The notes beneath the pieces were generated by a model. It saw only the letters and a program-made list of their open reading frames with translations, was not told where the DNA came from and made no database searches. From Halovenus rubra (GTDB lineage: Archaea > Halobacteriota > Halobacteria > Halobacteriales > Haloarculaceae), in the NCBI RefSeq assembly GCF_026586665.1, contig NZ_JAODIY010000043.1, positions 1-40,189 of the forward strand: 40,189 nt of DNA, in the 5' to 3' direction. Within the stretch, counting starts at the first letter, position 1, and each line of letters begins with the position of its first letter. The position numbers and the translations under genes were made by a program. This document shows, piece after piece, positions 1 through 40,189 of this stretch.

Positions 1-408
1 ACCATCCCTCCGAGATACGTTTGTCCGCCTGTTGCATCGATCTACGCAACCAATTTCGCGGCTCCTACGAGAGACTATCGAAATCGATTGGGGGTAAACA
101 CGTACCAGGAGAGTATGGTAGCTCCGACCAACAGTGGTTGTCCCACTTGAGACGCACGGGCCGAGCCATCGACCCGACTACGTTCTTGCCAGCCTGCTGT
201 TACAGAGTGCCCTGCAAGAAAGCCACGCTGACCCGGAAACGTTCCGGGCAGAGAACAACCCTGAAGTATGGGAGACGACGTGCCTGGACGGCAAAAAGGT
301 GGCCAGCGACCAGAGATTGAACGAGATGGCAGCCGGGCTTCGAGGCGACTGTCGAAATCCCGATGTCTGACCGGAACAAAGACAGTGGTCGTGTGTCTCC
401 TAGCAAGT
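1..408. other. Stretch without a confident gene
   Basis: No recognisable gene lies here. A plus-strand frame from a GTG at 134 to a stop at 370 would give 78 acidic residues. Its Asp/Glu content fits a halophile, so it could be a degraded gene, but I see no known domain and no clear promoter. The other open frames are rich in Arg and Ser and look like non-coding shadows. Confidence 0.4.
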
Positions 409-690
409 ATGGGACAAACCGTCGCTGAGCTTCGAAATGCAATCAGGGTCGCAGTAGGTCGATTTGAACGAGAGGGAACGCCAGCGTTCACGAAAGAAGA
501 CCTCGCCGCACTGTGTGATGCAGTTGGGTATGAGATTGAGACGGGCGGGCGTCTGCCGCCAAAAGCAGAAATGAGGGCAGGCATCTTATCGAAGATTGGG
601 TTCGTAGAAGAGGAGAATCCGGAAGAAGCACCGTCGTCGTTCCGGAAAGATGAACTAAAAGCGATTATCGCGGCTGTTCAGGAGAGTTGA
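409..690 (+). CDS. Small hypothetical protein
   Basis: Predicted 93-residue acidic protein that I do not recognise. The frame is open further upstream to 268, but that part is Arg-rich and unlike a halophilic protein. I therefore start at the ATG at 409, where the sequence becomes acidic (MGQTVAELRNAIRVAVGRF). The pattern is of short alternating helices, with ELRNAI near the N-terminus and KDELKAIIAAVQE at the C-terminus. It resembles compact helical or winged-helix-like haloarchaeal proteins, but no DNA-binding motif is certain. It stands alone, 155 bases upstream of the DUF1810 gene. Function unknown. Confidence 0.5.
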   Translation: MGQTVAELRNAIRVAVGRFEREGTPAFTKEDLAALCDAVGYEIETGGRLPPKAEMRAGILSKIGFVEEENPEEAPSSFRKDELKAIIAAVQES

Positions 691-811
691 AATAAGTTGT
701 GGCTTCACTGATGAGGATATTCAAAGAGATCTGTCTCGATACACACTGTCAGTTCGATTTGAATTTACTCACTCGCCTGTTTGCGCCGGAATAGTCAGTA
801 CAGCGCCCCCA

Positions 812-819
812 AGTATAAC
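812..819 (+). promoter_or_regulatory. TATA-like box for the DUF1810 gene
   Basis: The sequence AGTATAAC is centred about 31 bases before the ATG at 846. This spacing fits a leaderless or nearly leaderless haloarchaeal transcript. No Shine-Dalgarno site is seen, which agrees. Confidence 0.45.
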
Positions 820-845
820 GACAGTCCACCACTCATTCGAAGTTA

Positions 846-1280
846 ATGGCCGGTTCCAACGACCCGCACGATCTCCAGCGGTTCGTCGACGCACAGGACT
901 CCGTTATCGACCAAGTAAAGACCGAACTGCGTTCAGGCCGCAAACGCTCCCACTGGATGTGGTTCGTGTTTCCGCAAGTTGACGGTCTTGGAAGCAGTCA
1001 GATGGCCCAACGCTATGCGATATCATCTCGAGCAGAGGCGAAAGCCTATCTGACCCATACGATTCTGGGTTCACGCTTGCGTGAGTGCACTGAACTCGTC
1101 AACAAGATCAACGGGAAGTCCGCCAAGGAAATCTTTGGATCACCGGACGATTTGAAATTTAAGTCATCAATGACACTCTTTGATACGGTTGCAAGTGACC
1201 CAGCCCCGTTCGGAACGGCACTAAAAAAGTTCTACGACGGCGACCGTGATGCGCAGACGGTCCAATTCCTTTCAGGGTGA
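846..1280 (+). CDS. DUF1810 family protein
   Basis: 144-residue protein matching the DUF1810 family along its full length. Visible hallmarks are DLQRFVDAQ at residues 9-17, the block RKRSHWMWFVFPQVDGLG near residues 32-50, MAQRYAISS, the LGSRLRECT segment, and the late block FGSPDDLKFKSSMTLF. Length is typical for the family. The family is common in bacteria and scattered in archaea, and its biochemical role is not established to my knowledge. Such a distribution suggests spread by transfer. It has its own TATA-like box and no co-directional partner, standing between a small hypothetical gene and a pseudogene. Confidence 0.85.
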   Translation: MAGSNDPHDLQRFVDAQDSVIDQVKTELRSGRKRSHWMWFVFPQVDGLGSSQMAQRYAISSRAEAKAYLTHTILGSRLRECTELVNKINGKSAKEIFGSPDDLKFKSSMTLFDTVASDPAPFGTALKKFYDGDRDAQTVQFLSG

Positions 1281-1399
1281 TAATTCAGTAGGTCGCATAT
1301 GGGCGAGTGAACTGTCACGGTGGGGACTTCGGTAACCACGTCACCAGCATCGATAACTGCACGAGGAATATGGCCAGAGCGTTAGCGCCTATGATCGTC

Positions 1400-1744
1400 T
1401 TATTCTGTAATCAGCTTGAAATTGGCTTCGAAAGACTCTGAGATGACCATTGGTTGTGGTATGAAGTCGGTATCAGGATGGTCGCTCAACGCCTCATCGA
1501 CGATGCTGTCCATGCCTGTGGACACCTCCTTGGTCGTGGCGCCCAACAATTCGGAGACAGTCCACCCTTCCACACCGGCAATCCGTGCAGCCTTCTCGCG
1601 AGCCCGCTTCGTCGCCGCCGCCAGTGTATCGTCTTGCAGTTGTTGTCGCGCCGCTTCGTGAATCTGAAACTGGACCAGCTGGACTCTTCGGCCGGATTCT
1701 GTCACTTCGATGATGTTTTCTGCGGACGCTGGGGCACACTCAAT
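1400..1744 (-). pseudogene. Truncated SIMPL (DUF541) domain gene
   Basis: The minus strand reads about 115 residues that look like the C-terminal half of a SIMPL/DUF541 protein. The segment TKRAREKAARIAGVEGWTV matches the family's helix, and GMDSIVDEAL followed by a proline and a VxxSxxxxFKL strand matches its last beta elements. Family members are normally over 200 residues, with a signal peptide or lipobox at the front. Here the frame is closed by an in-frame stop at 1745-1747, and no N-terminal half is visible upstream, where the PfpI-family gene ends at 1834. An ATG at 1705 could start a 101-residue product, but it would lack the first half of the fold. I read this as a decayed or deletion-derived relic. 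Confidence 0.55.
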
Positions 1745-1833
1745 CTAGCGCTCTTTGGCCTGAAAGGCTGCCGCAGGCTCTTGGCCGAACACGTCGGTCA
1801 CAGCTTCGACAATCATGTCGATAACCGAACGAG

Positions 1834-2520
1834 TCAGCGTTCAATACCCATCTCATCGAGAAGCGTAACTGCAGCTTTGCGTGACGATGGAGGGCCACGC
1901 GCTGTTATAAGGTCACCATCAACTCTCACCGACGTAGCTGCATCAAGCTCAGCATCCCATGTTGCGCCGGCAGCTTTCACTTCGTCTTCGACCCAATAGG
2001 GCATCTTTCGACCGTCTGGCATGAGGTCGTTCTCGTCGACAATTCCTTCTTCCCACGCGTTCGGGAATCCTGTCACGTCTCGCCCAGAGACAAGCAATCC
2101 ACCGTCGGAATTCCGTGTAAATGCAAGAATTCCGACAGCGTGACAGACAACAAGCGCCTTCATCTCATCACTCTCGACAGCCGTTCGGAGTGCATCTCGG
2201 GCGTGTGTATCCTGTGTAATATCCCACTCAGTGCCGTGGCCACCCGGGAACACGACAGCATCATACGTTTGTGGATTCGTGTCTGCCAAGGCAACCGGAT
2301 TCTGTAACCGCTGGTCTGACCTGTGTACCTCAAGCACACGTTCAGCAGTTTCTTCACCAACTTCGTCAGGGTCAACGGAACGTTCGTCAACAACTGGTGG
2401 CCCTCCGCTTGGGGTCGAAACAGTGACTTCAACACCAGCGTCTGACAGTGTCAGCAACGGCTCAATACATTCTTCGCCCCAGTATCCTTCTTCACTTACG
2501 ATAAAGAGTGCATCAGACAT
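1834..2520 (-). CDS. DJ-1/PfpI family protein (Hsp31-like class I GATase fold)
   Basis: 228-residue protein of the DJ-1/PfpI superfamily, closest in layout to the Hsp31-like, ThiJ-type members. These act as glyoxalase III/deglycase-type enzymes or chaperones. The N-terminus MSDALFIVSEEGYWGEE carries the acidic residue expected beside the nucleophile. FPGGHGTEWD is the oxyanion-side loop, and VVCHAVGIL holds the nucleophilic cysteine at the elbow. The frame extends nine codons further upstream, but the ATG at 2520 begins directly with the conserved first strand, so I chose it. It is divergent from the binding-protein gene at 2903 across an AT-rich gap. The exact substrate cannot be told from sequence. 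Confidence 0.85.
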   Translation of the reverse strand: MSDALFIVSEEGYWGEECIEPLLTLSDAGVEVTVSTPSGGPPVVDERSVDPDEVGEETAERVLEVHRSDQRLQNPVALADTNPQTYDAVVFPGGHGTEWDITQDTHARDALRTAVESDEMKALVVCHAVGILAFTRNSDGGLLVSGRDVTGFPNAWEEGIVDENDLMPDGRKMPYWVEDEVKAAGATWDAELDAATSVRVDGDLITARGPPSSRKAAVTLLDEMGIER

Positions 2521-2902
2521 CAGTATCTTGTTGGTACCAGCATACAAAAAGCACTTGTTTTAGAATAGTGCACTGTTGTGTCGTATATACAGTATAATAC
2601 TGCATTCATATCCGACGGGAACTGGTTTTGGTTGCTGATAAGTGTGCCCTATCTGAAGAAGACTACATGCGACCAACAATCAGGGAGGCAAGATCTATTT
2701 GTCTCGAACACAGGCAATACAAGATTTGTACGCTACATATCTGCGGCTAGCACATCTATTTCTAACATTCGTTTCCAGAAAAGTCGGCAAAGCGTGTCTA
2801 AAACCTGGATTCTATCATACACGAAAACCATTCAGTATCAAATTCGATACTAGCGAAGAAACATTAAGGATGATACATACCAGATACAAACTGAACGAAA
2901 AA
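2521..2902. promoter_or_regulatory. AT-rich divergent intergenic region with palindromes
   Basis: This 382-base gap between two divergent genes is clearly more AT-rich than its surroundings. It holds the perfect palindrome GTATATAC at 2583-2590 and the overlapping inverted repeat CAGTATAATACTG at 2590-2602. A TATA-like GATACATAC lies about 26 bases before the ATG at 2903. Open frames here translate into non-acidic sequence and look spurious. The palindromes could be operator sites or promoter elements, but this is inference. Confidence 0.4.
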
Positions 2903-4162
2903 ATGACGGGGCAATCAAGAGATAAACCGTTACAGAGACGAACGTTTCTCGCCGCAGCCGGCGGTGCAGCGGCTTTCGCCGGTTGTTTATCAGAGACAAC
3001 AAACAGCGTCGACGAACGGCCACCGCTCTCAAGTCGGACGTTACGGTATGGTGCAGTGTTGCCACAATCTGGAGCACTAGAATCGGCTGGAGAAGTTCTA
3101 GTAAATGGAGCTAGTCTCCCAGCTACTGAACTGGAGGGGTCGGACCTCTCAGCGAACGTTGAATTCCAGGTCCAAGACTCAAAGACGAGCATAACTGGGG
3201 CGATTGACGCTGCGCGGTCGTTGATAGAGGACGATTTCCCTGCTATCGTCGGGGCCGCTGCGTCGGGTGGAACACTCCAGATGACTCAACAGGCAACAAT
3301 TCCAGCAGAGGTGGTCTCATGTAGTCCTTCCGCAACAACTCCGACACTGTCAATCTTGAGCGATAGAGGGTTTTCGTTCCGAACCGCGCCAGTCGATTCG
3401 TTGCAGGCGGTTATCGTCGCTCAGCTTGCAACAGCCGAACACAGTGCTGAATCGGCCGCAACACTGTACGAGCAAGGTGATTACGGGCGGCAGCTTTCGG
3501 GAGCGTTCTCGGCCTCCTTCGATGGCGCAGTGCTGAGCCAGCAGTCATACTCACCGGAGAGTGAGTCCTACAGTGAGGCACTCGGAACAGCTCTCACTGG
3601 AGACCCAGATCTACTGTTTGTCGTCGGCTATCCGGAGAACGGTATCCCACTTTTACAGACCTATTACGACGAACACCAAGATGGTGAGGTGCTCTTTGTG
3701 AGTGATGGGTTAGTGGATGGGTCTGTCCAGGAAAGTGTAGACTTCCATCAAGACGCATATGGTGCTGTGCCGGCCTCAGTTGGTCCCGGTCAAGAGTCGT
3801 TCGTATCGATGTACAGTGCCGAATACGGGGCTGAACCCGGCCTATTTGGTTCGAACTCATACGATGCGGCTGCCACATTATTGCTTGCTAACGCGGCAGC
3901 TGGTGAGAATGAAGGGGCCGCAATTGCCCGACAGATGCGACAAGTGACCGTCGGAGATGGGACAGAAATCCAGCCAGGACAGCTAGCTGAAGGCATCGAA
4001 CGTGCCGGCGCGGGCGAAAATATCCAGTATCGCGGTGCAGCCGGTGAAATTGAGTTTGATGGGAGCGGTGACGGTGGCCCTGTTCAGTACGAGTATCTCA
4101 CGTTTACAGACAGTGGGAAAGAAGTGCTTGACCAGTTGACGCCACCGGAGGGGTCAGCATGA
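2903..4162 (+). CDS. Substrate-binding lipoprotein for chemotaxis (BasB-like, LivJ fold)
   Basis: 419-residue extracellular binding protein. The N-terminus has a twin-arginine motif (QRRTFLAAAG, Arg12-Arg13) and a lipobox ending AFAGC at Cys28, so export by Tat and lipid anchoring are expected. The rest is a type I periplasmic-binding fold of the branched-chain amino-acid receptor (LivJ, Peripla_BP_6) type, with ALESAGEVLVNGASL at the front and IVGAAASGGTL as a typical ligand-loop region. The frame is open to 2699, but the Tat signal fixes the start near the ATG at 2903. No permease or ATPase genes are nearby. Its stop overlaps the start of a chemotaxis transducer, as in the Halobacterium BasB-BasT and CosB-CosT pairs. 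I infer that it presents a ligand, perhaps an amino acid, to that transducer. Confidence 0.85.
   Translation: MTGQSRDKPLQRRTFLAAAGGAAAFAGCLSETTNSVDERPPLSSRTLRYGAVLPQSGALESAGEVLVNGASLPATELEGSDLSANVEFQVQDSKTSITGAIDAARSLIEDDFPAIVGAAASGGTLQMTQQATIPAEVVSCSPSATTPTLSILSDRGFSFRTAPVDSLQAVIVAQLATAEHSAESAATLYEQGDYGRQLSGAFSASFDGAVLSQQSYSPESESYSEALGTALTGDPDLLFVVGYPENGIPLLQTYYDEHQDGEVLFVSDGLVDGSVQESVDFHQDAYGAVPASVGPGQESFVSMYSAEYGAEPGLFGSNSYDAAATLLLANAAAGENEGAAIARQMRQVTVGDGTEIQPGQLAEGIERAGAGENIQYRGAAGEIEFDGSGDGGPVQYEYLTFTDSGKEVLDQLTPPEGSA
4147..4153 (+). promoter_or_regulatory. Shine-Dalgarno site for the transducer gene
   Basis: GGAGGGG lies five bases before the ATG at 4159, inside the end of the binding-protein gene. 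Together with the ATGA overlap it indicates translational coupling and fixes the transducer start. Confidence 0.6.
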
Positions 4163-6495
4163 GTACAGAAGACACAGAAGCTGATGACAGCGACCAATCT
4201 GAGGGTGAAGCCGACAGCAAACGGACAGTGTTTGGGACGCTCGTTCCATCATTTGTCCGGAGTAGCTACCGTGCGAAATTCGTACTGACAATTTTGGCCG
4301 TTGTTGTTGTGATTTCGGCAGTTGGTGCCGCAGGTTATGTCAACGCTGAACAAACAGTACAAGACGATACAGAGCAGCAGTTGACCGCGATGGTCGACAT
4401 GCATGCAGATTCCATCAACCAGTGGACTATTTCGATGGAAGCACATACCCGTTCGCTCTCTTCGTCACCTGACCTTGCAGGCACAAGCCAGGAGACTGCA
4501 CAAGCTCATGTGATACAAGAACAGGCAAAGCTCCCTGTCGATGTGCGTGCTATTCACATTGTTGATACAAACGAAAACCAGGTGCTAACGAGCACAAACC
4601 TCGATATTCGTGGAGAATCGCTCGGCGGCATCGACGAGCCGTGGACCGATATTGACCTCGGGGTGGATCTCACATCGGCAAACGATGTGTGGAAATCACC
4701 GACGGCCTACAACGACCAAATTGTTGATGACCAGGTAATGTCATTTGCCAGCCCAATCGAGGGTGACGAGGCACGGATTGCAGTCGTCGTTGGTACCATC
4801 GAATACCGTGTCGACGGGCTCCGCCAACTGCACGACGATCAAGAGACACTAATCGTCGATACAGAGAATCGGACCGTTCTTGGCAGCAGCGAACTCAGCG
4901 GTGACTTCGACCAAGGAGTGGTTTCGGAGCTTGGAACGCGGCGCAACGGAGAACAGTTCACGCAGGATAGCGGGACAGTAACCGCCTACGCTGCCCTGCC
5001 CGACAACAACTGGGTCGCCGTATCGACGGCTCCGACTAGTCAAGCGTTCGCCGCCAGCGACGCAGTCGGCCTGACGCTTGTTGTTGTCATCGCTGCGGGC
5101 CTGCTCTCGTTACTTGTGGCTGGGTTTGTCCTTGCTCGCCAGACAGTCACACCGCTCAGAGACTTGCGGGACAAAGCCGAGAAGATTGAACAAGGTGACC
5201 GCTCTGTCGAACTCGAAACGAACCGAGTAGACGAAGTCGGGCGTCTCTACCAGGCGTTTGACGGGATGCGGACATCGTTAGACGCACAGATTACGGCGGC
5301 TGAAGAGGCAAAAAGCGAAGCCGAGGAGGCAAAAGAAGATGCCGAAATAGCAAAAGAAGATGCTGAGTCCGAGCGCGAACGTGTCTCGGAGATGATGAAC
5401 GAACTCGAACGGGTTGCTGACCAGTACGGAGAGACGATGCGTGCCGCTGCCAACGGGGACCTCACGGTTCGTGCCGACGTGAACACCGATAACGACCAGA
5501 TGCGCACGATTGGCGAAGAGTTCAACGAGATGCTCGCAGATATCGAAGCCGCAGTCGGCGAAGTCAAACAGTTCGCTGCTGATGTTACCGGTGCGAGCGA
5601 GCGTGTTACGACTTCGACCAAAGAGGTCAAGCAGGCGAGCGAACAGGTCTCAACCTCGATTCAAGAGATATCTGTTGCAACCGAACAGCAGAGCGAGCGC
5701 CTCGGCGAGACGCAGACCGAGATGTCAAATCTCTCAGGAACAACAGAAGAAATTGCATCGACTGCCAGTGAAGTCGCCGGTGTGGCAGAGCAGACTGTCG
5801 AATCAAGCGAGACAGGACAGGAAGCAGCCCAAAACGCGATTTCCGAGATGAACAAAGTCGAAAAGGAGTCTGAGCGGGCAGTTGAGACGATTCGTTCGCT
5901 CGAAACGGAAGTCGAACGCATTGACGAGTTGGTCGACGCAATCTCGGACGTTGCTGAGCAGACGAACATGCTTGCGCTCAATGCGTCTATCGAAGCAACC
6001 CGTGCAGGAGAGGGCAACAATGCAGATGGTTTCGACACTGTTGCTCAAGAAATTAAGGCGCTCTCAGCAGACGCTAAGGAAGCGGCAACCGAGATTGAGC
6101 AGCGAATCCAGACAATTCGTGACCAGACCGAGGAATCTGTTCAGGTTGTCGAGACAACCCGTGACAGGGTCCAACAAGGAACCGAAGCTGTTGAGCCAGC
6201 TGTTGAGGCACTTGAAGGAATCACTACCTACGCGGAGGAAACCAACAACGGAGTCCAAGAGATTTCAGCGGCGACAGACGAGCAAGCAAAATCTGCCGAA
6301 GAAGTTGTTTCTGCGGTTGACGACGTGGCAGCGTCGAGTGACGAGTCGGCGGCAGAAGCCGAGAATGTCTCCGCAGCGGCCGAAGAACAGACTGCATCGC
6401 TTACCGAAGTCACAGACAGTGTCGCCTCGCTTGCCGACCAAGCGTCAAACCTCTCACAGCGTCTAAAACGGTTCGAGACAAACCAGGCTGACTGA
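4159..6495 (+). CDS. Methyl-accepting chemotaxis transducer (BasT/CosT-like Htr)
   Basis: 778-residue membrane receptor. The order is an acidic cytoplasmic N-terminus (1-40), a first membrane helix (about 41-61), an extracellular Cache-like region (about 62-300) and a second membrane helix (about 303-326). A HAMP domain follows (about 327-378), then an Ala/Glu-rich helical linker, a second HAMP-like segment (MRAAANGDLTVRAD, near 426) and a long methyl-accepting coiled coil. The signalling hairpin tip VAEQTNMLALNASIEATRAG, near residues 598-617, is the CheA/CheW contact site. It is co-transcribed with, and four bases overlapped by, the binding lipoprotein, which probably docks on its external domain. 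Output would go to CheA and the archaellum; no che genes lie in this window. Confidence 0.92.
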   Translation: MSTEDTEADDSDQSEGEADSKRTVFGTLVPSFVRSSYRAKFVLTILAVVVVISAVGAAGYVNAEQTVQDDTEQQLTAMVDMHADSINQWTISMEAHTRSLSSSPDLAGTSQETAQAHVIQEQAKLPVDVRAIHIVDTNENQVLTSTNLDIRGESLGGIDEPWTDIDLGVDLTSANDVWKSPTAYNDQIVDDQVMSFASPIEGDEARIAVVVGTIEYRVDGLRQLHDDQETLIVDTENRTVLGSSELSGDFDQGVVSELGTRRNGEQFTQDSGTVTAYAALPDNNWVAVSTAPTSQAFAASDAVGLTLVVVIAAGLLSLLVAGFVLARQTVTPLRDLRDKAEKIEQGDRSVELETNRVDEVGRLYQAFDGMRTSLDAQITAAEEAKSEAEEAKEDAEIAKEDAESERERVSEMMNELERVADQYGETMRAAANGDLTVRADVNTDNDQMRTIGEEFNEMLADIEAAVGEVKQFAADVTGASERVTTSTKEVKQASEQVSTSIQEISVATEQQSERLGETQTEMSNLSGTTEEIASTASEVAGVAEQTVESSETGQEAAQNAISEMNKVEKESERAVETIRSLETEVERIDELVDAISDVAEQTNMLALNASIEATRAGEGNNADGFDTVAQEIKALSADAKEAATEIEQRIQTIRDQTEESVQVVETTRDRVQQGTEAVEPAVEALEGITTYAEETNNGVQEISAATDEQAKSAEEVVSAVDDVAASSDESAAEAENVSAAAEEQTASLTEVTDSVASLADQASNLSQRLKRFETNQAD

Positions 6496-6521
6496 TAGGA
6501 GCGATAAGAAAAGAGGCGATT

Positions 6522-7679
6522 TTACAGAAGGTCCTCGTCGACAAGTCGGTCAACTGCTTCGGCGAGTCGGTCCTTACTGTTTGCATAGGAGAGACGAGCG
6601 TATCCCGGCGTCCCGAACGCACTCCCAGGCACAGTCGCGACGTGAGCGTTGCTGATAGCTTCGTCACACCAGGCCTGGTCGTCGTCTGCAACAGGAACCA
6701 TCATGTAAAACGCGCCATCTGGCTCAACAATATCGACACCATGGTCCGCGAAGGCCGAAACGAGAAACTCACGTCGCTCAGAGAAGGCCTCAACCATCTC
6801 GTCAATTTCTTCGTCGACATCTTCGAGAGCGGTTACGCCAGCGCGCTGAACGAAATTCGTCGCACACGAGACAGAATGGCTGTGGACTTTTCCTGCCTGT
6901 TCGATTACAGACTCGGGTGCTGCAAAGTACCCGAGTCGCCAGCCGGTCATCGCGTACGCTTTCGAAAAGCCGTTTACCGTAATCGTCCGGTCTTCCATCC
7001 CCGATAACGTCCCAAGACTCGTTGCTGTCGTGTCGTGGTAGGTGATCTCCTTGTAGATCTCGTCCGAGATAACGGTAATATCGTGTTCGACAGCGATATC
7101 ACGGACAGATTCGAGCGCGCTATCGGAGTAGACCGCACCGTGTGGATTCCCCGGTGAGTTCACAACAAGCAACTCTGTCTCGTCTGAGACCGCGTCAGCG
7201 AGGTCCGGTATCGCAGGTTCAAGTGCAAAGTCGTGTGTTGCAGTATCGACTCGGGTGATTGTTCCACCCGCAATTTTTGTCATTGCTTCATAAGAGACCC
7301 AGGCTGGGTCCAACAGCGCAACTTCGTCACCGTCGTCGATTAGCGTCTGGAATACCTCGAATAGTGCCTGCTTGCCGCCGGGTGTGACAATGATGTTCTC
7401 AGAGTCATAGAACGTAAGTCCGTCATCGGCAAGCTTGTCCGCGATAGCTTCGCGTAGTTCGGGAATACCGTTCGAAGATGTATAGCCCGTATGGCCTGCG
7501 TCAAGTGCATCTTCGGCTGCGTTCTTGATTGGCTGTGGCGTGTCGAAGTCGGGCTCGCCGACGCTCAGGTCGACAACGTCGACACCGTCTGCTTCGAGTG
7601 CTGACGCTTTGTTACTAATCGCGAGCGTCGCACTGGGCGATACACGTTCAACGCGGTCTGCGAAGGTGAAGTCAGTCAT
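6522..7679 (-). CDS. PLP-dependent aminotransferase, aspartate type (class I)
   Basis: 385-residue fold-type I aminotransferase of the aspartate aminotransferase class. Visible sites are the N-terminal VGEPDFDTP, NSPGNPHG (Asn174 region, cofactor contacts), SDEIYKEI (Asp206 and Tyr209) and NGFSKAYAMTGWRLGY with the PLP-binding Lys at residue 240. The C-terminal arginine that binds the substrate carboxylate is likely in GYARLSYA. It would interconvert aspartate/oxaloacetate with glutamate/2-oxoglutarate, although substrate range cannot be read off. It starts two bases after the stop of the lumazine synthase gene on the same strand, so the two form one transcript. It ends 26 bases from the convergent transducer gene. 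Confidence 0.9.
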   Translation of the reverse strand: MTDFTFADRVERVSPSATLAISNKASALEADGVDVVDLSVGEPDFDTPQPIKNAAEDALDAGHTGYTSSNGIPELREAIADKLADDGLTFYDSENIIVTPGGKQALFEVFQTLIDDGDEVALLDPAWVSYEAMTKIAGGTITRVDTATHDFALEPAIPDLADAVSDETELLVVNSPGNPHGAVYSDSALESVRDIAVEHDITVISDEIYKEITYHDTTATSLGTLSGMEDRTITVNGFSKAYAMTGWRLGYFAAPESVIEQAGKVHSHSVSCATNFVQRAGVTALEDVDEEIDEMVEAFSERREFLVSAFADHGVDIVEPDGAFYMMVPVADDDQAWCDEAISNAHVATVPGSAFGTPGYARLSYANSKDRLAEAVDRLVDEDLL

Positions 7680-7681
7680 CG

Positions 7682-8104
7682 TTAGCTCTTGTGAGATGGG
7701 AGTGAGTTGGTTAGTTCGATAGCACTATCCACGGCAGTTGCCCCGTACTCGATGCGAGCACGCGCTTCGTCGTGGCTCATTCCGGGGCCGATGATACCAA
7801 ATGCAACAGGTGTGTCTCTGTCGAGACTAACCTCAGTCAACCCCTGTGCAGCGGCATCGGCAATAACTGCATCATGGTCCGTATCACCAGTGATTATCGC
7901 GCCAAGAGCGACGACAGCGTCGATATTATCCCGCCTGGCGAGTCGGTCCGCAGCCAGTGGCGTATCGTAAGCACCGGGAACAGTGATTGTCTCAACAATA
8001 TTGGCATCTTGTTCCTCAACACGAGCTCGCGCTGCAGCCTCCATTTCCTGTGTTACCGGCGTCTTCTTATTGAATTGGGCAACCACCAGCCCCAAACGTA
8101 CCAT
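7682..8104 (-). CDS. ribH: 6,7-dimethyl-8-ribityllumazine synthase
   Basis: 140-residue riboflavin-pathway enzyme that condenses 5-amino-6-ribitylaminouracil with a four-carbon phosphate to give lumazine. It carries the N-terminal strand GLVVAQFN, the phosphate and pyrimidine site VPGAYDTPLAA (residues 42-52), and ITGDTDHDA with the probable catalytic His77. IIGPGMSHDEARAR forms the C-terminal helix entry. Length is normal for the compact archaeal form. The frame is open another 90 codons upstream, but conservation begins at the ATG at 8104, and a TATA-like box about 27 bases before it agrees. It is co-transcribed with the aminotransferase and divergent from the RPA operon. Confidence 0.93.
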   Translation of the reverse strand: MVRLGLVVAQFNKKTPVTQEMEAAARARVEEQDANIVETITVPGAYDTPLAADRLARRDNIDAVVALGAIITGDTDHDAVIADAAAQGLTEVSLDRDTPVAFGIIGPGMSHDEARARIEYGATAVDSAIELTNSLPSHKS

Positions 8105-8126
8105 ATATTCGAACGAGAGACGGTGA

Positions 8127-8136
8127 AGTATAGAAG
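8127..8136 (-). promoter_or_regulatory. TATA-like box for ribH
   Basis: On the minus strand CTTCTATACT is centred about 27 bases before the ribH ATG at 8104, which fits a leaderless start. Confidence 0.4.
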
Positions 8137-8207
8137 TACCGTTATCGTCAAGCCAGAACAGGGTCCCAAGACTTCGTCGCCTCCCCGGAGACTGGGTGGT
8201 ACGGCAA

Positions 8208-8219
8208 CGATTTTTGTAT
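8208..8219 (+). promoter_or_regulatory. TATA-like box for the RPA operon
   Basis: CGATTTTTGTAT is centred about 27 bases before the ATG at 8241. It supports that start over the in-frame codon at 8196 and suggests a leaderless transcript. Confidence 0.45.
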
Positions 8220-8240
8220 GGGGGCGCCAAAAAGCGCGGT

Positions 8241-9515
8241 ATGAGTCTCGAAGACCATGCCGAGGAACTCGCCTCCAGCCTCGGTGTTGACAAAACGGAG
8301 GTCAAACAGAAGCTCGAAAATCTGGACCAGTACGGGGTCCCAATCGACGAGGCCAAGCAGACGGTCCGTCGCAACTATGATGAGAGTGATTCGGGAAGTC
8401 CAGAAGAGGTTTCGACCAAATCTATTGCCGAAATCACGACAGGTGACTCTCGCGTTGGCGTCGATGTCCGTATTCTCTCGGTTGGCAAACGGTCCATCCA
8501 GTACAACGGGGAACAGCATGTCATCTTCGAGGGAGAGATGGCAGACGAGAGTGGGAAGATTTCTTATACCTCGTGGGAGGATTTCGACCTCGAAACCGGC
8601 GAAACGGTTCATCTCGGAAACATAGATATCCGTGAATGGGAGGGCAACCCCGAACTCAACCTCGGTGATTCGACAAGCGTAGAACGACTGTCCGAGACAC
8701 TCGACGTTGAGTACGATGTGGGCGGCGACGCGACGCTCGCCTCGCTTGAACCCGGAGACCGTGGTGTGAATCTCGACGTACAGGTCCTTGAGACCGAACA
8801 AAAGACAATAAATGGGCGTGACGGCGAGACGGAGATTCTAAGTGGTGTCGTCGGCGACGAAACTGGGCGGTTGCCGTTCACTGACTGGGGACCCCGAGAG
8901 GCGTTATCTGTCGGGAACTCGGTTCGATTGGAAGACGTGTTTATCAGAGAGTTCCGAGGCGTTCCCTCGGTCAACGTTTCGGAGTTTACTACCGTTGCTG
9001 TACTGGATTCTACGGTCGAGGTTGCGGACTCTGGAACACGGTATCCTATCGGTGACGCAGTCGACACAGGCGGGATGTTTGACCTTGAACTGACTGGTAA
9101 CGTCGTCGCAGTCAGGGATGGGTCGGGCCTCATCGAGCGCTGTCCAGAGTGTGGCCGAGTAATCCAGAGTGGACAGTGTCGAACCCACGGCGAGGTCGAG
9201 GGCGAGGATGACCTCCGCGTGAAAGCTATTCTCGACGACGGAACTGGAACGGTGACAGTAGTTCTAGACGAAGTCCTCACCGCTGAGGTGTACGACGGTG
9301 ATCTTGACGATGCACGCGACCACGCACGAGATGCCATGGACAGAGAAGTCGTCGCCAAGGAGATTCGAGAGAACATCGTCGGGCAGGAGTTCCGCGTTCG
9401 GGGGACTCTGACTGTCGATGATTACGGCGCAAATCTTGAAGCCAGCGAGTTTACACGGCGCGTTGAGGACCCACAAGACAGGGCAAAACGCCTGCTTACG
9501 GAGGTGAAACCATGA
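8241..9515 (+). CDS. Replication protein A (RPA), single-stranded DNA-binding protein
   Basis: 424-residue RPA-type protein that coats single-stranded DNA in replication and repair. A short helical N-terminal domain (about 1-50, LEDHAEELASSLGVDKTEV) precedes three OB folds, near 60-150, 165-260 and 285-400. A zinc-finger insert, CPECGRVIQSGQCRTH, gives Cys301, Cys304, Cys313 and His316. The IGTAMT-like elements of the associated protein are absent here. Repeated motifs such as GVDVRIL and GVNLDVQVL mark the start of successive OB folds. It heads an operon with an RPA-associated protein and a phosphoesterase, an arrangement known from Haloferax volcanii rpa operons. Which of the Haloferax paralogues it equals is not certain; three OB folds plus zinc finger favours the Rpa1 type. 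Confidence 0.9.
   Translation: MSLEDHAEELASSLGVDKTEVKQKLENLDQYGVPIDEAKQTVRRNYDESDSGSPEEVSTKSIAEITTGDSRVGVDVRILSVGKRSIQYNGEQHVIFEGEMADESGKISYTSWEDFDLETGETVHLGNIDIREWEGNPELNLGDSTSVERLSETLDVEYDVGGDATLASLEPGDRGVNLDVQVLETEQKTINGRDGETEILSGVVGDETGRLPFTDWGPREALSVGNSVRLEDVFIREFRGVPSVNVSEFTTVAVLDSTVEVADSGTRYPIGDAVDTGGMFDLELTGNVVAVRDGSGLIERCPECGRVIQSGQCRTHGEVEGEDDLRVKAILDDGTGTVTVVLDEVLTAEVYDGDLDDARDHARDAMDREVVAKEIRENIVGQEFRVRGTLTVDDYGANLEASEFTRRVEDPQDRAKRLLTEVKP
9500..9507 (+). promoter_or_regulatory. Shine-Dalgarno site for the RPA-associated protein
   Basis: A perfect GGAGGTGA lies four bases before the ATG at 9512. With the ATGA overlap it shows that this second gene is started by ribosome binding, unlike the leaderless first gene. 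Confidence 0.65.
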
Positions 9516-11044
9516 GTGATTCCGAGGACGACAACATCGGCGACCGCGAAGTCGCATACCGACTGTTCGCCGCCGAGTTCGACGATGCCGACTACTCTTA
9601 CTCAGAGAGTGATGATGACCGCTCGCCAAACTACGTAATTACACCGACAGGTGCGCGGGTAAACCGCCTGTTTGCAGTCGGTGTATTGACCGCAGTCGAA
9701 GAGGTGAGCGATGACGTGCTCCGTGGCCGGGTCGTCGACCCGACAGGCGCATTCGTAACCTACGCTGGGCAGTACCAACCAGACGTACAGGCATTTCTGG
9801 AACGCGTCGACACACCGACGTTCGTCGCCATGACCGGGAAAGCACGAACCTTCCAGCCCGAGGATTCGGACCAAGTATTCACCTCTGTCCGCCCTGAGAG
9901 CATCAACGAGGTCGATGCAGAAACGCGAGACAGATGGACCGTACAAGCGGCGGAGCAAACGCTCGACCGTATCGGAACTATTGGGACTGCGATGACACGC
10001 GATACAACCGGTGACTCTCTGGAAGCTGAACTTCAGGACCTCGGTGTCAGGGCAAGTGTTGCTGCTGGAATACCGCTTGCTTTGAGTCACTACGAAACAA
10101 CTGCGACTTATCTCGACGCAGTACGTGACCTTGCACTGGATGCCGCCCAGGTTGTCGCTGGTGAACGCGACGAAGTTGACGAGCTACAAGCAAGCCCCGA
10201 CGAGCGTGGCACTGTCAGTGCAATGGAACTTGTCGACAGTGGTGTGAAAACAACAGCACCGATGGACAAGCCTGCGGCGAGCGAAAGCACAGAGACTGAT
10301 AACTCCCAGTCAACAGCGACAGAGACTGCCAGTTCCGATGAGGCCAGCGAGACATCTGTGGCTGACGCCACGGCTGAGCCCGAGTCAGTCGACTCAACGA
10401 CGGCTACAGATGTGTCACGACAAACAGAACCCGAAACGCAGGGAGACGATACTGGTGATTCGACCCAACCACAGGAAACAGCGACAGACACAGAGTCAGA
10501 GACTGTCAGCGAGGCGACAGAACCAGAGTCCGGGGAGTCAAACGCGCTGTCAGAGAGTGAAAGCGCAACTGAAAGCGGTGTCGACTCTCCGGATGACCTC
10601 GGTGACTTCGATCCAGACGAGTTTGAACTCGAAGAAGAAACTCGAGAACAGGTCAAAGAGGAGTTTGGGACAGAATTCCAGAGCGGAACCGAAGTCGGCA
10701 ACCCAGGGGAAGCCGATATCGAGACACCAGACCCGGAACCCGAGTCAGAATCTGATAAAACAAAAGCGGAGAGCTCCGAATCCAAGACAGCCGACGAAAG
10801 CGAATCTGCCATGGAGCATTCGGACGATAAACCAACCCAAAAACAGCCAGATGACTTGCAGGATGCAGTTGTCGAGTTGATGGCCGAGCTCGATGAGGGA
10901 GACGGGGCACGCAAAGCAGCCGTCGTTGAGGAAATGACCGGACGATACACTCTCGATGCAGACGAGATAGAGACCGCAATTCAGGATGCGCTGATGGACG
11001 GCGAATGCTACGAGCCGGGCGACGGGAGGCTCAAACCAATCTGA
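9512..11044 (+). CDS. RPA-associated protein (RPAP type)
   Basis: 510-residue partner of RPA. The N-terminal 220 residues contain an OB-like domain (ITPTGARVNRLFAVGVLTAV, then VDPTGAFVTYAGQYQP) followed by a helical part. Residues roughly 245-430 are an extremely Asp/Glu/Ser/Thr-rich low-complexity linker. The last 70 residues form a winged-helix-like domain (DAVVELMAELDEGDG...TAIQDALMDGECYE), comparable to the C-terminal wing of eukaryotic RPA32. The start overlaps the RPA stop by ATGA and is preceded by a strong Shine-Dalgarno site. Associated proteins of this kind bind their cognate RPA in Haloferax volcanii. The linker probably acts as a tether; that is inference. Confidence 0.85.
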   Translation: MSDSEDDNIGDREVAYRLFAAEFDDADYSYSESDDDRSPNYVITPTGARVNRLFAVGVLTAVEEVSDDVLRGRVVDPTGAFVTYAGQYQPDVQAFLERVDTPTFVAMTGKARTFQPEDSDQVFTSVRPESINEVDAETRDRWTVQAAEQTLDRIGTIGTAMTRDTTGDSLEAELQDLGVRASVAAGIPLALSHYETTATYLDAVRDLALDAAQVVAGERDEVDELQASPDERGTVSAMELVDSGVKTTAPMDKPAASESTETDNSQSTATETASSDEASETSVADATAEPESVDSTTATDVSRQTEPETQGDDTGDSTQPQETATDTESETVSEATEPESGESNALSESESATESGVDSPDDLGDFDPDEFELEEETREQVKEEFGTEFQSGTEVGNPGEADIETPDPEPESESDKTKAESSESKTADESESAMEHSDDKPTQKQPDDLQDAVVELMAELDEGDGARKAAVVEEMTGRYTLDADEIETAIQDALMDGECYEPGDGRLKPI

Positions 11045-11793
11045 TGAGGGTCGAACCGGTACCGGAGACCCCTGCAGGCGTCGTCGAAACAGGAAACCAG
11101 CGGCTGTTGGTCGTCGCTGACTATCATGCAGGTATCGAGGCGGTACTCAGGACGGAAGGTGTCGAGCTCGATTCGCGGGCAGACCAGCGACGAGACCGCA
11201 TTCGTCGACTCGTTTCGGAGACGGACCCTGATAGGCTGGTCGTGCTGGGAGACCTTGTACATGCAATCGCCGACCTTTGGGAGGCCGAACGTACCGAACT
11301 CACGGCGTTGTTCGATGCGCTTCACATTCCGGTCACACTCGTCAAAGGCAACCATGACGCCGAAATCGAGGAGTTTCTCGCAAGTATCAACCATGACATA
11401 ACAGTGACAGCATCGACAGGAAAACGATTTGAGACCGTCGGATTCGTCCACGGCCACACCTGGCCGTCTCCAAAGGTGTTAGGCGCAGATATCGTCTGTA
11501 TCGGACACGAACACCCCCTTGTCCGTCTCGAAGATACCGTCGGTGGGAGCAGAGTCGAGCGCATCTGGCTCCGGGGCACTCTCGATACGACGGTCTTCGA
11601 GACACACAGCAACGACTACAAGCCGTCTAGACCGGATCTCGTCGTGTTTCCTGCGTTCAACAACATCTCAGGAGGGACACACGTCAACATCGCCGAGCAA
11701 CAATTTCTCGCACCCTTTCTCCCTGAGGCGTTAACTGACGGAGATGCGTACCTGCTTGACGGCACGCGACTTGGAGGGTATAAGCGAGTCTGA
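11044..11793 (+). CDS. Metallophosphoesterase of the RPA operon
   Basis: 249-residue calcineurin-like phosphoesterase. Metal ligands are visible in order: VADYHAG (Asp26, His28), LGDLVHA (Asp70), KGNHD (Asn103, His104), HGHTWP (His136, His138) and IGHEHP (His155, His157). It belongs to the ICC-like group (COG1407). The ATG at 11044 overlaps the previous stop, and GGGAGG lies at 11024-11029, so I prefer it to the in-frame upstream codon at 11005. Operon position implies a role with RPA, possibly processing DNA ends or a phosphodiester intermediate. The actual substrate is unknown. Confidence 0.88.
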   Translation: MRVEPVPETPAGVVETGNQRLLVVADYHAGIEAVLRTEGVELDSRADQRRDRIRRLVSETDPDRLVVLGDLVHAIADLWEAERTELTALFDALHIPVTLVKGNHDAEIEEFLASINHDITVTASTGKRFETVGFVHGHTWPSPKVLGADIVCIGHEHPLVRLEDTVGGSRVERIWLRGTLDTTVFETHSNDYKPSRPDLVVFPAFNNISGGTHVNIAEQQFLAPFLPEALTDGDAYLLDGTRLGGYKRV

Positions 11794-11835
11794 AGAGACC
11801 GTGGATTCAAGCATATAGATACGGTAGCAGTATGT

Positions 11836-12042
11836 ATGAGCGTCTCTGCCCCCTGTGAGATCTGTGGCAGTGCCGATGTGAGCGAGACGTGTAACCGGTG
11901 TGCAAAACTGGTCTGTGACCGCCATTTCAACGAGGAAACCGGCTACTGCGTTGAATGTGCTGCCGAAATTGGCTCGACCACGTCCGACACTGTCCCCGAG
12001 CAAGCGGACATGCCAGATGGCGTCGATACATACGAATTCTGA
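11836..12042 (+). CDS. Small zinc-finger protein (HIT-like)
   Basis: 68-residue protein with dense Cys/His ligands: CEIC at residues 7-10, CNRC at 19-22, Cys27, His30, and CVEC at 38-41. This pattern resembles a cross-brace HIT-type or B-box zinc finger with two zinc sites. The tail is acidic. A CATATAGATA sequence at 11812-11821 may be its TATA box, although it is rather close to the ATG. Similar small zinc proteins are common in haloarchaea and are usually uncharacterised. It ends nine bases from the convergent pyrF. Confidence 0.75.
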   Translation: MSVSAPCEICGSADVSETCNRCAKLVCDRHFNEETGYCVECAAEIGSTTSDTVPEQADMPDGVDTYEF

Positions 12043-12051
12043 ACCACTCGC

Positions 12052-12852
12052 TCAACGATACTGGTTGAGGCCACGCTTGAGTTGTTTCGCTGCGTGTCCT
12101 GCGGCCTCAAAATACTGTCCGCTCCCAGTCTCCCCTGCGAAAATAATGCCTCGTGAGGAGTTTACGAGGCCGACGCCATCTGCCAGTCCGTGTTCGATTG
12201 CAGCCTGCTCGTCACCCCCCTGTGCACCGATGCCCGGAACGAGAAACGGCAACTCCGGAACCAGTTCACGGATTTCCTCAAGTTCCTCAGGCTGAGTTGC
12301 ACCGACGACAAGACCAACGTTGTTGTTGTGGTTCCACGATTTAGCCAGACTCGCTACGTGTTCGTAGAGTTGCTCGCCGGAGTCAAGTTCGAGATTCTGG
12401 AGGTCTGCACCTCCTGCGTTCGATGTTCGCGCTAACACGAAGACTCCCTTGTCCTTCCGTGAGAGAAACGGGTCGAGCGAATCGCGTCCTAGGTACGGAT
12501 TTACCGTAATGGCGTCGACCATATCGAGGACAGTTGCATACTGTCGAGCGGTGTTACCAATATCACCGCGCTTGGCATCTAGTAACACAGGAACGTCCTT
12601 GCCATGAGCGTAGGCGACCGTCTCACGAAGCGCACGCCAGCCGTCGCTATCTTCGTAAAACGCCGCGTTCGGTTTGTAACAGGCGGCATGTTCGTGGGTT
12701 TTATCGATAATTCGGCGGTTGAACGCCCATCGAGGGAGGTCAGCATCCAGTACTTCTGTGGGAAGCTTGTCCATGTCGGGGTCGAGACCGACAGAAACAA
12801 CGCTATCAACGCGCTCGATTCGGGTCGCGAGTTGCTCGAAAAACGACGACAT
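12052..12852 (-). CDS. pyrF: Orotidine-5'-phosphate decarboxylase
   Basis: 266-residue last enzyme of UMP synthesis, converting OMP to UMP. The signature LLDAKRGDIGNTARQYA is present, with Asp92, Lys94 and Asp97 as the catalytic charge network. VSVGLDPD opens the barrel, and VPGIGAQGGD is the phosphate-binding loop. It belongs to the longer type 2 subfamily rather than the short archaeal form. The frame continues upstream to 12990 but overlaps rpiA there and is not conserved; the ATG at 12852 opens MSSFFEQLA, which fits the family. It lies 55 bases downstream of rpiA on the same strand, possibly one transcript. Confidence 0.93.
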   Translation of the reverse strand: MSSFFEQLATRIERVDSVVSVGLDPDMDKLPTEVLDADLPRWAFNRRIIDKTHEHAACYKPNAAFYEDSDGWRALRETVAYAHGKDVPVLLDAKRGDIGNTARQYATVLDMVDAITVNPYLGRDSLDPFLSRKDKGVFVLARTSNAGGADLQNLELDSGEQLYEHVASLAKSWNHNNNVGLVVGATQPEELEEIRELVPELPFLVPGIGAQGGDEQAAIEHGLADGVGLVNSSRGIIFAGETGSGQYFEAAGHAAKQLKRGLNQYR

Positions 12853-12907
12853 ACTGGTCGTTGGACGCTGATACTGCAAGAGCCTTGCCCTCTCCGTCGA
12901 GTCAAGT

Positions 12908-13588
12908 TCACAACGTCTCGACGGTAACACCTTCCTTCGTTCCAATATGAATTTCGTCGGCACACCCGACAAATAGCCCGTGTTCGACAACGCCGGGGAT
13001 AGCTGAGAGAGATGTAGCTAGCTTTTTGGGATCTGAGACGGTTCCGAACTCACAGTCTAAGACGAGGTTCCCGTTATCAGTCACAACAGGGCCGTCTTTG
13101 CTCGCCGCGTCCCGCAACTCAGGCGTGCCGTCCAACTCTTTGACGCGAGCAGAGACGGTGGCTCGTGCCTCCGGCAGGACAGCTACTGGAACAGGGTGAC
13201 ACAACGCTTGAGCTATCTTTGAGGGGTCAGCGACAACGATGAGTCGGTCAGCAGCGGTGTCGACGATTTTCTCGCTGGCGTGGGCTGCGCCACCACCTTT
13301 GATGAGGGTGTCATCAACGACTTGGTCCGCTCCGTCGATTGCTACGTCCGGTGTAGCCACGTCGAGTGTTGTCAGCGGGATTCCAGCGTCGCGAGCCAGT
13401 TGGCGAGACTGGAATGATGTTGGAATGCCGTGGATATCGAGGCCAGCTTCGACCCGTTCACCGAGCATCTCGATAGCGAACGCGGCGGTACTTCCCGTTC
13501 CGAGACCGACGACCATTCCATCGCTTACTGCTTGTGTTGCACTCTCACCTGCATGCCGTTTTTCTCTCTCTGACCCGCCTTGTTTCAT
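12908..13588 (-). CDS. rpiA: Ribose-5-phosphate isomerase A
   Basis: 226-residue enzyme that interconverts ribose 5-phosphate and ribulose 5-phosphate, supplying ribose for nucleotides. Motifs are [11 protein letters not shown] (residues 27-37, phosphate loop), IDGADQV (Asp85, Asp88), IKGGGAA (Lys97) and SEKIV (catalytic Glu106). Length is normal. I start at the ATG at 13588, since the upstream in-frame extension to 13648 is basic and runs into the mutS promoter region. It is divergent from mutS and sits upstream of pyrF; both make precursors for nucleotides. Confidence 0.93.
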
Positions 13589-13654
13589 ACAGGATTGCTC
13601 CGTCCGCCCACGCAAAAAGCTTCCCACACGGACGAATCTGAAAGCCATTAGTGT

Positions 13655-16426
13655 ATGGACGCGCCGAACACATCTATGGATACGGCACTGGGTCCACCCG
13701 AAAAGATGGTGGAACGACGCGAAGATTTGACGCCGATGATGGCCCAGTACTACGACCTCTGTGCGCAGTACGACGACTCCCTCGTTTTGTTCCAGGTTGG
13801 TGACTTCTACGAGGCATTTTGTGGGGCTGCTGAGACAGTTGCACGCCAGTGTGAAGTGACACTCACGAAACGCGAGGACTCAACCGGTCAGTACGCGATG
13901 GCGGGCCTCCCTATCGACAACGCTGAGTCCTACGTCGAGCGCCTGCTAGAAGCTGGCTACCGGGTAGCAGTCGCCGACCAAGTTGAAGACCCCGAGGAGA
14001 CGACAGGCGTAGTCGAGAGGGCAGTGACACGAATCCTCACACCGGGGACGCTCACTGAGGACGAACTGCTGGACGGTGACCGCAACAACTACGTCGGTGC
14101 GCTGGCGACCGGCGACGTACACGCTCTGGCCGTACTGGACGTTTCGACCGGTGATTTCTATGCAACCAGCGTTGAGAACGCCGACGGCATACGGGATGAA
14201 CTCGGTCGGTTCGACCCGACGGAGGCAATTCTTGGCCCGAATGTGGCAGCGACACAGTTGCCTGACGGGTGTACTGTAAGCAGTTTTGGCGAAGACCCTT
14301 TCGAGGAAAAACAAGCACATGAACTGGTCGAGTCGTACGTTGGTTCAGTTGAGGGTCTGCTCGCGTCAACGGCCGAAATCCGGGCTTGTGGGGCATTGCT
14401 CTCGTATGCGGAGTACGTTCGTGGCGGCGTCGACGACCGTCTTGACTACCTGAATCACCTGACGCGATATGACCCGCATGAGTACATGCTATTGGACGCT
14501 GTCGCGGTTCGAAGTCTCGAGCTGTTCGAGCGGCGTACCGTCCACGGCGACGAGAGTAACACACTGGCGGCAGTACTCGACAAGACGGCCTCTGCACCGG
14601 GGCGACGGACTCTAGACGACTGGCTGCGACGCCCGCTTATCGAACGGGAAGCAATTGTTGAGCGCCACGATGCGGTTGGCGAACTCCGCGACAGCGTTTC
14701 GATGCGGGAAGGGATTTACGACCAGCTGCGAACAGTGTACGATATCGAACGGTTGATTTCCCGCATCGCACGTGGCCGGGCCAACGCGCGTGACCTTCGC
14801 TCGCTCAAGGCAACCCTCGATGTCGTCCCACGTATCCGCCAAGAGCTTGCTGAATCGAGTTGTGGCAAGCTCAACTCACTCAGGGACGAGCTTGATACGC
14901 TCGATGAAGTTCGGACGCTCATCGAACAGTCTGTCTGCGATAATCCGGACAAAGAAATCACGACAGGAGGCATTATCAAGCCGAGCTACAACGACGACCT
15001 CGCACGGCTTCGGGAAACCGAGCAAGACGGGAAGTCATGGATTGATGACCTCGAGGCCAGCGAACGAGAGCGAACGGGAATTGACTCACTGAAAGTCGGG
15101 CAGAACTCGGTACACGGCTATTATATCGAGGTGACAGATACTAATCTCGACAGCGTTCCGGACGATTACGAACGCCGGCAGACGCTGAAGAACGCTGAAC
15201 GATACTATACGCCCGAACTCAAGGAGCGAGAAGGCGAAATTCTCCGAGCCGAACAGCGAGCTGACGAGCTTGAGTACGAACTATTCTGTTCGGTTCGCAC
15301 GGAGGTCGCAGACGAGTCCGAGCGAATCCAGGCAGTGGCTGATTCGTTGGCCGAACTCGACGTGCTCGTCTCATTTGCAACCGTTGCAGCCGAACATGAT
15401 TACACCCGTCCAGTGGTTGGCACTGCTCCGAGTGACAGTCCGGCTGAAGGGACACTCACCGTTGACGGAATTCATATCGAAAATGGTCGACATCCAGTTG
15501 TGGAACGCACCGAGGAGTCATTCGTCCCAAACGGTACCATGCTTGATTCCGATGATCAAATTGCCGTTGTAACCGGGCCGAATATGAGCGGGAAGTCAAC
15601 GTATATGCGGCAGGTTGCGCTCATCGTGATACTTGCACAGGCAGGGAGCTTTGTCCCAGCGGAGTCAGCACGACTTCAGATTGTAGATCGTCTCTTTACA
15701 CGGGTCGGTGCAAGCGATGACATTGCTGGTGGGCGGTCAACGTTCATGATGGAGATGACTGAGCTTGCGGACATCCTCGACCATGCAACCGACCAATCGC
15801 TGGTTCTTCTCGATGAGGTTGGGCGCGGAACGAGTACTGTCGACGGCTTCGCGATTGCGCAAGCGGTGACAGAACAGATGCACGACGAGATTGGAGCGTT
15901 GACACTATTTGCGACACACCACCACGACCTGACGGGCATCGCTGAGAGTCTCGATAACGCACACAATCGCTATTTCAGGACACAACAGGACGAAGATGGT
16001 GTCTCCTTCGAGCACGCTGTCGAACGCGGGACGGCAGACGCTTCCTACGGAGTCGAAGTGGCAGCGACAGCCGGTGTTAATCAGTCAGTCGTCGACAGAG
16101 CACGCGAGGTTCTCGACGAACAGGCAGGTAGGGCAGAGACTGAACCGAGCGAACACCACGGAACTGCTGGACGGACTAGTCTAAACGGCCACAGTGGGTC
16201 TACAACAACGGAGCCCAAACAACAGCCACTCCATGGCGCTGACGACGAGGAGCCAACAGACGATGGAAACGGAAAACGTCTCAACGCAGATCTCCAGCAG
16301 GCACTCATTGAGGCCGATATTGCGACGATGACGCCGCTCGAAGCGATGAATAAACTCGCAAATCTACAGCAGGTGGTTGAAACGAACAGACGGAACACAG
16401 ATCCCAACCCGTCGAACTCATCTTGA
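13655..16426 (+). CDS. mutS: DNA mismatch repair protein MutS
   Basis: 923-residue mismatch-recognition ATPase. Domain I holds the Phe-X-Glu mismatch wedge (GDFYEAF, Phe51 and Glu53). Connector, lever and clamp regions follow, then the ABC-type ATPase with Walker [10 protein letters not shown] (about 641-649), Walker [12 protein letters not shown] (Asp720) and THHHD. After about residue 825 comes a Ser/Thr/Glu-rich linker and a helical tail ([15 protein letters not shown]). An ATG at 13676 opens [11 protein letters not shown], which looks more like the family's N-terminus and is a good alternative start. No mutL lies next to it. It has its own promoter region divergent from rpiA. NucS, a different mismatch enzyme, is encoded 0.75 kb downstream. 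Confidence 0.95.
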
Positions 16427-16496
16427 GGACGGTGTTTTATCGCTCGACAGACTGGTGTCCTTGGGTTTTTCTTCTTGGGCCGAGTTTATCAGAGCA

Positions 16497-17171
16497 ATGG
16501 CCGATCGACGTCGGTACACTGGTACTCAGCGATTACAGCTACTCTGGTCTCTGAGTCTCTTTTTACTGGTTGGGATGGTGTTTATTCTCGACCGGGCGGT
16601 CGGAGTACCAGCGTCCCCGCTTATTTTGGCGTTGGTTCTTAGCGTTGTCTGGCTGCTTGGACTGGGTGTTCTGGGATTCCGCGAGCGCCAACAATGGAAC
16701 AAGATGGTCGCGCAGTCGTCGTTCAGCAAACAGGTTGGGCCAAACGCCGCTGACCTTGAGACATTGGTAGATGGGCGGTCGGTTACGGTGTCGACGACCG
16801 TTCCGGGGCTAACTGCACAGACACACACAGAAGTCACTACCACCGTTCAGGAGGTTGACGCATCATTTACTGTGCAGTTCGAGCACGTCAAAGACAGTGG
16901 GACAGAGAATGGGCTCACAACCGGTGACGATTCATTCGACGAGCAGTTCGTGATTGATGGCAGTTCTCAGAATGTGAATCGTATCCTGTCGTCAGATGTC
17001 CGGACAGCGTTACTCAGTATTGAGACAGAAGGGACCTGTACCATAACAGGAGAACACGTCACGTTCGAGATTCCATTTACGATGCTCTCGCCAGGAGAGC
17101 TTGAGCAGCTAGGAGAGATGGTCATCACAATTGCAAAACAGGTCGAGGCTGTTGGGAGAGCAGACCGCTAA
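16497..17171 (+). CDS. Two-helix membrane protein, unknown
   Basis: 224-residue protein that I do not recognise. Residues about 13-33 and 38-60 are two hydrophobic helices joined by a short turn. They are followed by a soluble, beta-rich domain of roughly 160 residues with no Cys and many Thr, Val and Asp (for example SVTVSTTVPGL). The ATG at 16497 starts just before the helices; the frame is open into the end of mutS but those codons are not convincing. It lies 70 bases after mutS, separated by a T-rich stretch, and converges on nucS with six bases between stops. The arrangement suggests an independent membrane protein rather than a repair factor. Confidence 0.6.
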   Translation: MADRRRYTGTQRLQLLWSLSLFLLVGMVFILDRAVGVPASPLILALVLSVVWLLGLGVLGFRERQQWNKMVAQSSFSKQVGPNAADLETLVDGRSVTVSTTVPGLTAQTHTEVTTTVQEVDASFTVQFEHVKDSGTENGLTTGDDSFDEQFVIDGSSQNVNRILSSDVRTALLSIETEGTCTITGEHVTFEIPFTMLSPGELEQLGEMVITIAKQVEAVGRADR

Positions 17172-17177
17172 TGTGAC

Positions 17178-17909
17178 TTAGCTATCTGTCACCGGTTGCA
17201 GTGGGATAAAGGCGAGTCCGTACTTATCTAGTAAATGTTGGGCTCGTTCAGTCACGGATGGCGCAACGAGAATGCCACGGACACTTTTTTCGGCGTGAAG
17301 GTCGCGTTTCAACGCCTCGACGTAACGATTGAGTTGGCTGGCCGCGTCAGGACCGACTCGTCGCCGCTTGAGTTCGACGACAACAGCGTTATCATCAGCG
17401 TCGGTTCCATAGATATCTACCGCGCCAGCAGGGGTTTCACGCTCGGTCGCCCGCGGCTCGAAGCCGTCTTCGAGCATTTCGGGGTCCGAAAGAATACGTT
17501 CCCGCATATCTGCTTCTGTCCCCTGCAATGAGAGGTTCTGATCGTCGGTCACGTCGTAAGCAACCGCGTGAGCGACAAACTCGAAGGAGACCGTGAGTTC
17601 TTCGGAAGGGGTGTCACGATGGCTACGTATTTCGAGCGTATCGGTGACCGTAACCTCCTGCGAGCACCCTGGTGGTTGCCAGTTCACCGGCTGTTGTCCT
17701 TCTTCAGTATGGACGAGAACCGTCCCGTCAGGCTTGAGAACGACCAGACGGTCACCGGCGTCAAGAGTGCTCGATGCACGGCCGTCGTAATCGACGCGAC
17801 AGCGACCCAAGACGCTGATCAGCATACTGTTTTCCAATCCGGACGCGACGAGGTCACAAGCTTGTTCGTGGCTAGGTTCGTACGCGGTCAGTGGCCCTCC
17901 GTTGCTCAC
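17178..17909 (-). CDS. nucS: Mismatch-specific endonuclease NucS (EndoMS)
   Basis: 243-residue nuclease. The N-terminal half is the DNA-binding and dimer domain (LGRCRVDYDGRA, then VHTEEGQQPVNWQPPGC). The C-terminal half is a RecB-like nuclease with AGAVDIYG (Asp165), VVVELKRR (Glu179, Lys181) and Gln192 of ASQLNRYV. NucS enzymes cut both strands at mismatches in archaea and actinobacteria. The frame starts at 17954, but a strong TATA box at 17928-17939 lies inside that extension. The GTG at 17909, 24 bases beyond the box, is therefore the likely leaderless start. It is convergent with the small membrane-protein gene and near mutS. Confidence 0.92.
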   Translation of the reverse strand: MSNGGPLTAYEPSHEQACDLVASGLENSMLISVLGRCRVDYDGRASSTLDAGDRLVVLKPDGTVLVHTEEGQQPVNWQPPGCSQEVTVTDTLEIRSHRDTPSEELTVSFEFVAHAVAYDVTDDQNLSLQGTEADMRERILSDPEMLEDGFEPRATERETPAGAVDIYGTDADDNAVVVELKRRRVGPDAASQLNRYVEALKRDLHAEKSVRGILVAPSVTERAQHLLDKYGLAFIPLQPVTDS

Positions 17910-17927
17910 AGAGAAGATAGGCAACCT

Positions 17928-17939
17928 GAATATAAAAGG
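17928..17939 (-). promoter_or_regulatory. TATA box for nucS
   Basis: The minus strand reads CCTTTTATATTC, a strong archaeal TATA element, centred 24 bases before the GTG at 17909. It excludes the longer open frame starting at 17954. Confidence 0.6.
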
Positions 17940-18052
17940 AACACTGTTTGGCACCCCCGTTTCAGAAAAATAGCGTTGCTAACAGAACACAGTCACGTCG
18001 CCTTGTTCTCAGTAGATACTGTACCCACAGAGAGTCCAAGAATCGGTGTCGG

Positions 18053-18556
18053 TTACCACCGTATATAAAGATTTTCCATGCAGTGGAACTGGAATTGCTG
18101 TTGTCTCAGGAGTCGACAAACGTACTTGAGACACTGTGTTGCAACCCGTAGCGGGAGTTGTTTCTCGGTGACTGCATCAAAGAGTACTCTCTTAAGATTG
18201 TGCAGGGCTGTCTGAACTGTTTTGAACGAATCAGTGGAAGAAATCGGTACGAGAAGTCCACTATCCGAGAGCAAAGAGCTATCAGACAGACCGAGACCAA
18301 ACCAGAGTGGCACACAAACAAAGATGCGTGCTGGGGAGATCAGATAGAACATCTCGGTGGTCAGTGTATCGATTATCTTGTTTGCACTTTCGAGCGGACC
18401 GTGACCAAGAAACTGCCAATGTAGATTTGTAAGTATCTCGTCGGGAGAAGTAGACGAAAACATATCTTGGACGACATCATCGCTACCGCCCCACTGAGAG
18501 TAATACCAGAGTGTCGTATCTTGTCCCTTGACTGCCGCAAGCGCCCGTTCACCCAC
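18053..18556 (-). CDS. DUF6735-like haloarchaeal protein
   Basis: 167-residue protein starting at a GTG. The N-terminus GERALAAVKG followed by LWYYSQWGGSD resembles the haloarchaeal DUF6735 family, whose members open with G-x-RALVA and a YSxWG box. The later block TTEMFYLISPARIF and PLWFGLGL also fits that family. A stop three codons upstream makes the GTG at 18556 the only usable start. The last third is less acidic and more basic than normal for a halophile, so it may be drifting or its C-terminus may be altered. Function unknown. It lies in a low-density accessory patch with the small membrane peptide gene at 18700-18870 upstream on the same strand. Confidence 0.6.
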   Translation of the reverse strand: MGERALAAVKGQDTTLWYYSQWGGSDDVVQDMFSSTSPDEILTNLHWQFLGHGPLESANKIIDTLTTEMFYLISPARIFVCVPLWFGLGLSDSSLLSDSGLLVPISSTDSFKTVQTALHNLKRVLFDAVTEKQLPLRVATQCLKYVCRLLRQQQFQFHCMENLYIRW

Positions 18557-18699
18557 GGGTGTTCACCCCTCGAAAGCAGCCAAGAGCCAAGAAGAGATAC
18601 AGATGGCAGACAACTCTCTCAGCCTTTGTTCGGCCCATAAGAATGCTGGTCCCGTCATCGGGTAAAAGAACTGGGACGCTACCGAGAGTCGAGTCGACA

Positions 18700-18870
18700 C
18701 TACGCCCGTGGTTCGCTAGTGCCAGTAATCATTCGATAAAGCTTGAGGACGAGGTAAATAGGAAGTAATGGGAGCAGTATAATGACCATTCCAAGAAGCA
18801 TCGCTTTGCCAAAAATTCCCATCCCGCCCTTGCTTGTCGGCTCTCGCTGTGACGTAACTGTCTCGGTCAT
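18700..18870 (-). CDS. Short single-helix membrane protein (56 residues)
   Basis: A 57-codon minus-strand frame gives an N-terminal polar, Gly-rich part (TETVTSQREPTSKGG) and one strong membrane helix around residues 24-44 (LLGMVIILLPLLPIYLVLKL). It ends with a short basic and polar tail. The sharply partitioned hydrophobicity argues for a true gene over the longer overlapping frame on the same strand (18716-19045), which has no such order. I do not recognise a family with certainty. It lies upstream of, and in the same direction as, the DUF6735-like gene. Confidence 0.55.
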   Translation of the reverse strand: MTETVTSQREPTSKGGMGIFGKAMLLGMVIILLPLLPIYLVLKLYRMITGTSEPRA

Positions 18871-19108
18871 ACGTACGCATAACTCTAGGAACGCAAAGTA
18901 TGTTACCGTCTCCTCGTCCGAGAGTGTGAGACAAGAGAACCAACAGAGCAGTTTGTTCAGGTGAACGAACAGAGATATTTACTAACTCTGTCGCGCTCAC
19001 TGGGTCCTCTACACAAGATCTCACTACTGGTCGGGACTGTTTCATTGAAAAAAAAAAGAGGCTAACGTTTACTTAGATTGGGGAAAAACATGCGTGTGAA
19101 GAAAGCGA
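18871..19108. promoter_or_regulatory. Promoter-like region before the PH/nuclease-like gene
   Basis: This gap holds the inverted repeat GTTCA-GG-TGAAC at 18955-18966, an AT-rich AGATATTTACT near 18970, a run of ten A at 19048-19057 and GTTTACTTAG near 19067, about 37 bases before the ATG at 19109. One of the AT-rich elements is probably the promoter, and the inverted repeat could be an operator. On the minus strand the A run reads as T10 and could end transcription. Confidence 0.35.
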
Positions 19109-21358
19109 ATGGAACGTCTCATCAACCTAACGGAGTCTGCAGAAAATACAGATATACTGACAAGCACAACAGTAAACGGGGGATTACTGGGTGGTGACGA
19201 AATCTTAGCCACTTCACCTCTTGCAAGCTATCTTCATGAAGAGGAAAAACCAAAATACGCGCTCCGAAACAAAAGCGCTGGCATCGAGATACAGGACGGC
19301 ACAGACACGGACCAGATTACACCGAGCGATGATTTACAGGCCCTGGCTCTCGTAACAGACCTGCGCGTTCTGGTCGTTGTCGGGCAGCAAGACGGCGATA
19401 TCAAACTGGAAGTACCACTCTCGGATGTTGTCGAGGCAAAGACAGAAGAGAAAAGATTTCGAACGAGCGTTCTCGTCATTACAACTCTTTCCGGAGAGAG
19501 ATGGGAATTTCCCAGCAAAACCGACAGCGAGCCGTTTGCGACCACTGTCGACGAGTTCGCACAGCTCTGGACACACTCCTACCGGTTGTTAGACGAGGCA
19601 GCACAACAGGTTGAATCGGTGAAAGACGCCGTTGAACGGGGTGATGTCGACGATGCTCGTGAACGAGTAGATATCATTGAAGACAAAATCGAGAACGCAA
19701 AGACTCATATTAGCGAAGTGGGGCTAGCAGCAAAACAACGAGTCAAAACACGGGCAGAGAAAATCAGTAATCGACTCGTCGATACCAGACGGGAGCTGTC
19801 TGCTGCCGAGGGAGCACTGGCACATGCGCGGGCACAGCAAAAGTGGCGAGAAGAGTCGTATGAGTCCGCCGCACGGCGGTTTGAAGAGACAATCAAGGCA
19901 TACCAGCGGGCCCTCTCGACACACGGACAGACGCCACCAGACGACGTACTCAGGATGCGGCTGAAAGGCGCAGCGACGGAACGAGAGTTGCTCCGTGTAA
20001 GTCCACTCGTCGATGCTGATACAGAGCGTCGACGGGCTATCAACGAACCGGACCCAGAGAAAGCCGCCACTGCCTGGAAGTGCGCGTTAGACAACTACAG
20101 AGAACTGCTCACTCTTGATTGGGGCAAAGAGACCCGTAATTTCCTTGTCGACAGAGACACTATTCGAGACCAGACGGTCAGTATTGCCGACGACGCGATT
20201 GAGGACCATCTCGCCGCTGGGGAGCAATGGCTGGAATCGGGGGACAGATTGGCAGTTGGTGGTCACGACCAGCAAGCTCGGGAGGTGTATGGACGTGCCC
20301 AGACCCAGTTCCAGAACGCAAACGAGCTTGCAAAAGAGGTTCGTCCTGAGCAACTGGACCAAATTAGGGACGCGATGGCAACCGTTGAGGAACGGTTGTC
20401 GGGAGATGTTCCCGACGAGGTTCCAACGAACTCGACGCTCGATACGGTCGACATTTCGGCCCCGGACGGTATGAGTAACTCCCAGCAACGCGCGGTCGAT
20501 GAATCTGATTCAACAGACCAAGGACAACAGAGTTCGTCAGGTCGTGATGAAGTGGACAATCACGACCGGAACAACCCAGAACTCGTTACCGAGTTAGAGT
20601 CACCAGACCCAGCGCTGCCGGCAGAGGAATCCACTGCAAGCCAACAAGATCCCGACGAAACAGAGACCGAATCCGAAAAAAGCGAGTCTCACGCCAGTGA
20701 GGCTGAGGCTGAGACTGGAAGTGTTCCGTCCGGAACGGATAATTCTGGGAAGTCAGTTCTCGATCAGATTCGGTCGAGTAAACAAACCGAAGAGAAAAAG
20801 ACTGAAAACGAGCATGCTGGCAGTGTCACAGACGATTCCACGCTGAACCAACCCGCCCAAACAACGGGCTCAACTGACCGGGCAGCAGAGACAAACGATG
20901 CGAGTCACAACGTTGGAGACAAACAAGAGACACACTCTGGACAGAGCAGTACGGTCGAGACCAAACTGGCAATGCTTTCAGAGGCGCAGTTCAAGACCCT
21001 TGTCTCAGAGCTATGGGAGGCCCAAGGCTGGTCAACAGTACCGGAGTCTGCCCAAGCAGCGTCCGCATTTGACGTGCTTGCATTACGTGAGCGGCCAAGA
21101 GAGGAACGTCTCGGAATATGGACTGTCCACAGACCACAGGATACGGTCGATACTGAGGATGTCGTCGATTGCAGGATGGCACTCGCAGAGAGCCAAGGAG
21201 CAGAGTCAGCAACAATTGTTACGACTGCGGAAGTCTCTGAAAAAGTTAAACAGGACGCAGAGGAGCGAGATTTCGCTGTCGTGGGCAGGTCGGACCTGAC
21301 GCAATTACTTAGATTCGAAGACCTTGTTGACCGTTTGGACCGATTTGCTACTGGGTAG
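19109..21358 (+). CDS. PH-like / helical / degenerate Mrr-type nuclease-fold protein
   Basis: 749-residue multidomain protein. Residues about 25-155 look like a bacterial PH-like domain (LALVTDLRVLVVVGQQDGD, then RTSVLVITTLSGERWEF). Residues 160-430 are helical, with coiled-coil and TPR-like stretches (EESYESAARRFEETIKAYQ). Residues 430-615 are an acidic, Ser/Thr-rich linker. Residues 622-735 resemble the restriction-endonuclease fold of the Mrr family (LSEAQFKTLVSELWEAQGW, then AFDVLAL with Asp655). The expected Gln-X-Lys of that family is replaced by Thr672-Val-His674, so cleavage activity is doubtful. It lies in the accessory patch and has its own upstream region. It may be a sensor or adaptor that still binds DNA; function unknown. 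Confidence 0.65.
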   Translation: MERLINLTESAENTDILTSTTVNGGLLGGDEILATSPLASYLHEEEKPKYALRNKSAGIEIQDGTDTDQITPSDDLQALALVTDLRVLVVVGQQDGDIKLEVPLSDVVEAKTEEKRFRTSVLVITTLSGERWEFPSKTDSEPFATTVDEFAQLWTHSYRLLDEAAQQVESVKDAVERGDVDDARERVDIIEDKIENAKTHISEVGLAAKQRVKTRAEKISNRLVDTRRELSAAEGALAHARAQQKWREESYESAARRFEETIKAYQRALSTHGQTPPDDVLRMRLKGAATERELLRVSPLVDADTERRRAINEPDPEKAATAWKCALDNYRELLTLDWGKETRNFLVDRDTIRDQTVSIADDAIEDHLAAGEQWLESGDRLAVGGHDQQAREVYGRAQTQFQNANELAKEVRPEQLDQIRDAMATVEERLSGDVPDEVPTNSTLDTVDISAPDGMSNSQQRAVDESDSTDQGQQSSSGRDEVDNHDRNNPELVTELESPDPALPAEESTASQQDPDETETESEKSESHASEAEAETGSVPSGTDNSGKSVLDQIRSSKQTEEKKTENEHAGSVTDDSTLNQPAQTTGSTDRAAETNDASHNVGDKQETHSGQSSTVETKLAMLSEAQFKTLVSELWEAQGWSTVPESAQAASAFDVLALRERPREERLGIWTVHRPQDTVDTEDVVDCRMALAESQGAESATIVTTAEVSEKVKQDAEERDFAVVGRSDLTQLLRFEDLVDRLDRFATG

Positions 21359-21405
21359 CAAAACACTCATCAATACTTAAGGTCGTCCCAGCCGGTCCTC
21401 GACAT

Positions 21406-21990
21406 ATGGAGTATTCGCTGGAAATCGAAACTGCGCCAGAGTCGGTACCTGCGGGTAGCAGTATCTTGCTCGTCCATCCAAGTACTGCCGAAACCGACCG
21501 GATTGATACACAGTTCCTCAAGACAGACACTGACCGATTACTGGTCGTCTCGACACGAACAACCGCTCGTGAGGTAAAACAGAAGCTAGAGCACTACGAT
21601 GTCGATGAGTCGAAAGCAACAATTCTTGATACGCTCTCGACCCAGCGCGGATACACTCGCCGACAAAGCGATGATATCCGCTATCTTTCGGCGCCAGAAA
21701 ACCTCGAGAGCGTTGTTGAGGAAACGCGGGACTTTCTCGAACAGAGCGAAGGGAAACGGCGCGTGAGTATTGATTCGATAACCGAGATGATATACTACGG
21801 TGACCAGACACAGACGCTCGAAGCCGTTAAATCACTGCTGGAGCAACTCGAACGACACGATGCAGTCGGCCTGTTCCATCTTGCACGCGGTGTTCACGAA
21901 GAGGATGTCATTGACGAGTTCCGTGGCGAGTTCGATAATGTCATCGAACTAGACGAAAGCGGAAACGTAACTTCGGAGTTTGGCCACTAA
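21406..21990 (+). CDS. RecA/KaiC-fold-like protein lacking Walker A
   Basis: 194-residue acidic protein of a conserved haloarchaeal group (I think DUF7090 or DUF7504-like, name uncertain). The beta-strand order looks like a RecA/KaiC core: SSILLVHPSTAETDRI at the position of the P-loop, RLLVVSTRTTAREV, then RRVSIDSITEM and AVGLFHLARGVHEE. The GxxxxGK(S/T) loop is absent, so ATP binding is unlikely. A TATA-like ATACTTAAGG lies about 30 bases before the ATG at 21406. It follows the nuclease-fold gene by 47 bases on the same strand, but its own promoter suggests independent expression. Related proteins are thought to be regulatory; function not established. Confidence 0.6.
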   Translation: MEYSLEIETAPESVPAGSSILLVHPSTAETDRIDTQFLKTDTDRLLVVSTRTTAREVKQKLEHYDVDESKATILDTLSTQRGYTRRQSDDIRYLSAPENLESVVEETRDFLEQSEGKRRVSIDSITEMIYYGDQTQTLEAVKSLLEQLERHDAVGLFHLARGVHEEDVIDEFRGEFDNVIELDESGNVTSEFGH

Positions 21991-22078
21991 CCCCATTTAC
22001 AGGCCAGATTGTGTGCGAACGTGTGACAATACCATACCACCAATAGTTAAGAGTGCTGAGTCACGTATGGATAAACGT

Positions 22079-22237
22079 ATGCCGGAATGTCAGAACTGCG
22101 GTGCATTCGTAACGGCGGATTATGCGCGTGTATTCACACCAAATGGCGTGGACCAACCCAGGGTCTGCCCCCAGTGTGAGGACAAGATACGTGATGGAGC
22201 GAGCGTCAGACAAGCCCGGTCTACCCGACGCGGATAA
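22079..22237 (+). CDS. Small zinc-ribbon protein (DUF7563-like)
   Basis: 52-residue protein with two CxxC knuckles, MPECQNCG (Cys4, Cys7) and RVCPQCEDK near residues 29-32. They are separated by about 25 residues, giving one zinc site. The tail is basic (ARSTRRG). It resembles short haloarchaeal zinc-ribbon proteins grouped as DUF7563. Two ATGs are possible: 22079 fits the family N-terminus, while 22067 lies about 22 bases after an ATAGTTAAG box and would add four residues. Function unknown; such knuckles often bind nucleic acid or a protein partner. It converges on the phosphohexomutase gene. Confidence 0.7.
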   Translation: MPECQNCGAFVTADYARVFTPNGVDQPRVCPQCEDKIRDGASVRQARSTRRG

Positions 22238-22256
22238 CAGTCTTTTCGTTCGACGT

Positions 22257-23597
22257 TCAATCGAGTGACTTCGAGAGAATAGTGCTAGCTTCCTCGAATA
22301 ATTGGCTCGCCCTCTCGGTGTCACGAGCTTCTGCTGTAATTCGAACGAGTGGTTGAGTCCCACTTGCCCTGAGCAGGAACCAGCCATCGCCACGATCGAC
22401 ACGGACGCCGTCCATCATCGATATGTCGTCGTACTGCTCAGTAACTCGCTCATGGACTGCCGTCATCGTCGCAGCTTTGTCGCTCACTTCAATAGAGTCG
22501 CGGTGAATTGGATAGGTCTCGATGTCGTCCCGTCGGTCACCGAGCGGACGGTTCGCGGCAAGGGAGACGAGCTTACAGGCGGCAAGGGGACCATCCGGGC
22601 ACAGTGTCGCGTCTGGCCAAATCCACGCGCCGCTTGGCTCACCGCCAAAGCCGACATCGGGCTCGCTGGCTCGTTGTGCAACGTAGACATCGCCAACAGG
22701 CGTTCGAGTCGTTTCGATACCAGCATCGTCGAGGTGGTCCTCGACTGCGAGACTTGTATCGACTGGGACAGCCACACGTTCTCCCGGCTCGGCGGCCTCG
22801 CGTGCGAGAATAGCAAGTAATTCATCACCCGAGAGAAATTCGCCGTCAGCAGTCACAGCCCGCATCCGGTCGGCGTCACCATCGTGGGCAATACCCAACG
22901 CTGCATCGCTGTATGCAACCTGTGTAGTAAGTGCCTCGCAGTGTTCCGCTGTTGGCTCGCTTGGACGACCGGGGAATGTCCCGTCGGGTTGGGCATTGAG
23001 TGTGTTAAGTTCACAGCCGAGTTTACCGAGTGCGTCGGCTGTGACACCGCCAGCCCCGTTACCAACGTCAACGACGACTGAGAGGGGTTCAGTAACAGTA
23101 ACCTCCGAGACAATCTGCTCGCAGTGTGTCTCTGTATAGTCACGTGCTATCCGGTCACCAAACCCATCCCAGTCAGCCAGAGCCGACTGGCTCTGTTCGA
23201 TGCGCGTCTCAATCGCTTCTCGCAGGTCAGCATCAAACGCTTGCCCCGTGGGTTGCCAGAGTTTGATTCCGTTATCTTGTGCCGGATTGTGAGAAGCAGT
23301 TACCGCCGCGCCCGCGTCAGCATCCTCCCAAGAGACGGCGCGGGCGATTGTCGGGGTCGCGGCTAGTCCAAGATCGACAACATCGGTCCCCGACTCACGG
23401 AGACCTGCAGAAAGCGCGTCAACGAGTGCTTTCCCACTTTCTCGTGGGTCACGCCCGACAACAACGCGGGTCGTATCGACGCCAAGGGCCCGGCCAACAG
23501 CAAGTGCTACAGAAGCAGTCACTTCGTCGCCGACAGGGCCACGGATACCACTTGTTCCAAACGTCACCGGATTGTCGCTTTGGGTCTCTGATGGCAT
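22257..23597 (-). CDS. Phosphohexomutase (GlmM/phosphomannomutase family)
   Basis: 446-residue alpha-D-phosphohexomutase. The four functional regions are present: phosphoserine loop TASHNP (Ser102), magnesium loop DGDADR (residues 239-244), sugar loop GEPSGAW (319-325) and phosphate loop RASGTQP (410-416). The N-terminal FGTSGIRG is also conserved. Members interconvert sugar 1- and 6-phosphates. The GEPSGAW variant, where many enzymes have GEQSGH or GEMSGH, leaves open glucosamine, mannose or glucose phosphate as substrate. It probably feeds sugar nucleotides for glycosylation. It lies 24 bases downstream of the actin homologue gene on the same strand, so co-transcription is possible. Confidence 0.88.
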   Translation of the reverse strand: MPSETQSDNPVTFGTSGIRGPVGDEVTASVALAVGRALGVDTTRVVVGRDPRESGKALVDALSAGLRESGTDVVDLGLAATPTIARAVSWEDADAGAAVTASHNPAQDNGIKLWQPTGQAFDADLREAIETRIEQSQSALADWDGFGDRIARDYTETHCEQIVSEVTVTEPLSVVVDVGNGAGGVTADALGKLGCELNTLNAQPDGTFPGRPSEPTAEHCEALTTQVAYSDAALGIAHDGDADRMRAVTADGEFLSGDELLAILAREAAEPGERVAVPVDTSLAVEDHLDDAGIETTRTPVGDVYVAQRASEPDVGFGGEPSGAWIWPDATLCPDGPLAACKLVSLAANRPLGDRRDDIETYPIHRDSIEVSDKAATMTAVHERVTEQYDDISMMDGVRVDRGDGWFLLRASGTQPLVRITAEARDTERASQLFEEASTILSKSLD

Positions 23598-23621
23598 TCT
23601 ATGCAGGGTGAATCGCTTTCG

Positions 23622-24707
23622 TTACTCGATATCAGCGAGTCGTGCCGCGATGCGATGGGCACCAACTGTTGCCGCGAGGTCGGGTCGGTCGGCAGTGGTA
23701 GCGTTGACATCGCGACCCAACTCCTCGCTCACGCGTTCCTCGAACTGCTCAACGATACCCGGAACACATGCCATCCCACCAGTGAGGACAATTGGCTGGT
23801 CGAGAGCGAGCTGATAAATTTTCATGTGGTCGTTTGCAAGCTGTGAGAGGAACGTATTCGAGAATTTCTGGACAGCCTCGTCTAGGTACTCGTTGGCCGC
23901 ATCCATCACCGACCGCTCGATAGTGAACTCATGGCTTCCGCCGCCTGGCTGCTGGATAATATCGGTAAACGGTTCAAATCCGTCGAAGTCAGCGTGTTCT
24001 TCCTTGTACTCACGAGCCTGTGTCTCGTCGATATTGACCCGGCCTTGTGTCTCCTCTTCGACGTAGTTTGCGATGATTCGGTCGACTTCGTTGCCCGTGA
24101 CAGCGCCAGTGGTAAACGGTGCAATTTGCTCACCGCGGCGGTACGCCGACGCCTCAAGGTTGGTCGAACCCATGTTGACAGCAAGAAAGATCTCTTCGAT
24201 AGCCTGCAGGTCGTCACCAAAGGCCGGAATAGACCCACAGAGAGACTCGGGATAGCTCTCGATGAGATGGTCACCGATGGAGCTACTCTCGATAACGTTA
24301 CTAAGATTTTCTAGTCCCGCAGGATTGTCAATTGTCGGAATTGCATAGACAACGGCACTATCCTCAGGAATATCGTAGGAGTCGATGACCGCCTCGAAAA
24401 ACTGCTGTGTCAGTTCAGCGCGGTCCTCATCTTCGGGCAACCCGGACCGGAGCATGAACTCAACGCGGTCGGGATACTCGCGTGCAGCCTCGTTTCCATA
24501 GAGGTATTTCTCCTCTCCGGTGAGGGCGTCCTCGTAGCGTGCCAAACAAGTCAGGGTTCGTATTGTCTTGAGGTTCCCTTCCTCTGTCGGGTGAACGATG
24601 ACTGTTCGCGTGCTTCCCAGTTTGACGCCGACTGGGACGGCGTCATCGTCGGCAACAGTGACGTCTGCCGACAACTCTTCGATTTCGGCGTCGACGTGTG
24701 AACTCAT
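23622..24707 (-). CDS. Salactin-type actin homologue
   Basis: 361-residue protein with the actin/Hsp70 ATPase layout: VPVGVKLGSTRTVIV at the phosphate-1 position, FLAVNMGSTNLEASAY at phosphate-2, and PIVLTGGMACVPGIVEQF at the adenosine motif. It looks like the haloarchaeal actin family represented by salactin of Halobacterium salinarum, a dynamically unstable filament-forming protein. Compared with classical actins the phosphate-loop aspartates appear replaced (Lys in the first, Asn in the second). The frame is open to 24794, but a TATA box at 24731-24743 places the leaderless start at the ATG at 24707. Assignment to salactin is from motif layout and memory of the family, not from an alignment. 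Confidence 0.7.
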   Translation of the reverse strand: MSSHVDAEIEELSADVTVADDDAVPVGVKLGSTRTVIVHPTEEGNLKTIRTLTCLARYEDALTGEEKYLYGNEAAREYPDRVEFMLRSGLPEDEDRAELTQQFFEAVIDSYDIPEDSAVVYAIPTIDNPAGLENLSNVIESSSIGDHLIESYPESLCGSIPAFGDDLQAIEEIFLAVNMGSTNLEASAYRRGEQIAPFTTGAVTGNEVDRIIANYVEEETQGRVNIDETQAREYKEEHADFDGFEPFTDIIQQPGGGSHEFTIERSVMDAANEYLDEAVQKFSNTFLSQLANDHMKIYQLALDQPIVLTGGMACVPGIVEQFEERVSEELGRDVNATTADRPDLAATVGAHRIAARLADIE

Positions 24708-24730
24708 ACGTAGCTCCCTTCTCGCGCACA

Positions 24731-24743
24731 CTGTATATATCAA
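24731..24743 (-). promoter_or_regulatory. TATA box for the actin homologue
   Basis: On the minus strand GATATATACAG is centred about 29 bases before the ATG at 24707. It lies within the longer open frame and thereby rules out the start at 24794. Confidence 0.55.
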
Positions 24744-24810
24744 CCGAAACCTATCACTTTCAACTATGTGTTCGTACCCCGTCGTGTCTGTCAAGACAAA
24801 AGTCCTTAAA

Positions 24811-24834
24811 AATCTACGCTCTTTGTTGTAGATT
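24811..24834. other. Inverted repeat upstream of the actin homologue
   Basis: AATCTAC at 24811-24817 and GTAGATT at 24828-24834 form a perfect 7-base-pair inverted repeat with a 10-base spacer. It lies about 75 bases upstream of the TATA box of the actin gene and 80 bases past the cupin stop. It could be a terminator hairpin for the cupin transcript or an operator; no T-run confirms termination. Confidence 0.35.
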
Positions 24835-24913
24835 GAAATACAGTTGTACTAGTATCGAAACGTGCTAGAAAGACGAGAAGTGTCTGAATGGCGGTTTGGA
24901 GCTCCGTACTTAA

Positions 24914-25231
24914 TCAGGGTGCGCCAGCAATTACCATCGTACTTTCTTGATCAAAGGTGAGTCGCCTGGTTGCGCCGGGGTCAACACGAACAGCGTCACC
25001 GGCATCGAGTCCAACCTGCTTTCCGTCGACTGTTAACGTTCCTGACCCATCGACGAGCAGGTAGACTTCTTCCTCACCGTCCTCAGCATGGTCATGCTCT
25101 TTGCCCTCCCAACCCGCTTCAGCATCGAGGACTGTCAAGCCCAGATTATCACAGTCAAGTTCGTCACGGAGGAAGTGCATTCCTGGGGCGAGTGGTTCGA
25201 CCTCGTCGTACGTGGTCATGTCGTGAGACAT
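24914..25231 (-). CDS. Cupin-fold protein
   Basis: 105-residue single-domain cupin. Motif 1 is GKEHDHAEDGEEEVYLLVDG, with His46, His48 and a following Glu as probable metal ligands. Motif 2, AGDAVRVDPGATRR, lacks the usual histidine, so metal binding may be partial. The frame extends into the downstream end of the regulator gene, but the ATG at 25231 (MSHDMTTYDEV) marks the start of acidic sequence; 25219 is an alternative. The substrate is unknown. It lies 49 bases after the large BAT-type regulator on the same strand, so it might share its transcript or be its target. Confidence 0.8.
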   Translation of the reverse strand: MSHDMTTYDEVEPLAPGMHFLRDELDCDNLGLTVLDAEAGWEGKEHDHAEDGEEEVYLLVDGSGTLTVDGKQVGLDAGDAVRVDPGATRRLTFDQESTMVIAGAP

Positions 25232-25280
25232 ACACCATTGTTGGGTTACTGGAATGAAAAAATCCGGGGCCAAACTGGAC

Positions 25281-28139
25281 TTAGTCGAACAGTTCTTCGA
25301 ACACTTTTCCCTGCGCGGCACGGAGATGTTGGTGGTACGTCGGGCGGGCAATATCCATCGCTTCGGCGAGTTCGTTTCCGTCTATCTCTCGTGGCCAATC
25401 AAAGAAGCCACCGAGATACGCGGTTCGGAGGGCAGTTTCTTGTCTGTCCGTGAGGCGGTCACTGAGTGCAGCTTTGAAGTCCTGTCTCGTTTCGACGGCC
25501 CGCTCGCGTTCGTGATAGCCCAGTAAGTCCGTTCCGGGGTAGCGTTGCTCGACCAGTTCGAACAACTCGCGTGCCTCTGCTTCTGCTGACAGTTCTACTG
25601 TGAACCGAGCACCAGCGCCATCGGCAACCACCTCGCGTGTGACTGCACCATACTCGGCAAGCATCGCCAGTAGTGACTCCTCAACGACCAGTTCAAGAAG
25701 ACACTCGTCTTCGTGTTCAACAATTGCTGTCGTTTCAATGATTTCTTGGTCAGTTTTTGCACGCTCAGATAGCTCCGCTGGGTCAACATCCTCCGCAGAG
25801 AGATAGAGTCGCACTGCGCCATCGGAGCGGTAATCAGTGCCGACAACTTCGACCCGGCTATCAGTCGACGCTGCCAGGCGGTTGAACAGGAGGTCGGGAC
25901 TGTCAACTGCAAACTCTAGTTCAATAATTTCGGTCGCATCGAGGATACGCCCGCGCTCGACAGCATTGATTGCGTTTGCCACCGCCTGACCAAGTGCATC
26001 AAGGATAATCCGTTCGCGTTCGTCGAACACTGCAGAATCCCTCGCACAAACAGAGAGGACGCCGTAGGTGGCATCCTTGTAGACTATCGGGATGAGAAGT
26101 ATTGCTTCGATATCGCTTCTGGCGATGATATCCGACAGCGGTCCGTACACTTCATCCATCTCGGTAAGTACCTGTGTTTCTCTCTCATGATAGGCTCTGG
26201 CAACCGGTTCCGTCTCATTCGAGAGGTCAAACGAGCGAGCCTGGATTGGAAGCGATGCATCGCCTTCCCAAGCTGTCGGGACTAATTCTTGACTTGTCAC
26301 ATCAGGCTGTCCTACCCAAGCGTACGCGTACGGGTCAGTGGTCGCCAACTCCGAGACAACACTGCTTTCCAGTTCGTCGCGGGTCCGGGCCTGGACAAGC
26401 ACCTCAACCGTGTTCTCGACCAACCCATTAACACGCTCAATTAGCCGGTCGGACTGCTCGCGGGCCTCTCTGACTTCCTGCATACGCTTTGCACGCATGC
26501 ACGCAGCAGCCGCACTCGTCGCCAGCAGTCCAAGAACGTCCTGGTCCATCTCGTCGAACGCGCCCGGTTCTGTCGATGCGACGGTAATCGTGCCGTGGAC
26601 ACCAACAGGATAATACATTGCAGACCGAGCATCCCCGTATTCGAACTCGTTCTCGGCGTCAGTAAGGTCAGAGACAATAGTGGGCTCCCCGGAGCCAAAG
26701 ACAGTTCCGGGATACCCTTCGCCGACATCATAGGTCGGGCGCTCACCAATCACGCCTTGACCTCCTTCTGAGGACGCAATCGCTTCTAGAGTCCCTGCAT
26801 CGCTATCGTACAACCGGAAGACGGCAATCTCCTCGTCGAGCAACTCTGTCGCAGCGCTGGCGGCCAGTTCCCCAACGTGCTGTCTGTCACGGGCCTGCAT
26901 CAGCGAGCGAGTCGTGTTTAGAATCCCCGAAAGTCGCTCCTGTTGTGTAGCCTGTTCGGTGATGTCACGCCCGACCCCAGTTACACCAACAATTTCGCCG
27001 ACCTCATCGTACAGTGGTGCATTGGCAAACTCGTATGGAATACGGGTATCGTCTTTCGTTTCAAGTGTCGTCTCGACAGAGTGGCTCTGGTCGGTAAGCA
27101 CAGCGTCAATTGAATTAGTTATCAACTCTGTATCAGACTCGATAACGAAGTCTGTCGGCTTCATCTGTGCGACCTCCTCGGTGTCGTACCCCGTGACCGT
27201 TTCGAGGCTGTCGTTCCATTGGATAGGTTGTCCATCGACATCAAACGCATAGACGATGTCGGGAAGACTGTTTAATTGGCTCTCGATAAAGGCCTGCTGT
27301 TGTTCGAGTTCCTGCTCGTACGTCTGGCGTTCAAGCATGAGTGTGAGCCAGTCACCCAACATTTCTCCGACAGTCTGTGCGTGTTCGCCGAACCCGTTTT
27401 TGAGAGGCTCGTCGTCAGCGAAACAGACTGTCCCGTACTCTTCATCGTCAACAGACAGGACCACACCGAGATAACAGTGGAACCCAAACCGTTCGTATGC
27501 GGCCTCGCTTTCGGCACTGTCACCAGTCGGCGTCGTGATCGTATTTGTCTCCCCATCTTCGAGCGTATACTGACAGTAAGTCTCCGAAAGAGGAGCAGTC
27601 ACACCGTCGGCCAACTGTGGATGGTCACCGACGCTGTAGAGAATTTCTTGGGTATCGTCTTGAATCCGGGTGATGAACCCGTATTCGACACCAAGATGGT
27701 CAGTTGTAACAGACAGCATTTGCGTGATTTTCTCTTCGCGAGACAGGTCCAGATCCGAAGCAATATCGTGGAGTTCCTGCAACACGGTATCGTCGCTACC
27801 AGTCGTCTCACCCTGTTCTGTGCTGCGTTCTAAAAGCAACAGTGTTCCATCCTCCAGTTGTCGTACAGTCCCGGCGATATCAGCATCGGGCTCCTCAAAC
27901 TGGATTTCGGTTCCCGTCCCGTCGAGCCGGCGAACCTGGTCGGCCAGCAGAGCGCCACCGGACGGCAGTTCAGATAGGGGACAGCCGTGTGGCTGTGTGT
28001 CCGCTGCCCCAAGCAACGCTATGGCAGCCTTGTTGAGATACGTGACAGTTAGCTCGTCGTCACAGAGCACCACGCCGTCGGAAACGTGCTGAAGAATATC
28101 GCGACCGATATCGGGTACTATCTCGCTGTCCAGACTCAT
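25281..28139 (-). CDS. PAS/GAF sensor-regulator with BAT and HTH_10 domains
   Basis: 952-residue cytoplasmic regulator of the bacterio-opsin activator (Bat) type. The approximate order is PAS (8-105), GAF (115-275), PAS (280-405, NSLPDIVYAFDVDGQPIQWN), GAF (410-560), GAF (585-735), the BAT domain (735-885) and a C-terminal HTH_10 (893-950, LTDRQETALRTAYLGGFFDW). There is no histidine-kinase core and no membrane helix. Signals such as light, redox or small ligands would be read by the PAS/GAF array and passed straight to the DNA-binding end. Haloarchaea carry many such paralogues, so it should not be equated with Bat itself. A TATA-like box at 28169-28178 precedes it. Confidence 0.9.
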   Translation of the reverse strand: MSLDSEIVPDIGRDILQHVSDGVVLCDDELTVTYLNKAAIALLGAADTQPHGCPLSELPSGGALLADQVRRLDGTGTEIQFEEPDADIAGTVRQLEDGTLLLLERSTEQGETTGSDDTVLQELHDIASDLDLSREEKITQMLSVTTDHLGVEYGFITRIQDDTQEILYSVGDHPQLADGVTAPLSETYCQYTLEDGETNTITTPTGDSAESEAAYERFGFHCYLGVVLSVDDEEYGTVCFADDEPLKNGFGEHAQTVGEMLGDWLTLMLERQTYEQELEQQQAFIESQLNSLPDIVYAFDVDGQPIQWNDSLETVTGYDTEEVAQMKPTDFVIESDTELITNSIDAVLTDQSHSVETTLETKDDTRIPYEFANAPLYDEVGEIVGVTGVGRDITEQATQQERLSGILNTTRSLMQARDRQHVGELAASAATELLDEEIAVFRLYDSDAGTLEAIASSEGGQGVIGERPTYDVGEGYPGTVFGSGEPTIVSDLTDAENEFEYGDARSAMYYPVGVHGTITVASTEPGAFDEMDQDVLGLLATSAAAACMRAKRMQEVREAREQSDRLIERVNGLVENTVEVLVQARTRDELESSVVSELATTDPYAYAWVGQPDVTSQELVPTAWEGDASLPIQARSFDLSNETEPVARAYHERETQVLTEMDEVYGPLSDIIARSDIEAILLIPIVYKDATYGVLSVCARDSAVFDERERIILDALGQAVANAINAVERGRILDATEIIELEFAVDSPDLLFNRLAASTDSRVEVVGTDYRSDGAVRLYLSAEDVDPAELSERAKTDQEIIETTAIVEHEDECLLELVVEESLLAMLAEYGAVTREVVADGAGARFTVELSAEAEARELFELVEQRYPGTDLLGYHERERAVETRQDFKAALSDRLTDRQETALRTAYLGGFFDWPREIDGNELAEAMDIARPTYHQHLRAAQGKVFEELFD

Positions 28140-28168
28140 TCCTAATACTAACTAGGTAGGCATCATAC

Positions 28169-28178
28169 GGTATAAAGA
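28169..28178 (-). promoter_or_regulatory. TATA-like box for the BAT-type regulator
   Basis: On the minus strand TCTTTATACC is centred about 34 bases before the ATG at 28139, compatible with a very short leader. Confidence 0.4.
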
Positions 28179-28235
28179 CTCCCTCCAGAGGACGAGACGG
28201 CACAGATTCTGCGACAAGTGGGTCTCCAGAACTTG

Positions 28236-28793
28236 TTACCGCTCTTCGACCTGTTTTCCTTCTTGACGGGGCAAAACAGTCTGCTCAGCGTCAACCCATT
28301 CCCGGTCAAGTTCCGATCCGTCGAACAACCGGTCGAGAAAGACAGCGAGTGAGGCAATCTCGGAATGTGGCTGGTTGGTGATAGCTACGTTGTAGTCGGC
28401 CTGTTCGTACAGCTCGAATGAAACTTTCTCTGCACCGACGACAATCAACAGGTCAGACCCCCGTTGTTTGCCTTGCTCGGTAGTCCCGACCGCCTGTCGA
28501 ACTTCGGCTTCGAGTTCCTGTATCGGTAACCCATACATCGTAAGATGGACTATAGTCCCATCCCAGTCTTTGACGTAGGCCTGTGGCTCATCGGTGACTT
28601 CGACCGAGAAGGGGCCACCGAACCGATTAGTAATGTCTTCGATTGTTTCGCTACGGCTTCCGCCCGCACCCGCGAGAACAGCGCGGTCAGCGCCAAGTGC
28701 GCGTGCCGTGAGACCGACGTGTGTAGTCGTTCGCTCATCGCGGCCGGCCCTATGACCGAGTCTCAGTACCGCGACTTCGGGCGTACCCTGCAT
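28236..28793 (-). CDS. trm56: tRNA (cytidine(56)-2'-O)-methyltransferase
   Basis: 185-residue archaeal SPOUT methyltransferase that methylates the ribose of C56 in the T-loop of tRNA. The N-terminal box [18 protein letters not shown] is diagnostic of Trm56. [10 protein letters not shown] and [19 protein letters not shown] form the trefoil-knot SAM site. A GTG at 28802 could add three residues, but the ATG at 28793 lies about 29 bases after a TATA-like box and fits the family. It is divergent from the SRP54 gene, so two information-processing genes share this promoter region. Confidence 0.92.
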
Positions 28794-28817
28794 TGTACGC
28801 ACAACTGCGGTGTGCAG

Positions 28818-28827
28818 TCTTATAACG
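28818..28827 (-). promoter_or_regulatory. TATA-like box for trm56
   Basis: On the minus strand CGTTATAAGA is centred about 29 bases before the ATG at 28793. Confidence 0.45.
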
Positions 28828-28911
28828 GCCCTGTTCTCTCTGTCGCTTGAAACACAAACGTTCGCCTACGAGAAAAAGGCTTTACCCACCCGGCCTCCTA
28901 TCAGCAGACAA

Positions 28912-30333
28912 ATGGTACTCGACGATCTTGGGAGTTCACTCCGGGGAACGCTTGACAACCTCCGCGGAAAATCCCGTATTTCAGAGGAGGATGTCGACGG
29001 TGTCGTCAAGGAGATACAGCGCTCGCTCATTCAGGCTGATGTTGATATTAGCCTTGTTCAAGAGCTTTCAGACAGCATCAAAACTCGTGCGTTGGACGAA
29101 GAGCCACCAGCAGGAACTTCGGCACGTGACTGGGTTCTCCGTATCGTCTACGAAGAACTTGTCGAGTTACTCGGCGACTCGACAGAGTTGCCACTTGAGG
29201 AACAGACGATTATGCTGGCCGGATTGTACGGCTCAGGGAAGACCACGACAGCCGCGAAAATGGCTTGGTGGTTCTCGAAAAAGGGGCTTCGACCAGCCGT
29301 TATCCAGACAGATACCGACCGTCCTGGCGCGTACGACCAGGCAAAACAGATGGCCGGAAACGCCGAGGTCGACTTCTACGGAGACCCTGATGAAGACGAC
29401 CCAGTCAAAATCGCAACTGACGGCCTAGAAGCAACCGCTGATGCAGATGTTCGTATCGTCGACACCGCAGGCCGAGACGGCCTGAATGAGGCGCTTATTG
29501 ACCAGATTGAGCGTATCGCAACCGCAGTCAACCCCGACCGGAACCTGTTGGTGCTGGACGCTGCGATGGGCCAAAGCGCAAGGGACCAAGCCCAAGAGTT
29601 TGAGGAGTCAATCGGTATCGATGGTGTCGCAATTACGAAACTTGACGGGACTGCAAAAGGTGGCGGTGCACTCGCTGCGGTCAACGAGACTGACTCGACG
29701 ATTGCCTTCCTCGGAACGGGAGAAACGGTCAAAGACATCGAGCGCTTCGAGTCCTCGAGTTTCGTCTCGCGGCTGCTGGGGATGGGGGACATCGACCAGT
29801 TGGCTGAACGCGTTGAGCGCGCAATGGAGGAGGCCCAAGAAGAAGACGAGGACTGGGACCCAGAGAATATGCTTGAAGGGAGCTTTACGCTCCGGGATAT
29901 GAAAAAGCAGATGGATGCAATGAATCGGATGGGGCCGCTTGACCAGGTAATGGACATGATTCCCGGCATGGGCGGGGGACTCATGGACCAGTTGCCTGAC
30001 AACGCAATGGATATGACCGAAGAGCGGATGCGTGATTTCGATATTATCATGGACTCGATGACCGATGAAGAACTTGAGAATCCCCGCATCATCGGTGCGA
30101 ACCGAACGAAACGAATCGCCCGAGGCTCTGGAAAACCAGAAGAGCGGATACAAGAGTTGCTTCAGCAACATAAGATGATGGACCAGACCCTCCAGCAGTT
30201 CCAGGGGATGGGCGACGCCGATATGGAGCGGATGATGCAACAGATGCAGCAAGGAGGCGGTCCCGGTGGCATGGGCGGCATGGGCGGTATGGGTGGTGGC
30301 GGCGGCGGCGGTGGCGGCAACCCGTTCAACTAA
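28912..30333 (+). CDS. srp54: Signal recognition particle GTPase SRP54
   Basis: 473-residue GTPase that binds signal sequences and 7S RNA and docks with FtsY at the membrane. It has the N domain (1-95), then the G domain with [10 protein letters not shown] (104-113), [25 protein letters not shown] and LGTGE. The methionine-rich M domain follows from about 320 ([20 protein letters not shown] and several MGG repeats). The tail is a run of Gly and Met (GGMGGMGG) ending in NPFN, a low-complexity extension seen in haloarchaeal SRP54. I start at the ATG at 28912, where [13 protein letters not shown] begins; upstream codons are not conserved. Confidence 0.96.
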
Positions 30334-30400
30334 TCAGTGCAGTTCACATCAACGTAGCAGTTGGCCGCTTATCTTTCACTCAGGAGGAGACGACCCGGAT

Positions 30401-30616
30401 TCAAGTAGGGTTTCCCTTATCGTAGTACTGCCCAGCCGCGATGAGAAACGACGTAATCGCCGTAATGAACGCAACAGCACCAATTGCACCGATACCCACA
30501 CGGAACACAGTCCCCGAAAGCCGCTCAGCGCCAAGCAGGATGAATACTGCAGTCACGAACATAATGAGAACCATTGTCCGAGCTAAACGCCCGACATCAA
30601 TACCGTCACCTGACAT
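30401..30616 (-). CDS. Small two-helix membrane protein
   Basis: 71-residue protein with two predicted membrane helices, about residues 14-30 (MVLIMFVTAVFILLGA) and 40-62 (VGIGAIGAVAFITAITSFL), and a short cytoplasm-like start MSGDGID. I do not recognise a named family. Its ATG lies inside the last codons of the upstream 86-residue membrane protein (11-base overlap), so translation is probably coupled and the two may form one complex. It converges on SRP54. Confidence 0.65.
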   Translation of the reverse strand: MSGDGIDVGRLARTMVLIMFVTAVFILLGAERLSGTVFRVGIGAIGAVAFITAITSFLIAAGQYYDKGNPT

Positions 30617-30866
30617 ATTGAAGGACCTCGTTTAAGACGCCATCGTACTCAACGCCAGCAGCAGTGTTACCGAGAGAGTGAATCGATTGACAAATCCACA
30701 TACCGGAGGTAAAGTTGACAAAGGCTACAAACGAGACCATCCCGACATCTCCCTCGACAAATAGCGCAGAGGCGACTGCGCCAATGAATCCCAATATCAT
30801 GATTGCGTGAGTCACTATTGAGCGGGTGCCAAAGTCAGCCAGTGTTTTTGGTGGGCCAATAGCCAT
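30606..30866 (-). CDS. Small membrane protein, partner of the next gene
   Basis: 86-residue protein with two hydrophobic segments, near residues 19-38 (THAIMILGFIGAVASALFV) and 43-60 (MVSFVAFVNFTSGMWICQ). The C-terminal part is soluble and acidic. An ATTTAAGTTA box about 22 bases before the ATG at 30866 suggests a leaderless start and makes it the first gene of a two-gene transcript. No known family recognised. The paired small membrane genes look like a conserved unit rather than shadows, because both carry clean hydrophobic helices. Confidence 0.65.
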   Translation of the reverse strand: MAIGPPKTLADFGTRSIVTHAIMILGFIGAVASALFVEGDVGMVSFVAFVNFTSGMWICQSIHSLGNTAAGVEYDGVLNEVLQYVR

Positions 30867-30982
30867 GTCTTGATGTAGGACTACACTAACTTAAATTAGG
30901 GTGTACAAACGGGTGCTGGACGACAGTTATGCAGTTACGGGGTTTGAGATTGTCAAATACGAAAGGAGTTGTTTCCTGACCC

Positions 30983-30993
30983 GTATATTTATT
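30983..30993 (+). promoter_or_regulatory. TATA box for the S15-type peptidase gene
   Basis: GTATATTTATT is centred about 30 bases before the ATG at 31018, supporting that start rather than the first codon of the open frame at 30901. Confidence 0.5.
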
Positions 30994-31017
30994 GAACAGA
31001 GTTCAGTGTATCTACAC

Positions 31018-33213
31018 ATGAGACAGTCCCCACAAACCCAAAACAGTACGCCCTTCACACGACGACAGGTCCTCAAATCGGGTGTGACAGGGGTAACCGC
31101 AACGACGCTTGGCCTCGTTCAGGCAGAGGTTAGTCGCGGTGCAGATGCGAACCCTCCGGAGTACGATGACACCACTGTTGTCCGCGAGAGTGTCTGGGTC
31201 GAAACGGACACAGATACCGACAATACCGGTGAGTTGGACCGAACCCACGTCAGTATCGCACGGCCACAGTCAGCAGAGCCGCTACCGGTGTTGGTACGGG
31301 CAGACCCATACGCTGTACCAGACAACGACCGTGCCGACCTCTCTCCGGACTATCCAAACTATCAGTCTAAGGTGAACTCGACAATGGAAGTCGAGCTGTA
31401 CCGCCCAGATGCGAGTGTGTCCACACAAGGAAACACCAATACTATTGGTGTCGTTCCCGGTCAGGTGTTCGACCGGTCGTACTACTACGAGAAGGCATTG
31501 TTGCCCGAGGGATATATTTTCGCGTATGCTTCTCCTCTTGGAACTGGACTCTCGACAGGCTGTAGTTCTCTGGGTGGTAAGCCTGAAATTGCAAGCATCA
31601 AAGCAGTCATCGACTGGCTAAACGGACGGCGAAAAGCATACGATTCCCGCTCTGGTGGCAAGCCAGTCGACGCCGCGTGGACAACGGGAACAACGGGGAT
31701 GTTCGGTGGCTCGTACCGCGGTACACTAGCAAACGGTGTTGCAGCGACTGGCGTCGACGGGTTAGAGACAATCGTTCCGATTCGCTCGATATCAAGCTGG
31801 TATAGTTACGTCCGTTCGAACGGAGCCGTCATCTCGGGAGGCCAAACAACAGCGTCCAGTGCGAATCCTCTCACAATGTTAGCCGCGTTTGTGACGACAC
31901 GGACTGACAGCGAGTCCTGTGATACCAGCATTGACGAGATGACAAAGAAACTGGACAGGAAGACTGGCAACTACAACGACTTCTGGGCTGAGCGAGATTA
32001 TACCACTGGTGATAACCAGATAAACGCGAGCGTCCTCGCCGTCCACGGTATCTCTGATACGAATACCCGCCCTCGGCAACTCACCAAATGGCTCGACGTG
32101 TTAAGAGACGAAGACGTGCCATACAAAGTGTGGGTTCATCAGGGCGGCCATGATGACCCACGAGAACACGAGAACAAAGAAAAGCCATGGGTCGAGCTAC
32201 TCAAAAAGTGGTTCGGGTACTGGCTTAAAGACAAAGACAACGGTGTGATGGAACGCCCAACAGCGCTCGTCGAACGCCCCGATAAGACGTTAACTGAAGC
32301 AGCCGACTGGCCGTCCGAACGGAGTGAAACGGTACCGTTACGATTGCATCCAAACGGAGAGAATGACGGCCAGCTTATGACGACAGTCCCATCGGAACCA
32401 GGAACCGAGACTCTTGTTGACGACTCGACACAGCCACCCACACAGCTTCTTGAGGCAGAATCGCAGGAGAATCGACTAGTGTACCGCACTGAAACACTCG
32501 ACGGTCCCGTTCGTGTGAGTGGGCAAATCGAACCGCAGCTAACGCTGTCGGTTGACTCACCTGCTGCCCTTCTGAGCGTTGGTCTCGTGGACTTTGGCCC
32601 AGATGAGGCTGAAATCGTCACCCGCGGATGGATGAATCTACAAAATCGTGAAACACTCGAACACTCTCGTCGCATCGACCCTGGCACAGAGTATACCGTT
32701 ACATTTCCCACAGAGCCGGCAGAGCACGTCTTTGAACAGGGACACCGCCTCGGCGTTATGGTGTTTTCGAGCGATTATACCGTCACGAAACGACCACCGA
32801 GTTCTCCAGAGTTGACAATTACTCTTTCCGAGAGCCTCATCGATGTTCCAATTGTCGGGGGGACGGCTGCTTTCAAGGCTGCCCTGTCAGGTGAAACTGT
32901 GCCAGAGCCCTACGGTGTGACGTACACGTACCCCGGAGAACAGGAAAGCGATGGCGACGCTGGGAGTGAGGAGTCAACGAATGAAACGCCAGCAGAGACA
33001 GAGACCACCCCGACAGAAACACCAACAGAGGCGACTAAGACAGAGTCATTGGACGAAGCAACTCCAACGACCGATACCGCCACAGACAGTGAGAGAACCG
33101 CCGAGTCACAGAAAGTTGACGATAACGGTGCCGGTTTTGGGGTGGTTAGTGCTGTTTCAGGAGTTGGTGCGCTGGGTTACGTACTGAAACGTCGGTTCCG
33201 CGAGCGTCAATAG
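31018..33213 (+). CDS. Secreted X-Pro dipeptidyl-peptidase-like (S15) hydrolase
   Basis: 731-residue exported alpha/beta hydrolase of the PepX/CocE type. A twin-arginine signal opens it (FTRRQVLKSG, Arg15-Arg16). The nucleophile elbow is FGGSYRG (Ser232), the acid is in VHGISDTNT (Asp347) and the base in HQGGHDDP (His378). A C-terminal jelly-roll domain (about 395-630) follows. Residues 640-700 are a Thr/Glu-rich stalk, and the end carries a helix GFGVVSAVSGVGALGYVL plus a basic tail. This layout resembles PGF-CTERM surface anchoring, though the PGF triplet reads AGF. It would release X-Pro dipeptides or other acyl groups outside the cell. Substrate not determinable. Confidence 0.85.
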   Translation: MRQSPQTQNSTPFTRRQVLKSGVTGVTATTLGLVQAEVSRGADANPPEYDDTTVVRESVWVETDTDTDNTGELDRTHVSIARPQSAEPLPVLVRADPYAVPDNDRADLSPDYPNYQSKVNSTMEVELYRPDASVSTQGNTNTIGVVPGQVFDRSYYYEKALLPEGYIFAYASPLGTGLSTGCSSLGGKPEIASIKAVIDWLNGRRKAYDSRSGGKPVDAAWTTGTTGMFGGSYRGTLANGVAATGVDGLETIVPIRSISSWYSYVRSNGAVISGGQTTASSANPLTMLAAFVTTRTDSESCDTSIDEMTKKLDRKTGNYNDFWAERDYTTGDNQINASVLAVHGISDTNTRPRQLTKWLDVLRDEDVPYKVWVHQGGHDDPREHENKEKPWVELLKKWFGYWLKDKDNGVMERPTALVERPDKTLTEAADWPSERSETVPLRLHPNGENDGQLMTTVPSEPGTETLVDDSTQPPTQLLEAESQENRLVYRTETLDGPVRVSGQIEPQLTLSVDSPAALLSVGLVDFGPDEAEIVTRGWMNLQNRETLEHSRRIDPGTEYTVTFPTEPAEHVFEQGHRLGVMVFSSDYTVTKRPPSSPELTITLSESLIDVPIVGGTAAFKAALSGETVPEPYGVTYTYPGEQESDGDAGSEESTNETPAETETTPTETPTEATKTESLDEATPTTDTATDSERTAESQKVDDNGAGFGVVSAVSGVGALGYVLKRRFRERQ

Positions 33214-33274
33214 CACAGAGGGGAACACACTAGAGACCACAACGTACATTTTGTCGGCAGGTGTCTGGGAAGCT

Positions 33275-33823
33275 ATGCCCGGTGCAATCGTCAAATGCGG
33301 TGACAGTGTAACTCTCCGCGTGTTCGAACGCGAGGATTTTCCCGTCTGGCAACGCGGTGGGGCCAACCCCGAGTTGCGACACCTGACAGGCAATCCGAAG
33401 GCACGCAACCGAGACCAGCTTGAATCGGTCTTTGAATCCGAAGATGTAGAGCAGTTTTTGATTTGTACCAACGATGATGGAAAACAAAGTCCCGTCGATG
33501 GCCAGAAGGTTCGCCAGATTGGCATTGCTGTGCTAAAGGAGTGGGGACGAACTCCGTTTCTCGGTCTCTGGCTGTTCCCGGAAGTACACGGGAACGGTTA
33601 CGGAAAAGAAGCGGCGTCGCTGCTCGTCGAGTACACGTTCAAGAGTTACGACACACCAGCAGTTCGGGCAAACGCATTCGACCACAACCAGCAGTCCCGT
33701 GGGTTGCTAGAAACACTGGGGTTCACACAAGAAGGGCGACTCCGCAAGGACGCATTCATCGACGGTGAGTATCGTGACGGTGTCGTCTATGGCCTGCTTC
33801 GTGAAGAATGGAACAAAGCATGA
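33275..33823 (+). CDS. GNAT family N-acetyltransferase (RimJ/RimL-like)
   Basis: 182-residue acetyltransferase. The N-terminal VTLRVFEREDFPVWQR is typical of the RimJ/RimL group. The acetyl-CoA loop is LFPEVHGNGYGKEAASLLVEY (Gly-X-Gly-X-Gly region near residues 109-114). NQQSRGLLETLGFTQEGRLRKD is the family's C-terminal block. It would transfer acetyl from acetyl-CoA to an amine, perhaps a protein N-terminus or a small molecule. The ATG at 33275 has a GTACATTTT element about 27 bases ahead; the TTG at 33251 is less likely. Its stop overlaps the start of the beta-propeller gene. Confidence 0.85.
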   Translation: MPGAIVKCGDSVTLRVFEREDFPVWQRGGANPELRHLTGNPKARNRDQLESVFESEDVEQFLICTNDDGKQSPVDGQKVRQIGIAVLKEWGRTPFLGLWLFPEVHGNGYGKEAASLLVEYTFKSYDTPAVRANAFDHNQQSRGLLETLGFTQEGRLRKDAFIDGEYRDGVVYGLLREEWNKA

Positions 33824-35124
33824 GACGGACACTTTCACGCCGGAAACTACTGGCGGTCACTGCAGGTACTGTCGGTGCCACTGCTGGCTGTCAGGCACCA
33901 GTCTCCGGCTTCGGTGGTGGCGATGTTGACTTTGATCGGCCAGAAAGCAGCGAAACGCTGGTCGGCCCGTACGAACAGACACTCCTTACAGATGTCAGTC
34001 AGTTTCGTGGCTCACTCGAAAACTGGGGTTACTACCCGAACGAGACAGTTCCTGATTCCGTCGAAATTGATTGGCGTATTCCCGAGCACAACACCGGAGA
34101 CCACTCGGCTGCAAAGGCAAGCGCAGTTCCCCTTACAGATGACGCGATTGTGTTTCCGGGGGATACTGGATACGTGACTGCGCTCTCTTCGGATGGAGAT
34201 GTTCTCTGGGAGCAGGAAACCGACATGGTCGGCAGGGGAGTTCACGGCACGCCGGTGGTTGCAGAGGGAACCGTGTTCATCGGCGCGTACGATGGCATCC
34301 TGTACGCTTTCGATGCCAAATCAGGCACGAAACAGTGGGAAACAAAACTTGGTGGCTCAATTGGTGGGAGCCCAACGTATGATGGGAACGCGGTTTACAT
34401 CGCCGTGGAGTATGCTGACCCAGAGGGGAGTATATTTGCGGTTGACCCTGGTTCAGGGGATGTTCTCTGGGAAGATGAGAAGGGGCGACCGACCGACCAT
34501 CCGCATTCGACACCAGCAATCGACCCAGAGGCCGGGATGATGGCACTTGGGTCAAACGACGGAATGCTCTATGGCTGGGAGTATCCCTCACTTGAATTCA
34601 AATGGACATTCGAGACAGAGCCACAAAACGAAACTGATGGCGAGATTAAGGAGCCAATTCTAGCATACGACGGTGCTGCGTTTTTCGGCTCATGGGACCG
34701 AAATATCTATCGCGTCGATCTCGAAAGCGGGACTGAAGAGTGGTCGTTCGAGACTGGTTCGCTTTCGATGGTCGGTCCGGCCGTCGATCCCACCCGGGAC
34801 GAAATCTACGCCGGCAGCCATGACGGGTATCTCTATGCACTTGATGCACAGACTGGTAAGGAACGCTGGCGGTTCGAAACTGATCGGCCCCTGACCGGAT
34901 GTCCCACGGTCTGTCAGAACCGCATTGTCTTCGGGTCGAAAGACCAGACGCTGTACGCTCTCGAAACTGAAACCGGTGAGGAGGTCTGGCATGTCGACCA
35001 TGACGGGGTCGTGACGAGTACTCCACTCGTTCTCGACGGCGCAATTTATTACGCAGAGCGCGCACCGAACCCAGAGGCTGGTGACGCCGACGGTGGTGCC
35101 TACAAGCTCGTTGAAAGTAAATAG
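33820..35124 (+). CDS. PQQ-type beta-propeller lipoprotein
   Basis: 434-residue exported protein. The front has a twin-arginine motif (SRRKLLAVTAG, Arg7-Arg8) and a lipobox TAGC at Cys24. The rest is built of repeats of about 40-45 residues with the signature (D)G-x-LYA-x-D-x-x-(S/T)-G-x-x-x-W, for example YDGILYAFDAKSGTKQWE, HDGYLYALDAQTGKERWR and QTLYALETETGEEVWH. Seven or eight such repeats make a PQQ-like or BamB-like propeller. No dehydrogenase residues are evident, so it may act as a scaffold. Its ATG overlaps the acetyltransferase stop, so the pair is co-expressed; no functional link is obvious. Confidence 0.85.
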   Translation: MRRTLSRRKLLAVTAGTVGATAGCQAPVSGFGGGDVDFDRPESSETLVGPYEQTLLTDVSQFRGSLENWGYYPNETVPDSVEIDWRIPEHNTGDHSAAKASAVPLTDDAIVFPGDTGYVTALSSDGDVLWEQETDMVGRGVHGTPVVAEGTVFIGAYDGILYAFDAKSGTKQWETKLGGSIGGSPTYDGNAVYIAVEYADPEGSIFAVDPGSGDVLWEDEKGRPTDHPHSTPAIDPEAGMMALGSNDGMLYGWEYPSLEFKWTFETEPQNETDGEIKEPILAYDGAAFFGSWDRNIYRVDLESGTEEWSFETGSLSMVGPAVDPTRDEIYAGSHDGYLYALDAQTGKERWRFETDRPLTGCPTVCQNRIVFGSKDQTLYALETETGEEVWHVDHDGVVTSTPLVLDGAIYYAERAPNPEAGDADGGAYKLVESK

Positions 35125-35233
35125 TCCGCAAAGAGCAACGCAGTCACCTGCTGAGCGTGTGAGAGGCACTGTCAGATGATGTGGTTCTATCCGCTACCCA
35201 TCCTTTCTTCCTTGCGGACTCGAAGGTATAGAC

Positions 35234-35551
35234 ATGACAGAAGTGGATCCAGCCGAGATATTCCCCAACGAGCGGACACAAAATGCCATTGCGAGCGGCG
35301 AGATGACACAAATTCATCGAGGAAACCAGTACGCTGAGGAAGGCGATACGTTCACGCTCGATGGCAAAACGTTCGAGGTCGTCGATATCACTGAACGAAC
35401 GCTCGGCGAGATGACCGACGAAGATGCACGACGAGAAGGGTCAGACGACTTAGCGGCCTACAAAAAGCGTATGCAGCGTGCCCATGGAGGAAACTTCGAG
35501 TGGGACGAAGATGCCGATGTCATTCGCCATCGCGTCGAACACAAAGAGTAA
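35234..35551 (+). CDS. ASCH-domain-like protein
   Basis: 105-residue acidic protein. The middle resembles the ASCH/PUA-like beta barrel used for RNA binding: DTFTLDGKTFEVVDITERTLGE, followed by MTDEDARREGSDDLAAYKKRM and ending FEWDEDADVIRHRVE. Such small haloarchaeal ASCH proteins are common and mostly uncharacterised; a role in RNA binding or nucleoside processing is inferred from the family. It stands alone between the propeller gene and the convergent exporter gene. Confidence 0.7.
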   Translation: MTEVDPAEIFPNERTQNAIASGEMTQIHRGNQYAEEGDTFTLDGKTFEVVDITERTLGEMTDEDARREGSDDLAAYKKRMQRAHGGNFEWDEDADVIRHRVEHKE

Positions 35552-35676
35552 CAGAGCTAAACGGTCAACTTATCTCCACTCGTTTTTGCCGCTGATTGTG
35601 TTGCCCGATACTGTAGGGCCGTAGTGTGTTTACTCAGTGGCTGGATTCCCTACAGATATAATGAAGAAAGTTCGGA

Positions 35677-35745
35677 TTCACAGTGACAGATACCGTCACA
35701 CTGTCTCTTTGCTGTAATGGGATTGGCCGAGTCAGAGAGTCCCAT
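35677..35745. other. Inverted repeats in the gap before the exporter gene end
   Basis: GTGAC and GTCAC around AGATACC form one short hairpin near 35683-35699. ATGGGA at 35717-35722 pairs with TCCCAT at 35740-35745. They lie between convergent genes and may act as transcript ends or belong to a small RNA. No T-run follows directly. Confidence 0.25.
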
Positions 35746-35805
35746 CACGACAGTTGAGAGTGAGTGCGAGTCTTGGCCGGTCGTCAAAAAATAACGTAGT
35801 GAGGA

Positions 35806-38460
35806 CTACTCCGTCTGTGCGTCCGTTGCGGGTTGGTCCTCGCTACTCGGAGTTGATTCTTCGGGCGGCTCAACGTCGGAATCCGGGAAGTATCCCGATG
35901 GACCGAGATATCGCGTCCAGAGGACCAGCATGGACGGAAGCACGAGAACGCTGGCCAAGAAGGCGTAGATAATCGTTAACCCCGTGATGATACCGAACTG
36001 CTGGAGAATCGGGAGAATGGCAAAGGCCAGTGTCCCAAACCCGCCAACGGTGGTCGCTGCGCTGCCAAGCAGTGCACCGCCTGTTCCCGTCACTGTCGTA
36101 TCCAATGCTTTCCAGACATCGCCCTGCCGTCTGAGTTCTAGTTCATACCGTGAACTGATGTGAATGCTGTAGGCGATGCCAAGTCCGACTGTCAATGACG
36201 TAATTGTTCCCGTAAGCGTGTTGAACGGAATGTCAAGCAGCCACATCGAACCCAGAATCCAAGTCACAGCAAGTGCCACCGGAACAAGAGTGACGACTCC
36301 AAGCGATGCAGGATTACCTGTCAACCGGTAGGCGATTGAGAGGAAGATAAACACTGCAACGAGGGTTATGACGAGTCCCTGAATGACTGTGTCGAGTAGG
36401 TCTTTTTGTACCTTGTCGAAGACAACCTGGTCTCCTGCGGGGGTTGAACTCAACCCTCCGGAGCTGACTCCCTCAATACTGCTTGCGACATTCCGGTTGT
36501 CTTCAGCGATATCGCCGATACGGGCATCGCCGGTGACACCGAACTGGAGTCGGATTGCCTTTGTTTCACCGTCAGCTTGATAAACAAACTGTGCTGCCTG
36601 TGGGTTAACTTCGAGCAAGCGGGTGAACAACTTCTCGACATTCTGGTTGGGAACACCGTCTTCGCCAGTCGACTGCTGGTAGAGCGTTGCAAATCCAGCG
36701 AGTGCAGCCTGCCGTTGTGTTCGTTCATCTTCCGGAATTTGTGCTGCTTGGGCCCCTTGAGCGGCAGTTCGCTCCATCACAGATAGGGGCGAAGTTACTG
36801 CAGGACCGTTTGGTCCGACAAAGACCGTTTCGAGGTCGCTAACCGACGATCGGGTTTCATCAAGCCATTGGAGTGTCTTCTCGTTCGTAACGTCACCCCG
36901 TATCAGCACTTCAGCTTCGTTATCCTCTTGCTGATAGTTTTGACCGATATAGTCAAGATCGTCTGTAATCTGGTACGTTCCGGGGGCCATCGGACCGGGG
37001 AGACTCTCTGTCCACTCTGGCGGGCTGTCAGCGAGGAAGTCAGTCTCATCGAAACTTGTATTGACCTGTGACGCCCCGTAGGCACCACCGACTGACAACA
37101 ACAGCGCCAACACGATAACCACGACTGGGAAGCGGCGCGCCGCTGTGACGCCGCTACTCAACAGCCCGGAGAATATCGAACCACCGGTCCCGAAGGCGCG
37201 TTTCTTCCGGTCAATCCCGCGAGCTTCGAGGAAGCCATCAATCTCAATTTTCAGCGCCGGAATAAGTGCGCCGAAAATAAACAGTGCCGCAAAGACACCG
37301 AAGGCGGACACGATACCGAAATCCTGTAGCGGGCCAATCGGACTTGTCAAGTTTGCCAAGAACCCGATTGCTGCCGTTGCGGTCACCCAGACAAGTGCTG
37401 CACCGACACCGGCAAGGGCAAATGACATCGAATTTCGAACGCTAAGCGAGTCATCACCTTCGATACGCTGTTCACGGTGACGCATGAAGACGTGTATTGC
37501 GTAGTCGATTGATAACCCAATTAGCAGGATGGGCACTGAGAGCAGCAGCTGATTGAATGCAACACCGGCCCATCCCATGAATCCGAACGTCCAGACGAGG
37601 ACGCCGAAGATACCAACAACACCTAAGATGATGTCAAGCAGGTCACGGTAGGCAACGGTCAATGCGACCACAACGAAAAGCAAGGCAAATGGACCAACAA
37701 TCGCGCCACTATCACCAAGTGACTGGTTTATTTCCTCGTTGAGAAGGCCAAACCCGAACAGCGAGAAATCGGAATCCCGGTCCTGTGCGAGGTCCCGGAT
37801 TTCAAGCTGTGCGGTAGTGAGCTCTTCAGGGAACGAGTTCGGGTCTTGGACTTCGATATCCAGCTTTTGACGGATAACTGTACTTCCGGATTCAGCCGTC
37901 GTATTCCCAGGCTGGTACGAGGCGGGCATGAACGCGCGAGCTCGTTCGCTCCCGTCTTCACCGAGGACGCGCTGGATGAGTCCTTCGAGTTGGGACTTGT
38001 CGAGCGACTCGATTGCGGCTTGTTGTTCAGTCAGTGTCGGTGGCCCAGCGTTAGCATCACTGCTTTCTTGCTGGGAGCTAAGGGCTGCGTTAGCGATGAC
38101 GTTCGCGTAGCCAAAGACAGGTCGGTCGTCGACGAACGTGGTGCTAATGCTCTCGCGCTCTCGTATTTCTTGTTGTAGCGAAAGTGATTCTAGTAGCGAT
38201 TCTTTGCTGAGTACGTTGTCTCCACGCTGAATGACTTGGACAATTGCTTCGTTACTACCCTCATCGAGCGTGAAGTTCTCCTCGATATAGGATTGTGCGT
38301 CCGCAGCCGGTGAATCTGTCTCGAACTGCTCGGTCTGAGATTGTTGCTCTACTTGAGCCATGCCGGCGCCGATAAGAACCGTAACCACCAGCATGACCAG
38401 GATTATTGATTTAGTATATGTAGTCAGGAAATCTCCTAACCGGTTGACCAAATTACTCAT
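35806..38460 (-). CDS. RND superfamily exporter (MMPL/patched-like)
   Basis: 884-residue membrane transporter with the duplicated RND layout: one helix, an external domain and five more helices, repeated twice (12 helices). The first half has the helix near 16-36, the external domain (about 40-250) and the cluster from ALLFVVVALTVAYRDLL to FGALIPALKI. The second half begins at FPVVVIVLALLLSVGGAYG and ends at FLASVLVLPSMLVLW. IGLSIDYAIHVFM and VGLGIAYSIHISS are the paired inner-helix motifs; the second lacks the aspartate found in the first. Such exporters use the ion gradient to move lipids or hydrophobic compounds. It has no neighbouring periplasmic partner or regulator. Confidence 0.9.
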   Translation of the reverse strand: MSNLVNRLGDFLTTYTKSIILVMLVVTVLIGAGMAQVEQQSQTEQFETDSPAADAQSYIEENFTLDEGSNEAIVQVIQRGDNVLSKESLLESLSLQQEIRERESISTTFVDDRPVFGYANVIANAALSSQQESSDANAGPPTLTEQQAAIESLDKSQLEGLIQRVLGEDGSERARAFMPASYQPGNTTAESGSTVIRQKLDIEVQDPNSFPEELTTAQLEIRDLAQDRDSDFSLFGFGLLNEEINQSLGDSGAIVGPFALLFVVVALTVAYRDLLDIILGVVGIFGVLVWTFGFMGWAGVAFNQLLLSVPILLIGLSIDYAIHVFMRHREQRIEGDDSLSVRNSMSFALAGVGAALVWVTATAAIGFLANLTSPIGPLQDFGIVSAFGVFAALFIFGALIPALKIEIDGFLEARGIDRKKRAFGTGGSIFSGLLSSGVTAARRFPVVVIVLALLLSVGGAYGASQVNTSFDETDFLADSPPEWTESLPGPMAPGTYQITDDLDYIGQNYQQEDNEAEVLIRGDVTNEKTLQWLDETRSSVSDLETVFVGPNGPAVTSPLSVMERTAAQGAQAAQIPEDERTQRQAALAGFATLYQQSTGEDGVPNQNVEKLFTRLLEVNPQAAQFVYQADGETKAIRLQFGVTGDARIGDIAEDNRNVASSIEGVSSGGLSSTPAGDQVVFDKVQKDLLDTVIQGLVITLVAVFIFLSIAYRLTGNPASLGVVTLVPVALAVTWILGSMWLLDIPFNTLTGTITSLTVGLGIAYSIHISSRYELELRRQGDVWKALDTTVTGTGGALLGSAATTVGGFGTLAFAILPILQQFGIITGLTIIYAFLASVLVLPSMLVLWTRYLGPSGYFPDSDVEPPEESTPSSEDQPATDAQTE

Positions 38461-38604
38461 ACTGTTTCCTCCAGACAGCCATCCAAGGTGTATGGCTCAT
38501 TGAATAGGCTAGTTAATCGTTTGACACAGATAAACGCGTCAGTCTCTCGTTGTGTCTCACTGAGATACCCGAAATTTCATGTTTATTGTTCACGTTATAC
38601 ACAT

Positions 38605-39006
38605 ATGCCAAAACACGTACTCGTGCCGGTCGACGGCTCCGACCACTCCTGGGATGCCTTCGATTTTGCCGTCGAGGAACACGATGAAACAGCAGTAACT
38701 GCACTTTATGTCATTAACCCGCTTGAGGGAGATTACGAACCCAGTGAAGATACGGCCGAGGCGGTCAAGCGGAGTGAGAAAATTGAAACGGCGGTTCTCG
38801 AACGGGAGACAGGCCAAAAACACCCAACGTTTGTGACAAGAAATGGACGGCCAGCGGACGAAATCGTCGACTATGCCAATACGGAAGATATCGACCAGAT
38901 AGTAATGGGTAGTCGTGGCCTGTCCGGTGTGAAACGAGTGTTGTTGGGAAGCGTAGCTGAGACTGTTGTCCGACGAGCGGAGACTCCGGTCAATATCGTT
39001 CGGTAA
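38605..39006 (+). CDS. Universal stress protein (UspA family)
   Basis: 133-residue single-domain Usp. The N-terminal HVLVPVDGSDHSWDAFDFA and the C-terminal GSRGLSGVKRVLLGSVAETV (Gly102 to Thr120) give the G-2X-G-9X-G-(S/T) ATP-binding signature. Members bind ATP or related nucleotides and help survival under stress. The frame is open from 38488, but the conserved first strand starts at the ATG at 38605, and an AT-rich TTTCATGTTTATTG precedes it. It is divergent from the exporter gene across a short gap. Confidence 0.9.
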   Translation: MPKHVLVPVDGSDHSWDAFDFAVEEHDETAVTALYVINPLEGDYEPSEDTAEAVKRSEKIETAVLERETGQKHPTFVTRNGRPADEIVDYANTEDIDQIVMGSRGLSGVKRVLLGSVAETVVRRAETPVNIVR

Positions 39007-39018
39007 GCAGGTCCACCG

Positions 39019-39032
39019 CGGGTGAGAACCCG
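39019..39032 (+). terminator. Small hairpin after the stress protein gene
   Basis: CGGGT and ACCCG flank the loop GAGA thirteen bases after the stop of the stress protein gene. It may help end that transcript, but no T-run follows, so the call is weak. Confidence 0.25.
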
Positions 39033-39055
39033 TTACCGTGGTCTCGAAAACCAAG

Positions 39056-39063
39056 CTTTAACA
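39056..39063 (+). promoter_or_regulatory. TATA-like box for the purU transcript
   Basis: CTTTAACA is centred about 28 bases before the ATG at 39088, which begins a nine-codon frame, and about 54 bases before the purU ATG. The expected start of transcription therefore falls at or near 39086-39088. Confidence 0.4.
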
Positions 39064-39087
39064 CGTTCTACTCATGTCCATAGGAGT

Positions 39088-39117
39088 ATGACAGGCGTAG
39101 AGAGGTGGCATAGATGA
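39088..39117 (+). CDS. Possible leaderless upstream mini-frame before purU
   Basis: ATG at 39088 opens a nine-codon frame (MTGVERWHR) whose TGA at 39115-39117 overlaps the purU ATG at 39114. The TATA-like box at 39056-39063 would start transcription almost exactly at this ATG, so it could be read as a leaderless message. A GAGGTGG at 39101-39107 lies inside it and would serve purU. It may couple or tune purU translation. The frame is so short that chance remains possible. Confidence 0.35.
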   Translation: MTGVERWHR

Positions 39118-40085
39118 GCCGGGAGTTAACCGAGATTACTGTCGTCGGTGAGGACGATACCGGACTCATTGCGAACGTAACATCGCTGCTGTTTGAGCGC
39201 TCAGTCAACATCGAGGACCTCGATCAGGCTGTCCGTGAGGACGTGTTCCGCATGACGATGCGGGTCGATACGTCAGAGATGGTCTGCACCGAAAAAAAGC
39301 TACGGACGGACCTGACAGAGCTTGGGGACGACCTCGGTGTCGATATCCAAGTACGGTTCCCTGCCGACCGTGACACACAGCAGATAGCAGTACTCGTAAC
39401 CAAGGAATCACACTGTCTCGAAGCCATCTTCGAGGCATGGGCCAGCGGCGAACTTGGGGCAGATGTGAGTGTTATAATCGGCAACCACAGCGACCTCGAA
39501 CCGTTGGCAAGCAAATACGACGTGCCATTCCATGACATCGGCGATGAAAACGGGAATGCTGACGAAGAGAAACTCCTTGAGTTGCTCGGGGAGTACGATA
39601 CGGACCTGATTGTTCTCGCCCGGTACATGCGAATTTTGAGCCCAGATGTGGTCTTTCGGTACGAGAGCAGGATTATCAACATTCATCCGTCGCTCTTGCC
39701 TGCGTTCCCTGGTGCGGAGGCATATCTCCAAGCACTTGAGGCCGGGGTCCGAATCGCTGGGGTGACTGCCCACTACGTAACGACTGACCTCGACCAAGGA
39801 CCAGTCATCACACAGCGAGCGTTCAATGTTCCGCCAGATGGCGAAGTCGAGGATCTAAAACGGCTGGGACAGCCGCTTGAGGCCGATGCGTTACTGGAAG
39901 CGATACAGCTCCATCTGAATGACGACGTAGCAGTGCATCGCGGCCGGACAAAGCTGCGAGAAACTGCAGGCGACGATGTACAGCTTGGATCGCCAGCCGA
40001 ACTCGACGACGCAAACCCTGACCGACCACTTGACGGACTGGGTGATGTAGTAGCCGAGTCAGGTGAACTTGCAGAGGACGACTAA
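39114..40085 (+). CDS. purU: Formyltetrahydrofolate deformylase PurU
   Basis: 323-residue enzyme that hydrolyses 10-formyl-tetrahydrofolate to formate and tetrahydrofolate, serving purine and one-carbon balance. The N-terminal 80 residues are an ACT-like regulatory domain (EITVVGEDDTGLIANVTSLL). The catalytic domain shows INIHPSLLPAFPG (Asn189, His191) and GVTAHYVTTDLDQGPVI (Asp227), the Asn-His-Asp triad of the formyltransferase fold. The last 50 or so residues form an acidic extension beyond the usual family end. GAGGTGG at 39101-39107 is the probable ribosome site. The stop codon is followed without a gap by an insertion-element end. Confidence 0.9.
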   Translation: MSRELTEITVVGEDDTGLIANVTSLLFERSVNIEDLDQAVREDVFRMTMRVDTSEMVCTEKKLRTDLTELGDDLGVDIQVRFPADRDTQQIAVLVTKESHCLEAIFEAWASGELGADVSVIIGNHSDLEPLASKYDVPFHDIGDENGNADEEKLLELLGEYDTDLIVLARYMRILSPDVVFRYESRIINIHPSLLPAFPGAEAYLQALEAGVRIAGVTAHYVTTDLDQGPVITQRAFNVPPDGEVEDLKRLGQPLEADALLEAIQLHLNDDVAVHRGRTKLRETAGDDVQLGSPAELDDANPDRPLDGLGDVVAESGELAEDD

Positions 40086-40189
40086 GTGACATCCTCCGCG
40101 CCGTGAACGGCGCGGCTTCCCGGCATGGGAATACCAGCTAAGTTTCGCTGTTGCTGGCAGAGGGTTCCGACCCGTGGAAGGCCGAGAGG
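40086..40189 (-). mobile_element. 3' end of an IS200/IS605-type (tnpB) element
   Basis: The minus strand ends with GGAAGCCGCGCCGTTCACGG and the continuing GCGCGGAGGATGTCAC. This is a perfect hairpin (stem CCGCGCCG/CGGCGCGG at 40096-40115 with a TGAA loop) plus the GGATGTCAC end that I know from the 3' ends of haloarchaeal IS1341/IS605 tnpB units. In such elements this region also forms the scaffold of the TnpB guide RNA. The body of the element would lie beyond the right edge of the window. Identification rests on this motif alone. Confidence 0.55.
40138..40189 (-). CDS. Possible C-terminal end of a tnpB gene (partial)
   Basis: The minus strand entering from the right edge reads LSAFHGSEPSASNSET before a stop at 40138-40140. 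This polar, Ser-rich tail resembles the non-conserved ends of haloarchaeal TnpB proteins and sits upstream of the element's hairpin, as expected. Only 16 residues are visible and other frames are open too, so this is tentative. Confidence 0.3.
   Translation of the reverse strand, partial: LSAFHGSEPSASNSET

Follow-up and report, generated by a model that had tools for sequence, protein, structure and literature searches.

Results

The window analyzed in this study, i.e., the whole 40,189-nt stretch of Halovenus rubra DNA, contains an uninterrupted reading frame of 749 codons (positions 19109-21358, + strand) that encodes the protein P0001. A genome search found a single full-length copy in its own genome, together with a more distant family member elsewhere (G000:C43:11199-12443). 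On the basis of the ORF list, Pfam, AlphaFold2 and homologues, P0001 is a PH-helical-iREase protein of 749 aa. It begins with a PH-like domain (residues 1-140; 19109-19528), predicted by AlphaFold2 as a sheet with strands at residues 48-136 and recognized by its likeness to PH folds, followed by a predicted helical domain of nine helices that is TPR-like or tandem MIT-like (residues 141-431; 19529-20401). A linker predicted to be disordered, with pLDDT mostly <50 (residues 435-608; 20411-20932), leads to an inactive Mrr/PD-(D/E)XK domain (residues 610-748; 20936-21352) in which D655 is kept and W671-T672-V673 replaces Q-x-K; all of these lie on the + strand. The AlphaFold2 model, made from an alignment of 16 rows, has a mean pLDDT of 77.9 and renders the C-terminal part as a well-ordered, high-confidence alpha/beta domain with a PD-(D/E)XK core. 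The sole Pfam match in P0001 is Mrr_cat (PF04471; residues 622-733, E 3.3e-8), which scores 34.1 bits vs. a curated cut-off of 21. An earlier note on this DNA had described a PH-like front, a helical middle, a long linker and an Mrr-like fold derived from a restriction enzyme; the model and the fold matches bear out this layout, and the Mrr_cat match supports the proposed derivation. The pieces are of known kinds, and their combination is absent from our literature searches, which covered open-licence PMC papers (so that absence is unproven) and returned neither such an architecture nor a description of a salactin adaptor.

In the window, the gene order runs from an SSB/RPA-like OB protein (8196-9515) through MutS (13655-16426, +; Pfam), NucS endonuclease (17178-17954, -; Pfam), the P0001 gene, DUF7090 (RecA/KaiC-like fold; 21406-21990, +) and GlmM to salactin, the haloarchaeal actin (23622-24794, -; PF25229, E 1.9e-183). 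Examined loci and the tree described below link NucS to the clade of the window protein. Salactin is convergent with the P0001 gene at a distance of about 2.3 kb, with DUF7090 and GlmM in between, and the order from MutS to salactin is the same in two relatives of the window's genus (L102 and L103). DUF7090 is the next gene after that of P0001, across a 47-nt gap, and it holds the place beside the family gene in all five other loci examined of the window's genus. It was rejected as a specific partner, being nearly universal in the order (93/99 genomes; 80/80 good-quality ones) and adjacent to the family gene only in the window's genus.

Several other features of the neighborhood were recorded. 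DUF7090 matches a RecA/KaiC-like profile, yet there is no Walker A GK[ST] in its sequence. A short ORF between NucS and the P0001 gene (18053-18556, -) belongs to no Pfam family and has homologues in the same place in L031, L102 and L103. Upstream of MutS and NucS, positions 8196-11793 form a probable RPA-type operon composed of the SSB-like OB protein, a 510-aa ORF without a match and a calcineurin-like phosphoesterase.

Structure comparison with VIA-align placed the C-terminal domain of P0001 closest to AF1548 (1Y88; Z 15.5, rmsd 1.8 Å over 110 residues), with further matches to MspJI (Z 10.8), Cdn1 and NucS (2vld; Z 10.1). The N-terminal domain resembled the PH domains of Vps36, DUF1696 and MTMR2 at Z of about 10, as exemplified by 2cay (Z 10.0) and 3dcx (Z 9.7). 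Pfam gave no bPH_3 (PF14470) match in P0001 itself; in the relatives L040 and L061 this profile scored 27.9 and 32.6 bits, above the cut-off of 23. When modeled alone with AlphaFold2, the helical domain had a mean pLDDT of 92.5 and nine helices, and its best match was the tandem MIT of calpain-7 (Z 11.5, rmsd 10.7), closely followed by TPR, spectrin and 14-3-3; by VIA's own caution, a helical-domain Z <13 may reflect merely a common arrangement of helices. An MIT profile scored 20.8 and 20.5 bits in two relatives, below its cut-off of 30. The fold-match list for the full P0001 model was dominated by other domains, and Foldseek returned no match at E ≤0.001 with either the full model or the isolated helical domain as query. 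Assignment of the helical domain to a defined fold was dropped, given the negative Foldseek result and VIA matches within the range where values mean little. Sequence searches against solved structures gave merely weak or designed-protein matches.

We aligned the C-terminal domains of the family (30 rows, 29 distinct sequences; fragment L081 and L070, the latter a control, were left out) with 13 haloarchaeal Mrr domains from outside the family, chosen from search matches (12 fetched regions plus L070). In 13 of 13 controls, I-Q-A-K-R-Y follows the [G]-[IV]-D motif, at the place where P0001 reads I-W-T-V-H. Asp655 of P0001 aligns with an Asp present in every control, and this column holds D in 25 and E in two of the 30 family rows. 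At the catalytic columns, by contrast, Q or K occurs in 0/30 family rows vs. 13/13 controls. No Lys column anywhere in the domain is kept in ≥60% of the family rows, and none of the 30 rows places an intact site elsewhere. The Mrr-like order that the earlier note had read, including Asp655, is thus confirmed by fold and alignment, and the loss of Gln-X-Lys that it had seen in one protein extends to the whole family; its register of Thr672-Val-His674 was off by one, as Gln corresponds to W671 and Lys to V673. Hydrophobic residues predominate in the catalytic columns (W/L/V at 671, V/I at 673). W stands in place of Gln in all 11 rows from the window's genus and genus g8, indicating that the change at the site is patterned rather than random decay.

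The dead Mrr domain is under purifying selection in most pairs tested. Its dN/dS in seven usable pairs was 0.18, 0.38, 0.19, 0.39, 0.31, 0.68, and 0.36, while the PH-helical part ranged over 0.12-0.34 and the linker over 0.30-0.82. The comparison of the window with L102, the eighth pair, was saturated. The linker value exceeded those of both flanking domains in 6/7 usable pairs.

Among the matches listed (150 rows, a lower bound on members), the full-length PH-helical core occurs only in Haloarculaceae, and elsewhere in the order matches are confined to the PH part or to separate Mrr domains. In a tree of 62 N-domains, built from loci selected from search matches rather than at random, a branch (99/95) splits 26 salactin-adjacent rows from the NucS/DUF7090-linked rows; P0001 falls in the latter group, sister to the salactin-adjacent clade. 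Both main clades include members with the C-terminal Mrr domain, and many members, those of Haloarcula among them, are without it, a distribution suggesting that the domain is probably ancestral to the family and has been repeatedly lost.

The relationship between the family and salactin was surveyed in 146 Haloarculaceae genomes, 103 of which hold a total of 120 salactin places. These counts omit five weak fragment rows (two in G224, two in G313, and one in G329, C99), and G370 was counted once although its salactin is split in two pieces. In at least 46 of the 103 salactin genomes, from 7 of 16 genera, a family gene immediately follows salactin on its strand, with 131-663 nt between the matched parts. 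The tight position beside salactin in the opposite orientation holds no family member among the matches listed. By genus, direct downstream linkage occurs in at least 24/32 (g3), 7/7 (g6), 7/8 (g7), 3/8 (g11), 2/6 (g5), 2/6 (g8), and 1/1 (g92) salactin genomes, and in none of the remaining nine genera among the matches listed, including the window's own (g1; 0/10). In that genus, the two genes are convergent, at 3-5.3 kb between matched parts, in at least four of 10 salactin genomes, including that of the window. Salactin-linked members of Haloarcula have no Mrr domain, which is therefore not needed for the linkage.

At least 62 of the 96 good-quality genomes carry a long family member, and all 62 of these have salactin; among the matches listed, no long family member was found in the 16 good-quality genomes that are free of salactin. 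Ten genomes with the family and no salactin match are all <90% complete (among the matches listed). The Fisher value for co-occurrence is 3e-9, which ignores kinship, and a single gain in one clade could produce the same; linkage and co-occurrence counts alike treat genomes as independent of kinship. Conversely, 18 of 80 good-quality salactin genomes are without a listed family member, and none of the 20 salactin loci fetched from outside Haloarculaceae has one, so salactin does not need the family protein. Many of the spacers to salactin measure around 400 nt, which is long for an operon. Further genes upstream of salactin are common to 14/23 loci; since regional synteny is partly conserved there, some of the linkage may reflect an inherited gene order.

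Salactin has other neighbors as well. A protein with the archaellum FlaD/E domain (Arch_fla_DE) is encoded immediately upstream of salactin in the same orientation (e.g., L035:12036-12536, -) in 22/28 loci with a family member and in 11/20 loci outside Haloarculaceae, with gaps that go down to a 3-nt overlap, and is likely an operon partner of salactin. The window has no such protein upstream of salactin; a cupin takes that place. In two relatives of the window's genus, two salactin copies flank an archaellum-like cluster of FlaC/FlaDE and KaiC-type ATPase genes (L100:5574-10135 and L101:5083-9862).

Discussion

In the current study, we characterized a family of haloarchaeal proteins that joins a PH-helical core to a restriction-enzyme fold stripped of its catalytic residues. 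Several of its parts have close known counterparts. Mrr_cat/AF1548-type PD-(D/E)XK domains (PF04471; 1Y88) have the fold, element order and catalytic Asp in common with P0001; unlike them, the family has no Gln-x-Lys in any of the 30 rows, and a PH-helical region replaces the recognition domain. A degenerate site in a kept fold also marks the iREase domains of conflict systems such as NA-iREase1 (PF22722), which the C-domain of L031 matches weakly (20.3 bits, cut-off 27), whereas P0001 has no NACHT, STAND or Orc ATPase and sits in a core-gene setting rather than a defence island. PH domains related to those of the family are found in bacterial bPH_3 proteins (PF14470) and in the haloarchaeal Mrr-PH protein L113, which like P0001 joins PH to Mrr in one protein, but differs from it in having a complete I-Q-A-K-R-Y site and in the absence of a long helical domain. 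L113 (784-2439, +) is a 551-aa protein of another haloarchaeal family, with a second PH domain after the intact Mrr domain. NucS/EndoMS likewise consists of a PH-like domain followed by a PD-(D/E)XK domain, and is also encoded by a neighboring gene, but does not have the helical domain or the long linker. Paralogy with NucS was considered and ruled out by profile comparison of the two families (hhalign), which gave probabilities of 0.2% and 0.8%. The helical domain may resemble calpain-7 tandem MIT and TPR proteins, going by the structural comparison, with the MIT profile staying below cut-off in relatives.

The pairing of salactin with a family gene also recalls ParM-ParR-type segregation systems. 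In ParM-ParR, the actin is likewise dynamically unstable and an accessory gene lies adjacent to that of the actin. ParR binds a centromere through a ribbon-helix-helix fold; for salactin, no centromere is known.

According to the passages on salactin in PMC10746226, this protein is one of the few actins shown to be dynamically unstable, its filaments extend from the cell poles, and in its absence the distribution of DNA is perturbed at low phosphate; its authors propose a "kinetochore-like" chromosomal site. The same passages name no adaptor for salactin. In H. salinarum and its close relatives, they report genes of replication and repair in the vicinity of the salactin gene, with synteny otherwise poor; they judge the genomic surroundings in Halobacterium and near relatives to be uninformative, and leave the link to DNA unexplained (PMC10746226). 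Because the family accompanies and often adjoins salactin, it may help the filament work rather than fight viruses. Our tentative proposal, to which we assign a probability of roughly 0.4, is that the family, including P0001, acts within the salactin actin system as an accessory or adaptor and that its dead Mrr domain binds DNA without cutting it. Among the roles considered, that of a salactin accessory is the most likely one, the docking of the PH-helical core on a partner being suggested by linkage and co-occurrence. The putative holding of a ligand by the dead Mrr domain would be in keeping with its fold and with the inactive REases treated in parts of PMC12839542, by analogy.

If this proposal is correct, the partner on which the PH-helical core docks would be salactin, the membrane or a protein at the pole, and the dead Mrr domain, at the end of a flexible linker of ~170 residues, would hold DNA or another ligand uncut. 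The protein would thereby tie a filament that is dynamically unstable to a cellular site or to the chromosome, and members without an Mrr domain would act via the PH-helical core alone. Of the "sensor or adaptor" that the earlier note had envisaged, the adaptor is thus the favored half, but for the salactin cytoskeleton. A bolder version would make the family the adaptor still missing from archaeal actin-based chromosome partitioning, with a catalysis-stripped REase domain as its kinetochore-like DNA handle; this is something of a long shot. Two features of the window speak against a salactin accessory: P0001 belongs to the NucS-linked clade and not to the salactin-adjacent one, and DUF7090 and GlmM separate its gene from salactin. 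An ancient cluster of repair genes, family gene and salactin that was later duplicated could account for both the salactin-linked and the NucS-linked clades.

The main rival for the window's clade, and a serious one despite being somewhat doubtful in our estimation, is that these proteins are DNA-repair adaptors which work with NucS, MutS and RPA-like genes, the dead Mrr domain serving to recognize DNA structures or to compete with an active nuclease. Consistent with this, the genes for the OB protein, MutS and NucS precede that of P0001 in the window, and NucS and MutS are both found close to the clade member in all four of the examined Haloarcula loci (L051-L054), as is NucS in L031, L102, and L103. 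However, the NucS-linked members of Haloarcula have no Mrr domain, and the sister clade is located at salactin rather than at repair genes. Moreover, salactin itself lies near repair genes in Halobacterium, according to the passages on salactin in PMC10746226, so the neighborhood may be old synteny rather than function. It is also conceivable, if unlikely, that the dead Mrr domain is a protein-protein or small-ligand module (or is partly needed) and that the protein makes no contact with DNA. Loss of the domain in many relatives and the mostly hydrophobic fill of the catalytic columns would fit such a module; retention of D655 in 25/30 rows is more than a free scaffold would need.

The earlier note had raised a possible link to defence, and a defence sensor that originated from a restriction enzyme would agree with the Mrr-like domain and with the inactive REases that occur in defence systems, as described in portions of PMC10853773 and PMC12839542. 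The sole PADLOC match of P0001 points in the same direction, being a weak, generic and domain-level match to the ZorD Mrr domain (E 2.8e-5). Yet the neighbors are core genes (RPA, MutS, NucS, GlmM, and salactin) in a stable arrangement, Pfam detected no restriction, CRISPR or toxin-antitoxin genes among the 19 other window ORFs and nine more, and a search of a plasmid collection gave no match. A defence island was rejected on this context together with the weakness of the PADLOC match and the plasmid result, and the core-gene setting makes a defence role very improbable. Least credible of all is an active nuclease with a displaced catalytic lysine: D655 is kept, but Gln and Lys are both lost in 30/30 rows and no Lys column reaches 60%, for which reason this candidate was discarded.

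With respect to the salactin-accessory role, a family that tracks salactin in both presence and position across an archaeal family offers a concrete candidate partner for this actin. If that role is true, the dead Mrr domain would represent a non-defence use of an inactive restriction-enzyme fold.
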